From Leptospiraceae bacterium (GTDB lineage: Bacteria; Spirochaetota; Leptospiria; Leptospirales; Leptospiraceae), in NCBI GenBank assembly GCA_015075105.1, contig JABTUZ010000002.1:468001-532000 (forward strand): a stretch of DNA of 64,000 nt. The letters are read 5' to 3'. Below the pieces are notes generated by a model. The model did no database searches. It was not told the origin of the DNA and saw only the letters and a program-made list of their open reading frames with translations. Every line of letters starts with the position of its first letter. Position 1 is the stretch's first letter. Below, in pieces: positions 1 through 64,000 of the stretch. The translations under genes were made by a program, and so were the position numbers.

Positions 1-18
1 TACTGCAACTTTTTTCAT
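1..18 (-). CDS. Start of an unidentified gene running off the left edge (partial)
   Basis: An ATG on the minus strand at base 18 opens six codons (MKKVAV) before the window ends. An AAGG lies six bases upstream, overlapping the stop of the aminotransferase gene, which is the tight spacing expected inside an operon. Too little is visible to name a product. The call rests only on the ribosome binding site and spacing. Confidence 0.4.
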
Positions 19-26
19 ATCAAACC

Positions 27-1247
27 TTATATAAATTTCAAAATAACTTCTTCAAATATTTTTAATCCCTTTTCTGTTTTTTCGTAAGATATATTTAAAG
101 GAGGCATTATGCGAATTACTGTCTCTGCTGTAGAATTTACAACAAGTCCATTTCTCAAACATTCTTCTGCAATCTTTCTGGAAGGAATAGTCAGGTCAAC
201 CCCGATATGAAGCCCTATTCCTCTTACCTCTTTGATAATAGAATACTTTGATTTCATTTCTAATAGTCTTGAAAAAACAAATTCTGAAATAACTTTCACG
301 TTAGTTAATACTTCTCTAGACAAAATCACTTTCAAGGTTTCATAAGCAATTCTCATTGCCAAATGATTTCCACCAAAAGTAGAACCATGACTTCCTACAC
401 CCAACACCGAATCATACTTCTCTCCAACTATGAGTGCTCCGATAGGAAACCCCGATCCAAGGGCTTTCGCTAAAGTAATAGCGTCGGGAATTATATCAAA
501 ATTTTCATAACAAAAAAGTTTTCCTGTTCTGCCCATCCCGGTTTGAATCTCATCTAAAATCAAAATACATCCTGCTTCTTTTGTCAGTTTTCTTGCTAAT
601 TGTATATATGATTTCTGAAGTGGAAGAATTCCACCTTCACCAATGATAGGCTCGAAAATAAAAGCACAAATTCTATCCTTGTATTTATTGAAAGTTTCTA
701 TAAGCACATCTTCATTATTTGGTTCAATATATAAAAACCCATCAAGCAAATCACCAAAGCCTTCTCTTATCTTCTCTTGTCCTGTCATACTCATTGACCC
801 GGCTGTTCTACCATGAAAGCTACCTCGAAGAGAAACAATTAATGGGTTTTGTATTTTTTTTTGGATCGCATATTTACGAGAGAGTTTAAACGCCGCTTCA
901 TTTGCCTCTGTCCCGGAATTACAAAAAAAAACTTTTCCTGGAAAAGAATTTACTATTAAAGTTTCTGCTAAATTCGCAGCCTCTTCGGAATAAAATAAAT
1001 TTGAAGAATGAATAATACGATCTGCCTGATCACGCAAGGCTTCTACTATATCTGCTTCTCCGTGACCAAGATTCGTAACGGAAATACCGCACATAAAATC
1101 AATATACTCTTTTCCGTCGGTATCATATAGCATTTCGCCTGACCCATAAGAAAACGCCACAGCGTATTTATTATAAGTACCAATCAGATACTTTTTGGTT
1201 TTCTCTTGAATTTCGTTTAAAGAAATTTGTTTCTCTTTTTCAGCCAT
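27..1247 (-). CDS. argD: Acetylornithine/ornithine-type aminotransferase (class III, PLP)
   Basis: A 406-residue fold-type I, class III aminotransferase. The PLP-phosphate segment [10 protein letters not shown] is at about 111-120, the DE pair that contacts the pyridine ring is in [12 protein letters not shown] (about 229-240), and the Schiff-base lysine is about K261 in [14 protein letters not shown]. Length and motifs match the acetylornithine aminotransferase group, which transfers the amino group from acetylornithine to 2-oxoglutarate in arginine synthesis. Ornithine, succinylornithine or GABA aminotransferases share these motifs, so substrate is inferred. The ATG overlaps the end of the upstream phosphohexomutase gene by 8 bases, indicating cotranscription. 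Confidence 0.85.
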
Positions 1248-3006
1248 TTAACTCTGCAATTTTCAGAAATTGTGTTTCTGCTTCTTTTATTTCATCCAAT
1301 AATACCTTTTTTTTAGAAGCCAGCTCAGAGACAAATTGAATTTTACCTTCGTACATAAAGGATGAATAAATTTTTACTTTTGGTTCGGTGCCAGAAGGTC
1401 GAATTGTCAGTTTTGCATTACCACCCAACTCCAACTGAATTACATCTGATATTGGAAAAGAGTTTAATGAATTCTTTTTAGCTGCACCTTTTACGATCTT
1501 ATTTTTATAATCGAGAAATGAGACAATTTTCCTATTCCCTATAGTCTTTCCGATTAAGTCTGTTTTTCGTAATAGCTCAAGGCTATCAAAAATTTTCTGC
1601 TTGCCGGATTCTCCTTTTAAAGTAATAGATTTTAAAGATTCCATAAATAACCCGTATTTTAAGTAAATTTCATCTAGATATTGCAATAAGTCCTTTTTCT
1701 CGCAAAGTATTTCTAAAATCAACACCGCTGAAGACAAGGAGTCTTTGTCTCGCACAAAATCTACAGGCAAGTATCCGTAAGATTCTTCCCCACCAAACAA
1801 AAATTTCTTCTTTGGATTTTTATCAATTTTTGCCATTTCTTCTGCAATAAATTTAAAACCTGTGAGTACATTTTTCAACTCAACAGAATTTTTTTTGGCA
1901 ATCCTTTCTTGCAAATCTGTTGTAACTATAGTCTTACACAAAACAGGTTTAGTTTTAGACTTCGTATGTTTTGCTCTTTCACATAGGTAGGCTGCCATAA
2001 TACTTCCTACTTGATTTCCGTTCAGCAGCACGTATTCGCCTAACGCATTTCTTACTCCAATACCTAACCTGTCAGCATCCGGATCGGTTGCGATAAAAAT
2101 TTCTGCATTCTTTTCTTTTGCAGTTTTTTCACACAACACCAAGGCTTCTTTTTCTTCCGGGTTGGGGAATTTTACTGTAGGGAATTCTCCGTTAGGTTTA
2201 GATTGCTCAGGTACAAGAAATACATTTTTATAACCAAGGCTATTCAAAAGCTCTTTCATGTACACTCCACCTGTTCCGTGTAAAGGGGAATACACTATTT
2301 TTAGTTTTTTTCTTGTTTCAGATTTTATTTTTTTGTTAAATACATGAGATAACTTTACTTTTTTCTTATACTCATCAAAAACTTTTTTTTCTACATAAGA
2401 TATTAAACTTTTCTCGCTTGGATTTATTTTATTAACTGGAATTTCATTCCAATCTGTAATCTCATTTATCAAGGAAATAATTTTTTTATCATCTGGAGAG
2501 ACTAACTGACCACCGTCTGCAAGATAAGCTTTGAATCCATTGTACTCAGGTGGGTTATGAGATGCGGTAATTACAACTCCACCGGTAGCCTTGTAATAAC
2601 GAATCGCATAAGAAAGCATAGGTGTAGGGGTTACTTCTTTAAATATTTTTACTCTAATTCCTAAAGAGGCTGCGACCTTTGCCGTGGTATTTGTAAACTC
2701 TCTCGACATTCTTCTGGAATCACAAGCAATAATAAGCAAAGGCTTATTCGATTTCTTTACTAAGTATTTTGAGAAACCAAGTGCAGCTCTTCCAACGGTG
2801 TAAAGATTCATTCTACCTATTCCATTTCCGATTACCCCTCGAATTCCACCTGTTCCAAACTCTAAAGGGACGGTATAACCTTCTATTTCAGGAGAATTTT
2901 TCCCTGATTCAAATTCTTTCAAGATCGTCTTTGCTTCTAATATAATTTTTTCATCAAAGGGTGATCTTGTCCACGATTCTATATATTCTATCTTTTTATC
3001 AGACAT
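1240..3006 (-). CDS. Phosphohexomutase (phosphoglucomutase/phosphomannomutase)
   Basis: A 588-residue alpha-D-phosphohexomutase with all four family landmarks: the phosphoserine loop [11 protein letters not shown] (Ser149), the Mg-binding loop DPDADR (about 308-313), the sugar-specificity loop GGEESYGY (about 405-412) and the phosphate-binding loop [12 protein letters not shown] (about 536-547). It interconverts hexose 1- and 6-phosphates. GEESYG and the length favour the PgcA/PMM2-type phosphoglucomutase branch, but substrate preference cannot be read with certainty. The ATG has a strong GAGGAG ribosome binding site. The solute-binding lipoprotein gene ends 10 bases upstream. Confidence 0.92.
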
Positions 3007-3016
3007 AGTGTCTCCT

Positions 3017-4846
3017 CTATTTTTCTTGATACTTTACGTTAGGCGAAACAGCTTCTATAGGTTTATTCACTAAATTTGCTTTTTTCAAAATCTCTTCTTT
3101 TTTCGGATCTACCCACCAATAATCCATTGCAAAACTTTCATCTCCATATTTTCCAAGAGGATTCAAAGGCATCCCGAATCTCTGCCAATAAAGTAATCTC
3201 ACGTTTGTTACATGCCAAAGCAAAACATAAGGATACTCTTTAAACACAATTCGATCAATCTGCTTTACAATATCATTTCTTTTTTGAACATTGAATTCTC
3301 CTTTTTGGAGTTCAATCAATTTATCAACTTCTGGAATTTTTAAACCGGGTAGGTTAGGTTGACCTTGTTCTTCTGCAAACTTAGAAGACCACTGGGGTTC
3401 GGGATCTTTAAACACCCCTCCTCCCCAAGCTGCCCATGTCATATCAAAATCGTATTTATCAATTCTGGCACTCCAGCCTGCAAGATCAGTTAATTCAATT
3501 GAAGCCTTTACTCCCACTTCTTTGGCTTTCTCGATAAATATTGTAAAATACTTTTCAGTTTTTTTGTCTCGATCTAATATTGTAAAAGAAAATTCTTTTC
3601 CATCTTTTTCTAAAACACCTTTTGAATTCGGTCTCCACCCAGCTTCTGCGAATAATTCTCTTGCTTTCTTTAAATTAAACTCTGTAGGCTCGTTTGGAAG
3701 TTTTTCTCCTCCTATATAAAAATCAGGATAATAGGAGTTTGTAGGGTCGTATTCTCCAAAAGCAAGTTTATCTATTAAAAGTTTTCGATCTATTAAATAA
3801 CTAATTGCTTTTCTAACACGACTATCTTTGAATATTTCTCTACGAGTATTCATTGCCCATCCTTGAAATCCGATAGGTTTTCGGTTGAATATTCTTTGCT
3901 TTACTATATAATTTTTCTCGAACTTTTCACCGGTTGCTTCCTTTGCCCAGATAGATGCACTATACACAGGAAAAAAATCCATGTCTCCTTTTTTAAAAGC
4001 TTGCAATGCAATAGACTCTTCGTTAAACACTTTAAACAACAACCTATCAAAATTGTATCGCCCTTTATTAAACGGGTAGGCTCTTTGCCACCAATCTCCT
4101 CGTCTTTCCAATTTCACATAACGTCCCTTTCTTGACTCAGCAAGTTTATATGGGCCTGAGACAACAGGAAACTCAAAATTCAATTTATTAAAATCTTGAT
4201 TTTCATAGGCATGTTTAGGTAAAATAAAAAATCCGGATGCAATCTCATGAAAATTATTCCAGTGAATAGTTTTTGCCGTAAATTCTATCGTATAATCATC
4301 TATAATCACAGGCTCTTCAAATCGAGACAACCCTATTCTAAAAACTGCCGTATTATTTTTTTTATCCATAATTGTTTTATAGGTAAACATAATATCATGG
4401 GCAGTGATTGGCTTATCGTCTGACCATCTAGCATTCTTATCTAAATAAAATGTGAACTTTCTTTTGTCGGCAGAAACCTTCCATTCTCTTGCAATATGAG
4501 GAATCGTGTCTAACGTCACAGGATGATAAGCGGTGAGAGTTTCATACATAGAACCAAAGATTTGGGCTGTCGTAGAAAATTGATCGTTATAATAGTTTAA
4601 CGACTTAGGAAATTGATGACTATATATTCTAAAAGTTCCACCTTTGAGTGCGTTCATAGATGCGACCGGATTCTGAATTCTTAACTTTTCGGGGATTGTG
4701 TTTGGGTCGCCCTTCCATTCAACATCTTCTACTGATTTAGAATCAAAGCTGACAGTATCCTCTCCTTTACAAGAAAGAAAGAAAATTTGGTTTAAAAAAA
4801 CAAATACAAAAATAAAGCTATACAAAATACTTTGAATATTTCTCAC
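3017..4846 (-). CDS. Extracellular solute-binding lipoprotein, family 5 (oligopeptide/YejA-like)
   Basis: About 609 residues. The N-terminus is a lipoprotein signal: a hydrophobic stretch ending in the lipobox FLSC with Cys26. The mature part reads as an SBP_bac_5 periplasmic binding protein (GGTFRIYSHQFPKSLNYYND, then WKVSADKRKFTFYLDKNARW), closest in feel to the YejA/microcin C peptide-binding group. The frame opens at a TTG at 4858, but I place the start at the GTG at 4846, because GGAG lies six bases before it and it gives a compact signal peptide. No permease or ATPase gene is adjacent, so the transporter partner is elsewhere or the protein acts alone. Its start region overlaps that of the divergent GH13 gene. 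Confidence 0.85.
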   Translation of the reverse strand: MRNIQSILYSFIFVFVFLNQIFFLSCKGEDTVSFDSKSVEDVEWKGDPNTIPEKLRIQNPVASMNALKGGTFRIYSHQFPKSLNYYNDQFSTTAQIFGSMYETLTAYHPVTLDTIPHIAREWKVSADKRKFTFYLDKNARWSDDKPITAHDIMFTYKTIMDKKNNTAVFRIGLSRFEEPVIIDDYTIEFTAKTIHWNNFHEIASGFFILPKHAYENQDFNKLNFEFPVVSGPYKLAESRKGRYVKLERRGDWWQRAYPFNKGRYNFDRLLFKVFNEESIALQAFKKGDMDFFPVYSASIWAKEATGEKFEKNYIVKQRIFNRKPIGFQGWAMNTRREIFKDSRVRKAISYLIDRKLLIDKLAFGEYDPTNSYYPDFYIGGEKLPNEPTEFNLKKARELFAEAGWRPNSKGVLEKDGKEFSFTILDRDKKTEKYFTIFIEKAKEVGVKASIELTDLAGWSARIDKYDFDMTWAAWGGGVFKDPEPQWSSKFAEEQGQPNLPGLKIPEVDKLIELQKGEFNVQKRNDIVKQIDRIVFKEYPYVLLWHVTNVRLLYWQRFGMPLNPLGKYGDESFAMDYWWVDPKKEEILKKANLVNKPIEAVSPNVKYQEK

Positions 4847-4857
4847 GAGGGTCTCCA

Positions 4858-6318
4858 ATGAAAGTTCAATTCGAACAGTTATTCATTTATGAATTAAATA
4901 CAAGAATTTTTTGCAAGGAAAACTCTTGCACTCTTGATACTTTTCCGGAAAAGTTTTTTTTGTCCAAAGAATTTCAAGCCTGCGATTATCTTTGGTTAAT
5001 GGGAATCTGGATGCCAAGTCAAAAATCAAAAGCAATCTGTGATACCCACGAAGGACTCCAAAAGGAATTCCACAAAGCCCTCCCTGACTTGACAAATAGC
5101 GATATTGTAGGCTCACCGTATGCGATTTATTTATACGAGCCAAATCCTCTTGTCGCAGCATCTTTTGAAGAAATTAAAAGATTTAGAGAAAAAATTCACA
5201 CATTCGGTAAAAAATTGATTTTGGATTTTGTACCAAACCACCTTGCCGTGGATACTCCTTTAATCTCTGAAAATCCAAATTATTTCCTACAAGGTGACAA
5301 CCTTTCCTATAGCCACAATTTCTTTCTACACTCAAACGGTAAATATTTTGCGCACGGAAGAGACCCATATTTTGACGGCTGGACGGACACTATTCAATGG
5401 GATTTTTCAAACCCGGATGTCTTAGAACTGCATATCTCTATTATTCAAAAAATTTCTGATGTATCCGATGGGGTTCGATGTGATATGGCAATGCTTCCAG
5501 AAGAAAAAATTTTTCAAAAAACTCACGGTAAACGTGCACTTCCCTATTGGAAACCTTTAATAGAAAAAATTAAATCAAAACAAAAAGATTTTCTTTTTAT
5601 TGCAGAAGTTTACTGGGGCATGGAGTACGAACTTCAATTAAAAGGTTTTGATTTTACTTATGACAAAGAGCTATACGATCGAATGAAAACTCACACTCTC
5701 GAAATCTATTCTCACCTTCAAGCCGACCTTTCTTATCAAAGACACTCTCTTCGATTTATTGAAAATCATGATGAGATAAGGGCAATGGAAGCCTTTGGAG
5801 GAAAATCGATTCACTTTTTTGGAGTACTTGCATTTTTGCAAGGAATAGTTCTGTACCACGATGGACAAACTACCGGCAAGTTTAAAAAACTTCCTGTTCA
5901 ACTTGGAAGAAGGGATAAAGAAGAGATTCCGCTTCAAATTCAAAACTTTTATAACCGTGCGTTAGACGCAATTGTATTTAGAAAAAATAGAATTCACTAT
6001 ATAGAAAAATGTACTGTTTTTTCTTACTGCGAAATTGAATTTTCCAATACGGTAGCCTATTGCTTGTTAGAAAAAAAAGAACTTAACCCTAAGGTAGAAT
6101 TATTAATCTACAACCCTTACAATACGCAAATAAAGGGAAGATTCAATCTCCCCACAATCGTTCACAGTTATATCGAATTGCACAAAACTGATGAGGTTCA
6201 ACTCACAGATATTGTTGACGGACAAGTTTACATGAAAAGAAAAACCGAACTTAGAGAAAATGATGTTTTTTTTGAATTGAGAGAAAATCAAACTCATTGG
6301 TTTGTTATGAATTTATGA
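4858..6318 (+). CDS. Alpha-amylase family (GH13) glycoside hydrolase
   Basis: A 486-residue TIM-barrel enzyme without a signal peptide, so probably cytoplasmic. The conserved GH13 regions are visible: region I LDFVPNH (D123, N127, H128), region II DGVRCDMA with nucleophile D209, region III FIAEVYWG with acid/base E250, and region IV FIENHDE with N303, H304 and D305. It should therefore be catalytically competent on alpha-glucans or a short alpha-glucoside. Hydrolase versus transferase activity cannot be told. A GAGG lies seven bases before the ATG. The gene is divergent from the solute-binding lipoprotein, with only about 11 bases between the two start codons. Confidence 0.85.
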   Translation: MKVQFEQLFIYELNTRIFCKENSCTLDTFPEKFFLSKEFQACDYLWLMGIWMPSQKSKAICDTHEGLQKEFHKALPDLTNSDIVGSPYAIYLYEPNPLVAASFEEIKRFREKIHTFGKKLILDFVPNHLAVDTPLISENPNYFLQGDNLSYSHNFFLHSNGKYFAHGRDPYFDGWTDTIQWDFSNPDVLELHISIIQKISDVSDGVRCDMAMLPEEKIFQKTHGKRALPYWKPLIEKIKSKQKDFLFIAEVYWGMEYELQLKGFDFTYDKELYDRMKTHTLEIYSHLQADLSYQRHSLRFIENHDEIRAMEAFGGKSIHFFGVLAFLQGIVLYHDGQTTGKFKKLPVQLGRRDKEEIPLQIQNFYNRALDAIVFRKNRIHYIEKCTVFSYCEIEFSNTVAYCLLEKKELNPKVELLIYNPYNTQIKGRFNLPTIVHSYIELHKTDEVQLTDIVDGQVYMKRKTELRENDVFFELRENQTHWFVMNL

Positions 6319-6373
6319 CTTAAACTTATGACTATTGCAAAATTTTCTAAAACTTTTTCAGAGACAGGTTTTT

Positions 6374-7327
6374 TTATAATTGAAAAGTCATTCCTTCTGT
6401 AGCTAAAACTATCTCAGGCAATTTATCTTTTTTAGAGAATTGCCTTTTTGCTTCATCCATCAAACTATAAATAGTTGCATCTGTGTGATCCGGCTCATGG
6501 TGAGTTAAGGCAACTTTCTTTACATTAAATTTCATGGCACTTTTGATTACCATATACCCGGAGGTGTGTCCCCAACCTGCCTTTGCCTTAGCTTCTTCGA
6601 TATTGTATTGTGCGTCCATAATAAGTAAATCTGCATTCATTGTAACAACTTTTAATTTGTCAATATACTCGCAGTCGTCCTCTACGATTTCTACATCAGT
6701 ACAAAAAAGAAAAACTTTATCTTTTTCTTTTATCCTGTAACCCGAACAGGCTCCAGGGTGTTTTAATGCAAAAGGGGTAATCTCAAAATCTCCTATCTGA
6801 AAAGGAACATTCATTTCTTCCAGAAAAAAAGATTTTGTTGAAAGCATTTGATCAAAAGTAATCGGAAAATTTTCTTGATGTTGTTGCCTGTCCATTCTTT
6901 CTTTTAAATTTGCAATAGTCGAATGAAAATTAATATTTACTCCTGGTACATAACCAAGTTTAAAAAACGGCCATCCTTGAATATGATCCCAATGAGTGTG
7001 AGTTATAAGTATATTCAAATTTTTTTTATCATCGGTTATTCCACCCTTCAACAAATCGTTTCCTAAAGAGCGTATCCCTGTTCCACAATCCAATATAACC
7101 TTATCTCCCGAAGAAGACTCAACATAAACACAAGTAGTGTTCCCTCCAATAAGAGAGCTTTCAGAAATATGACAATTTTCCAAAAACTTCTGAACAGAAA
7201 AATTTTCTGAATTCTGTTTCCACTCAGAATACGCTCTTTCGAGAACATTGGAGATTGCTAATTTATACAAATCTGGACTTAATGGTGTTGGAAGAGAGCC
7301 TCTGACTCCGTATAGTTTAATTTCCAT
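6374..7327 (-). CDS. MBL-fold metallohydrolase
   Basis: A 317-residue metallo-beta-lactamase-fold protein. The metal motif HTHWDH is at about 110-115, followed by ALKHPGACSGYRI, the bridging-Asp segment FCTDVE, and a C-terminal LTHHEPDH. The N-terminal IKLYGVRGSLPTP and LILDCGTGIR resemble PhnP/cyclic phosphodiesterase-like relatives, so a phosphodiester substrate is possible but not shown. No Shine-Dalgarno sequence is visible before the ATG. A TTGACA and a -10-like box lie so close to the start that the message may be leaderless (see the promoter entry). Confidence 0.85.
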   Translation of the reverse strand: MEIKLYGVRGSLPTPLSPDLYKLAISNVLERAYSEWKQNSENFSVQKFLENCHISESSLIGGNTTCVYVESSSGDKVILDCGTGIRSLGNDLLKGGITDDKKNLNILITHTHWDHIQGWPFFKLGYVPGVNINFHSTIANLKERMDRQQHQENFPITFDQMLSTKSFFLEEMNVPFQIGDFEITPFALKHPGACSGYRIKEKDKVFLFCTDVEIVEDDCEYIDKLKVVTMNADLLIMDAQYNIEEAKAKAGWGHTSGYMVIKSAMKFNVKKVALTHHEPDHTDATIYSLMDEAKRQFSKKDKLPEIVLATEGMTFQL

Positions 7328-7335
7328 TATTAATT

Positions 7336-7365
7336 GTTATCAAAAAGTCCTTATTATTATGTCAA
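7336..7365 (-). promoter_or_regulatory. Candidate promoter of the MBL hydrolase gene, possibly leaderless
   Basis: On the minus strand a perfect TTGACA (7365-7360) is followed after 18 bases by GATAAC (7341-7336), which matches TATAAT at four positions. The ATG begins only 8 bases after the -10 box, and no purine-rich ribosome binding site precedes it. Transcription would then start at or within a few bases of the ATG. Confidence 0.4.
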
Positions 7366-7594
7366 AAAAAAGCACACTTTACTCTTTATAAATTTTATAT
7401 ACGCATAAATAGTATCGGTTTATTGCAGATACATTCTAAATATTACAAAATTAAAAGAATGAATTCTAAATTCAAATAGATAAATAGTGCATCCAAAAAA
7501 AATCTATTTTCAACCAAAAATACCAAAATTTTAATACCCATCTATAAAAAAATGATCACTATAATAATTTTCACAATCAGCTTTTTTACAGGGG
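7366..7594. other. AT-rich intergenic stretch between the MBL gene and serS
   Basis: Apart from the candidate promoter next to the MBL gene, I see only AT-rich sequence with short A and T runs. No tRNA, clear hairpin terminator or reading frame with a ribosome binding site was found. Confidence 0.5.
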
Positions 7595-8845
7595 TCATAA
7601 ATATTTATTCAATATTTCCGGGATCTTAAAATTGCCTTCTTTCTGTTGAAAATTTTCCACTATTGCTGCAAGAGTTCGTCCAATAGCAAGCCCTGAACCA
7701 TTTACAGTGTGAACTAAAATATTTTTTCCTGTTTTTGACTTATATCGAATCTTCCCTCTTCTGGATTGAAAATCTTTAAAATTAGACACTGATGAAATTT
7801 CCATATAACGATTTAATCCGGGCATCCAAACTTCTAAATCATAAGTTTTAGAAGAAGAGCCTGAAGTATCTTTGCTACAAAGAAGTAGAACACGATAGTG
7901 CAATCCGAGTAGTTTTAATATATTTTCTGCATCAGCCAGCATTTTTTTATGTTCAGCTTTTGATTCTTCCGGTTTACAAAATTTTACAAGCTCAACTTTT
8001 TGAAACTGGTGAACGCGCACAAGACCTCGAGTGTCCCTACCATAAGAGCCTGCTTCTCTCCTGAAGCAAGATGTGTGTGCTGTTACGCAAATCGGCAGAC
8101 TTTCCTCTGAAAGAATTTCATCTCTGTACAAGTTAGTGAGAGGCACCTCTGCGGTTGGAATCAAATTCAAAGAATCTCTTTCCATTCTATAATATTCATC
8201 TTTGAATTTTGGATATTGCCCCGTAGTAAACATGGATTCATCATTGACAATTTGAGGAACCCATACTTCTTCGTATCCATGCTTTCCATGAATATCGAGC
8301 ATAAAATTCATAAGCGCTCTTTCTAATTTAGCTGCCAATCCAAAATATGTGTAAGCACGAGCACCGGAGAGTTTCACGCCTCTTTCAAAATCAAAAATTT
8401 TTAACTCTTCTCCGATTTCAAAATGTGTTTTTATTGGAAAATCAAATTTTGGTTTTTCTCCTACTTTATACAATTCAACATTATCTTCTTCGGAAAAACC
8501 GGTTGGAACTTCTTCATCAAGAAAATTTGGTAGAGATTGATTTAACTCTTGTAAATTTATTTCCTCAACTTCTAATTTTTCTTCGAGTGATTTAATTTTT
8601 TCTCCTACCGACTTCATAGACTCGGATACTTCTGAAATATCCTCGCCTTTGGATTTTTTAACTCCTATCTCTTTGCTAACACGATTTCTTTCTGAACGAA
8701 GGCTCTCTGCTTCTGTCTGAATAGATTTTTTTTTGGCTTGAACCTCTAAGATTTTATCCACAATTTCTAATTGTGAAAAACCTCTCCTCTTCAACATACT
8801 CTTGAGTTCTTCAGGGTTTTCTGTGATTCTTATTAAATCTAACAT
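7595..8845 (-). CDS. serS: Seryl-tRNA synthetase
   Basis: A 416-residue class II synthetase. Residues about 30-105 form the long antiparallel coiled-coil arm that grips tRNA-Ser. The catalytic core follows with motif 2 at about 259-289 ([18 protein letters not shown] then HQFQKVEL) and motif 3 near the C-terminus ([16 protein letters not shown]). It charges tRNA-Ser, and also tRNA-Sec if present, with serine. The ATG abuts the TAG stop of the upstream tatD gene, so the two are cotranscribed. Confidence 0.97.
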
Positions 8846-9643
8846 CTATGGAGCCTTTCGTGAAATAAATTTAAGACTGTTTTCGTAAATAGTTTCTTCA
8901 ACTAAAGTATTGGGTTCACTTCTTAGAGAAAAAAATTTTTCAAGGATATAAGTCAAATTAGATGAGTCATTTCTCTTTCCTCGAAAAGGTGGTGGAGCAA
9001 GAAATGGTGAGTCAGTTTCTATTAATATGGATTTCAAAGGTAACTTCTTTGCTGCCTCGTGTATTTCTTTTGCATTTTTAAAAGCGACTATACCGGAAAA
9101 AGAAATATAAAAACCCAGATCGCAAAACTTTTTTGCATATTCATAGTCATATGTAAAACAATGAATAACACCAAATACCTTCATTTTATATTTAGATAAA
9201 ACTTGATAAGTAGCTTCTGCTGCTTCTCTTGAATGAATAATTACAGGCAAGTTTAAATCAGAAGCCAAATCTAAAAAACTTACAAAAATCGGAGTCTGTT
9301 CTTCGATAGAATTTTTATCGTGATAAAAATCAAGCCCTATTTCACCAATTCCGACAAAATCTAAATTGTTCTTTTTTTCCTGTACCAACCAAATAATTTC
9401 TTCTTTTTGAGTAAAATTACTTTTATACGCAGGGTGACAGCCAATTGTATATAAAATTTCTAAATCTGGAGTAGAGAATTCTTTACAAATATTATCTGCT
9501 CGCACCGAGGTTTTGTAATCAATTCCTATTTGAACTATTTTTGAAACACCTGCTAAGGTAGATTTTTCAACAGAATCTTTAATGCTTTGCCCGTTTTCTT
9601 CGATAATATCTAAGTGACAATGTGTATCTATAAGATTAGGCAT
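8846..9643 (-). CDS. TatD-family metal-dependent hydrolase (DNase-like)
   Basis: A 265-residue amidohydrolase-fold protein. The metal-binding DTHCHLD is at the N-terminus, the glutamate motif is GEIGLDFYHD, the histidines are in PVIIHSREA and GVIHCFT, and the distal aspartate is in LIETDSPFLAPPP. This is the complete TatD set, usually associated with 3'-5' exonuclease or quality-control nuclease activity in the cytoplasm. It is the first gene of a two-gene unit with serS. A promoter was not resolved in the 126-base gap to the divergent LytM-like gene. Confidence 0.92.
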   Translation of the reverse strand: MPNLIDTHCHLDIIEENGQSIKDSVEKSTLAGVSKIVQIGIDYKTSVRADNICKEFSTPDLEILYTIGCHPAYKSNFTQKEEIIWLVQEKKNNLDFVGIGEIGLDFYHDKNSIEEQTPIFVSFLDLASDLNLPVIIHSREAAEATYQVLSKYKMKVFGVIHCFTYDYEYAKKFCDLGFYISFSGIVAFKNAKEIHEAAKKLPLKSILIETDSPFLAPPPFRGKRNDSSNLTYILEKFFSLRSEPNTLVEETIYENSLKFISRKAP

Positions 9644-9755
9644 TTGGTTTAATTTGGAATTAGAATGGTTATCCTTTTGACGGTTTTATTTCTTGACGTT
9701 AAATTGCAAATCTATTCTGGATATAGTTTATGTAATAATTTAAAAAATTATTAAA

Positions 9756-9767
9756 AAAGAGACATAA
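9756..9767 (+). promoter_or_regulatory. AAAGAGACATAA motif upstream of the LytM-bactofilin operon
   Basis: A perfect copy of a 12-base motif that also occurs upstream of dnaA, with close variants upstream of dnaN and at the parA start. Here it ends 2 bases before the TTG start, so it could double as a weak ribosome binding region. Identity as a DnaA or regulator site is inferred from the distribution only. Confidence 0.4.
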
Positions 9768-9769
9768 AT

Positions 9770-10753
9770 TTGGATTTCAAGGCATACTCACGCTTAACAT
9801 TCTACCGAATTCGGTACAAATTTCAGGAATGGAAATTACGACTCTCTGCATATACAAATGAGTTAAACAAAAAAGGGAAAGAGAGACTGACAATTATGAT
9901 CATTCCTCATACCGAAAAAAAAAGTGTAAATCTCCACATTTCCTACAAATCAATCACTATATTTATTGTCTGTGTAATTTTTCTGATGATAATAAGTGCG
10001 ATCAATGTATTGAATCATAGCGGGACAATACACGAAATTAGTGAGCTAAAATTATCAAACAAAGATTTCATAAGGCAATCATCAAAAATGAAATCTGAAT
10101 TAAGCTCACTGCACGAAATCATCGGCTACTATTATCAAAAAATTTCTAACTTGTATATTAAATTAGGTGGAGATCCTACAAAAGTTTCAAAGGGAACAGG
10201 TGGAAATGATAAGTTAGATTTTATAAACCCGCAAACTGATATCAATTCTGAAACTTATAAATTAAAATCTGACGTTCACAATTTAAAAGTATCCAGTGAG
10301 CTAACTCAAGAAATTATTAAAATGGTAAAAAAAAGAAAAAGTATTATCAAACATACTCCTTCTCTATGGCCGACTCGCGGATATTTACTAAATCCGTTTG
10401 GAACTTATTTTTCTCAAATTACCGGAAGAGAAATAAATAATTCCGGTATTGATATAGGCTCATTTTCAGGTGCAGAAGTAGTAGCAACCGCTCCGGGTGT
10501 AGTTTATGAAACTTCCTATTCTGACAAAACCGGCTATATAATAAAAATATCTCACAAGTTTGGTTGGAAAACAATATATTCAAATTTAGATCGCATTCAA
10601 GTTAAAAAAGGACAACAAGTTTCAAAAAATGACCTGATTGGTTTTGTCGGAAAATCCAGCCAAAATCCACTCTACTATTTGCATTATGAAGTTCACGTAG
10701 GGACTCAGCCTCTTAACCCATATTCATTCTTAAACCAAATTCAAGAAAAATGA
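9770..10753 (+). CDS. Degenerate M23/LytM-domain membrane protein, probably catalytically inactive
   Basis: A 327-residue protein with a basic N-terminus, one membrane segment at about 61-81, a coiled coil at about 85-135 and a C-terminal LytM/M23 domain (about 200-325). Metal and catalytic positions are eroded: the HxxxD histidine is N224 while D228 remains, the YxHL histidine is N272, and the first histidine of HxH is Y303 while H305 remains. It therefore looks like an EnvC-type non-enzymatic LytM protein that would bind peptidoglycan or activate another hydrolase. The start is TTG at 9770, chosen because the segment before the later ATG is still protein-like. It overlaps the bactofilin gene by ATGA. 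Confidence 0.8.
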
Positions 10754-11094
10754 TAGAAGAAACCGAAAATTTTGTAGTCAATAGTATAATTGGTGAGGGT
10801 GCAAGTTTCACAGGAGAGTTTCGCCTAAGTGGTCTAATTCGAATCGACGGCAATTTTAAAGGACTCATAGTTACAGACGGAAAAGTTCTAATCGGAAAAA
10901 CTGGATTTGTCGATACAGATATAAAAGCTCGTGTAATTGTTGCCGGTGGAGAAATTACCGGGAATATTTATGCCTCTGAAAGAGTCATCCTATTGTCAAC
11001 TTGCCGATTAAGGGGGGATGTAGTGACCCCTCGGCTCATCATTGAAGAAGGTGTAAACTTTCAAGGCAAATGCACGATAAGTCCTGTATCGTGA
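10750..11094 (+). CDS. Bactofilin (polymer-forming cytoskeletal protein)
   Basis: A 114-residue right-handed beta-helix protein with the DUF583 pattern: [20 protein letters not shown], then [17 protein letters not shown] and [16 protein letters not shown]. Bactofilins self-assemble without nucleotide and scaffold cell-wall enzymes at curved or specialised membrane sites. The start overlaps the stop of the LytM-like gene by ATGA, so the two are translationally coupled. This repeats the known bactofilin-M23 partnership, here with an apparently inactive M23 domain. Confidence 0.92.
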
Positions 11095-11561
11095 TATCAC
11101 CCGTACTTACAGAAAAAACTAATTTTAGAGATAAACAAAGAAAAACTCTTGTTGAAGGAAACTCTTCTTTTGGCTCTATCGCAGAAAAAGAAAATGGATT
11201 TCTTGCAGTACTTGAATCTATCGCGCCACAATCCAATGAAAATACTGCAGAATTAAACACTCTCTGGAGAGAATTACCCGAAAGAGAAAAAAATTTCATA
11301 GACTCACCTACAATACATAATTTAGAAGAATACAAATCTATTGTTAGAAAAATTATCCAACTTATAATACAGAAAAATACCAAGTTCGTACTTGCAAAAA
11401 GGAGAGGCGAAACAGATATGAAATTACTACACACAGTAAAAATCATAGATGAAAATATTCACTTACTTGCAACAACCATGATAAGTAAAAATAATTCTGC
11501 GTTCATTGCACTAAAACAAATAGAAAAAATTCGCGGATTGTTGTTTGATATTAGTAAGTAA
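11070..11561 (+). CDS. YaaR-family protein (DUF327)
   Basis: A 163-residue protein whose second half follows the DUF327/YaaR pattern: YKSIVRKIIQLIIQKNTKFV, then RRGETDMKLLHTVKIIDENI and a C-terminal KIRGLLFDISK. The biochemical role of the family is not known to me. The ATG lies 25 bases inside the end of the bactofilin gene. A GTG at 11091 would give a slightly shorter product. It is the third gene of the LytM-like/bactofilin operon, suggesting an envelope or cytoskeletal link (inference). Confidence 0.75.
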   Translation: MHDKSCIVISPVLTEKTNFRDKQRKTLVEGNSSFGSIAEKENGFLAVLESIAPQSNENTAELNTLWRELPEREKNFIDSPTIHNLEEYKSIVRKIIQLIIQKNTKFVLAKRRGETDMKLLHTVKIIDENIHLLATTMISKNNSAFIALKQIEKIRGLLFDISK

Positions 11562-11591
11562 TACGCCTATTAAAAATAGTCGCTTTAGAAA

Positions 11592-12467
11592 TCATAACCT
11601 GATTCCCATGTTGCTCAAAATTCTTTCAAACTCATCTACACTCGTATAATTAATTATTATTTTACCTTTTCCTGTTTTTTCGTTGTGAGACATGGACACA
11701 CGCGCAGACAATTTATTTCTGATTTTTGATTCTGCCTGAAGCAACGAAGGCTCACTATTTTTTCTTGGCTTAATTTTATTTTCGCCTTTTTCTAATAGTT
11801 TGAAAATATAATCTTCTACACTTCTGACAGACATACCTTTTTTAAATATTTCTTCCGCTACCCTTTCGATCTTCTGTTTGTCGCCAATAGACAGTAGAGG
11901 GCGTGCGTGCCCTTCTGTTAATTTTCCTTCTTTGATGTACTTTAACACTAATTCAGGCAATTGTAGAATTCTTAAAAGATTAGAAATAGTAGTTCTATTT
12001 TTTCCCACTCTTTGTGCAAGGTCGCTTATCTTCATCGAAGATTTTTCTATTAGTGCTTGATAAGCCAAGGCTTCATCTACAGGATTCAAATTCTCTCTTT
12101 GAATGTTTTCGATAATGGCTGCTTCCATAATTTCTAAATCAGAATAATTTTTTACTACGACAGGAATTTTTATAAAACCCGCCAAATTACACGCTTTTAG
12201 TCTTCTTTCTCCAGAAATCAATTGATAACCATTTTCGATTTTTTTAACTACAATTGGTTGGATCACACCGTGGGTTTTAATAGTTTCAGAAAGCTCTTTT
12301 ATTGATTCTTCAGAGAATGTCTTTCTCGGTTGGGTCGGGTTTAAGACAATTTCTGAAATTTTTATTTCTTTTAAATTTCCCGAAGAATCACTTTCAATAG
12401 TTTTTCCTTTTGAGTTTACAGGAATTAGATTCTCTAACCCTCTACCCAATACGCTTTGCTTTGCCAT
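11592..12467 (-). CDS. parB: Chromosome-partitioning protein ParB (parS-binding CTPase)
   Basis: A 291-residue ParB/Spo0J. The N-terminal domain has LNPTQPRKTFSEESIKELSE (ParB box I) and the nucleotide-binding GERRLKACN. A helix-turn-helix follows (KISDLAQRVGKNRTTISNLL) and a C-terminal dimerisation region ends in GKIIINYTSVDEFERIL. It loads at parS, spreads as a CTP-gated clamp and works with ParA. Two candidate parS sites lie within 2.5 kb, at 13721 and 14857. The gene sits 10 bases after parA on the same strand. Confidence 0.96.
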   Translation of the reverse strand: MAKQSVLGRGLENLIPVNSKGKTIESDSSGNLKEIKISEIVLNPTQPRKTFSEESIKELSETIKTHGVIQPIVVKKIENGYQLISGERRLKACNLAGFIKIPVVVKNYSDLEIMEAAIIENIQRENLNPVDEALAYQALIEKSSMKISDLAQRVGKNRTTISNLLRILQLPELVLKYIKEGKLTEGHARPLLSIGDKQKIERVAEEIFKKGMSVRSVEDYIFKLLEKGENKIKPRKNSEPSLLQAESKIRNKLSARVSMSHNEKTGKGKIIINYTSVDEFERILSNMGIRL

Positions 12468-12477
12468 TTTTTCCCTC

Positions 12478-13239
12478 TTACACTCTGGCGATAATTTCTT
12501 TTGCTAAATTTTTATAACTTTGTGAACCGATTCCTTCTGGATCATAGAGCGTGATTGGTTTACCAAAAGATGGAGCTTCACTCAATTTAATATTTCTCGG
12601 AATAATAGTTTTAAATACTTTTTCTTTAAAATATTTAGTAACATCCTCTGAAACCTGATTAGCAAGATTCGTTCGCTTATCATACATTGTAAGCAGTACT
12701 CCTTCCAATAAAAGAGAAGGATTTAATTCTTGTTGAACCAAAAAAATCACCTTCATCAATTGAGACAATCCTTCTAAAGCAAAATATTCTGTCTGTAAAG
12801 TTATCATCACTGAATCAGCGGCACACAAAGCATTCAATGTAAGAACCCCCAACGAAGGAGGACAATCAATTAAAATAAAATCATAATCCCCGCGAACTTC
12901 AGCTATAGAAGATTTAAGCTTCATCTCTTTATTTTCTTTGTTCAATAGATCAACTTCAATTCCACTTAAATTAATATTGGAAGGAATGATAAACAGATTT
13001 TCTATCCCGGTCTTTTGAATTGCATTTTTTACAGACAATTCTCCAAGTAGCACTTCATAAGAAGTTTGCTCCAGCTCGTTTGCGTTTAAACCAAAACCTG
13101 ATCCTGAATTTCCTTGCGGATCCATATCAACCAAAAGAACTTTCTTGCCAAGGTTGGCTAAGCAAGTTGATAAATTGATTGCAGTCGTAGTTTTACCGAC
13201 CCCACCCTTTTGGTTGCTAATTGAGATTATCTTCCCCAT
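12478..13239 (-). CDS. parA: Chromosome-partitioning ATPase ParA (Soj)
   Basis: A 253-residue deviant-Walker ATPase. The signature [14 protein letters not shown] carries the deviant lysine, Walker A' is followed by [14 protein letters not shown], and Walker B is [11 protein letters not shown]. There is no N-terminal helix-turn-helix, so it is the chromosomal Soj type rather than plasmid P1 type. It drives movement of ParB-parS complexes at the origin. The ATG lies within the end of rsmG, with a 23-base overlap. A near-copy of the AAAGAGACATAA motif overlaps the start. Confidence 0.96.
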
Positions 13240-13966
13240 TATGTCTCATTTCCTCTTTAATAGATTTCCAGCTTCGCGGGTAACCTTGTTTTATTTTTGC
13301 GGTCTTTTTCAAGAATATTAAATGCCTCTCCCCAAGAAAGCCTAAAGCACTCAGCCTAACCACCTTTTTAAAATTTAGCCCAAGATTTTCTAAATAAATT
13401 TCATCTTCTTTTTTTTGTATAAATTTTCCTAAAAAAGGAATAAAATACCCGTTTTCATTTAATAAGTTTATGCAAACTTCAGCCGACCATGGATAAGACA
13501 CCACAGACCTCGTTACGATTATGTCGAATTTCTTGCACACCTTCTCCTCTGCACGACTATAAATAAATTGTATTTCTGAAAATTTTTCCTCTTTTGCAAA
13601 TTTCTCCAATAAACTGAGTTTTCTTCTTTGAGAATCTATCAGAGTAACCTTGGGAAATTCCAATAAACAATAAAATAAAAAACCCGGTAAACCAGGGCCC
13701 GTCCCGACATCTGCCAATTTTGTTTCACGTGAAACAGAGACTTCCTTCACAATTCTGTAAACGTGGTAAATGGATTCAATCAAATGCCTTTCTAAAATAT
13801 TTTCAGTATCTTTTTTTGAGAAAAATCCCCCCCGAAGGTTTTCTTTTTGCAAGAATTCGTAAAATTTCAAAATTTTATTAAAATCAAATTTTGTTTCAAT
13901 TTCATTTTTTTCTTCAGGAAACAATTCAGATAATCTTTGTAGTATTAGATCCGTTTTCACTATCAT
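13217..13966 (-). CDS. rsmG: 16S rRNA (guanine527-N7)-methyltransferase RsmG
   Basis: A 249-residue class I SAM methyltransferase. Motif I is [15 protein letters not shown], followed by [20 protein letters not shown] and the catalytic-region [10 protein letters not shown]. It methylates G527 of 16S rRNA. The rsmG-parA-parB order is the classic origin-proximal arrangement. The gene carries a perfect parS sequence in its coding region (13721-13736), where it encodes part of the segment just before the SAM-binding loop. Confidence 0.93.
13239..13250 (-). promoter_or_regulatory. Near-copy of the AAAGAGACATAA motif at the parA start
   Basis: The minus strand reads AATGAGACATAA, one mismatch from the copies at 9756 and 18845. 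It ends on the first base of the parA ATG and lies inside the rsmG 3' end. Listed because it fits the set of origin-proximal copies. By itself it is weak. Confidence 0.3.
13721..13736. promoter_or_regulatory. parS centromere site (perfect palindrome)
   Basis: TGTTTCACGTGAAACA matches the universal bacterial parS 16-mer at every base. It lies within the rsmG coding sequence, 0.5 kb from parA and about 5.2 kb from dnaA. Confidence 0.95.
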
Positions 13967-14186
13967 TCATTTTTAATATTCTAAAATCTTTTTCTTCTGC
14001 AATAAAAATCACCACTAAAATATTTTTTATTCGAGTTTTATAGAGTTAAGATTTTTTGTTTTTTTCCGAAAAAAATAATAGATAGGCAAATATTAATAGA
14101 TTTAGTCTCATCGACTAAGATTTTATTGAGTATAGAACTATCTAATTTATATTGAGCAACTTTCACTTTATTCAGGAGAATAGAAA
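13967..14186. other. Intergenic region between divergent rsmG and the YD-repeat-like gene
   Basis: About 220 AT-rich bases that must hold promoters for both directions. I could not identify unambiguous -35/-10 pairs. A good AGGAGAA ribosome binding site (about 14172-14178) serves the gene at 14187. Confidence 0.4.
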
Positions 14187-14951
14187 ATGAAATATTTATT
14201 ACTAATTGGATCGCTTTTCTTCATTACAGGAAATCTTTTTTCTTTAACGCCTGGAAAATGGTCTCACATGGATCGGTATGTATTAGGCTATGAAAAAAAT
14301 GGGCCGGTTAAAGAAATCGTAAGAAATACAGAAGGGAAAGTTACCTATATTGCTGAATACGATTACGATTCAGAAGGAAAACTCGTAAAAGAAAAATATT
14401 CCGACAAAGACGGGAAATCCGATGGCGAAACAATTTTTATTTACGAGAAAAACAAAGTCGTTGCGGAAGAGCTTTACAATTCAGAAAAAGTTCTAAAAGA
14501 AAAAAGAAAATACAAGTATAACTCTAATGGGGATTTAACAGAAATAGACTTATATTCTGGAGAAGGTAAGTTATTGGTAAAATCAAAAATTCACTCTTTT
14601 TCTAACGGATTGGTAACTGAAGCTGAAACTGTTTGGGCCGAAAATAAAGAAACAGAATCCTTTGCGATCAAAAAAGACGAAAAGCTACCAAATGTTTATA
14701 ACCAATCTATTTTTGATGATAACAAAAAACTAACTGCTGAGGTAAAATACACCTACGATAAAAACGGAAAACTTCAACAAAGGGAAAACTTACAAGGAAA
14801 TCAAATTCGGCTAAATAAATTGTCTTATAACGGGCTCGGAAAATTAGACAGTTTTTCGTTTCACGTGAAACAAGGCGAGAAATGGAGTCTTTTAAAGACC
14901 CATCATCTTATTTACAAACAAAATAGTATCCTTCAAAACAACCCGAATTAA
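14187..14951 (+). CDS. Secreted protein with YD/RHS-like repeats, function unknown
   Basis: A 254-residue protein with a signal peptide (hydrophobic residues 3-19, ending near NLFSLTP). The mature part has imperfect repeats of the form [38 protein letters not shown] and [16 protein letters not shown], similar to the short YD motifs of antisense RHS-like shells and of many secreted spirochaete proteins. It probably forms beta structure in the periplasm or outer membrane. The gene contains a near-perfect parS site (14857-14872). Its end overlaps the convergent mnmG stop by 4 bases. Function not known. Confidence 0.75.
14857..14872. promoter_or_regulatory. Second parS site, one mismatch at the outer base
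   Basis: CGTTTCACGTGAAACA keeps the full 14-base core GTTTCACGTGAAAC of parS and differs only at the first outer base. It lies in the coding sequence of the YD-repeat protein, 1.1 kb from the first parS and about 4.1 kb from dnaA. Confidence 0.9.
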
Positions 14952-16855
14952 ATTTCAGATAGTTTCTCTTTCTTTGTTTTTTTCAATGCAAGAGTATAAA
15001 GCAAAATGTCGATATCCGATGGATCTACACCGGATATTTGACTTGCTTTTTCTAAGGTCACGGGCTTGTGTTTGGTTAATTTTTGGATGGCTTCTTTTTT
15101 TAAACCAATAATCTTAGAATAGTCAAATGACTCTGGAATGGAAATCTCAAGATTCTTTTTTCTAAATTCAATAGAATCTAATTCTCTTTTTATATATCCT
15201 TCGTATTTGATCTCCATTTCCAAAACTTCTATATCTTTTGAATCGAGATTTTTTAGAGCACTGATGATTTCCTTGCAATCTTTTAATTTAATTTCCGGTC
15301 TTTTAATAAAAGAAATCAAATCAGTTCCGAATTTTACAGATGAAATACCTTTAGATTCCAGAAGGTCTCTTAATGGCTCAGATGGTTTAAGATTCTCTCT
15401 TTGAATTTCTTTCTTAACTTGCTCTATAACAAAATACTTTTTCTCCATGGATTCATACACAGAATTCTCGATTAGACCGATTTCTTTTCCATACTGCATT
15501 AGTCTTTTATCTGCATTGTCTTGACGTAGAATAAGTCTATACTCAGCTCTACTCGTAAACATTCTGTATGGATCCTCTACACCTTTATAAACCAAATCAT
15601 CTATCAATACACCGATATAAGATTCGCTTCTAGAAAAATGCAATGGAGAATCTTTTCTAAAAGAACGAATTACATTGTAGGCAGCGACCACTCCTTGAGC
15701 TGCTGCTTCTTCGTAACCAGTAGTACCATTGATTTGTCCTGCATGAAAAAGTCCTTTTACTTTTTTTGTTTCAAGTGACGGGTATAGCTCAGTAGGATCA
15801 ACATAATCATATTCTACAGCGTAGCCGGGCTTCATGATCTCGGCTTTTTCCATTCCTTTTATCGACCTTACTAATTTCCATTGAACTTCTTCAGGAAGAC
15901 TTGTGGATATTCCATTTACATAAATCTCGCCGGTCTCGTAACCTTCCGGCTCTAAAAAAAGCTGATGTCTTTCTCTTTCCGAAAATCTAACTATTTTATC
16001 TTCAATCGAAGGACAATACCTTGGACCAATAGACTGAATTTGCCCGGAATACATTGGAGATAATTCAAGATTATCTCGAATAATTTTATGGGTTTCTAAA
16101 TTGGTATAAGTAATATAACAGGCAATCTGTTTTCGTGTAATCGATTGGTTGGAAAAAGAAAAAGGAGTAGGGTTCAAATCTCCTTCCTGAATCTCCATAT
16201 CCGTAAAATCAATAGTCTTTCTATCAATTCTTGGAGGTGTGCCGGTTTTCAACCTACTTAGACGAAAGCCGAGTTTTAAAAGGGAATGCGACAAACCTTC
16301 CACAGATTCATCCCCCATTCTTCCAGCAGGCTTTTGAAATTTTCCGATATGAATAAGGCTTCGCAAAAAAGTTCCAGTAGTAAGGATTAAGTAATTCGTT
16401 TGAAATTCAAAACCTCTTCCTGTAATCACTCCTTTAATTTCAGAATTAGAAATTATTATTTCCTCAACAGAGTCCTGGCGAATTGATAAATTTTTGGTTT
16501 TCTCTAAAGTGTGTTTTACTTTAAACTGGTATTCTTTTTTGTCTGCTTGTGCTCTCGGTGCCCACACTGAGGGGCCTTTTGAAGTGTTTAGCATCTTAAA
16601 GTGAATTCCGGTATCATCAATTGTGCGCCCCATGATCCCACCAAGTGCATCTACCTCTCTTACTAAATGTCCTTTTGCAATTCCTCCAATGGCCGGGTTG
16701 CAACTCATTTGACCGATAGTATCTAAGTTTAAAGTAATCAAAAGAGTACTCAAGCCCCCCTTTGCACAAAGATATGCTGCTTCAGAGCCTGCGTGACCCC
16801 CACCAACAACTATACAATCGAATTTTTCTTTATAATTGTATTTTTCAGAAAGCAT
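14948..16855 (-). CDS. mnmG: tRNA uridine 5-carboxymethylaminomethyl modification enzyme MnmG (GidA)
   Basis: A 635-residue FAD protein with the N-terminal dinucleotide-binding loop [19 protein letters not shown] and the family signatures [22 protein letters not shown] and [15 protein letters not shown], followed by [21 protein letters not shown]. With MnmE it installs the cmnm5 group at wobble U34 of several tRNAs. Length is normal for the family. MnmE is not in this window. The gene is in its usual place near the origin with rsmG and parAB. Confidence 0.97.
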
Positions 16856-16968
16856 TTTTATCGTTCATTATTATTCTCATTGAAATATTACTAAGCTCAA
16901 TTTTCCTGTGGATTAGTAATTCTATAATTTTTTACTTTTAGAATTATATACTTCAAGAGGTCTCAAGA

Positions 16969-17892
16969 ATGAATACTAATATAAAAAATCTCGCATATTT
17001 TCAAGGAAAAATTGTACCGTCTGATGAGGCAAAGATTAGCATACAAACCCATGCTCTCCAGTACGGCACAACTGTATTTGGTGGAATTAGGGGTTACTAT
17101 GATTCAGAGTCCGACAATGTTTTTATTTTTAGAATCAAAGATCATTTTCAAAGAATTTTCAATTCAATAAAAATCATGCAATTACAGTTCTCTTCTACCG
17201 TAGATGAGCTTATGAAAATCACTTTACGTTTGGTTAAAGAGTCCGGCTATAAAGAAAATATCTACATTCGCCCTTTTGTATATACGTCTGCATTGCAGCT
17301 ATCCCCAAGATTCCATGATGTAAAAGCAGATTTAGCAATTTATATCCTACAACTCAACGATTACTTAGATACTAAAAATGGATTAAAAACAATGGTCTCC
17401 AGTTGGAGAAGAATCGACGATAATACTATCCCCACTTTATCAAAAGCATCCGGTGGATATGTAAACTCTGCACTGGCAAAGTCAGAGGCAGTCCAAAGCG
17501 GCTGCGATGAAGCTATATTTTTAGATAATAGGGGATTTGTTTCAGAAGGGTCTGCTGAAAATATTTTTATTGTAAGAGAAAACACACTCATTACCCCCCC
17601 GATCACCTCTTCTATTTTAGAAGGCATCACAAGACGATCTATTTTAGAAATAGCCAAAGATTTAGAAATACCTTTTCAAATACGAGATATTACTCGAAGT
17701 GAGCTATATATTGCCGATGAAGTATTTTTTTCGGGAACAGGGGTTCAATTAGCTTGGATTAAAGAAATCGACAAGCGGGCTATAGGAAACGGAAGTATAG
17801 GAAAAATAACCGAAAAACTGCAAAAATTTTATTTTGCGATTTTAACAAATAAAAATCAAAACTATAAAAAATGGCTAACACCTGTTTACTGA
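16969..17892 (+). CDS. ilvE: Branched-chain amino acid aminotransferase (class IV)
   Basis: A 307-residue fold-type IV PLP enzyme. Typical segments are HALQYGTTVFGGIRGY near the N-terminus, ASGGYVNSALAKSEAVQSG with the region around the PLP lysine, GCDEAIFLDNRGFVSEGSAENIFIV, and a C-terminal FSGTGVQLAWIKEIDKR. It should interconvert Val, Leu and Ile with their 2-oxo acids. D-amino acid aminotransferase and ADC lyase are distant alternatives, but length and the EGSAENIF motif favour IlvE. A GAGG ribosome binding site precedes the ATG. The stop is directly followed by the delta' gene. Confidence 0.9.
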   Translation: MNTNIKNLAYFQGKIVPSDEAKISIQTHALQYGTTVFGGIRGYYDSESDNVFIFRIKDHFQRIFNSIKIMQLQFSSTVDELMKITLRLVKESGYKENIYIRPFVYTSALQLSPRFHDVKADLAIYILQLNDYLDTKNGLKTMVSSWRRIDDNTIPTLSKASGGYVNSALAKSEAVQSGCDEAIFLDNRGFVSEGSAENIFIVRENTLITPPITSSILEGITRRSILEIAKDLEIPFQIRDITRSELYIADEVFFSGTGVQLAWIKEIDKRAIGNGSIGKITEKLQKFYFAILTNKNQNYKKWLTPVY

Positions 17893-17901
17893 TTGATAAG
17901 C

Positions 17902-18831
17902 ATGGAAAATTCCTATCTATTGCACGATATAGTCGGTCAAGAAAAAGCAGTACATTTTCTAAAAAGCTATTTAACCGACCCGGTTAAAATTCCACCATTA
18001 CTAATTTTTCATGGGCCCAGTTCAGTAGGAAAAGAATCTATGGCAGATAGATTTTCAAGACAACTATTGTGCTTTACCGGAACTTCTTGTGGAATCTGCA
18101 AGTCCTGCAAATCTTTCAATACCGGACTACATCCGGATTTTATCGTATTTCCTTCCACAAGTGACAAAAAAATCAAAATAGGGGATCCAAAAAATCCGGT
18201 AGAATTTACGATTCGATGGCTTCAAAAAACCAGAATTAATTTCATACCCCATCTTTCAAAATATAGAATAGTTCTTTTTCCGGATGCCTCTCTCATAGAA
18301 GATGAAGCTGAATCCGCCATGTTAAAGATTTTAGAAGAATCTCCTTCTCATACCAAATATATCTTCATCGTAAAAAATCTAAACGAACTGAAAGAAACAA
18401 TCGTAAGTCGGGGAGTTTGTATTCCATTTAAAAATTTATCTATTCAAACAAATAGGGAATTGCATAGGGCAAAAGGTTTAGTTTATGAAAATTTTTTCGG
18501 GGGAAGTATTGGTTGCTTTTCAATTCCTTTTGAAATAATTGAATCCGTAAAATATGAAGTAGAAGAAAATATTCGTCAACCTGTATTAAGAATACAATTA
18601 GAAAACTGGATACGAAATTACGATATACCGAAAGAATACGAAGGAGAATTTTCTTATTCTGATTTTTTGGATTTAATTAGTTTATTAATTATAGATGATT
18701 TAGCCAAAGAAGACATAGATAAAAACTTAGATAAGATTTTAAAAGTGTTTGAATTTAAAAAAAATCTGCATAAAAAAATTCCCGGTTTAGACCCTTATTT
18801 AATCAGCAAGTTATTTTTTGATATTGCATAA
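17902..18831 (+). CDS. DNA polymerase III delta'-like subunit (clamp loader)
   Basis: About 309 residues. The N-terminus (DIVGQEKAVHFLKSYL) and the P-loop-like FHGPSSVGKESMADRF are followed by a four-cysteine zinc knuckle, CFTGTSCGICKSCKSF, and the arginine-finger region LNELKETIVSRGVCIPF. This is the clamp-loader AAA+ pattern, and the size fits HolB rather than full DnaX. It would open the DnaN clamp whose gene lies 1.7 kb away. I start at ATG 17902. An in-frame TTG at 17893 directly abuts the ilvE stop and would add three residues. Confidence 0.8.
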   Translation: MENSYLLHDIVGQEKAVHFLKSYLTDPVKIPPLLIFHGPSSVGKESMADRFSRQLLCFTGTSCGICKSCKSFNTGLHPDFIVFPSTSDKKIKIGDPKNPVEFTIRWLQKTRINFIPHLSKYRIVLFPDASLIEDEAESAMLKILEESPSHTKYIFIVKNLNELKETIVSRGVCIPFKNLSIQTNRELHRAKGLVYENFFGGSIGCFSIPFEIIESVKYEVEENIRQPVLRIQLENWIRNYDIPKEYEGEFSYSDFLDLISLLIIDDLAKEDIDKNLDKILKVFEFKKNLHKKIPGLDPYLISKLFFDIA

Positions 18832-18844
18832 TTTCTTTTCAGGT

Positions 18845-18856
18845 AAAGAGACATAA
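18845..18856 (+). promoter_or_regulatory. AAAGAGACATAA motif upstream of dnaA
   Basis: A perfect copy of the 12-base motif, 102 bases before the dnaA start codon. A candidate DnaA or other regulatory site, by recurrence next to origin genes. Confidence 0.45.
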
Positions 18857-18922
18857 CCATTTTACTATTTTTTTTTAATTTTTAAGAATTCTTTTGAGTA
18901 CTATATGATTTTTTTTTTCATG

Positions 18923-18932
18923 GCTAATTAGC
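18923..18932. promoter_or_regulatory. Small palindrome before the dnaA ribosome binding site
   Basis: GCTAATTAGC is a perfect 10-base palindrome about ten bases before the dnaA AGAGGAG ribosome binding site. It could be an operator over the dnaA leader. A palindrome this short and AT-rich can also arise by chance. Confidence 0.2.
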
Positions 18933-18957
18933 ACTTACCATTTAGAGGAGATATTAT

Positions 18958-20268
18958 TTGGAAAATTTTATTTGGGAAAATATTCAAAAAGAAATTTCCA
19001 AAAACATTCCCCCGGCTTATTTTGAACCTTTTATTGCTCCCTTGACTCTAATAGGATTCAATGAAGATAAGTGCAGCATAAAAGCCCCTTCTCTTCAAAT
19101 AAAAAATCACGTCGAAAAAAAATATCAACACTTTATAGAAAATGCTATCTTTTCAATAAAAGGAAATCGATTCAAGGTTGAGATTTTATTAGATACACCG
19201 GCAGAGTTGAAAACTATTGTTGAAGAAAAATATTCTGATGATAATTTTTCGTTTAATCCAGACTACACATTTGAAAGTTTTATCGTAGGCGAAACAAACC
19301 AATTTGCATTTTCCGCAGCAAAAGAAGTAGGAAATCGACCCGGGGTTTTAAATCCTTTATACATTTTCGGAGAGTACGGAGTCGGAAAAACTCATCTTTT
19401 GCACTCAATCGGCTCTTCGCTAAAAAAAGAACAACCTTGGACAACCGTAAAATACATTGATATACTTTCTTTTATGTTTGAATTTCAATATGCAGTACAA
19501 AATAGAACTACAATGGAAAGTTTTAAGATTAAGTATCAATCTTACAACACTCTGATTGTAGATGATATACAAAATCTTAATAGTGGTGCAGAGAAAACCC
19601 AAGAACAATTTTTTTCTTTATTCAATCATTTCTATGACCGAAGAAGACAGATTATTATAGCGTCGGACAGACCAAGTCACGAGTTGCCAATTCATGATAG
19701 GCTGAAGTCAAGGTTTGTTACAGGAGTCCAAGTGGATATAAAAGCTCCTTCCTACGATGTGAGATATAAAATACTTAAAAAACACTCTGATTCTTTAAAT
19801 TTGAATCTTTCTGAAAATACACTCTCTTTTATTGCTGAAAAAATTATAAAAGATACAAGGTCTCTACTTGGTGCATTAAACGATCTTTTCTTATACAAAA
19901 AAACTTACAATATAATGCTTCTCGACGATGAAAAAATTAAAGAAATCATAGATAGCAGAATATCCTACAGAAACAAAATAGAAATTAGCAATGATCGGAT
20001 TATTGATATTGTTTGTTCTTTCTTTTCTCAAAATAAAAAAGATATTTTAAGTAAAAGCAGAAAAGCTGAATTTATTCAACCAAGACATGTCTGTATGTAT
20101 TTTCTAAATGAATTGTCTGGTTTAAACAAAACTGTAATCGGAAGAATATTCCAAATTAAACATACTGCAGTGATCCACGCGATAAAACACGTAAAATTAC
20201 TATCAAATTCTAATCCAGAGTTTTCAATAATTCTAAAAAAAATTCAAAGCGAAATCGAATTCAAATAA
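18958..20268 (+). CDS. dnaA: Chromosomal replication initiator DnaA
   Basis: A 436-residue AAA+ initiator. Domain III has Walker A FGEYGVGKTHLLHSIG, Walker B NTLIVDDIQNL and sensor/arginine regions (IIIASDRPSHELP, LKSRFVTGVQVDI). Domain IV ends the protein. Its DNA-binding signature reads IGRIFQIKHTAVIHAIKHV, one residue shorter than the E. coli GGRDHTTVLHA region, with Lys at the usual Asp and Ala at the second usual Thr. The start is TTG with AGAGGAG nine bases upstream. A rare start codon may hold expression down (inference). The gene leads the conserved dnaA-dnaN-recF-gyrBA cluster. Confidence 0.97.
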   Translation: MENFIWENIQKEISKNIPPAYFEPFIAPLTLIGFNEDKCSIKAPSLQIKNHVEKKYQHFIENAIFSIKGNRFKVEILLDTPAELKTIVEEKYSDDNFSFNPDYTFESFIVGETNQFAFSAAKEVGNRPGVLNPLYIFGEYGVGKTHLLHSIGSSLKKEQPWTTVKYIDILSFMFEFQYAVQNRTTMESFKIKYQSYNTLIVDDIQNLNSGAEKTQEQFFSLFNHFYDRRRQIIIASDRPSHELPIHDRLKSRFVTGVQVDIKAPSYDVRYKILKKHSDSLNLNLSENTLSFIAEKIIKDTRSLLGALNDLFLYKKTYNIMLLDDEKIKEIIDSRISYRNKIEISNDRIIDIVCSFFSQNKKDILSKSRKAEFIQPRHVCMYFLNELSGLNKTVIGRIFQIKHTAVIHAIKHVKLLSNSNPEFSIILKKIQSEIEFK

Positions 20269-20342
20269 TATATGTAAATAAAATGTAAATAACTCAAAAA
20301 TATCCTATAAATTTTTTGTATATAAGACATAATACTATATTA

Positions 20343-20353
20343 TGTGTCTCTTT
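20343..20353 (-). promoter_or_regulatory. Reverse near-copy of the AAAGAGACATA motif in the origin gap
   Basis: The minus strand reads AAAGAGACACA, one mismatch from the 11-base motif. It faces the forward copy at 20398. Confidence 0.35.
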
Positions 20354-20397
20354 TATAAAAATTTGTATAGAAAGTAAAAAGTTATTTTCAAAAAAGC

Positions 20398-20408
20398 AAA
20401 GAGACATA
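20398..20408 (+). promoter_or_regulatory. Forward AAAGAGACATA motif upstream of dnaN
   Basis: A perfect copy of the 11-base motif, 73 bases before the dnaN start, inside the candidate origin. Confidence 0.45.
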
Positions 20409-20481
20409 TTCCATTAAAAATAAGGCTATTTTAAGTAATTAACATATATACATTGGTAATAATAATAAAAAAGGTAATAAA

Positions 20482-21594
20482 ATGAAATTTAAAGTAAAAA
20501 CAAATGATTTATTAAAATCAATTAAAGCGGTAGATGGAGTAATTTCTTCCAGAGAAATAAAATCAATTTTATCTAATATAAAAATTGATGCACACAAAGA
20601 TAAAATTTATCTATCTTCTACTGATTTAGAGATTTCCATAAAAACATCTTGTGTAGCTGAAATTATAGAAGAAGGCTCTACATCTCTTCCAGCTAAAAAA
20701 TTAAACGACATTATTCGTTATATAAATTTTGAAAATTCTTTACTTGAAGATGATTCTGAATCAAACGCTATTAAAATAACGGATGCCGATAAAAAAAATA
20801 TTTATTCTACGAAAATTAATTCTTTTGAAGGTGAAGACACTAAAACTTTCTCTTCTGTTGATAAAAAACAAACTATTAATTTTCCTTGTTTTACTTTTCG
20901 TGAAATGATTAGAAAAACATCGTATTCTGTTGCACAAGAAGATTCAAGATTTGTTTTCAATGGATTATTTTTAACATCAAAAGGAAAAAGGGTTTCCTTT
21001 ATCGGTACCGATGGCAGAAGATTAGCTAAAATAGATAGGAGCTTACCCGAAGAAATACCATTTGAAAAAGGTGCAATTATTCCGCATAAAGCAGTAAAAG
21101 AAATTTTAAAAATGATTGATACTTCTGAAATCGGGAAAATAGGTTTTTTTGAAAACCAGGTGTATATAGCAATCGGTGAAACAGAATTATTATGTAAAAC
21201 TATAGACGGGAAATTTCCTGATTACGAGCAAGTGATTCCTAAAAATACAACTCATTTAGTAAAAATTAATAAAGATAAGTTCCAAATAGCTCTTCAACAA
21301 GCAATTGTTGCTGCAGAAGAACCGACAAGACAAATAAAAATGGAATTCAACAATAATATACTGATGATGTTTTCTTCTTCTTCCGGGACTACCGATAGCG
21401 ATGTTGGTTTAAATATCGAATACAATGGAGAAAAAGTTACGATTGGTTTTAAAGGAGATTATTTAACTGATGTAGTGCGTGCGTTAGACGATACAGAGTT
21501 TATAATAGAATTTTCAAATCCTAATTCTCCTGTTATATTCCGTGATCCAAGTGATGAAGAATTCATAGCAATTATAATGCCAATGAAGCTTTAA
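20482..21594 (+). CDS. dnaN: DNA polymerase III beta sliding clamp
   Basis: A 370-residue protein with the three-domain clamp pattern: an N-terminal MKFKVKTNDLLKSIKAVDGV, an inner segment FIGTDGRRLAKIDRSLPEE typical of domain 2, GKFPDYEQVIPK, and the characteristic C-terminal PVIFRDPSDEEFIAIIMPMKL. It tethers the replicative polymerase and many repair proteins to DNA. An AAGG precedes the ATG. Its TAA stop shares a base with the recF ATG. Confidence 0.97.
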   Translation: MKFKVKTNDLLKSIKAVDGVISSREIKSILSNIKIDAHKDKIYLSSTDLEISIKTSCVAEIIEEGSTSLPAKKLNDIIRYINFENSLLEDDSESNAIKITDADKKNIYSTKINSFEGEDTKTFSSVDKKQTINFPCFTFREMIRKTSYSVAQEDSRFVFNGLFLTSKGKRVSFIGTDGRRLAKIDRSLPEEIPFEKGAIIPHKAVKEILKMIDTSEIGKIGFFENQVYIAIGETELLCKTIDGKFPDYEQVIPKNTTHLVKINKDKFQIALQQAIVAAEEPTRQIKMEFNNNILMMFSSSSGTTDSDVGLNIEYNGEKVTIGFKGDYLTDVVRALDDTEFIIEFSNPNSPVIFRDPSDEEFIAIIMPMKL

Positions 21595-22685
21595 TGATTT
21601 TAGAAGAAATTCGATTAAAAAATTTTCGTAATTATGAAAACATAATATATAAATTTACCCCGGGTTTAATTTTTATAATTGGTGAAAATGGAAAAGGAAA
21701 AACGAATTTAATAGAAGCAATCGGTTTTTTTTCTTATGCAAAAAGTTTTAGAAATAATAAAGAAATCGAACTTATAAAATGGGGAGAAAAATATTTTCAT
21801 ATATCAGGAAGTTTTAAAGAAAAAAAAAATATTAAAATCGAAATTGGTTATGAAAAAGAACCTATTACAAAAAGAAAAATTAAAATAGATGGAGTTCTTG
21901 TTAAAAAAAGATCAGAGCTTATTGGAGAAATTCTCTCTGTTATTTTTTCGCCTTCTGATATCCGAATTATAGAAGATGGACCGATTGAAAGAAGAAGATA
22001 TGTAGATAGTTTTATCTCTATGGCAGATAAATTTTATATGCAGTCTTTACTCGAATACAATAAAATCTTAAAACAAAGAAATGCTTTACTTCGACAAAAA
22101 GAAAATAATGAAAAGCTAATTAAAATATGGGATGAACAATTAGTAAACAAAGGTAGTCAGATACAAAAAATTAGAGAAGAGCAGATAGAAATATTAAAAA
22201 ATTATTACGAAAAAAATATTATAAAAATTAGTGGAGACATAGACAAGTTTAGTTTATATTACAAACCAAATATAAAAAATCAAGATGATTTCATGAATCG
22301 TTTAAAAGAAAGATATCCTCGCGATAAGAAAATAGGATTTACCTCAGTAGGAATTCATAGAGATGATATTTTCATAGGTTTTAAGGAAAAGGATATTTTA
22401 GAATTTGGATCACAAGGACAAAAGAGAAGCACAGTTCTTGCCCTAAAATTTGCTGCGTTTAAATATTTAAAAACAAAAACAGGAGTTTCTCCAATTCTAT
22501 TAATAGATGACGTTATTCGTGAATTGGATTTAAAAAGAAGAAAACTATTTATTGAAATAATTTCTGAATCTGAGCAAACTTTTTTTACGACAACAGATTT
22601 AGACGGGATTAATGATTATGTGAATATATTTCCAAACAGACAAGTTTATTGTATTCAAAATAATAAAATTTTAGAAGTAGAATAA
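21594..22685 (+). CDS. recF: DNA replication and repair protein RecF
   Basis: A 363-residue SMC-like ATPase. Walker A is FIIGENGKGKTNLIEAIGFF, the signature is EFGSQGQKRSTVLALKFA and Walker B is ILLIDDVIRELDLKRRK. It loads RecA at gaps with RecO and RecR. It is translationally coupled to dnaN (TAATG overlap) and followed one base later by the DciA gene. Normal length. Confidence 0.96.
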   Translation: MILEEIRLKNFRNYENIIYKFTPGLIFIIGENGKGKTNLIEAIGFFSYAKSFRNNKEIELIKWGEKYFHISGSFKEKKNIKIEIGYEKEPITKRKIKIDGVLVKKRSELIGEILSVIFSPSDIRIIEDGPIERRRYVDSFISMADKFYMQSLLEYNKILKQRNALLRQKENNEKLIKIWDEQLVNKGSQIQKIREEQIEILKNYYEKNIIKISGDIDKFSLYYKPNIKNQDDFMNRLKERYPRDKKIGFTSVGIHRDDIFIGFKEKDILEFGSQGQKRSTVLALKFAAFKYLKTKTGVSPILLIDDVIRELDLKRRKLFIEIISESEQTFFTTTDLDGINDYVNIFPNRQVYCIQNNKILEVE

Positions 22686-22686
22686 A

Positions 22687-23055
22687 ATGTCTTTAAAAAA
22701 AGTCAATATATCAGAATTGTTAGAAATAATCGAAAAGAATAAAATAGAAAATGATGATATTTTTGATAGAATCGTTTTAGAAAAAATTCTACAAAAATGG
22801 AAGGATATTGTAGGACCGATTTTAGAAAAAAATGTTTATCCTGAAAAATATTCTAGAAAAAAATTAACTATTGTGTCATCGCACCCTGCCTATAAACAAG
22901 AGGTAAGTTTTCTAAATGAAAAAATTATTAATGAAATTAATTCACTTTTTAATCAAACTGTCTTAGAGAAAATTATATTTAATACTTCTTTTATAGGTTT
23001 AAAATATAAACATCAGATAAAAAAAGAGAAACCTGTGAATAAAACAGTTAAATAA
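22687..23055 (+). CDS. DciA-like protein (DUF721), replicative-helicase loader candidate
   Basis: A 122-residue protein with the DUF721 pattern: ILQKWKDIVGPILEKNVYPEKYSRKKLTI in shortened form, then the conserved SSHPAYKQEVSFLNEKIINEIN. DciA proteins load or assist DnaB in bacteria that lack DnaC or DnaI. Placement between recF and gyrB is the common location for this family. The name is given by family and context. Function in this organism is inferred. Confidence 0.8.
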   Translation: MSLKKVNISELLEIIEKNKIENDDIFDRIVLEKILQKWKDIVGPILEKNVYPEKYSRKKLTIVSSHPAYKQEVSFLNEKIINEINSLFNQTVLEKIIFNTSFIGLKYKHQIKKEKPVNKTVK

Positions 23056-23107
23056 CTTGCACAGAAAAGCCTAATCTCAAAAGTTTAAATTGATAAGAGT
23101 TATATAG

Positions 23108-25021
<1,914 letters not shown>

Positions 25022-27541
25022 ATGGCAAACATGGAAGACGAAAAAGAAGTATCAACACTAACACTAAGCACCTCCTCTCGGCCGGATATAAGCGAAGCTA
25101 TTAAAAATGGTGTTCGTGTTATTCGTGTAGAAGTTGAAGATCAGATGAAGGAAGCATATCTTGGATATGCGATGAGTGTGATTGTTGGTCGAGCCTTACC
25201 TGATATTCGTGATGGTTTAAAACCTGTTCATCGTAGAATTTTACACGCTATGAACGAAAGAGCTTGGAGGTCAGATCGTCCTTATGTAAAATCTGCTAAA
25301 ATAGTGGGAGAGGTGATCGGTAATTATCATCCACACGGTGACTTTGCGGTTTATGATACTTTGGTTAGGATGGTTCAAGATTTTTCTTTACGAGTTCCAC
25401 TCATTGACGGTCAAGGAAATTTTGGATCTATAGATGGAGATAACGCTGCCGCCTATCGTTACACAGAAGCAAAGCTTACAAAAGTTGCAGAAGAACTACT
25501 CAGAGACATTGATAAAGAAACTGTAAATTTCTCGCCAAATTTTGATGATACAAAACAACAACCCGATGTTTTACCGGCAAATTTTCCAAATCTTTTGGTG
25601 AATGGATCATCGGGGATTGCAGTAGGGATGGCTACGAATATCCCACCTCATAACTTAAAGGAATGTATTGCAGCAGTAGTTGAAGTAATCAAAAATCCAG
25701 AAATATCAATTAAAGAATTAATGAAAATAATTCCTGGCCCGGATTTTCCTACATCTGCGACTGTGATTGGTGGTGAAGGATTAATTTCTGCATATACTAC
25801 CGGAAAAGGATCGATCAGAATTCGCTCAAAAGTTGACATTGAGCAAAAAGATAAAGGAAGAGAGTGTATTGTAATTACCGAAATTCCCTATCAGGTAAAC
25901 AAGAAAAATTTACTTGAGAAGATCGGAGAATTAGTAAATGAAAAAACTATCGAAGGAATTTCTGAAATATTAGATTTATCAAATCGAAAAGGAATTCGTA
26001 TAGAGATACTTATAAAAAAAGATGCAAATGCTCAAGTTATACTAAACCAATTATTTAAATTAACTCAACTTCAGGTTAGTTTTGGGATTATTATGCTTGC
26101 GATACTTAATAATAAACCTAAAATTTTTAATCTAAAAGAAATTCTTCTCGAATTCGCAAAGCATCGAAATGAAGTTGTAAGAAGAAGAACGACTTTTGAT
26201 TTAAGAAAAGCAGAAGAACGTGCTCATATTTTAGAAGGGCTTAAAATAGCTCTTGATAATATTGATGAAGTAATTAAAACAATACGCTCTTCAAAAAATC
26301 CTCCCGAAGCAAAAGTATCCTTGATGGAGAAATTTCTTCTAACTGAAATTCAAACAGATGCTATTTTAGAAATGCGTTTGCAACGTTTAACTTCTTTAGA
26401 AGTTAAAAAAATCATTGATGAGTTGGAGCAAATTCGTGCATTAATTATAGATCTAAAAGATATTTTGGCTACACCAAAAAGAATAGATGATATAGTTTGC
26501 ACTGAGCTTGGAGAAGTTAGTCAAAAATATGGAACAAACCGAAAAACAGAAATTAGTTTAGAGAGCGTAGAAAGTTCTTCCTTTGATGCGGAAGATTTAA
26601 TTGCTGACGAAGAAGTTGTAATTCAATTATCACAAGATCAATTTATCAAGAGACTTCCTTTGGATACTTTTAAAAGGCAAAAGAGAGGTGGGAAGGGTGT
26701 GCAAGGAGCCGGAGGCTCTGCTAAAAGAGACGATGTAATAAAAATAATTAGAATTGCTTCAACCCATGAAACAGTTATGCTTTTCTCGAACAAAGGGCGT
26801 GCGTTTATAATGAAAGTTTTTGAATTGCCTATCGGTTCAAAAGAAGCAAGGGGAAAATCTTTGAAAGCAATATTGTCTTTAAATCAAGATGAAATCATTT
26901 CGTCTTTGTGTACATTTAAAGAATTCAATGAAGATTCACTTCTTATGGTTACAAGAAAAGGAATAATAAAAAAGTGTGCCTTAAAAGAATTTTCAAACGC
27001 AAAAAAATCCGGAATTATTGCAATCGGTCTTAGAAAAGACGATGGGCTCATTGATGTAAAATTAATTAAGCCTGAAGAAGATGTAGTTTTCGCAAGTAAA
27101 AACGGATTAGCATTAAGAACAAACCTTTCAAAATTGAGAAGTCAAGGAAGAACTGCTACTGGTGTTACAGGAATGCGTTTAGCTGAAAATGATATATTGG
27201 TTGGAGTTACAATTGTTGATGAAAAATCAGACTTACTTGTGATCACAGAAAATGGGTATGGAAAGAGAATGGACTATTCAGAATTTTCCGCAAAAGGTAG
27301 AGGCGGAAAAGGGATGACCTATTTGAAAATAACAGAAAAAAACGGGCCTGCAGTTGGGGTAGTTAGTGTGAGTCAAGAAGACGAAGTTATTATAATAGCT
27401 GTTTCTGGAATGGTGATTCGTGTAAATGCATCTGAAATCTCAAAAGTAGGTCGAGCAACTGTTGGGGTTAGAGTGGTTAATATCAAAGAAGACGATAAAG
27501 CTCAAGATTTTGCGATCATTTCCGAAAGAGAAAATGAGTGA
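25022..27541 (+). CDS. gyrA: DNA gyrase subunit A
   Basis: An 839-residue subunit. The breakage-reunion domain has LPDIRDGLKPVHRRILHAM and the active-site tyrosine in NAAAYRYTEAKL. The C-terminal beta-pinwheel carries the GyrA box as KRQKRGGKGVQG, which separates gyrase from ParC. In the quinolone-binding helix the sequence is HPHGDFAVYDT, so the residue equivalent to E. coli Ser83 is Phe108, while the Asp87 equivalent is kept. The end of the gene overlaps the start of dus by 8 bases. Confidence 0.97.
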   Translation: MANMEDEKEVSTLTLSTSSRPDISEAIKNGVRVIRVEVEDQMKEAYLGYAMSVIVGRALPDIRDGLKPVHRRILHAMNERAWRSDRPYVKSAKIVGEVIGNYHPHGDFAVYDTLVRMVQDFSLRVPLIDGQGNFGSIDGDNAAAYRYTEAKLTKVAEELLRDIDKETVNFSPNFDDTKQQPDVLPANFPNLLVNGSSGIAVGMATNIPPHNLKECIAAVVEVIKNPEISIKELMKIIPGPDFPTSATVIGGEGLISAYTTGKGSIRIRSKVDIEQKDKGRECIVITEIPYQVNKKNLLEKIGELVNEKTIEGISEILDLSNRKGIRIEILIKKDANAQVILNQLFKLTQLQVSFGIIMLAILNNKPKIFNLKEILLEFAKHRNEVVRRRTTFDLRKAEERAHILEGLKIALDNIDEVIKTIRSSKNPPEAKVSLMEKFLLTEIQTDAILEMRLQRLTSLEVKKIIDELEQIRALIIDLKDILATPKRIDDIVCTELGEVSQKYGTNRKTEISLESVESSSFDAEDLIADEEVVIQLSQDQFIKRLPLDTFKRQKRGGKGVQGAGGSAKRDDVIKIIRIASTHETVMLFSNKGRAFIMKVFELPIGSKEARGKSLKAILSLNQDEIISSLCTFKEFNEDSLLMVTRKGIIKKCALKEFSNAKKSGIIAIGLRKDDGLIDVKLIKPEEDVVFASKNGLALRTNLSKLRSQGRTATGVTGMRLAENDILVGVTIVDEKSDLLVITENGYGKRMDYSEFSAKGRGGKGMTYLKITEKNGPAVGVVSVSQEDEVIIIAVSGMVIRVNASEISKVGRATVGVRVVNIKEDDKAQDFAIISERENE

Positions 27542-28544
27542 AAAAAAAACTATTCACGTAGGGAATGTGAAAATTCAAGGAGATATAATTTTGTCTCCCA
27601 TGGCGGGTTTTTCAGATAGTCCTTACAGGCAAATTACCAGAGAATTCGGATCGGCTTTTTCTTTTACTGAATTTGTAAGCACAGACGGGATCAGCAGAGG
27701 TTCAAAAAAATCAATAGACTTGTTTCGTTTTCAAGAAAGTGAACGACCAATATTTTTTCAAATATTTGGAAATAAATTAGATGTTATTACTGAAGCGGCA
27801 AAAATTATAGAAGATTTAAATCCTGATGTTATTGATTTGAATATGGGTTGCTCAGTAACAAAGGTTGCACACAAAGGTTCAGGTGCAGGGCTATTGAAGA
27901 ATCCCGCGTATGCAGGAAAAATTATTGAGTCATTGTCTAAAAATGTAAAATTACCGATTACAGCAAAAATTCGATTAGGTTGGGATCACAAAAGTTTGAA
28001 TTACAAAGAAGTTGTCACTGCCTTGGAAGAGTCAGGCGTGAAAGCAATTTCTGTCCACGGCAGAACAAAGTCAATGGGATATACAGGGAAGGCAGATTGG
28101 AATGCTATAGCTGAAATTAAATCATTTGCAAAAGTTCCTATTTTTGGTAACGGAGATATTCAGACATACAAAGAAGCCAAAGATCGTATAAATGAAACCG
28201 GAGTGGACGCAGTTCTTATTGGTAGAGCAGCTATTGGAAATCCGTGGATTTTTAAAGGAATTGAAAAATCTAACTTGAAATTTTCAGAAATTCGTGAAGG
28301 TATATACCGACATTTAAAACTGATGTTAGGATTTTACGGTGAAAGACAAGGTTTGATTTTATTTCGTAAACATGTATCAAAATACTTACGTGGTTTTTTT
28401 GGAATTGCAGATCTACGCGATAAATTAGTAACAGTAACTGATTTAAAAGATTTTTATATACTATTAAACGAATACGATACAGATATTGTAGAGCCTCAAA
28501 AAAATTTTACAAATACAAAAGAAGTAGCTTGCACTTTTTCTTAG
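27534..28544 (+). CDS. tRNA-dihydrouridine synthase (DusB-like)
   Basis: About 336 residues of flavin TIM-barrel enzyme. The N-terminus has LSPMAGFSDSPYR, the catalytic-cysteine segment is NMGCSVTKVAHKGSGAGLL, the FMN and tRNA segments include KIRLGW, SVHGRTKSMGYTG and FGNGDIQ. The usual GCP around the catalytic cysteine is GCS here, a small deviation. I start at ATG 27534, with GAAAGAG upstream, rather than in the longer open frame that reaches back into gyrA. It reduces uridines in the D-loop of tRNA. Confidence 0.9.
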   Translation: MSEKKTIHVGNVKIQGDIILSPMAGFSDSPYRQITREFGSAFSFTEFVSTDGISRGSKKSIDLFRFQESERPIFFQIFGNKLDVITEAAKIIEDLNPDVIDLNMGCSVTKVAHKGSGAGLLKNPAYAGKIIESLSKNVKLPITAKIRLGWDHKSLNYKEVVTALEESGVKAISVHGRTKSMGYTGKADWNAIAEIKSFAKVPIFGNGDIQTYKEAKDRINETGVDAVLIGRAAIGNPWIFKGIEKSNLKFSEIREGIYRHLKLMLGFYGERQGLILFRKHVSKYLRGFFGIADLRDKLVTVTDLKDFYILLNEYDTDIVEPQKNFTNTKEVACTFS

Positions 28545-28579
28545 AAATCAAAAACTATTTTAATTATTAGGAAGGTACT

Positions 28580-28969
28580 ATGGCTGGAGAAAAGTCAATT
28601 TTTAATGATTCTTTTAAGGTATTTGATCCTTCAAAGCAAAAAAGAAAAAAAGCGAGGATTCGTCTTGATATCACAGGCTTTTATACTTTAAATGGAAAAG
28701 GAAAACCCATAGATTGTAAGTTGATCGATCTTGGAACAGGTGGGATGACTTTTCAGTCTCCTATGAGTTTATACCCCGGTGACAGATTAGAAGTTGAGTT
28801 CAAGTTATCAGGAAAATTGATCAGTGTTCCCGGGGAAATTGTAAGAACATCAGGAAAAGATTGTGTTATGAAATATAAGGATTTAATCCCTGCAACAGAA
28901 GAAGTGATTCAAGGCTATATACACGATTCTTTTTTTGATGACAAATCTAAGAAAAAGCCCGGTGCTTAA
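28580..28969 (+). CDS. PilZ-domain protein
   Basis: A 129-residue single-domain protein. The core fits PilZ: a basic KRKKARIRLDITGFYTL segment with the arginine pair, CKLIDLGTGGMTF in place of the D/NxSxxG motif, and PGDRLEVEFKLSG followed by VPGEIVRT. PilZ domains bind cyclic di-GMP and act as effector adaptors. The second motif is DLGTGG rather than DxSxxG, so binding is probable but not certain. A GGAAGG ribosome binding site precedes the ATG. Confidence 0.8.
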   Translation: MAGEKSIFNDSFKVFDPSKQKRKKARIRLDITGFYTLNGKGKPIDCKLIDLGTGGMTFQSPMSLYPGDRLEVEFKLSGKLISVPGEIVRTSGKDCVMKYKDLIPATEEVIQGYIHDSFFDDKSKKKPGA

Positions 28970-28979
28970 ACTGCTTAGA

Positions 28980-30092
28980 CTAGATAAATGATTCTCTTTC
29001 GGAATTATGAAACCAATGTAATTTCTCAACAAAAGAATTAATTCCTTTTTCTCGGATCGTATAAGCTTCTTCTTCGGTAATTGGAAGCAAGTAAAGAAAA
29101 GTAACTTGTTTTTTATTTTCTGAAATCAATCCATTTATGTCAGGCGGACTATTTAAAAACTTGAATTGATTTGGGTTTATAATAACTAAAGTAGTAAAGT
29201 TTAAATATAGAGAATCAGGGTCACGTTTTGGAATTTCAATAGTGTGTCCGTGTCCAAACCACTTAATTGTATTCCAAGGAAACTTTATCAGCTCTCCGAT
29301 TAAGTGAGGCACCCAAGTGTCTGCTCTTTCAGGAGAGTCTGTGAACCGATAAGCAAAAATAATTTCTATTCTTGAGTAATTCAAATAATCTTTATGGTAC
29401 AAATCTACTTGAGGCATGTTTTGTGCGCTCATCCCAATTGTAGAATATAGAATAATTTGATCATAGTCTTTGGGTGAAAATTTTGTGATTGCAAGAGGTG
29501 GATATTTTCCTCCATCAGCAGACCAGTAGCCGGTATGTTTCCCGAGTCTGTTTTCTAGAAACTGAATTCTTTTTTCTTGAATTTCTTTCCATGAAGATTT
29601 ATTCGATCTATATTCCCAAAAGTTTCTGGATTGATTTATTAATTCAGGGATAGGACCATTTTCTGAATTGCCGAGAGGACTTGCGGTCAATGCTTTTTCT
29701 TTTGCTTCTTTGGAATAGCCGTGAAAACCATTTATGCCGGAAGTCGAAGGTAAAAATGCGTAAAGCTCGTCTTTAATAAACAGTGCGACTCCGTCACCTT
29801 CTTCAGTCCAAATCAGATGAATATCTTCTTTGTCAATAGAAGGTTGTGCGTTTGGAAAAAAAGTTTCATCTTGAATTAACACAGGAGCTAAACCCGATTT
29901 TAAATCCTCCGGAATTCTGGATTTCGGGGCATCTATTAAATTTCTAATCCATAAAGATTTAATTCCAAATTGGTGATTGTATTCAGACTGAATATAAAGA
30001 TAGACTGTTCTATTGTCATCTTCTAAAAATGCAGTTAAGGAAGAATAAGGATTTGTTTCTTGATAAATTATTTTAGTATCTAAATTTTCCAT
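28980..30092 (-). CDS. Suppressor-of-fused (SUFU) domain protein
   Basis: A 370-residue protein without signal peptide. The C-terminal third reads as the SUFU fold: DQIILYSTIGMSAQNMP, IEIIFAYRFTDSPERADTWV, FTTLVIINPNQFKFL and VTFLYLLPITEEEAYTIREK with a final ELHW-like VEKLHWF. Bacterial SUFU proteins are known mostly as immunity or toxin-associated domains, but here no toxin gene is adjacent. The N-terminal half (about 1-190) is not recognised. Convergent with the PilZ gene. Confidence 0.7.
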   Translation of the reverse strand: MENLDTKIIYQETNPYSSLTAFLEDDNRTVYLYIQSEYNHQFGIKSLWIRNLIDAPKSRIPEDLKSGLAPVLIQDETFFPNAQPSIDKEDIHLIWTEEGDGVALFIKDELYAFLPSTSGINGFHGYSKEAKEKALTASPLGNSENGPIPELINQSRNFWEYRSNKSSWKEIQEKRIQFLENRLGKHTGYWSADGGKYPPLAITKFSPKDYDQIILYSTIGMSAQNMPQVDLYHKDYLNYSRIEIIFAYRFTDSPERADTWVPHLIGELIKFPWNTIKWFGHGHTIEIPKRDPDSLYLNFTTLVIINPNQFKFLNSPPDINGLISENKKQVTFLYLLPITEEEAYTIREKGINSFVEKLHWFHNSERESFI

Positions 30093-30212
30093 AAGATTGT
30101 ATTACACTTTCTTTTTAGACTATGAATTGAATAGAAAAAATATTTTCATTAGTAGAATAATTGTTTTTTTATAATAAACAAAATGAGTAAGAAAGAAAAT
30201 GTTGTAAATGAA

Positions 30213-30300
30213 TTATGACACTTCTGCAAAAATATTAAAATGGGTTTTATCCTCATTAAGAAATAACGATCTTAATAAGTTTTTGAACCTATTTATTTCC
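30213..30300 (+). repeat. 88-base dispersed element, copy A (upstream of the antiporter)
   Basis: This stretch matches 60204-60117 (minus strand) without gaps at 63 of 88 positions by my count, with 16 identical bases at one end (TTATGACACTTCTGCA) and 12 at the other (CTATTTATTTCC). Read in frame it encodes YDTSA, then a helix-like L..V..SL.N.D pattern and FL.LFIS. It lies 42 bases before the antiporter start, in the same direction. Its origin is not recognised. Confidence 0.6.
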
Positions 30301-30342
30301 AAAAAAACTTTTTGTATGTGTGTTAATTATAGGGAAATCAAG

Positions 30343-32043
30343 ATGCCACACGAAATAACTTTAATTACTACTATTGCAGGGTGTTTTATATTAGCTTTAG
30401 TTTTTGGATTTATTGCAGCAAAGCTAAAATTTCCCACAATTATCGGTTACTTAATCGCAGGAATCATTGCAGGGCCGGCAACTCCAGGATTTGTAGCTGA
30501 TGCTGAGTTATCCGGTCAATTATCAGAAATCGGTATCATTCTTTTGATGTTCGGTGTGGGTCTCCATTTCTCGTTAAATGATTTATTGTCAGTTCGAAAA
30601 ATTGCGCTACCCGGAGCCATTGTTCAAATCGCAGTTGCTACTTTGATGGGAATGACACTCGCAAAAACATGGGGATGGAGCTACGGAGAAGGATTTGTAT
30701 TTGGGATTACTTTATCTACTGCAAGCACTGTTGTTCTTTTAAAAGCATTAGAAGAGAGAGGCTTACTCGAAACAATCAATGGTAGGATTGCTGTGGGTTG
30801 GTTGATTGTAGAAGATCTGGCAATGGTTTTAGTTTTAGTAATACTGCCTCCCTTATCCGGTTGGCTGGGTGGATATTCGGCACCGGTTCAAAGTTCTGAA
30901 TCTATTTGGGTAACACTTGGAATCACATTTGGTAAGGTAAGCGTTTTTATATTTTTGATGATTTTTCTTGGGAGGCGTATTTTTCCATGGCTACTATGGA
31001 AAGTAGCGCAAACTGGATCCAGAGAATTGTTTACGTTATGTGTCATCACGGCAGCAGTTGGAATAGCTTACGTATCTTCGGTACTTTTTGGTGTTTCATT
31101 TGCGTTAGGCGCATTCTTTGCCGGAATGGTTTTGCAAGAATCTGATTTAAGTTTTCGAGCAGCAGAAGAATCCCTACCTTTAAGGGATGCTTTTGCAGTA
31201 TTGTTTTTCGTATCTGTAGGAATGCTTTTTCAACCTGAGATAGTTATTCAAAAACCCTTACAAGTAATTTCGGTCGTGCTTATAATTATTTTTGGTAAAT
31301 CGGTGGCTGCATTTTTATTAGTATTGCTTTTTCGTTATCCATTAAATACAGCTTTAACAGTTTCTGCAAGCCTCGCTCAAATCGGAGAATTCTCGTTTAT
31401 CTTGGCAGTTCTTGGTGCTTCTTTAAATTTATTGTCCATCGAAGGACATAGTTTGATTTTATCCGGATCAATAATTTCTATTTCTTTAAACTCTTTATTA
31501 TTTAAAACTATCGAGCCGATTCAAAAATGGGTGCGAACAAAATCCAATTTGGCAAATCTTTTGGAAAGAAGTGATGATCCTTTAGCTGAATTACCAATGA
31601 GTTTTACGCCTGCACATTTAACAGGTCATATAGTTCTTGTAGGATACGGAAGAGTCGGAAAAAGAATTGGAGAAAGATTAATCCAGTCCAATATTCGCTT
31701 TGTAGCTGCAGATGAAAATAGGGATATAGTTGAAAGTTTACGAAGTCGTGGATTGCCAGCAGTTTTTGGCGACAGCTCGGAGCCCTCAGTTTTGATTCAA
31801 GCGCATATTGTTCGTGCAAAAACTTTAGTAGTGGCAATTCCTGATACATTCAAAATCAGAAAAATTTTAGAAATCGCAAAAACTCTAAACCCAACTATTG
31901 AAATCATATATAGAATTCAAACTGAGGAAGAAGCAGAGCTTTTGAAAAAAGAAACCCACGGAAAAATTTTCATTGAGGAAGCAGAACTTGCAGACAGTAT
32001 GTTTGAATACATCGAACAGAAATATTCAGTTAAGAAAAAATAG
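30343..32043 (+). CDS. Monovalent cation:proton antiporter, CPA2/Kef-YbaL type, with TrkA-N domain
   Basis: About 566 residues. Roughly 12 membrane segments make up the Na/H-exchanger core (LKFPTIIGYLIAGIIAGP near the N-terminus, GIILLMFGVGLHFS, FGITLSTASTVVLLKAL, SLAQIGEFSFILAVLG). A cytoplasmic RCK/TrkA-N domain follows, with the nucleotide loop IVLVGYGRVGKRIGERL and FGDSSEPSVL, which usually binds NAD(H) or nucleotides and gates transport. I start at ATG 30343 with AGGGA upstream. The open frame continues 45 codons further back through a dispersed repeat. Confidence 0.9.
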   Translation: MPHEITLITTIAGCFILALVFGFIAAKLKFPTIIGYLIAGIIAGPATPGFVADAELSGQLSEIGIILLMFGVGLHFSLNDLLSVRKIALPGAIVQIAVATLMGMTLAKTWGWSYGEGFVFGITLSTASTVVLLKALEERGLLETINGRIAVGWLIVEDLAMVLVLVILPPLSGWLGGYSAPVQSSESIWVTLGITFGKVSVFIFLMIFLGRRIFPWLLWKVAQTGSRELFTLCVITAAVGIAYVSSVLFGVSFALGAFFAGMVLQESDLSFRAAEESLPLRDAFAVLFFVSVGMLFQPEIVIQKPLQVISVVLIIIFGKSVAAFLLVLLFRYPLNTALTVSASLAQIGEFSFILAVLGASLNLLSIEGHSLILSGSIISISLNSLLFKTIEPIQKWVRTKSNLANLLERSDDPLAELPMSFTPAHLTGHIVLVGYGRVGKRIGERLIQSNIRFVAADENRDIVESLRSRGLPAVFGDSSEPSVLIQAHIVRAKTLVVAIPDTFKIRKILEIAKTLNPTIEIIYRIQTEEEAELLKKETHGKIFIEEAELADSMFEYIEQKYSVKKK

Positions 32044-32057
32044 AAAAGAATAATGTA

Positions 32058-32106
32058 AAAATACCTCATTTGTGGTATTGACAAAGAAAACATTTCTCTT
32101 AAAATT
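32058..32106 (+). promoter_or_regulatory. Dyad operator plus promoter, copy 1 (MORN gene)
   Basis: A 28-base sequence (32058-32085) recurs with one mismatch at 33477-33504. It holds the dyad AATACC-N8-GGTATT running directly into a perfect TTGACA (32078-32083). A TAAAAT follows after 16 bases (32100-32105). The dyad abuts the -35 box, so a bound repressor or activator would control the promoter. It lies about 30-80 bases before the MORN gene. Confidence 0.65.
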
Positions 32107-32138
32107 ATTTTTTAAAATTAGTATGAGGTTTAAATAAA

Positions 32139-33428
32139 ATGAGAAATAGATTTCTATTGAGTAATATTTTTATGGTAATTGCTTTTCCCTGGCTTACACT
32201 TTTCGCTTTTACGGGTTCTGTTTCAAAAGTTTCAGGTAACAGTGTAATAATTAAAGGAGATAGAATTACTACATTGAGTTATGGTACAAGAATATATTTT
32301 GTAGAGAACGAAAAGGTTTATGGAGAAGGCGAAGTCAGGGAAATTTTTTTTACGAAGGCAATATTAAAACTAAAATCAGGATCAACAAAAAAAGGAATGT
32401 CCGCAGTAACTAAAAATGAAGATGTATATTGGAGAGTGAAGAGCGAAAATTGTAAATGTATCGAAGGTGATTGCATGGAAGGAATAGGAAAAGAAGAATG
32501 CAGGGTGGGTGGTTTTCAGTATTCTGGGAATTTTAAGAACGGGAGAAGAAACGGAAAAGGAACTGCAATTTTCTATGGAGAGGAAATAACCGGACAATGG
32601 AAAAATGATAATCTTGTTGGACAAGTAAAATGGAATAGTTATTTAGGTGAGATTTCTGGTAAATACATTGGAAATTTTCCAAACTTTTCAGGGATTTGTA
32701 TTGAAGGAGATTGCATAAACACAAAAAGCAAAAAATATATCTATCGTTTAGGATATTACACTGGTGATTTTAAGGGTGGGAATCCGTATGGGGAAGGAAT
32801 TTTTGAATGCAATAGTTTATCTCCTGCTCCATTTATAAACTGTGCAAAAGAATTTTTTCCTGACAATCCTGAAAAAGCCTCTTTGTTATCCGGAAATATT
32901 CAAAAACGACAAAAAGGAAAATGGATAGGTTATATTTTGTGTCAAATCGGAGATTGTGAAAATGGGCATGGAATTGGAATTTCAATGAGTGGACTTCGAT
33001 TAGAAGGATATTTTAAAAACGCAGTAATTCAAAAAGAAGGAATTTTAGTAAATCAGGTTGAGTTGCCTTATGATGTAAATATTGGAAATTGGAAATACGA
33101 AGGTGGGATCAAAAACAATCTTATGCATGGAGAAGGTGTATTGACATTTGCTGATGGAACAATTTTGAAAGGGACGTTCTACCAAAATTTTTATTGTAAA
33201 TCAGGAAATTGTAAAGATGGAAACGGTACAGCGATTTTGATAGACGGAAGGGAATATACTGGAGATTTTCAGAATTTTGAATGGCACGGGAAAGGTGCAC
33301 TAAAATTAAAAAATAGCGGTATCTACCAAGGATTTTTCCAAGAGAATTCTTTTTGGGAAGGTTTTTATATGAATGAAAAAGGAGAAATCACAGAGAACTA
33401 CAAAGATGGACAGAGAATAGGAAAATAA
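32139..33428 (+). CDS. Secreted MORN-repeat protein with CxxGxC motifs and an N-terminal beta module
   Basis: A 429-residue protein with a signal peptide (hydrophobic 5-24). Residues about 24-93 (GSVSKVSGNSVIIKG onward) form a small beta-rich module that resembles segments of two other proteins encoded nearby. The rest is MORN repeats such as YSGNFKNGRRNGKGTAIFY, YTGDFKGGNPYGEGIF and YTGDFQNFEWHGKGALKL, interrupted by four CxxGxC motifs (CIEGDC twice, CQIGDC, CKSGNC), which may form periplasmic disulfides. Function unknown; MORN repeats commonly mediate lipid or protein contacts. Preceded by the dyad promoter shared with the downstream operon. Confidence 0.8.
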   Translation: MRNRFLLSNIFMVIAFPWLTLFAFTGSVSKVSGNSVIIKGDRITTLSYGTRIYFVENEKVYGEGEVREIFFTKAILKLKSGSTKKGMSAVTKNEDVYWRVKSENCKCIEGDCMEGIGKEECRVGGFQYSGNFKNGRRNGKGTAIFYGEEITGQWKNDNLVGQVKWNSYLGEISGKYIGNFPNFSGICIEGDCINTKSKKYIYRLGYYTGDFKGGNPYGEGIFECNSLSPAPFINCAKEFFPDNPEKASLLSGNIQKRQKGKWIGYILCQIGDCENGHGIGISMSGLRLEGYFKNAVIQKEGILVNQVELPYDVNIGNWKYEGGIKNNLMHGEGVLTFADGTILKGTFYQNFYCKSGNCKDGNGTAILIDGREYTGDFQNFEWHGKGALKLKNSGIYQGFFQENSFWEGFYMNEKGEITENYKDGQRIGK

Positions 33429-33476
33429 TAATCATTCTAAATAATTCAAAAATAATTTATTTTTTTAAAAAAATCA

Positions 33477-33525
33477 AAAATACCTAATTTGTGGTATTGA
33501 CAAACTTTTTGAAAACCAGTATGTT
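33477..33525 (+). promoter_or_regulatory. Dyad operator plus promoter, copy 2 (four-gene operon)
   Basis: The second copy of the 28-base element, with one mismatch in the loop of the AATACC-N8-GGTATT dyad. TTGACA is at 33497-33502, followed after 17 bases by TATGTT (33520-33525). It lies 47 bases before the lipoprotein gene at 33572 and should drive the operon to 38218. Confidence 0.65.
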
Positions 33526-33571
33526 CGTTTTACAAATTTAATTTTTTGTGTTAAATAAATAAGGAAAAAAA

Positions 33572-34966
33572 ATGAAAAAATATATTTTTATGTTTCTGAT
33601 AGTATCGAGTTTCTTAGCAAATTGTGCTACCATGCCAAAAAGTGGGTATCCGGTAGCTAACGAGAATTTAAACACGGAGCCTACAGAAGAAATTTTAGAA
33701 TTATTAGACGAGCTTGCAGGTTGTGTAGGAGAAGTCTCATCTGAAAAAATAAGAAAAAATTTATTTCTTGCATCCTATCAAAAAAAAGGGAACTTGGGTG
33801 AAATAAAAAATTTATTAAACTTATGTAAAACCGGTGCTATTCAAGAATTTGAATCAGAGGGAGCTACAACTGATATAGAAATGTCCAAGAGATTTACGTT
33901 GTATAGCGAAAGAGCATTGGACAAAGACTATAGATTTGGTAGCTGGACTTCTCGTCAGGCAAGTTGCAAATACCACAATTTATCAGGAAATTTTGCGATA
34001 TATCTTGGCTTTGCGTATGCGTTTGGATTCACAAATTGTATCGACTATTCTGGTAGGAGATGGTTTGGTCAAGGTTTTTCAATGGGGTTAACAGTAGGAA
34101 TTGGCGCTCATGCTGGATTTACTCAAATTGACGATAAAGTAACAAGCACTCTCCCATTTTCGCCATTTTCAAGTAATGGAATTGTAGCAGGCAGTATGTG
34201 GGGAGCTTTTGGAGTTGGGTATTTCTATAAAGACGCAACAGGATATAACGAAGCTATAACAAAAGGGCCAGTAATAGGTGTTGGAATAGGATACGATGGG
34301 TTTCACTGGAGAATGGGAGGCGTGATTATTCCAAGATTTCTATTACCAAAAAACAGAGAGATTCACCATGAATGGCTAAAGGTAATTTATTTTTTAAAAA
34401 GAGACCTTTTGATTTCTCGTGTGACTAAAATAACTGGAAAAATCAGAATCGGAAAGAATCCTAAATCAGATATATTTGTAGTAATTAATAAATCCACATT
34501 AGATCCTCAAACTATTACAGATATAAATACTATAATAGTTAATAAGGATTTTATAGTTCATGGTTCAGATACAAAAGAAACTAATGTTGTTAGAATCGAA
34601 AAAATAGATAAGAGTTCAACAGCTATTGAATTTGTCGCTAAAGCTAAAATTCAAAAAGGCACAGTTTCTCCGGATTCTTTAGCGATTCTCGATTTAACAA
34701 ACACTCTTCCAAAAGAATCTATAGAAGAAAAGAAAAAAGAAATCCTATTTAAAGGAAACGTATTTGCAGTAGCAGGAAATTCTATTACAATCTCTACGAC
34801 AAATGCGAAATCTGTCCGGGTAGGTCAAGAGATTATATTCTTGGATAGTGCAGGAAAAGAAATTGGTAAAGGGAAAATTACAACTACATCGTTTACAAAT
34901 ATCAAAGTTAGTTTGACCTCCGGTAGAGCAGAAAAAGATAGAGACGCTGTAATTTATAAAAAATAA
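33572..34966 (+). CDS. Putative lipoprotein with C-terminal beta module, function unknown
   Basis: A 464-residue protein with lipobox LANC (Cys18). A helical N-terminal region with two cysteines (to about 130) is followed by a glycine- and aromatic-rich section (about 140-250: FAIYLGFAYAFGFTNC, GLTVGIGAHAGFTQ, GPVIGVGIGYDGFHWRMGG) that may be membrane-associated or barrel-like. The last 70 residues (GNVFAVAGNSITIST onward) resemble the N-terminal modules of the MORN protein at 32139 and the protein at 37199. Not recognised as a named family. First gene of a tight operon, 14 bases before the TPR gene. Confidence 0.7.
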   Translation: MKKYIFMFLIVSSFLANCATMPKSGYPVANENLNTEPTEEILELLDELAGCVGEVSSEKIRKNLFLASYQKKGNLGEIKNLLNLCKTGAIQEFESEGATTDIEMSKRFTLYSERALDKDYRFGSWTSRQASCKYHNLSGNFAIYLGFAYAFGFTNCIDYSGRRWFGQGFSMGLTVGIGAHAGFTQIDDKVTSTLPFSPFSSNGIVAGSMWGAFGVGYFYKDATGYNEAITKGPVIGVGIGYDGFHWRMGGVIIPRFLLPKNREIHHEWLKVIYFLKRDLLISRVTKITGKIRIGKNPKSDIFVVINKSTLDPQTITDINTIIVNKDFIVHGSDTKETNVVRIEKIDKSSTAIEFVAKAKIQKGTVSPDSLAILDLTNTLPKESIEEKKKEILFKGNVFAVAGNSITISTTNAKSVRVGQEIIFLDSAGKEIGKGKITTTSFTNIKVSLTSGRAEKDRDAVIYKK

Positions 34967-34980
34967 AAAAGGAGATTGAA

Positions 34981-35694
34981 ATGAAAAAAAAATTATTAAC
35001 ACTTGCGATTATACTTTTCTTTGTGTTTTGCAAAGAAAAGTATAATCCGAATTCTGCAGGAATTCAAAAATCTGAAATTAACCAGAAAATTAATGAATTT
35101 ATGGTAAAAGCAGAGAAGACAACGGATGATAATGAGAAGGCTGCGTTTTGGGGTGAAGCCTCTGAATTGCTATGCGAAAAAGGAGACTTTAAAAAGGCTC
35201 TTCAGGTTGCAAGGGATGCAAAACGACTAAACCCTACGAATAAAAAAGCACTTACATCTATCGCCGAAAATTATTTGTATGAAAGAAAATTTAGCGAAGC
35301 TGAAATTGTATTGCAAGAAGTTCTTGGAAGAGATGCAGGTTATGACAGAGCTAATTATTTGATTGGGAATGTCTATCTTTTTAAAAATAAATTACCGCAA
35401 GCAGAAAAGTATTTCCAAAAAGCGATTGATTCAAACCCAACCCATTTAACAGCACAAATAAATTTGGCTGTTGTATTTGATAGAAAAGGAAATTCTTTGG
35501 AAGCAATTAAAATTTTAGATAGAGCAATTGAAAAAAATCCAACAATGGCAGAGCCGTATAAAAATGCAGGAATTCTTTCCGAGAAGTCCGGAAAAAAAGC
35601 AGAAGCGAAAAAGTACTATGAGAAGTATTTAGAATTAAATCCTTATGGGGACGATGTGGAGGCAGTCAAACTTTGGCTGAAAAATTTAGCATGA
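34981..35694 (+). CDS. TPR-repeat lipoprotein
   Basis: A 237-residue protein with signal peptide and lipobox FVFC (Cys17). The mature part has about four to five tetratricopeptide repeats, for example KKALTSIAENYLYERKFSEA, ANYLIGNVYLFKNKLPQAEK and LTAQINLAVVFDRKGNSLEA, ending in a helix. It is likely an envelope scaffold for the neighbouring products. An AGGAG precedes the ATG. The stop overlaps the next start by ATGA, so translation is coupled. Confidence 0.85.
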   Translation: MKKKLLTLAIILFFVFCKEKYNPNSAGIQKSEINQKINEFMVKAEKTTDDNEKAAFWGEASELLCEKGDFKKALQVARDAKRLNPTNKKALTSIAENYLYERKFSEAEIVLQEVLGRDAGYDRANYLIGNVYLFKNKLPQAEKYFQKAIDSNPTHLTAQINLAVVFDRKGNSLEAIKILDRAIEKNPTMAEPYKNAGILSEKSGKKAEAKKYYEKYLELNPYGDDVEAVKLWLKNLA

Positions 35695-37202
35695 AAAAAC
35701 TGATAATTAGTATAATTGGAATTTGTTTAGTGGTTTCGTCTAACGTATATTCTGTAACAGCAGGAGTTACGGTAGTAAAGACTCATGACTCTGGTTTAGA
35801 TCAAGAAAAAATCTCTAACTCTTTGCAAACAGAGCTGCAAAAACAAAAAGGCGTAACGATTCGAGATAGAGATGCTTTTCAAGTTGCATGGGAGCAAGTC
35901 ACTCAATGCAAGGCAGGGATAGTAAAGTGTGACGATAACAACGCCGAAATGAAAATGTTGAATATACTTGTATTTGGGGATATTCACAAACATACCGATG
36001 GTTACATATTCAATCTTCGAGCTGTTAGCCAAAAAACTTATTCAGTTCTGTACTCAGGAAGTATCACTGGGAAAAACCCGGATAACCTTGTGGTGGACTT
36101 AGCGTCTGAGTTGAATGATAAATTCAAAGCAATTGCATCCAGTGAAACTTCGTTTGAAGATCAAGAGAAACAGGGAGAGGGTGGTTTTAGGATTGCTATT
36201 TATAAAATCAAGGCATCCAATGAGGCAGCGCAAAAAATTCCAATAGGAAATATACTCGATTCAGTGCTCACAACCGCATTCAAAAATAAAGGTAAATTTC
36301 AAATCGTAGAAAATTCACGTATTGCAGATATCATGAATGAGAAGAGGCTTGCGATGAGCGGGCTTGTAGAAACTAACGCACCACTTTTTGAAGCGAGAGG
36401 AATAACTCATTATCTTGCCGGCTCTTTAAAAGTTTACAATAACGATCGAGTTCTTAGCTACCAAATTATAAATGTAAAAACCGGTCTTCCAATTGTGACT
36501 TCAATGATAGAATGGGAAGACGAGAAACAACTTGCTGCTGCAATGGAAGAGGTTGCTTCAAAAACAAATGAAGAAGTTTTTCACGTAAACGGAAAATTAA
36601 CAGTGGAAGCTTGCGAACCCGATGGGGTTTCTATTTTTATCGAAAACAAGGAGCAAGGTTCGAGACTTGATGAGATTGGATTATGTCCTAAAACAATCGA
36701 AGACATGCCAAAAGGAAAATACACTCTTGTATTTAAACACGAAGATAGAGACACTATGAGCCAAGAAATTGAGATCAAGGCTATGGAGACGACCAAAGTT
36801 CCATTGATAAAAATGCCTCCAATAGATATGAGTGCTTTTCAAAATGGTGGATCATTAGAAGGGCAGGGAAAATATCAGGAAGCTATTGCAAGCTATCAAG
36901 AATTTTATAAGCGTTACCCAAGACATAGAATGAGTGGGTATGCAATGTATCGGGAAGGGTTTATTACTCAGATTTATTTAAAGAACTTTGAAAAAGGCAG
37001 AAAAATTCTTGAGGATGTGATAAAAAGAAGACCTGATTATGAAATTCTAACCGAAGCATACACAGGAATTGCATTTGGTTATCAGGCTGCAGGAAATAGT
37101 GAAAAGAGTAAAGAAATTTTCAAGATGATTATTGAGCAGTATCCAGGAACATCTGCGGCTGATGCTGCAAGAACATGTTTGGATACGGGGTGCAGACTTT
37201 GA
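35691..37202 (+). CDS. Secreted CsgG-like/PEGA/TPR multidomain protein
   Basis: About 503 residues with an N-terminal signal peptide (MKKLIISIIGICLVVSSNVYS). Residues about 20-290 contain two segments reminiscent of CsgG/curli-assembly-type or FlgO-type folds (a TPR-coupled outer-membrane assembly class), including AIYKIKASNEAAQKIPIGNI and ITHYLAGSLKVYN. A PEGA-like surface domain follows (about 300-375: GKLTVEACEPDGVSIFIENK, MPKGKYTLVFKHEDR). The C-terminus has tetratricopeptide-like repeats (YQEAIASYQEFYKRYP, KSKEIFKMIIEQYPG). Domain names are by eye. Started at ATG 35691 because it gives the signal peptide and ATGA coupling. Confidence 0.65.
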   Translation: MKKLIISIIGICLVVSSNVYSVTAGVTVVKTHDSGLDQEKISNSLQTELQKQKGVTIRDRDAFQVAWEQVTQCKAGIVKCDDNNAEMKMLNILVFGDIHKHTDGYIFNLRAVSQKTYSVLYSGSITGKNPDNLVVDLASELNDKFKAIASSETSFEDQEKQGEGGFRIAIYKIKASNEAAQKIPIGNILDSVLTTAFKNKGKFQIVENSRIADIMNEKRLAMSGLVETNAPLFEARGITHYLAGSLKVYNNDRVLSYQIINVKTGLPIVTSMIEWEDEKQLAAAMEEVASKTNEEVFHVNGKLTVEACEPDGVSIFIENKEQGSRLDEIGLCPKTIEDMPKGKYTLVFKHEDRDTMSQEIEIKAMETTKVPLIKMPPIDMSAFQNGGSLEGQGKYQEAIASYQEFYKRYPRHRMSGYAMYREGFITQIYLKNFEKGRKILEDVIKRRPDYEILTEAYTGIAFGYQAAGNSEKSKEIFKMIIEQYPGTSAADAARTCLDTGCRL

Positions 37203-38218
37203 AAATTGTAATATTTTTGCTTTTATCTATTACGGGAAATTTACTCGCTGTTGATTTTGGAGAGGTAAAAGACTTCAACCCGACTACAAAAAGTATCACA
37301 GTAAGGCACGTATCTCCGGCAGCGTTTCGTCCCGGTCAGACCTTGTATATCTTTAGAGATAAAAAAGAGATAGGACAGATGAATGTTGGTATGGTACATT
37401 TCTCTTCTTTAAATGGAAAATTAATTTCAGGCGATCCTAAAGATAAAGATTTAGTAATTATTAACCAAACTGATATAGGTAAAATTGCAGGTCTAAAACC
37501 GGAGTCGGTGTCTTTTAAAGATATTGGTTCAATTGCAAAGATGTGGATAATTAAAGCAAACTATTCACTGAAATCTTTAGAGCAACAAACAAGGCCATTG
37601 GCTTTTTTAGATATAATTGGAGCAAGAGAAACAGGGAAAAATTATTATTCACAATTTCCGGTGAAAGATATTGACTCAATTGTAATGGAATGGGATGGAA
37701 CAAATTTCCGTGGAAAATCAGTTCAACTAAAAAACAGAAAAAAGTTTTTGATTGATGAAGTTTTGTCTTCCAATATCCACAAAAAATTAGCTCCTCGTGA
37801 TGCCACAGAAAAAGCAGACTGTGTTATTAAGTTTGTAAAATCTCAAGAAACATCAAGAGATATACCGGATACATTGAAGTTAAAAGTAAAAATTGAAGAT
37901 GCAAAGTCTGAATATGGAGAAAAACATTTTTTTCTTAAAGCCTATTCAAATTCGATTTATCTAGATGAATTTTACATTGATCCTAATAAAATAGCTAAGG
38001 ATATTTTTGAAGGTGAATATCATATACCGATGTATTTACTCACTCCAGGAATTAATAAATTAGAGTTATATGTTTCTGAATCGGAAGATTCTTCTGGTAA
38101 CTTTGAAAAAGGAGAATCTCGTTTGATTGCGGGGAAAGAAATGGATGTGAAAGACGGGGATTTTAAATTAGAAATACAATTACTTGGTGATGGAAAAAAA
38201 TTTAAGATAGGCAAATAA
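37199..38218 (+). CDS. Secreted protein with N-terminal beta module, function unknown
   Basis: About 339 residues. I start at TTG 37199, which overlaps the preceding stop (TTGA) and gives a clean signal peptide (KIVIFLLLSITGNLLA). An ATG at 37175 would add eight residues with no ribosome binding site. Residues about 20-90 (GEVKDFNPTTKSITVRH, then GQTLYIFRDKKEIGQ) resemble the modules in the proteins at 32139 and 33572. The C-terminal part (about 210-335) is beta-rich. Last gene of the operon, followed by a hairpin inside the convergent peptidase gene. Confidence 0.65.
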   Translation: MKIVIFLLLSITGNLLAVDFGEVKDFNPTTKSITVRHVSPAAFRPGQTLYIFRDKKEIGQMNVGMVHFSSLNGKLISGDPKDKDLVIINQTDIGKIAGLKPESVSFKDIGSIAKMWIIKANYSLKSLEQQTRPLAFLDIIGARETGKNYYSQFPVKDIDSIVMEWDGTNFRGKSVQLKNRKKFLIDEVLSSNIHKKLAPRDATEKADCVIKFVKSQETSRDIPDTLKLKVKIEDAKSEYGEKHFFLKAYSNSIYLDEFYIDPNKIAKDIFEGEYHIPMYLLTPGINKLELYVSESEDSSGNFEKGESRLIAGKEMDVKDGDFKLEIQLLGDGKKFKIGK

Positions 38219-38228
38219 CTATTAAAAG

Positions 38229-39038
38229 TTATTTTACGGATTTGGAGGAGCTGGAATTTTCCAGTTCCTCTTTAAATTTTTTCATTTCAATATTAATTTC
38301 ATCTATTTGAGTTCCCGTTACTTCTTGTAATGCCTCTGCGCCACTATTGTCAAAATCTAAATTTTCGTGGTAGGTTTTTATAAATTGAGGTAAAATATTT
38401 TTTTTAAAAAGCCATAGAAATAGTATTCGAGCTTGTGCTTTACTGTGATTTTCTCTTAAATCAATTGTCTTTATAAATGTACTTAAATCGGTCCATTTTC
38501 CTTTGATAGATTCCATTCTCCAGTTTGGTTCATCAAAAATATAATTACCAAAATTGTCTTTTTTGGGAGATTCAAAAAAAGAAGAGAAGCCTTCTTCAAA
38601 CCATAGAATTCTATTATTGGAAATAGATTGTAACGATAGGTAAAGGTGGACAAGCTCATGAAAAATCGGTCCAGTCCCACTATCCACAAAGCTAAATAAT
38701 TCTTTGGACTTAGGTTCAAAATGAGCGTAGGTCTCATGTTGTGTATTCTTTTTTGAGTTATACTCCGTGGTGTTACGGTAGAGATAGATAACGATTTTAG
38801 GAGGAAGATTACTAAAATAGGTAGGTAAAACTTGATTTTGAAAGATGAGAAGTTCTGAGGTCAAACTTTCAATTGCTTTCTTTTTCCCTCGGTGATGAAT
38901 AGTAAAATTTTCTTTAGAGTATGTTTCAAATACTAAACCATCTTTTTTAATTGGATGAGAAAATAAGGAAAAATTTATAAAAATTAGTAAAATAAAAAAG
39001 AAAAAGGGAAATTTATCGAAATAAAAAAATCGTTTCAT
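38229..39038 (-). CDS. Secreted gluzincin metallopeptidase (peptidase MA-like)
   Basis: A 269-residue protein with an N-terminal hydrophobic signal (FFFFILLIFINFSLFSHP). The zinc motif HELVH is in GPIFHELVHLYLS, and the third ligand glutamate is in ILWFEEGFSSFFES about 20 residues later, the peptidase MA/gluzincin spacing. It is likely an extracytoplasmic zinc protease. Substrate unknown. The 3' end of the gene also encodes a hairpin that could terminate the convergent operon. Confidence 0.78.
   Translation of the reverse strand: MKRFFYFDKFPFFFFILLIFINFSLFSHPIKKDGLVFETYSKENFTIHHRGKKKAIESLTSELLIFQNQVLPTYFSNLPPKIVIYLYRNTTEYNSKKNTQHETYAHFEPKSKELFSFVDSGTGPIFHELVHLYLSLQSISNNRILWFEEGFSSFFESPKKDNFGNYIFDEPNWRMESIKGKWTDLSTFIKTIDLRENHSKAQARILFLWLFKKNILPQFIKTYHENLDFDNSGAEALQEVTGTQIDEINIEMKKFKEELENSSSSKSVK
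38245..38280 (+). terminator. Hairpin terminator candidate inside the convergent gene
   Basis: A 10-base-pair stem (GAGGAGCTGG with CCAGTTCCTC, one G-U pair) with a 6-base loop, followed by TTTAAATTTTTT on the + strand. It is in position to end the operon 33572-38218, yet it lies in the coding 3' end of the minus-strand peptidase gene. Confidence 0.55.
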
Positions 39039-39077
39039 AAATCTATACTATTTTCTTTTAACAATTTAGAAAACAAT

Positions 39078-40169
39078 TTATTTATTGATTAGATAAAAAG
39101 AATGGATACCTTTTCCTTCAGTGAAAGGAATTTTCTCTGGACAATTGATTTTTATTTGAGTTGTATAGTGAAGCTGGTAAGGTTTTGCAAAAAACAATCT
39201 GACAAAAAAACGTAACACGGGAGAAACGTTTGAAATTACATAAATCTTACCGAGAGATTCTTTAATTTCGGTAGAGATATAACAAGACGAATCATCGCTC
39301 AAATAAATATTTTCCGATGTGGGTAGAGTGTATTCAGAAAACGGTTCAAAAGATTCTTTGAGAGTTTCTACACGTTTGACCTTTCCCGATAAAATAACTT
39401 CTCCGGTTGGCGAGACTACAGCAATAGTTTTAAAGAATTCTCCAGGAAAGTTTTTATTTCCTATAAATCCTCCCGTAAAAATTAAGTGCCCTTCTTTTGA
39501 TTTACCTCTTAAAATTTCCCATCTTTTTGAATATTTATAAACCTCATAGTTAGTGTTCAAATGCTCCATCCCACCAATACCATTAAGTAGAATTTCTTCA
39601 TTATTGAAGTTTAGCTTACCAGAAACCTCACTGAATGCAAAAGGAATATCGGCTCGAACAAATTTTTCTGGTGGTTTAACAATAAATTTTCCCGAGGAAA
39701 GAGCTACACCAATTGGTTTTGTTTTGAATTTTAAATGAAGTTTTGCTTCGCCTGTGTTCACATAAATTTCACAAAAATCCTCCTTCATTAACATGAAGTT
39801 GTCGTAGCTTCTTTGTCCAAAAGATCCTCGCTTGGCTTGTAAAGTTTTTACTCCAAATTCTTTGGTGTAGAATTTAGTTCCAGTTTTTCGGGATTGTAAA
39901 AATAGACTTACACCGTGGTTTAAATCGTTTGGTCCGAGATTACTTACAAGAAATGTGATAAATATATGATATTCTTTATTGTAAAAATATAAATTCCATC
40001 CTTGAAAATATCCTTCATCAGAATAACTATCAAATACATAATCCGATGGGGAGACTTTCCGAATAGATATTTCTTGTGGGTATAGAACTTGATTGGAAAG
40101 AGCAAGAAATAATACGAATAAGGTAAGTTTTATTGATGATTTAGAAATAATTCTTAAATAAGTTTTCAT
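39078..40169 (-). CDS. Secreted protein, possibly CrtC/AttH-like double-lipocalin fold
   Basis: A 363-residue protein with a signal peptide (LTLFVLFLALSNQVLYPQE). Beta-rich throughout. The middle segment (GIGGMEHLNTNYEVYKYSKR, then WEILRGKSKEGHLIF) is reminiscent of the AttH/CrtC/Svf1 group, in which two lipocalin-like halves hold a lipid. The match is by eye and weak. Its ATG shares a base with the stop of the MBOAT gene (TAATG), so it is translated with an acyltransferase, which suits a lipid- or acyl-related role (inference). Confidence 0.45.
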   Translation of the reverse strand: MKTYLRIISKSSIKLTLFVLFLALSNQVLYPQEISIRKVSPSDYVFDSYSDEGYFQGWNLYFYNKEYHIFITFLVSNLGPNDLNHGVSLFLQSRKTGTKFYTKEFGVKTLQAKRGSFGQRSYDNFMLMKEDFCEIYVNTGEAKLHLKFKTKPIGVALSSGKFIVKPPEKFVRADIPFAFSEVSGKLNFNNEEILLNGIGGMEHLNTNYEVYKYSKRWEILRGKSKEGHLIFTGGFIGNKNFPGEFFKTIAVVSPTGEVILSGKVKRVETLKESFEPFSEYTLPTSENIYLSDDSSCYISTEIKESLGKIYVISNVSPVLRFFVRLFFAKPYQLHYTTQIKINCPEKIPFTEGKGIHSFYLINK

Positions 40170-41623
40170 TAGAATTGGAAATAGATAAAAGGTATTTTTT
40201 TATCAGGTGTTAGTAAAAGAAAAATTAAAATGATAAAAGGGTAGCTTGCGTACTCTAAGAATTTCGGTATTTTAAGATTTATATTTTTTTCAAAGAAAAG
40301 ATAGCCAAGATAGTGACCGATGATTACGCTTAGTATCGCAGGAATTCCTGTCTTTAGCATATAGGGTCGAAGTCCTCCATCGTGAAAAGTAAACATTTTA
40401 GAAATCATAATCCATTCTTTGGTCAAGGATTCTGCCCTGAAACAAGTTCCAAAAGTAGCCGTAAGAAAAACAGTTAAAAGAATTCGGAAAACATCCATAT
40501 ACGGACGTAAGCCCGAGTAATCAAAATGAATATATTTTTGTCGGAAATCTTTTAACAGACTTTCTATTAACAGTAGAAATCCCTGTATGCTTCCCCAAAT
40601 TACAAAAGTCCAGTTTGCTCCGTGCCAAACACCACCCACAAACATGGTAAACCAAATATTAAACTTATGAGAGATATAGCCTCTTTTACTTCCACCAAGA
40701 GAGATGTAAACATAATCACGAAGCCAAGTAGAAAGAGAAATGTGCCATCTTCTCCAATACTCAGTAAAACTTTTAGATAAGAAAGGCATTTTAAAATTTT
40801 CTGGAAGCTCGTACCCAAGAAGCAGAGCAGACGAATACGCCATGTCGGTATATCCACTAAAGTCGCAATAGATTTGAACACAAAAAAGAAAACTGGCAAG
40901 CCAAAGAGCGTAAGTGCCGTAATTTTCAGGATTAGCAAAAATCAAATCACAAATCGGCGATACGTTATCCGACAAGATAACTTTTTTAAAATACCCCAAT
41001 AGAAAAAATCTTATAGATTTGCGAAAAGGAATTTCATCAAGAGAAACTTTATTGAACAGTTGTGGGAGAAATTGTTTTGCCATAACAATAGGACCTGCAA
41101 CTAATTGAGGGAAAAAAGAAACGAACAAAGCAAATCGAATAAAACTTCTTTCACTCGGAATAATCTTTCTATAAACGTCAATTGTATAGCTTAAAGATTG
41201 AAAAGTAAAAAATGAAACTCCCACCGGAAGAGTAATTTTTAAAACAGGTAAAAAATTTTCCATTCCAAAAATAGAAAGAAAATCTCCGAGCGATGAAACA
41301 AGAAAATTATAGTATTTGAAAAATCCAAGAACACACACCAAATTTAAAAATAAACTGATAATTAAATAGGTTAGTCTTTGGCGATGGCTATTTGTTTCTT
41401 CGATTAAAATTGCGAGGTAATAGTCTATGAAGGTTGAAAATAAAATTAAAGCTCCAAATCTATAATCCCAACTCATATAAAAAAAATAGCTGGCTATCAA
41501 AAGAAAAATATGAACTGATTTTCTTCGATTCTCATCGTTTTGAATGATTGCAGGAAATATATACCAGTGAAATATAAAAACGACGATAAAAAAAATGAGG
41601 TATTCTAATGTAGCAAATAGCAA
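40169..41623 (-). CDS. MBOAT-family membrane O-acyltransferase (AlgI/DltB-like)
   Basis: A 484-residue multi-pass membrane protein with about 10 segments. The conserved core is present: SKSFTEYWRRWHISLSTWL, RDYVYISLGGSKRG and the catalytic histidine in GGVWHGANWTFVIWG. AlgI-type enzymes transfer acyl groups across the membrane to cell-surface polysaccharide with the help of an SGNH/AlgJ-type partner. No such partner is adjacent; the neighbour is a lipocalin-like secreted protein. The start is TTG with a weak upstream AGGA. Confidence 0.9.
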   Translation of the reverse strand: MLFATLEYLIFFIVVFIFHWYIFPAIIQNDENRRKSVHIFLLIASYFFYMSWDYRFGALILFSTFIDYYLAILIEETNSHRQRLTYLIISLFLNLVCVLGFFKYYNFLVSSLGDFLSIFGMENFLPVLKITLPVGVSFFTFQSLSYTIDVYRKIIPSERSFIRFALFVSFFPQLVAGPIVMAKQFLPQLFNKVSLDEIPFRKSIRFFLLGYFKKVILSDNVSPICDLIFANPENYGTYALWLASFLFCVQIYCDFSGYTDMAYSSALLLGYELPENFKMPFLSKSFTEYWRRWHISLSTWLRDYVYISLGGSKRGYISHKFNIWFTMFVGGVWHGANWTFVIWGSIQGFLLLIESLLKDFRQKYIHFDYSGLRPYMDVFRILLTVFLTATFGTCFRAESLTKEWIMISKMFTFHDGGLRPYMLKTGIPAILSVIIGHYLGYLFFEKNINLKIPKFLEYASYPFIILIFLLLTPDKKIPFIYFQF

Positions 41624-41691
41624 TTGGTTTTCCGTTTCCTAAATATAAGCAGAATAAAAAATATTTTGAATTCGTCGAGAAAAATTCTTTT

Positions 41692-41720
41692 TTGACTTGC
41701 CGTTTTAAAAAGGGCAAAAT
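41692..41720 (+). promoter_or_regulatory. Candidate promoter of the DUF3332 gene
   Basis: TTGACT at 41692-41697 and CAAAAT at 41715-41720 with 17 bases between, ahead of an AGGAG ribosome binding site and the ATG at 41753. The -10 box matches four of six positions. Confidence 0.35.
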
Positions 41721-41752
41721 CTATATAACTTAATTTGATTTAGGAGACTAAA

Positions 41753-42361
41753 ATGACTAAAAAATTTTTACGCAATGTAGCATTCGTTACGCTTTTACTT
41801 GGAGGGTTTTTCTTAGCTTTTGGAAACTGCTTTGGAAAGTTCGCTCTTACCAGAAAAGTTTATGGGTTCAATGATTCTATAAACATCGGTGGCGGTATCG
41901 TTGCAAGATTTTTTAAGACAATTATTATGTATGTATTCTTAATTTTACCAATTTATGGTATAGCATTTTTAATTGACTTTATTATCATCAACTTGATTGA
42001 GTTTTGGACAGGAAACAATCTAGTTGGGTTAAACGAATACAACGAAAAAGGTGAATACGTAAAAAGTATGAAATACCAAGACGAAGAAGTAAAACTTACT
42101 TTTTCAGAATATGGTGCAAAATTAGCAATGGAAGTAAAAAAAGGCGATACTAACGAAACTTTTTTTGCATTCAGAAATCAACCTAATAAAATTTTTAAAG
42201 AAGTGAATGGTAAAATGAAAGAAATAGAAATTTCTTCTCAAACTGTTGGTTCTAAAATGATTTTGAAAATGGCAGAAGCTGGTAAATTACAGTCTTCAAA
42301 AGTTGTAGATGTAAAAGACTTTCAAGCAATCGAGAAAAGATACGCTGCAGAAGTACAATAA
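41753..42361 (+). CDS. DUF3332-family membrane-anchored protein
   Basis: A 202-residue protein with an N-terminal hydrophobic segment and a possible lipobox FGNC (Cys26), then a second hydrophobic region (about 60-85: IIMYVFLILPIYGIAFLIDF). The sequence FALTRKVYGFNDSINI followed by the membrane segment and LIEFWTGNN matches the DUF3332 pattern. Its role is unknown. The gene is monocistronic, with AGGAG before the ATG and a strong terminator directly after the stop. Confidence 0.75.
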   Translation: MTKKFLRNVAFVTLLLGGFFLAFGNCFGKFALTRKVYGFNDSINIGGGIVARFFKTIIMYVFLILPIYGIAFLIDFIIINLIEFWTGNNLVGLNEYNEKGEYVKSMKYQDEEVKLTFSEYGAKLAMEVKKGDTNETFFAFRNQPNKIFKEVNGKMKEIEISSQTVGSKMILKMAEAGKLQSSKVVDVKDFQAIEKRYAAEVQ

Positions 42362-42374
42362 TTAAATTCCTACG

Positions 42375-42400
42375 TACGGCAGGTGAACCTGCCGTATTTT
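42375..42400 (+). terminator. Intrinsic terminator of the DUF3332 gene
   Basis: A perfect 10-base stem (TACGGCAGGT and its complement ACCTGCCGTA around a GA loop) followed by TTTT. It sits 14 bases after the stop codon, between convergent genes. Confidence 0.85.
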
Positions 42401-42409
42401 AATAAAAAT

Positions 42410-45667
<3,258 letters not shown>

Positions 45668-45968
45668 AGGAAACTCCTAATTTTTTTAAAATTATTGTAA
45701 GTAATATTGAGGACATATATCTTCATCTTCTATCAATTATCGGAATAATTTTATAAATTCAATCGAAAATATTTTTATGATGTTTAAAAACAATATTATT
45801 GAAGTATTTAGACGAAAAAAAATCAAAGATTTTTCTATAAATGGCATACTTGCAAAAAGTCTTTTTTTTAAAAAGCAATTATTCAAAAAGCTAATAAAAG
45901 CTCCATTTTCTAGCGTTGTCTAACTCTTGTCCACAAGGGCTGGACAGTAGCGTCATAAATAAGAAAAT
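45668..45968. other. Spacer between the two PP2C-TPR genes
   Basis: 301 AT-rich bases that should hold the promoter of the 42410 gene and any end signal of the 45969 gene. A short TGTCCA...TGGACA hairpin lies near 45924-45955 but has no following T run. No reading frame or RNA gene is seen. Confidence 0.4.
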
Positions 45969-48284
45969 TTATTCTTTTTGTAGAATTTCGGCTAACTTTT
46001 TGGCATTCCTATTTTCCGGGTCTAAATCGATGGCTTTTTTTTGATAGACTAAGGCTTCCTCGTTCCTACCCAGAATTCTGTACAAATCTGCAAGATTTAC
46101 AAGGTTTTGGATATTTTGCGGCTGCAAAGACTCTGATTTTTCCGCAACAGATAGAGAAGATTCGTATTTTCCCAATCGTTTTAGTGAAACAGAAAAATAA
46201 AACAAGAAATCAATAGACTCAGGATCATACTCCAAATACTTTTCGATTGCTCTTGCTGCGGTTTCATAATCTTTTTCTTTAAAACTTAACAACCCTAACA
46301 ACTTGTTTAGTTTGTGGTTGGATGAGTCTTTTTGAAATCCTTCTGATAGGGTGGAAATAGCTTTTTCGGAATTTCCTATTTTTAATAAATTTTTCGCTTC
46401 AAGATAAAAAGAATGGCTATTTTTATCCTTGGATGATGAGGCTCTAAGGGTTTCGTTGGTATTTATTTCTTCAGATTCTACTGATTCTTTGAATCCGATT
46501 CTTAAAATAGAAAGGTCATCCGTAATTTCTCCAAATTCTAAAATCTTACTCTTGATCGATTGAAGTTCACCTTTACCCAATTCTACATGCTCTAAGAATA
46601 TAGTTTCGTCTTCATTTATTGTGCGAATAGGGCCGTCAGGTGTTAGATTGATATCGTCTCTTCCATCAGAGCCTAGGATTATAACATCTCCCGGGTGAAG
46701 CTGAAATTTAAATACTTTAAAAGGAATTTCAGAATCTAGCCCAAGTTTTCTAAGGTTGAGCTTGTCTTCAATAAATGTGGCTTTTCCGTCTCTATACAAA
46801 ACAGTGAATGGATGCTCTGCATTAAAATACCACATTTCTCCGGTCTCGTCGTCAACTATCGCTACAACACAAGATAGTATCATTGTACCATTAAAACTTT
46901 TAAATACTCCGTTTGTCTCATGGTACACGCTTGTAAGCCATTCTTCTGGAGTAGTATCTATGATTCTTTTATTTCCGGCAGAACGAGCCATGATGGAATT
47001 CATCACAACTCCCATGACAAGAGAGCCACCTGCTCCTTGCATGGATTTTCCCATTGCGTCTCCGTTCATTGCCATAGTGCATCTTCTGAAATTGTCGGGA
47101 TTACCAAACTTTAAATTTCCGGTAATGCAAGTATCTCCACCCAAGTCGGCATTTTTTTTTCTAAATTCAAATTCTTTCTTTTGTTTGATAAAAAAATCTG
47201 TAGAGACGTTTGTAGATTTGTTTGCATTGAAGTTTAGAGGTTTCGTCAATAAGGAAGTAAGGTAATAATCTCCGTCTTGTTGAATTTTTAATGCACTGAT
47301 TTCATCCATTTTTTCTTGGATCACCCTGGCTTTTTCTGATAGCTCGCTTTCGTATCTGCTAAGTTGTTGTTGGTGTTCTCCGGAAAGTTCTATTATTATT
47401 CTATCTTTGATTTCTCTTAATTTTTGCTCTCTTCTGATTTTTGGACGACGATAAGTAGCGTTTGCAATTTTTGTCCAAAGTGATTCTGGTTTCCATTCTA
47501 ATCTTGCTGTTGCTGTTGTTCCGTTATTAAAGGTAATTCCATCTATTTGAAAAGCTCCATCTTTTGCATTTGCAATAATTTTCCCGGAATCTTTTTCAAT
47601 AATATTTTTTGTAGATTTTTCAAATATATAAACCTTATTATTAAAGTGAGGCATATCCGAAGGAAGGTTTGGGTAATGTGTGATTTCTAATTCACAGACT
47701 AAGCCTTTTCTATAACGAATAGCTCCATACACAATTCCAAAACCTGCAATAATAGATGTCCAGTGTGGATATTTGAAACCTTCTGGAAGACGAACATAGT
47801 TGAAATTCACATCGCCCACTAAATTTCCTTTAACCTTTGGGTTATTCGTTAGATGAGCGTGGCAAACTGAAATTACGCTGACTTTTTCTGTAGACTCTGA
47901 TAATTTTTTTAATAATATAGACATAGGAGCAATTTTTAATTTGAAAGTAAATAGAGTGTCCTTCTGGTCCAATCTTCCCGAACCGGAAGCAAGACCAAAT
48001 TCCCAAATCGCTTTTACGGGATCGTCAAATAGGTCTTTGATTCTATTGTAAAAAAAAACTTCGAGGTCATAAGAATTCCAATTCTCATCATCATAAATAT
48101 GCTTAAATATTGAGCTATCTTTTTGAATGCCTATGTCTTTTAAAAATTTATCAGTTACTTCTTGCCCTTTAGTTTGAGTTACATAATCTATTGCAGTTCT
48201 AATGTATCTCGAAGATCTTTCTTTTTTAGTAATTGCTTTGTGGTAATCAAAAATTTCTTGAGTTTCGTTGGCATTTGTAGTCAT
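45969..48284 (-). CDS. Cytoplasmic PP2C/SpoIIE-type phosphatase with TPRs and an unrecognised N-terminal sensor
   Basis: A 771-residue protein. The N-terminal part (about 1-290) has no membrane segment and no domain I can name firmly; it contains ASGSGRLDQKDTLFTFKLKI and SVISVCHAHLTNNPKVKGN, vaguely like ligand-binding regulatory domains. A helical linker (about 290-345) leads into the PP2C domain (ADLGGDTCITGNL, MNGDAMGKSMQGAGG, GSDGRDDINL) and C-terminal TPRs. From about ALKIQQDGDYYLTSLL onward it closely parallels the 42410 protein. Ribosome binding site GGGAG. Confidence 0.82.
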   Translation of the reverse strand: MTTNANETQEIFDYHKAITKKERSSRYIRTAIDYVTQTKGQEVTDKFLKDIGIQKDSSIFKHIYDDENWNSYDLEVFFYNRIKDLFDDPVKAIWEFGLASGSGRLDQKDTLFTFKLKIAPMSILLKKLSESTEKVSVISVCHAHLTNNPKVKGNLVGDVNFNYVRLPEGFKYPHWTSIIAGFGIVYGAIRYRKGLVCELEITHYPNLPSDMPHFNNKVYIFEKSTKNIIEKDSGKIIANAKDGAFQIDGITFNNGTTATARLEWKPESLWTKIANATYRRPKIRREQKLREIKDRIIIELSGEHQQQLSRYESELSEKARVIQEKMDEISALKIQQDGDYYLTSLLTKPLNFNANKSTNVSTDFFIKQKKEFEFRKKNADLGGDTCITGNLKFGNPDNFRRCTMAMNGDAMGKSMQGAGGSLVMGVVMNSIMARSAGNKRIIDTTPEEWLTSVYHETNGVFKSFNGTMILSCVVAIVDDETGEMWYFNAEHPFTVLYRDGKATFIEDKLNLRKLGLDSEIPFKVFKFQLHPGDVIILGSDGRDDINLTPDGPIRTINEDETIFLEHVELGKGELQSIKSKILEFGEITDDLSILRIGFKESVESEEINTNETLRASSSKDKNSHSFYLEAKNLLKIGNSEKAISTLSEGFQKDSSNHKLNKLLGLLSFKEKDYETAARAIEKYLEYDPESIDFLFYFSVSLKRLGKYESSLSVAEKSESLQPQNIQNLVNLADLYRILGRNEEALVYQKKAIDLDPENRNAKKLAEILQKE

Positions 48285-48399
48285 CAGGGTCTCCCAAAAT
48301 TGAAAATGGCAAGCTATCTAAAGTGTGAATTATATATTAATAAAAATTGATTGCAAGTAAAATAATTGACTTTAAAAAAAATTGTGAAAAAGAGTGTAT

Positions 48400-48675
48400 A
48401 TGTTTATGAAAAAGTCGCATATAAATATACTTTTTGTTGTTCTGGGTCTTTTTATTGCTTTTAACGGTGCATTCTCGCAAGATTGCAGTGATAAAAATAC
48501 CAAAAAATCTGAATGCAAAGAAAAGAGCCAAAAAATCGGTTGTTGTAAGTTAAAATACCCTGGAGGGGGCTACGATTTTGTTAGGGCGACTGAAGGTGAT
48601 TGCAAATCGAATGAGAATTATCATAAATTTTTAGGTTACAACAATTCTTTATGTATGGAATGGGAAGAAAAATAG
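48400..48675 (+). CDS. Small secreted cysteine-rich protein
   Basis: About 91 residues. A signal peptide (HINILFVVLGLFIAFNGAFS) is followed by a short mature part with six cysteines (QDCS, SECK, IGCC, GDCK, SLCM), enough for three disulfides, and the segment KLKYPGGGYDFVRATEGDC. An ATG at 48406 gives an equally good signal peptide. No family recognised. Divergent from the PP2C gene at 45969. Confidence 0.65.
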   Translation: MFMKKSHINILFVVLGLFIAFNGAFSQDCSDKNTKKSECKEKSQKIGCCKLKYPGGGYDFVRATEGDCKSNENYHKFLGYNNSLCMEWEEK

Positions 48676-48677
48676 AG

Positions 48678-49613
48678 CTATTCTAATAACCAGAAATATA
48701 AATTTTTTAAAGATTCAAAATTTTGCCTTGTGGTTGATAATTCTTTCTTTTCTAAGATGAAGCTGGAAGGATTTTGACTTTTCAAAAAATTCCAGTTGAT
48801 ACAGTTTCTTTCTACAGTTGTTGCTTGTGAATCAAATTCTACCGGTAAAGAGTTAAGCAAAATTTCCAATACCTCTTTTTTAGAAAACAGAATTTTACAA
48901 AATTCTTTGATTTTAGACAAGTCAGAAAATAAATTTAAACTATGTGTGTCTTTTATTCCAACAATGAGAGGAGTCTTGGTAAATTTATTTTCAATATGTT
49001 TTAGCGAATCTGCAATATTTCCAATTTCGGTATTTTCATTGTCCCAATCTAAAATAATTATATCAGGTTTTTTATTTTGAATAAGAAAAGTAAATTCAGG
49101 CAGGGTGTTTGAGTTCATTAAATGGATCTGAAATAATCTAAGCAAAGAATGTAATTTTTTTCTGAACAATATGTCGGATGTGAAAATCATGATGCAAGGT
49201 AGCAAATCAGGTGTATTTTTATTTGAGATGCAAACCGGAAACTCTGTTAAAGAAAATTTATCTAAATCCCAAAACTGAATAACCCCCAATTCTTGCAGAT
49301 CGAGTTTTTGTTGTGAAGACAATCTGCCAATAACAGAAATTTCTATACTCCAATTTAGCAATTCCTGAATAGTTTTGTAGTCACAATTTGGAATATAAGT
49401 CAAATCATGATTTATTGGATGAATGTTTTTTACTGCTGAAAATGGGATTAAATTAAAACCGTGGTATTTGACGAGGGAACTCAACAGTTGAAACTCAATA
49501 TCAGAAAGAAGCGATCCGACTATACACTTGCTAATGGGAGTATTTTCAGTTTTTTCCAATAGAATTTTTCTTGACCTATTTTCTTGTAAAATTATGATAT
49601 TTGTGCACTGCAT
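48678..49613 (-). CDS. Unknown protein with a receiver-like segment
   Basis: A 311-residue soluble protein. Residues about 140-260 ([52 protein letters not shown]) have the alternating beta/alpha pattern and an Asp at the end of the third strand as in response-regulator receivers, but the acidic pocket and conserved Lys are not clear, so a pseudo-receiver is more likely. The remainder is not recognised. Divergent from the PhaR-like gene, 36 bases away. Confidence 0.5.
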
Positions 49614-49649
49614 AAAAATACAAATATAAAATCTATTTTTATAGAAAAG

Positions 49650-50201
49650 ATGAAATTATTAAAAAGATACGCAAACAGAAGGCTCTACGATCCAGAAACG
49701 AGCAAAACAATTACATTGGAAGATGTAGCCGAAATGATCGTAGATGGGGTAGAAATTAAAGTAATAGACAATATTTCTGGAGACGACATAACTCCAAAGA
49801 TTTTAGGTCAGACTTTTTTGAAAGTTAGTCTGGGACAAAGAAACGAAGAATTTTCCAGTTTTATGTTGACAGCACTTATTCGCGAAACAGGAAAAGACAT
49901 AAGCTCTTTATTTGGAAGATTGGTTTTGGGTGGAATTGGTGAGGGTTCTTTAACAAATGAAAAAATTGAAAAAATCCTTCAAAGTATGGTAAATCTTGGC
50001 GAATTAAAATTAACTGAGCTACAGGACTACAAAGAAGACCTATTAAAGAATTTTGCTGCAAGAGCCAGCGAGCGAAAAATCCAGATTCAAAAAGATTTAG
50101 ACAAAATAAGCGGTCAATTCCAAGAAGAAAAAGGGAAATCTATGGAAGAATTGTCCGAAAAGCTCAAAGAAGTCTCTCGGATGATAAAAGAAATTCGCTA
50201 A
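49650..50201 (+). CDS. PhaR-like polyhydroxyalkanoate regulator
   Basis: A 183-residue protein whose first 60 residues match the PHB/PHA accumulation regulator DNA-binding domain: [20 protein letters not shown], then [20 protein letters not shown] and [12 protein letters not shown]. The C-terminal half is a long helix/coiled coil (about 130-183). PhaR represses phasin and PHA genes and is released by granules. A phasin-like gene lies 2.1 kb downstream. No PHA synthase is in the window, so the natural role may be different. Confidence 0.8.
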
Positions 50202-50271
50202 AAAATAGAGTATTTTCTAATACAAATAAAGAACAGAGATTAAAAATTCGATATATATAGTGGAGAAAGAA

Positions 50272-51144
50272 ATGGCAAAAATTTACGGAATTTTTATATT
50301 ATTATTTTTATTACAAACAAGTGCAATTTATTCAGATTCAACTGGACTCTCTCCAAAAGAACTGTATTTTCAAAAACAAATTAACGATTTGCAATTTGGG
50401 TATTTAGAGGAAAGATTAGAAGCAGTCACAAATCTCAGAATATTCAAAAATATCTTAGCAGTTCGATCTTTAATCTCAGTATTAAAAGGTGACAATGTTC
50501 CGAATTCGGTAGTGAACACACCGATATTAAAATATTACATATCAAAAACTTTAGCCGGAATGGGTCAAGACATTGCCATTAAGCCGATTATGGATGAGTA
50601 CAAGAAATATGAATCTACGATTAATGAAAACGATAAACCATTTCTGGATGAAAAAACAGAATACTCTTTGCTTATGGCACTTGGAGAAATGCTTCGCTCA
50701 CTGGGTGAATTACCCTATACTGTAGATTCTTATAATCTTATTAAATCAGCCCTTACTCATAAAAATTATTATATTCGAGCATCTGCCGCAGATAGTATAA
50801 AAAGAGCCAACAGAAAAGAAGGAATAGAGATTCTTATTTCGGCATTGCAAAATGAAAAATCAGAGTATCCAAAAGTCGCTATTTTAAACGCAATTTTAGC
50901 TCTTGAGAAAAATTCAGGAAAATATTTTTTACAGCTGATGTCTTTATTAAAAAGTTCTGATCCTAATGTCAGATATAGAGCGTCAGTAGGAATCGGTGAA
51001 TTGGATATTAAAGCAGCAGAACCTTTTTTAAAAGACGCAATCTTGGTGGAAGATGTCGCAAACGTAAGATTACAAATGAAAAAAGACTTAGAGATTGTCC
51101 GTAGCTTTCGATTACCTGACACATTGCCAGGGTTAAAGAATTAA
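50272..51144 (+). CDS. Secreted HEAT-repeat protein
   Basis: About 290 residues: a signal peptide (IYGIFILLFLLQTSAIYS) and then HEAT/PBS-lyase-like helical repeats (EERLEAVTNLRIFKNILAV, NYYIRASAADSIKRANRK, DPNVRYRASVGIGELDIK). Such repeats bind partner proteins; the partner is unknown. I start at ATG 50272, where GGAG lies six bases upstream, rather than the in-frame GTG at 50260 that would add four residues. Confidence 0.78.
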   Translation: MAKIYGIFILLFLLQTSAIYSDSTGLSPKELYFQKQINDLQFGYLEERLEAVTNLRIFKNILAVRSLISVLKGDNVPNSVVNTPILKYYISKTLAGMGQDIAIKPIMDEYKKYESTINENDKPFLDEKTEYSLLMALGEMLRSLGELPYTVDSYNLIKSALTHKNYYIRASAADSIKRANRKEGIEILISALQNEKSEYPKVAILNAILALEKNSGKYFLQLMSLLKSSDPNVRYRASVGIGELDIKAAEPFLKDAILVEDVANVRLQMKKDLEIVRSFRLPDTLPGLKN

Positions 51145-51152
51145 GAAAGGAT

Positions 51153-51228
<76 letters not shown>

Positions 51229-51423
51229 CATGTATAGAATTTTCAATCCCTTTGCTTTATCAAGCGTAAATATTTTCTTAGATTGAAAGAAGTAAAATAG
51301 ATATACTGTAAGAATAACTTTGTATGAACTCAGTATTGTGCTTGAAAAGACAGTTTTTTAAGTATTACTCATTTATTTTATACTTGATTCTCTTGACAAT
51401 TTTGAAATACTGGAAGTCTCCAA

Positions 51424-51497
<74 letters not shown>

Positions 51498-51589
51498 GTT
51501 TTTAAAAAATATTTTAGTGCATATATTGTTTAAATCTTACAAGAATCATTTGACTTTTCTGAAATACATATTATAGTATATTTTCAAAT

Positions 51590-52159
51590 ATGGATTTGAT
51601 TGAAGTTAGAATCTCAGATATTTCTTTAACGAATGTGGGTTTTGCAGTTTTCTTGAAACCTAAAGATATTCCAGACGCTAAAGTAGTTCCGATTTTTATC
51701 GGACCTTTAGAAACTCATTCGATTACGTCTGTTTTAGAGGGTGTAGTTCCTCCTCGCCCAATGACCCATGATCTGTTAATGCAAATAGTAAACACGATTG
51801 GGGTAAAGATTGTTAAAATAACAATTGATCAAATTATTGATAACACTTTTTTTGCGAAAATATATCTTCGTAAAGATGAAGAGATTTTGATTCTTGATGC
51901 AAGACCTTCAGATTCTATTGCGGTTGCACTTAGAGCTGAATCTCCCATGTACATCACTCAAAAAGTATTAAATGAAGCAGGGATTGTAATGAAAGAAGAG
52001 CTTTCATCAGATAAAATTCCTGAAATAGAACAACCTATAGTTCCTAAAACCAGATTGCAGATATTGGAAGAAACCCTTTCCAATGCGGTCAAGTCAGAGG
52101 ATTACGAAACCGCAGCCAAGATTCGGGATCAGATTAAGAAAATAATAGAAAGCTCTTAA
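51590..52159 (+). CDS. Bifunctional-nuclease-family protein with a UVR motif
   Basis: A 189-residue protein. The first 130 residues follow the DUF151/bifunctional nuclease pattern (GFAVFLKPKDIPDAKVVPIF, GPLETHSITSVLEG, ILDARPSDSIAVALRAESPM). The C-terminus is a UvrB/UvrC motif (LSNAVKSEDYETAAKIRDQI), a known fusion in this family. Founding members show DNase/RNase activity in vitro. Cellular role unclear. Soluble, no signal. Confidence 0.88.
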   Translation: MDLIEVRISDISLTNVGFAVFLKPKDIPDAKVVPIFIGPLETHSITSVLEGVVPPRPMTHDLLMQIVNTIGVKIVKITIDQIIDNTFFAKIYLRKDEEILILDARPSDSIAVALRAESPMYITQKVLNEAGIVMKEELSSDKIPEIEQPIVPKTRLQILEETLSNAVKSEDYETAAKIRDQIKKIIESS

Positions 52160-52256
52160 ACTTTATTTGGGTTTTCTTAAAGAATCTCCTAATAAAAAAG
52201 AAAACTTCTTTTGTATTTTTCACAATTTTTTTTAAATGTTTTAAAAGGAGTGTTTT

Positions 52257-52619
52257 ATGGAAAAATTGATACAAGACATAGTAAATGCAGGAATAGCGAT
52301 TTTTAAAAGTGGGGAAACCGAATTAAAAAATTCAGTGGCTAATTTAGAAAAACTATTCAATGAAATGAAGACTAAAGGTGAGACAGATCAATCTGAACAA
52401 GCAGTTAAGATAAGAGAATTGTTGAATAAAACTGTTCGAGATGCACAAGAAGTAATTAATAAGGCAGATTCCGGTTACAAAGAAATTATCGGAAATCTTC
52501 AAACAAATTTTGATTCGATTTCAAAACAAATCGAAACAGCAATTCCTCCTCAAGTGAAAACTACTTTACAAACTGGTTTGGATGAATTAAAAAAACTAAT
52601 GAGTCAAATTAAGAAGTAA
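52257..52619 (+). CDS. Phasin-like helical protein
   Basis: A 120-residue, almost entirely helical and heptad-patterned protein: MEKLIQDIVNAGIAIFKSGE then ELLNKTVRDAQEVINKADSG and a C-terminal TLQTGLDELKKLMSQIKK. Size and pattern match the phasin-related group found in spirochaetes and others; granule binding is not proven. It has a strong GGAGT ribosome binding site and its own terminator, which suggests an abundant product. Confidence 0.65.
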   Translation: MEKLIQDIVNAGIAIFKSGETELKNSVANLEKLFNEMKTKGETDQSEQAVKIRELLNKTVRDAQEVINKADSGYKEIIGNLQTNFDSISKQIETAIPPQVKTTLQTGLDELKKLMSQIKK

Positions 52620-52627
52620 ACTATATT

Positions 52628-52654
52628 AAAAGGCAGAAGACAATCCTGCCTTTT
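52628..52654 (+). terminator. Intrinsic terminator of the phasin-like gene
   Basis: Arms AAAAGGCAG and CTGCCTTTT form a 9-base stem around a 9-base loop, the final T run forming part of the stem. It lies 8 bases after the stop codon. Confidence 0.75.
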
Positions 52655-52666
52655 AAAAATATCAGT

Positions 52667-53965
52667 ATGAATCAAAATTCCGGAAAAAATCGAGTAATAT
52701 TATTTTTGATAGTATTTTTGGATATGATGGGTTTTTCTATTATATTTCCAATTTTTCCGGAAATTTTACAATTTTTTAATTCTAAAGGACATGACTATAC
52801 CTTAGATATTTTTATTAAGATCGCTCATTATATCACTCCTTCCCATGATTCAAAAGTAATTATTGTACTACTTGGAGGAATCTCGGGAAGTATTTATTCA
52901 TTTTTACAATTTGTATTTGCTCCACTTTGGGGGAAGATTTCTGACTCTGAGGGAAGAAAGCCCGTTTTAATATTCACGTCTATCGGAAATTTACTTGGTT
53001 ATATTGTTTGGTTATTTTCAGGAAATTTTACGATGTTTGTCTTATCTCGGATTATTACAGGATCGATGGGAGGAAATATTTCTGTAGCTTCAGCGTCAAT
53101 GGCCGACAGCACATCAATTCAAGACAGAGCTAAGGGGATGGGAATGATTGGAGCAGGGATTGGACTTGGATTTATTTTTGGTCCACCGATAGGAGGTTTT
53201 TTATCAAAGTATGAATTGTCTTCTGTTTTTTATTTCTTGTCTCCTGTTTTGACAAAATTTTCTATGTCAGCATTTTTTTCTGTTTTAGTTGCGGCCATGA
53301 ATATATTATTATTAATTTTTCTTTTTCATGAAACCAAAGAAAAAATCAAAACTCAAACTAAAAAAGTTCACCCTCTGCTGGAAATCAACAACATACAAAA
53401 TAAAAAGTTGATAACAATAGCTTTAGTTTATTTTCTATTTATGTTTTCATTTTCGGGATTTGAATTTGTATTAAATTTTTTCTTAAGTGAAATTTATAAT
53501 TTTTCTCCTGAAAATATAGGGATGACATTTGTTTTTATAGGAATCATTATTATTTTTATACAAGGTGGGATAATTCGCAGGATTTCTGGGAAAGTATCGG
53601 AAATTAATATTTGTATATTCGGTGCGATTTCTTTGATTATTGGTTTTAGTATTCTAATATTTATCCCTGTGCTTAGTTTTGTATTTTTTGCATTTGCACT
53701 TCTTGCGACAGGTAGTGCTTTTCTAAATCCCGGGTTTACCTCGTTGGCTTCGATAAATGCGAGATTGGAAGAGCAAGGGAAGAGCCTTGGTGTTATACGT
53801 AGTTTTGGATCATTGGCAAGAGCTATTTCTCCGATTACTTTTTGTTTGATTTATTTTCTAAATGGTGCCTATTTTAGTTTTACTGTTTCATTTATGATTA
53901 CAATCGTGTTTTTTGTTTTGCTTTTGGTTATGCGCTACAAATATACAGAGCAGACGAATCTTTGA
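52667..53965 (+). CDS. Major facilitator superfamily transporter (TetA-like drug:H+ antiporter group)
   Basis: A 432-residue, 12-segment membrane protein. The first segment (VILFLIVFLDMMGFSIIFPIFP) and the loop GKISDSEGRKPVLIFTSIG match the MFS motif A of the TetA/MdtG-type drug-H+ antiporters. GMGMIGAGIGLGFIFGPPIGG is the antiporter motif C. A drug or sugar-efflux role is likely; substrate is unknown. It follows the phasin-like gene's terminator by 12 bases and so needs its own promoter, which I could not place. Confidence 0.88.
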   Translation: MNQNSGKNRVILFLIVFLDMMGFSIIFPIFPEILQFFNSKGHDYTLDIFIKIAHYITPSHDSKVIIVLLGGISGSIYSFLQFVFAPLWGKISDSEGRKPVLIFTSIGNLLGYIVWLFSGNFTMFVLSRIITGSMGGNISVASASMADSTSIQDRAKGMGMIGAGIGLGFIFGPPIGGFLSKYELSSVFYFLSPVLTKFSMSAFFSVLVAAMNILLLIFLFHETKEKIKTQTKKVHPLLEINNIQNKKLITIALVYFLFMFSFSGFEFVLNFFLSEIYNFSPENIGMTFVFIGIIIIFIQGGIIRRISGKVSEINICIFGAISLIIGFSILIFIPVLSFVFFAFALLATGSAFLNPGFTSLASINARLEEQGKSLGVIRSFGSLARAISPITFCLIYFLNGAYFSFTVSFMITIVFFVLLLVMRYKYTEQTNL

Positions 53966-54067
53966 TAAAAAGCAAATTTCTTTTTTATCGTTAAAAATAT
54001 TTTTTTGTAATTTCCAGAGTAGAAATATTTCTGTGATTACTGTTTGCGACTGGATAGGATTATATAG

Positions 54068-55522
54068 ATGGGGAATATTCTTAAATATTTTAAGAGCTAT
54101 CATTTTTGGATAGTTGCAGTATTTTTTATTTTTATATTTTTTCAAACATTGGAATTTTTAACAGAAAGTAAATATGCTTTCGGATTGGATGGATATTATT
54201 ATGTAGTTCAGGTTAGATCGTATATCGAAAACGGAAAATTTCTAATTCCGGATTTTTCTTTAGTATTTTACTTTTTCGTTTTTTTATCAAAGTTTGGAAA
54301 TGATATTGTATTCACAAATAAGTTAGGAATTTCACTAATTCTTTCGTTTATAGCTGTGCCCTCTTATCTGCTTGGGAAAAAAATATCAAATCGAACAGGA
54401 GGGATATTTTTATCTGTATTTATAATTTCTAATACATTAATATTTTATTTTGCGATAGAGTATTTGAAAAATTTATTAGGAATAATGTTCATGTTGTTTT
54501 TTTTGAATGAATATTTTTCTATTTTAAAAAATAAGATGCATTCATTCATAGCGATTAAACTTTTTTTATTTGCTTCCTTTTCACTTTTATCACACAAACT
54601 TACAGGTGCACTATGTATTTTTTTACTTTTCGTTTTGTTTTTATATTATTTTAGAAAAATTTCATTTCTATTTAAAATAATCGGGTTTATATTGATTTTT
54701 TTTATATTCTTAATTGTTTATCAGAATTTGATTTTTCATTTTTTGGATTTAGATAGGTTTAATAATTTTGATTTGGAACACTTACAAATTTCAGCAAGAT
54801 CGTATTGGAGAGAAATTCAACCTTGTTCGACATTTTATTCTGTTGAAATATTTGTTTATGCAGTGATTCCAATTTTTTCAATTTTATTGTGGTTTTATTC
54901 TAATGGTTACGAAAGAAGAATTTTATTCATTGCAATTTTTTTGTATTATTTGTTTAATATCCCTTTTTTAAAGTTTATAGAAAAAGACGCAGCGTTTCGA
55001 TTATATATTGTAAATTTTATTCCTTCAGGAATCGTATTGCTCCTTGGAATCAAAAGATTGCCCAATACAATAATTTTAATGTTTTCGGTTTGTATTTTTT
55101 TGTATATAATTCCATCAAGAAATTTTCATAATAACAGAACCAAGATAAATTATTCAGAGCTTGAAAAAATTGTACCAAAAATTGCAGTTCCGTCTAACGC
55201 ACTATTGATCGCTCATCCCGGTTTTGATTATTTTTATCATTATACTACTAAAAAAGAGGTTTTCCGATTTTTACCGGAAGTCGAGTATAAAGAAAAACCT
55301 ATATATAGAATCGTTTTTGGACTTAGTTATGATTATGTGAATAAGAAGAATCTTTATTCAAAAGATATAAATATTTTAAATAGTGAATACTCTTTAATGA
55401 AAGAAGAAAGTTGGAAAAAAATACACAATTCTATGCCAAAGAATATGTACAATTCGTATAATAATTGGAGAAATCCCTACTTGCATCGACCCAATTTTTT
55501 AAAATATAGGAATTCGATTTAA
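54068..55522 (+). CDS. Multi-pass membrane protein, possible GT-C glycosyltransferase
   Basis: A 484-residue protein with about 9-10 membrane segments and a soluble C-terminal tail. Directly after the first segment stands an acidic motif (KYAFGLDGYYYVVQVRSYIE), as in GT-C enzymes such as ArnT and PMT that use a polyprenyl-linked donor. Codon use is extremely AT-rich, but so are many neighbours. Assignment is tentative; the alternative is a non-enzymatic membrane protein. Confidence 0.5.
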   Translation: MGNILKYFKSYHFWIVAVFFIFIFFQTLEFLTESKYAFGLDGYYYVVQVRSYIENGKFLIPDFSLVFYFFVFLSKFGNDIVFTNKLGISLILSFIAVPSYLLGKKISNRTGGIFLSVFIISNTLIFYFAIEYLKNLLGIMFMLFFLNEYFSILKNKMHSFIAIKLFLFASFSLLSHKLTGALCIFLLFVLFLYYFRKISFLFKIIGFILIFFIFLIVYQNLIFHFLDLDRFNNFDLEHLQISARSYWREIQPCSTFYSVEIFVYAVIPIFSILLWFYSNGYERRILFIAIFLYYLFNIPFLKFIEKDAAFRLYIVNFIPSGIVLLLGIKRLPNTIILMFSVCIFLYIIPSRNFHNNRTKINYSELEKIVPKIAVPSNALLIAHPGFDYFYHYTTKKEVFRFLPEVEYKEKPIYRIVFGLSYDYVNKKNLYSKDINILNSEYSLMKEESWKKIHNSMPKNMYNSYNNWRNPYLHRPNFLKYRNSI

Positions 55523-55526
55523 TCAA

Positions 55527-58500
55527 TTATCTTTTTCGATTCATTATCAAACTATACCCCGAAGGAACAATTACAAGAGTGAGTATTGTTGAAATGAGCA
55601 TTCCACCGATCACCGCAATAGCCATTGGAATTCTGGATTCTGCCCCTGGCCCAAATGCTAATGCAGGTGGAATTGCAGCCGCTATTGTAGCTATTGATGT
55701 CATAAGGATTGCTCTGAGTCTTTGTGGGCTTGCAGTTTGAATAGCCTCGTCAACCGGTACTCCTTTTTCTATTAGTTGGTTTGTGAAATCTACAAGTAAA
55801 ATCGAATTTTTTTTAACAAGTCCCATAAGTAAGAGTAGCGCAATAAAACTGTAGATGTTCAAAGAATAGTTGAATATCCAAAGCGCAAAAATTGCACCTG
55901 AGAAACTGAATGGTAGAGCGAGTAATACAAGAATCGGTAAAGTAAAGCTATTGAATTGACTTGCAAGAATCATGTAGGCAACTGCAATTCCCAATAGGAG
56001 TGCAATGTACAGAGATTGAAAAGAGTCAGACATAGCTTGAGATGAGCCGGTCGGATTTACTGTGTATCCCGGGGGTAGTAATTTAATTGCGATCTTTTGT
56101 GCCAAGTCGATTGCTTCTTTTTGCCCTATTTTGTTAGATGGGTTTGCATAAATACTAATTGAACGAGAGCGATTTTTTCTGGTAATCGTCGGTAAAACAA
56201 TTTGTTCTTCTAATCCTACTACCGAAGAAACCGGAACAACTTCTCCTCTTTGATTTCTTACGATTAGATTTTTGATTTGTTCCGTTTTTTCTCTATCCTC
56301 TGCTTTTAATCGAACTCGAATGTCGTATCTATGTCCACCATCAGTAAATTGCCCGACCTTAACCCCTCCAATCATTGCTTCTAAAACTCTTCCGATAGAT
56401 TCTATGTTTACGCTATAATTTGCGGCAATATCTCTTTTAGGGAATACGTGAACTTCTGGAGCACCTTCTTGAAAACTTGAATCTATATCTGTAAATAATT
56501 TAGAGGAATTCATCTCACTTTTTATTTTCTCTGAGACTTCAGCGAGTACATACCAGTCGGATCCTTGAATACTCAATTCAACCGGGTATCCTCTGGATGC
56601 AGTAAAACCTCGTGTTGATAAATCTTGGATGGATATTTTTAAATCCGGTGAAACTGTTTGTAATTTTTTCCTAAGAACTCCGGCAAATTCATTTTGAGAA
56701 AGTCTTTTTCCGGTCTCTTTATTTTTTGGTCGATCTTTAGGATCTTTCATGGTTAAAAAAATATTCAGTAAATTCGATTGCCCGCCTTGCATTCCCCCAA
56801 CACTTGAAAATATTCTTAATACTTCTCCTTCCGAGAGAACAACAGCCTCGACTTTTTTAGCGATCTCATCCATATATGCCATCGAGGAACCGGTCTTTCC
56901 CTGAACCTTCACAAACAATCTGCTTTGATCCATAGAAGGCACAAATTCTTTTTTTAATGGGAAGAATGTCCAGACAGAAAGTGCAAAAACTAAAATGGAT
57001 CCGGATACAACTATCAACCTATTTTGTAAGCAAATTTTTAAAACCCTTGCGTATATCTTGTCAAAAAAATGAAGTAGATTGGCTATTTTGCTGGTAATTT
57101 TTCCGGTATGAGAAGTGATTTCTAAGTATTTAGAAGCGCGCATTGGGGTTAGGGTGAGTGCTTCAAGAAGTGATAATAGAACGGTAGCAGAAATTGTAAC
57201 ACCAAATTGAAAGAAATATCTACCAATCACTCCTTTCATAAAAACTACAGGCAGGAAAATTGCGACAATGGAAAGGGTCGTGGCGATTGCTGCGAAAGTA
57301 ATTTGTCTTGCTCCTTTTCTGGCTGCTGTAACTTTTTCTGCTCCACCCTCTCTGTGCCTGACAATATTCTCTAAGACCATAATTGCGTCGTCAACGACTA
57401 TCCCTATCGCAAGAGACAGAGCCAAAAGAGTGAAAGTATTCAGTGTAAACCCGAATATCTCCATAACAAGAAAACTACCAATAATAGATGTAGGAATCGA
57501 AAGTAAAATATTCCAAGTTGAAGACCAGCTCCCCAAAAATAAAAAACAAACAATTGCAGTCGTAAAGACCGAAAGAATAAGAATAAACTCTAATTCACCG
57601 ATGGATTCTTCTATAAACAAAGTAGAGTCAAAAGAAACTTCCATGTTGTAACCTGGTGGAAGTTGTGCTTTGATTTGGTTCATTTTCGCTTTTACGGATT
57701 TTGCAACTTGAACTGCGTTAGTGCCTCTTTGCTTTAATATTCCAAGTCCTACTGCGGGTTTACCGTTCAGTCTGGAAATTCTTCTGATATCTTCAAGTCC
57801 GTCTTCTACCTCAGCTACATCTTTAAGAAAGATAGACTTTTCGAGGATTGGAGTTCCACCTCTCGAAGGGATCCTGATTTTGGAGAATGACTGAACGGTA
57901 TTTACTTCTCCCATAGACCTTACACTTTTTTGTGTGGATGAATTTTCGAGTAACCCTGCTGTTTCTACGTGCTCTCTTTGAACTGCATTAATCACATCTT
58001 CAACTGTAAGCTCGAGCCTTGTAAGTTTTTTTTCATCTATCCATATACGAAGATTTCTATCCGCAAATCCTCCAAGGTAAATTTGACTAACGCCTTCCAC
58101 AGTGGAGAATTGACTTTTTAAAACATCTCTTACATAGACCATCAAATCTCTTTTTGTACCGGTAGAAGTAACGGCTATAAACATAATAGGCGTGTCTTCA
58201 GGATTTGTTTTTGTGATAATAGGTGGGTCTAAAGTAGTCGGCAAAATCTTCTGCGCTTGCGCGACTTTTGTTTGTACTTCTTGGAGTGCTGCATCAATAT
58301 TTCGAGACAGATCAAATTCAATTTGAATATTGGCTTGACCATAGCTTGAGTTTGAATTAATTTCTTTTACGCCCTCTACTGAGAGCAAATTATCTTCTAT
58401 AATATCTACAATGTTTGTTTCCATTACCTCTGGAGATGCACCTTGCATAGTCAACTGTATGTTGATGACGGGAAAGTCAACGTCCGGCATCTGAGAGATT

Positions 58501-58598
58501 CCGAGTTTTAGAAAAGACATTGCACCAAATAAAATCATCCCCCAAAATAGCATCCAAGCAAAAACAGGTCTTTTAATAGATAGATCGGCTAAGGTCAT
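55527..58598 (-). CDS. RND efflux pump permease (HAE1/AcrB family)
   Basis: A 1023-residue inner-membrane permease with 12 membrane segments and two large periplasmic loops. The N-terminus is LADLSIKRPVFAWMLFWGMI, the proton-relay aspartates are in GIVVDDAIMVLENIVRHREG and the conserved Lys is in GLVKKNSILLVDFTNQ. It exports hydrophobic drugs or lipids using proton-motive force. Its start overlaps the end of the TolC-like gene by 4 bases. The periplasmic adaptor (membrane fusion protein) that such pumps need is not in the window. Confidence 0.95.
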   Translation of the reverse strand: MTLADLSIKRPVFAWMLFWGMILFGAMSFLKLGISQMPDVDFPVINIQLTMQGASPEVMETNIVDIIEDNLLSVEGVKEINSNSSYGQANIQIEFDLSRNIDAALQEVQTKVAQAQKILPTTLDPPIITKTNPEDTPIMFIAVTSTGTKRDLMVYVRDVLKSQFSTVEGVSQIYLGGFADRNLRIWIDEKKLTRLELTVEDVINAVQREHVETAGLLENSSTQKSVRSMGEVNTVQSFSKIRIPSRGGTPILEKSIFLKDVAEVEDGLEDIRRISRLNGKPAVGLGILKQRGTNAVQVAKSVKAKMNQIKAQLPPGYNMEVSFDSTLFIEESIGELEFILILSVFTTAIVCFLFLGSWSSTWNILLSIPTSIIGSFLVMEIFGFTLNTFTLLALSLAIGIVVDDAIMVLENIVRHREGGAEKVTAARKGARQITFAAIATTLSIVAIFLPVVFMKGVIGRYFFQFGVTISATVLLSLLEALTLTPMRASKYLEITSHTGKITSKIANLLHFFDKIYARVLKICLQNRLIVVSGSILVFALSVWTFFPLKKEFVPSMDQSRLFVKVQGKTGSSMAYMDEIAKKVEAVVLSEGEVLRIFSSVGGMQGGQSNLLNIFLTMKDPKDRPKNKETGKRLSQNEFAGVLRKKLQTVSPDLKISIQDLSTRGFTASRGYPVELSIQGSDWYVLAEVSEKIKSEMNSSKLFTDIDSSFQEGAPEVHVFPKRDIAANYSVNIESIGRVLEAMIGGVKVGQFTDGGHRYDIRVRLKAEDREKTEQIKNLIVRNQRGEVVPVSSVVGLEEQIVLPTITRKNRSRSISIYANPSNKIGQKEAIDLAQKIAIKLLPPGYTVNPTGSSQAMSDSFQSLYIALLLGIAVAYMILASQFNSFTLPILVLLALPFSFSGAIFALWIFNYSLNIYSFIALLLLMGLVKKNSILLVDFTNQLIEKGVPVDEAIQTASPQRLRAILMTSIATIAAAIPPALAFGPGAESRIPMAIAVIGGMLISTILTLVIVPSGYSLIMNRKR

Positions 58599-60091
58599 TT
58601 GTTTTTTTCGTCCTTTTTGTTCTCATCAGTTTTCCAGTTATTGGCTTTATAGGGAAGCTCTCCTGTTACTATTCCCAGTAGCACTCTATTTAATTTATTT
58701 TGGAGGTAAGCTCTGTCGTAGCTTTCTCTCGCCTGGGCAAGGCTTGTAAGTGAGTTTAGTAATTCAAGAGAGTTGGTGATTTTATTTTGAAAATCTCGAC
58801 GGATCAATCTATGACTTCTTTCGGCAGAGTCGAGTGCTTTTTTATAGGCTTCTACTTCGCTAACGCCCGTACGATAGGCGGAATAGGTTCTACGAATTTC
58901 TTCTACTCCTGAACGAATTGTATTTTTTAAAAAAATCTCGGCTTCTTTTTTAATTGAGTTTGCTTCCGAAATTGCAAAAATTGTTTTTCCGCCTGAGAAT
59001 AAAGGGAGTTCAAATACGAATTGTGCAAATATGCTGCTTTTCGTATTGCCTTGTGGAATACTATATTGTGCATCAACATACACATTGGGCAAAAGTCCGC
59101 CTTTTGCAGCGAGTACTTTTTCGTGTGCAAGCCCGAGAGAGGCTTTTGCAGTACGAACATCAACCCTGTCCTCTAATTTTTCTATTGCTTCGTTTAGAGT
59201 AAAGTTTGGTTCTTGAATCAGAATGTTATCGCTTAGTTTTGGATTAGCACTAACTACATTGCAAAGATAAGAAATTTTTTCATTTCCTGCGACAATTTGT
59301 TCTTGGATAGAGAAAACTTCAGCATCATAAGTTGCGAGTCTTGCTTGGATACTCGAAAGCTCCGAGTTTCTTGCCTGACCGAGATTTACTCTTCTTCTGT
59401 ACTCAAAGATTAATTCTTTCGTTAATTTTTGGATTTCCTTTTTATGTTGTAAAGATTTTTCCAATAGTAGTATTGTGTAATAGGTTTGAGAAAGGTCAGT
59501 AAGTAGCAGCATGGCTTCTTGACTCATCTCTAATTTTCTAACTTTGATTTCAGACTTTGCGCTTATATAACTAGAATATTCTGTTAATCCCGTAAATATG
59601 GGAACGTGTAAAACTAATCTTTGACCGGAGCGAAGTGTAGGAGGTAAGCTGGTTCCCGAAGAAGACCCCGATGAATTTAAAAGTGGAAGATAAGCCGGGG
59701 GAACTCCTGCAACTGAATAGGCCATTTGTTTATTTCTTTCACTCTCTTGCTTATCTGATGGGTTTGGATAAAATTCGGTTCTTTGGTTTCTGTAAGATAG
59801 GGTTGGTAAAAACATACTGAAAGCTAATCCTTTTTTAGCTTCGGCTTGTCTTACTTTCTCGTAACGCATGGCGAGTTTGTCACTCGACTCAACAGCAAGT
59901 GCGTATAAATCAAACAGATTCCATTCTGTTTTCTTTTTAGCTTCTCTTACTTGCTCTGAACTTATACCTGAAACTTCTACCAGAGAAGGCTCAACTATTC
60001 CATCTCCCGTAATTACCGGAGCAGATACACACGAAGTAAAAAATAATAATACTATAGTGAAATATATTTTTTGATAATTAGATTTAAAAAT
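58595..60091 (-). CDS. TolC-family outer-membrane efflux lipoprotein, non-standard start
   Basis: From the first ATG (59869) the protein has 424 residues and the helical TolC pattern (FMFLPTLSYRN-like SMFLPTLSYRNQ, NLGQARNSELSSIQARLATY, FELPLFSGGKTIFAISEAN). But the same frame stays open 74 codons further upstream and encodes a good lipoprotein signal ending LFFTSC (Cys21), followed by TEWNLFDLYALAVESSD, the normal TolC entry helix. No ATG, GTG or TTG occurs there. An ATT at 60091 has AGG six bases upstream. Alternatively, deletion of one T in a T5 run would join the frame to an ATG at 60104. Coordinates here use ATT. Confidence 0.75.
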   Translation of the reverse strand: MFKSNYQKIYFTIVLLFFTSCVSAPVITGDGIVEPSLVEVSGISSEQVREAKKKTEWNLFDLYALAVESSDKLAMRYEKVRQAEAKKGLAFSMFLPTLSYRNQRTEFYPNPSDKQESERNKQMAYSVAGVPPAYLPLLNSSGSSSGTSLPPTLRSGQRLVLHVPIFTGLTEYSSYISAKSEIKVRKLEMSQEAMLLLTDLSQTYYTILLLEKSLQHKKEIQKLTKELIFEYRRRVNLGQARNSELSSIQARLATYDAEVFSIQEQIVAGNEKISYLCNVVSANPKLSDNILIQEPNFTLNEAIEKLEDRVDVRTAKASLGLAHEKVLAAKGGLLPNVYVDAQYSIPQGNTKSSIFAQFVFELPLFSGGKTIFAISEANSIKKEAEIFLKNTIRSGVEEIRRTYSAYRTGVSEVEAYKKALDSAERSHRLIRRDFQNKITNSLELLNSLTSLAQARESYDRAYLQNKLNRVLLGIVTGELPYKANNWKTDENKKDEKNK

Positions 60092-60454
60092 GGCGCACCT
60101 GCATAAAATTATTTGTGGAAATAAATAGGATTAAAAATTCTAAGAAGTCGCTATTTGTTAGCGATAAAAAAACTTCGTTTAGAGTTTGTGCAGAAGTGTC
60201 ATAAAAAAAATATAAATAGTTTAATAGCATAAAAAAAATTCTGATACAACTCCTACTTTTGTGACCCTTGTTTTTATAGAATAGTTCCATACCTAAAAAT
60301 AAAATTTCCTATTTTCAAAAATTATTTTGGTTAGAGAAATATCGTTTAAAATATAAGTACCAAAAAAATAGAAATGAATGAAATTTCAATAGTTTAACCT
60401 TAAATTATTAAAAAATTTGTTTGCAATGTAATTTAGTGGAGATGTTTTTGTAAT
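60092..60454. other. Spacer between the TolC gene and cstA, holding repeat copy B
   Basis: About 363 bases. The left part includes the 88-base element (60117-60204). The rest is AT-rich with no gene I can support. Promoters for the divergent efflux operon and cstA must be here. A short open frame on the minus strand (60084-60290) covers the repeat and lacks a ribosome binding site. Confidence 0.4.
60117..60204 (-). repeat. 88-base dispersed element, copy B (upstream of the TolC gene)
   Basis: The minus-strand counterpart of 30213-30300. In the best frame, 17 of 29 codons give identical residues (YDTSA, V, SL, N, D, FL, LFIS). It ends 12 bases before an ATG at 60104 whose frame meets the TolC gene after one base shift. 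In both copies the element lies directly before a membrane-protein gene in the same direction. Confidence 0.6.
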
Positions 60455-62311
60455 ATGTTTCCTTTGATTGTAGTATTAATTTGTTTGTTTATTTATTTCC
60501 TTGGGTATAGATTTTATTCAAAGTTTTTGTCAGAAAAAATTTTTAATCTCGCTGGAAGAGAAGTAAAAACTCCAGCTCATATACTAAGAGACGATTTAGA
60601 TTATATTCCTACTAAGCCGGCAGTTTTATTTGGTCATCATTATGCATCTATTGCGGGACTGGCTCCGATTTTAGGTCCTGCGGTTGCTGTGATTTGGGGT
60701 TGGTTTCCGGCTATGATTTGGGTCGTACTCGGAGGACTATTTATTGGTTGCGTGCATGACTTAGGGTCTATTGTAGTTTCTGTTCGATCAGACGGTAAGT
60801 CGATAGGTCAGGTTGCGGAAGACTTGCTTGGGAGACGTGCAAGAAGTTTATTTCATGCGATTATATTTTTTCTTGTCTCGCTCGCAATGGGTGTTTTTGT
60901 TTTAGTTCTTGCCGGGTTATTTTCGGCTTCTCCAAAATTGGAAAAATTACCGGAAAAAATAGCGATCGAGGAAAAAGTCACAGTAAATGAAGTAAAAGAA
61001 TTCCACGACAAAGGACAAATTCAAACGGAAACTAAACCCAAAATAGAGCTAAGAAGCAATTTTCCAGAATCTGTAATTCCAACAATTGCGCTTATGATTT
61101 TTGCTGTAATTGTTGGTTTTTTGCATTACAAGAAAGGAATCGATTTAAAACCACTTACCATTATTAGTTTTGTTTTAGTTTTATTAGTGATATATATAGG
61201 GATGTACAAACCATTTTTGGATTGGACAGGGTTAAACGATCCAAATAGATCACCTTCTACAGAAAGCTGGAAATGGTACTTATTATCTTATGCTTTTCTT
61301 GCATCGGTCACGCCTGTTTGGCTCTTACTTCAAAGCCGAGACTATATCAATTCATTTCTATTGTACTTGGGAGTAATTTTAATTTTCCTCGGTTATTTTA
61401 CAGGCGCAATAACAGGGAGGTTTTCTCAGTTTAATGCTGAAGCTATCAGAATAGACTCTATAGGTTTAGATTTAATTCCATTTGTATTTATCACTATTGC
61501 TTGTGGGGCTGTGTCCGGTTTTCATTCTTTGGTTAGTTCAGGCACTACCGCAAAGCAGATAGATGTAGAAAAAGATGCGAGAGTGATTGGTTATGGGGGT
61601 ATGATCGGAGAGTCATTGTTGGGGTTGACTTCTGTAATTGCTTGTACTATTGGATTTACTTCTTCGTCGGAGTGGACTTCGTATTATAAATCTTGGTCAG
61701 GGATTCAAGGGCTTGCTCCTCAGGTAGGTGCATATATTTACGGTACAGGAAGATTTTTAGCTCAGATCGGAATACCAGAAAGTTTTGCCCAAGGGTTTAT
61801 AGCATTAATCGTAGTTAGTTTTGCGCTTACTTCATTAGATTCTGCAACGAGGTTACTTAGATACAATATAGAAGAAATTGCAGAGTCAACAAATTCTAAG
61901 TTTATGAAAAAATATGTAGCCAATAGATATACTGCGAGTTTACTGGCATGTCTTGCTATTGCAGTTTTTGCATTTTTAAAAGTAGAAGAAAATGGACAGT
62001 GGAAACCGGCAGGGCTAACTCTGTGGAAGTTATTCGGAACTACAAATCAATTACTTGCAGGGCTTGCCTTACTTGTGATTGCGATTTATTTATACAAATC
62101 GAAAAAGCCTACAATTTATGTAGCAGCACCTATGGTTTTTGTTTTGGTAGTTACGTTTTGGGCTATGGTGGATAATTTTTTTGATTTTTTAATTGGGAAA
62201 AACCCAAGTGTATTACTTAGTGCAGTGGGGGGAATTTTAATTCTTCTTACAATTTGGTTAGTTATTGAAGGAATTTTGTCTATGATAAAGTTAAGAAAAA
62301 CAAATGTGTAA
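60455..62311 (+). CDS. Carbon starvation protein A family (CstA-like) transporter
   Basis: A 618-residue protein with about 16 membrane segments. Signatures are the N-terminal [33 protein letters not shown]-like [19 protein letters not shown], and [20 protein letters not shown], then LARVIGESLL-like [13 protein letters not shown]. coli relatives import peptides or pyruvate under starvation. The substrate here is not known. The upstream TGGAGA is 13-15 bases from the ATG, a loose ribosome binding site. Confidence 0.9.
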
Positions 62312-62395
62312 AAATTTTTAGATTGCTAAAATATTCAGGTATTCTAAAAAAAGAATTTTACAAGAATGTGGAGTAAAACAAGGATAAGAATACTT

Positions 62396-63766
62396 ATGGA
62401 AAAAATTAATAAAATTACACTATCAGAAAAAGAAATTCCCAAATCTTGGTATAATATTCAGGCAGATATGCCGAATCCTATGTTGCCTCCACTCCACCCG
62501 GGAACAAAACAACCTGTTGGCCCTGAAGACCTTGCACCACTTTTCCCAATGGAGCTAATTAAGCAGGAAGTTTCTCGTGAGCGTTATATCGAAATCCCTG
62601 AAGAAGTGATAGATATATACAAAGTTTGGAGACCGACTCCTTTATTTAGGGCGTATAGACTCGAAAAAATGTTGGATACTCCAGCAAAGATTTACTATAA
62701 ATACGAAGGGGTGAGCCCAGCTGGGTCGCATAAACCTAATACTGCAGTTCCTCAAGCCTACTATAATAAAAAACAAGGCGTAAAAAGAATTACTACTGAA
62801 ACCGGCGCAGGCCAATGGGGCAGTGCGCTCAGCTATGCTTGTAATATTTTTGGAATAGAATTAGAAGTGTATATGGTAAAAGTTAGTTTCGAGCAAAAAC
62901 CGTATAGAAAAACTCTGATGAATACTTGGGGAGCAAAAGTATTCGCTTCACCATCTGACAGGACAGATGCAGGAAAATTAATTTTATCAAAAGATCCAAA
63001 ATCTCCAGGTAGCCTTGGGATTGCTATTTCTGAGGCAGTTGAGCTTGCAGCAAAAGATGAGGATACCAAATACGCGCTCGGAAGTGTTTTAAATCACGTT
63101 TTACTTCACCAGACAATCGTGGGACAAGAGGCACTTTTGCAAATGGAGAAAGCTGGAGACTTGCCCGATGTAGTGATTGCGCCTTTTGGTGGTGGTTCCA
63201 ACTTTGCAGGAATAAGTTTTCCTTTTTTAAAATTAAATTTTACGGATAACAAAAAAATTCGTTGTATTGCGGTTGAGCCTGCGTCTTGCCCTAAACTTAC
63301 CAAAGGGGAATTTAGATACGATTTTGGAGATAGTATCGGCATGACTCCACTAATTCCGATGTACACTCTCGGTCATTCTTTTGTTCCTCCTTCTATCCAT
63401 GCGGGTGGGCTTAGATACCACGGTGCAGGCGCGATAGTGAGTCAATTATTGAAAGATAAGCTAATAGAAGCTGTGGCTATTCAACAAAAAGAGTGCTTTG
63501 AAGCGGGTGTTGCATTTACTAAAGCAGAAGGAATTTTACCTGCTCCAGAGGCGACACACGGCATAGCAGAGGTATTTCGTCAGGCAAAAAAAGCAAAAGA
63601 AGAAGGTAAGTCTAAAACGATATTATTCAATCTTTGTGGACATGGGTATTTGGACCTTGGAGCTTATGAAGATTATTTTTCGGGAAAGTTAGTTGATCAT
63701 AATTTAAGTGATGAAGAAGTAAAAAAATACTTAGTTGACCTTGAAGGATTTCCTAAAGCTATTTAG
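62396..63766 (+). CDS. TrpB2-type tryptophan synthase beta chain-like PLP enzyme
   Basis: About 456 residues. The PLP-lysine segment reads [17 protein letters not shown], the TrpB2 form, followed by [15 protein letters not shown] and the phosphate-binding glycine loop FGGGSNFAG. TrpB2 converts indole plus serine to tryptophan, often without a TrpA partner, and no trpA is nearby. I start at ATG 62396 (AAGGA eleven bases upstream), though an ATG at 62366 is in frame. It could be a duplicate beside a classical TrpB elsewhere. Confidence 0.88.
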
Positions 63767-63829
63767 TTTTTTTATTGGCACCCGAGTAAACGCCTTATAG
63801 AATTTGAAATTTTGCTAAAATATAGGTTC

Positions 63830-64000
63830 GTGGAAATTTACTCAAAACGACTTTTTGCTGCGATACCGTTTCTATTTTTATTTGAAATAATTTTTTTCTC
63901 TTTCGAAATTTTTCCTCAGGAAAAAAATATCATAGAAAAAGATAAATCTGCCACGGAATTAAAAGAAAAAAGTTTAGAGCTTGAAAAAGAAAATGAAGAA
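63830..64000 (+). CDS. Start of a secreted protein gene running off the right edge (partial)
   Basis: A GTG at 63830 with AGG close upstream opens 57 codons with no stop before the window ends. The first 35 residues are a probable signal peptide (FAAIPFLFLFEIIFFSFEIF), followed by a charged Lys/Glu-rich stretch (SLELEKENEE) likely to be helical. Product cannot be named from the visible part. Confidence 0.6.
   Translation, partial: MEIYSKRLFAAIPFLFLFEIIFFSFEIFPQEKNIIEKDKSATELKEKSLELEKENEE

Follow-up and report, generated by a model that had tools for sequence, protein, structure and literature searches.

Within the window analysed here, a 64-kb stretch (C2:468,001-532,000) of a 3.42 Mb Leptospiraceae genome whose assembly has 4 contigs, including the two large ones C1 (2.0 Mb) and C2 (1.4 Mb), a 28-base element stands before two neighbouring transcription units for envelope proteins, which raises the question of whether both answer to one regulator and, if so, to which. 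The original prediction had described two copies differing at one base, in each of which AATACC-N8-GGTATT runs into a perfect TTGACA followed 16-17 bases on by a -10-like box, and this description holds at both places (Table 1). It had also let the repeat end with the -35 box, which is not quite exact, as 2 bases past TTGACA belong to it. AATACC-N8-GGTATT has only two matches in the 64-kb window, at 32060 and 33479, and none in 100 shuffles. Copy 1 begins 16 bp past the stop codon of a Kef-type transporter gene (named by eye from its sequence), and copy 2 begins 50 bp past the MORN gene. As had been noticed earlier, the ORF list places no regulator gene beside either copy; the candidate proposed below sits on the other large contig, C1.

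Table 1. Features of the window, the eight genomic sites and the candidate regulator (positions without a contig name are those of the window).
Feature	Position	Strand	Remarks
28-mer, copy 1	32058-32085		AAAATACCTCATTTGTGGTATTGACAAA
Putative operator, copy 1	32060..32079	+	20-bp dyad AATACC-TCATTTGT-GGTATT
7-2-7 core, copy 1	32062-32077		TACCTCA-TT-TGTGGTA
-35 hexamer, copy 1	32078..32083	+	TTGACA (perfect); abuts 7-2-7 core, overlapped by dyad
-10-like box, copy 1	32100..32105	+	TAAAAT, spacer 16 bp; consensus match only
Target 1	32139..33428	+	Exported MORN-repeat protein, 429 aa, signal-like N-terminal segment
28-mer, copy 2	33477-33504		AAAATACCTAATTTGTGGTATTGACAAA; one mismatch to copy 1
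Putative operator, copy 2	33479..33498	+	Dyad AATACC-TAATTTGT-GGTATT
7-2-7 core, copy 2	33481-33496		TACCTAA-TT-TGTGGTA; same as core before RR1 gene
-35 hexamer, copy 2	33497..33502	+	TTGACA (perfect); overlapped by dyad
-10-like box, copy 2	33520..33525	+	TATGTT, spacer 17 bp; consensus match only
Target 2, gene 1	33572..34966	+	Lipoprotein-like (LANC), 464 aa; no Pfam family at 0.01
Target 2, gene 2	34981..35694	+	TPR lipoprotein-like, 237 aa
Target 2, gene 3	35673..37202	+	Exported CsgG-like/TPR protein, 509 aa
Target 2, gene 4	37175..38218	+	Exported protein, 347 aa; no Pfam family
S1	window copy 1		MORN gene
S2	window copy 2		Four-gene CsgG/TPR lipoprotein operon
S3	C1:710,509		Cache/PAS-type kinase
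S4	C1:46,855		Small Cys-containing exported protein, 180 aa
S5	C1:424,547		RR1 + kinase
S6	C1:589,424		DUF5683 gene
S7	C2:1,238,067		Lipoprotein
S8	C2:1,240,391		Lipoprotein
RR1	C1:424,624-425,250 (L085:7625-8254)		NarL-type response regulator, 209 aa

A genome-wide search, which had been proposed together with the original prediction, was carried out with the pattern ACYHNATTTGWGGTATTGACA, allowing at most one mismatch, in 48 genomes of the class and with the reversed pattern as a control. It gave 8 matches in the genome itself (reversed control, 0), 3 in one relative, the Leptospiraceae MAG JANYCR (G007), and none in the rest, against a single match of the reversed pattern over all 48 genomes. 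Of the G007 sites, one (L230) falls within a gene of the other strand and is probably a chance match. According to the ORF maps, all eight sites of the genome itself are intergenic and each is oriented toward a gene; the element is a small family of eight sites, not a two-copy repeat. Could it nonetheless be a duplicated promoter, or a mobile or REP-like element, devoid of regulatory meaning? Sites 7 and 8 do have a duplicated look, being alike over about 70 bp beyond the element, but at the other sites the similarity ends at the element's edges, there are only eight copies, all oriented before genes, and relatives retain the architecture with an altered sequence (see below), so that this reading is extremely improbable. 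The mobile repeat was rejected because the copies are neither randomly placed nor randomly oriented. An exact-pattern scan of a wider set of genome contigs matched 16 contigs; only two matches were from the same lineage, both in the JANYCR MAG, the remaining ones being single and scattered across unrelated bacteria and one archaeon. Most single-mismatch matches of the 18-bp core are intragenic and were set aside as chance.

Judged by sequence, the eight transcription units behind the sites encode mostly exported or envelope proteins. For the six non-signalling units, ten N-termini were scored with a heuristic for simple export signals (not SignalP), which recognised nine of them; the tenth (S4) is strongly hydrophobic and lacks an early Lys/Arg. 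By the same heuristic, 17 of the 48 gene-like ORFs of the window carry such a signal, membrane proteins included. Common control would thereby be assigned to envelope proteins of unknown role, namely the MORN, CsgG-like and DUF5683 proteins. As to footprints, the MORN gene gave repeat-level matches only, hence its promoter yielded none, and the CsgG-like window gene has no orthologue in the family usable for promoter comparison (one match, E=1e-3). Between 32139 and 38218, the MORN protein and the products of operon genes 1 and 4 appear by eye to have similar segments at the N- or C-terminus, with a short G-x-V-type motif; no Pfam family is assigned to these segments.

The layout of the element points to a family of regulators. 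Written as TACCTMA-TT-TGTGGTA, the dyad consists of two inverted heptamers separated by a 2-bp spacer (7-2-7) and abutting the -35 hexamer. Sites of NarL follow this '7-2-7' arrangement (PMC9314961, PMC2718512); in E. coli, NarL recognises such inverted repeats with the heptamer TACYYMT (PMC4886647), and at the ogt promoter it can activate when bound to a site with its centre at -44.5, 32 bp ahead of the -10 box (PMC7419079, PMC9314961). By geometry, a spacer of 17 bp puts the dyad centre here 31.5 bp ahead of where the -10 box begins, which predicts a position near -44.5, some 44 bp ahead of the predicted start. The element thus resembles the ogt operator of NarL/NarP in its TAC-type heptamers, inverted repeat, 2-bp spacer and centre about 32 bp before the -10 box, and its candidate regulator would, like NarL and NarP, combine a receiver with a GerE domain. 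It differs in that TTGACA directly abuts the 7-2-7 core, in its envelope targets and putative 7TM-type kinase, with no link to nitrate seen, and in its last heptamer base: TACCTCA and TACCTAA match TACYYMT at 6 of 7 positions and TACCACA at 5 of 7, and because the heptamers end in A instead of T the element is only NarL-like, not a NarL site proper. Another two-component regulon of the wider lineage, HemKR of Leptospira biflexa, has a hem-box consisting of a direct repeat, TGACA-N6-TGACA, and HemR is of the OmpR/PhoB type (PMC11426443). Although the sites described here also contain TGACA, each combines a single one with an inverted repeat, and a hem-box reading was rejected since each window copy with its flanks holds one TGACA and no direct repeat. 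A generic score for 7-2-7 pairs with TTGACA that ignores base identity was too weak, doing no better overall than shuffles (6 of 45 core genes versus 4 of 28 controls); the evidence therefore rests on sequence-specific scores and individual dyads. Dyads of this kind on a TTGACA-like box were also seen upstream of two more distant NarL-type regulator genes, at L308 (G042:C19:3100-6749) and L294 (G014), where they read AATACGCTATATAGCGTATTGACA and AATACCCTATTTTGAGTATTGATT, respectively.

Since the dyad has the NarL layout and one site precedes it, the response regulator gene RR1 is the likely source of the regulator. S5 lies about 75 bp upstream of RR1, and its 7-2-7 core is identical to that of window copy 2. 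The RR1 protein carries a Response_reg domain (PF00072, 1.7e-14) and a GerE/LuxR HTH (PF00196, 8.7e-17), which places it in the NarL/FixJ family; its D56, the phospho-acceptor Asp, and K106, a conserved receiver Lys, are invariant in 8 aligned response regulators, and its closest solved relatives by sequence are VraR (E=4e-20) and NarL. The gene that follows encodes a kinase-like protein with a 7TMR-DISM match below the Pfam cut-off (3.8e-4), a weak HisKA_3 match (E=0.14) and, by eye, an H-box-like motif, MHDHIG. With VraR/LiaR, which respond to cell-envelope stress in Firmicutes, RR1 would share a NarL-type two-component design and an envelope theme, whereas its sensor would be of the 7TM type and its targets would be spirochaete exported proteins; this likeness is one of sequence and does not imply orthology. 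The element is thus probably where a NarL-type response regulator binds, most likely RR1 signalled by its putative kinase: an operator joined to the -35 box in front of eight units that include the regulator's own gene. An operator overlapping the -35 box and serving one regulator common to the two envelope units of the window, as initially proposed, fits all of this evidence. Autoregulated NarL-type two-component regulons are a known kind; what is added here to the two-copy repeat is a regulon of defined extent and, for a lineage that has received little study, a candidate regulator that can be named. Near the response regulator gene in both G000 and G007, a protein combining, by eye, 7TM, SpoIIE-phosphatase-like and TPR parts (L085:2727-5414 and L200:5403-7931, both on the minus strand; 34% identity) suggests a conserved neighbourhood.

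Global regulators commonly control a two-component pair, and only one of the eight sites is at RR1, whose binding is read from sequence. A different regulator might hence bind the sites, with RR1 and its kinase mere members of the regulon, but this is rather unlikely given the NarL 7-2-7 layout of the dyad, the occurrence of own variants near the start of same-family regulator genes in several other genomes, and the shift of half-site sequence with regulator clade. The second point comes in part from a matrix trained on six sites not belonging to response regulator genes and scanned over the 400 bp upstream of such genes. Scores of at least 13 bits (13-32) were found upstream of 6 of the 11 response regulator genes of the family (RR1, 32.3; G007_C258, 22.4; G002_C34, 18.9; G007_C333, 17.9; G005_C178, 15.5; G006_C29, 13.0), while 24 other GerE genes reached 8.4 at most. 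The site faces away from the regulator gene in G007_C333, G005 and G006, and in G007_C333 it faces a divergent gene run including lipoprotein-like genes. Class-wide, over 73 response regulator genes, those of the RR1-like group, which was set by profile score and tree independently of the sites, scored above other NarL-type ones (p=2.8e-6, or 6.0e-6 without RR1), several of the group having no clear upstream site by this matrix. Comparable dyads stand at 3 of 28 control regulator genes; the architecture is therefore not exclusive to the RR1-like subfamily and may be shared by related regulators.

Across relatives, the half-sites co-vary with the regulator. In G040, from another family, the response regulator gene comes after two genes for 7TM-type kinases and is itself preceded by TAGCCAA-TT-TGGGCTA-TTGACA. 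The dyad TAGCCAA-TT-TTGGCTA-TTGACA precedes a G040 gene that looks CsgG-like and DUF5683-like by eye, with neither family named by Pfam, and a close variant, TAGCTAA-AA-TTGGCTA-TTGACA, is found upstream of a gene of the CsgG-like, outer-membrane type (again by eye). The G040 regulator clusters with RR1 in the tree with moderate support (80/82). Sites precede both a response regulator gene and a DUF5683 gene in G002, the product of the latter being 36% identical to that of S6. A perfect variant dyad, TATCCCA-TT-TGGGATA-TTGACA, precedes the lipoprotein gene that adjoins the kinase gene of the paralogue RR3, and the half-site variants TAGCCAA, TATCCCA and TACCCAA all adjoin their own regulator genes. 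Members of the sister clade that includes RR2 have a GC-rich 7-2-7 palindrome upstream of their own genes, CCCCCTG-NN-CAGGGGG, found with at most 3 mismatches in 16 of 20 members and in none of 25 other core response regulators or 28 controls; each genome holds only 0-7 copies (loci L199, at G000:C1:543000-552000 upstream of RR2, L279, L282 and L319). In this second clade most recognition helices have the sequence HTV-x-GYVK or HTVHDYVK; in RR1-like proteins most have T-x-R-x-H/Q. Whether all of this reflects a lineage-wide NarL-type two-component family in the class of this genome, in which the promoter architecture (7-2-7 plus TTGACA) is kept, the half-site letters (TACCTMA, TAGCCAA, TATCCCA; CCCCCTG-NN-CAGGGGG in the sister clade) follow the recognition helix, and CsgG-like, DUF5683 and lipoprotein envelope genes are controlled, is an evenly balanced question; such a family, if real, would amount to a code, provided by nature, for DNA recognition by LuxR-type HTH domains. 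As several paralogous regulators have distinct sites by their own genes, each regulator can be matched with its half-site in one genome after another, and the rules by which NarL-type regulators recognise DNA thereby become open to direct testing.

How RR1 would act can be sketched from these data. The putative 7TM-type kinase may sense a signal, probably related to the envelope, and phosphorylate RR1, a dimer of which would bind the two heptamers of TACCTMA-TT-TGTGGTA, centred some 44 bp ahead of the predicted start, and, beside RNA polymerase at TTGACA, set transcription of the eight units, the RR1 gene included. Activation appears somewhat more probable than repression, because the centre position is near -44.5, although a good -35 box would suit repression too. 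Promoters that depend on an activator do not usually have a -35 box so near the consensus, and such a box is also compatible with a repressor: the RR1 dimer could cover the -35 box of otherwise strong promoters and leave on signal, with negative autoregulation. This possibility, which must be rated as on the unlikely side, agrees with the perfect TTGACA in 6 of the 8 sites and with the dyad abutting the hexamer, but less well with a centre from which NarL activates and with the -10 boxes, most of which are imperfect. Sites 7 and 8 have no good -10 box at 15-19 bp; their promoters (L009/L010), whose shared 70 bp look like a tandem duplication, carry a -10-like TATGGT separated from the -35 box by about 20-21 bp.
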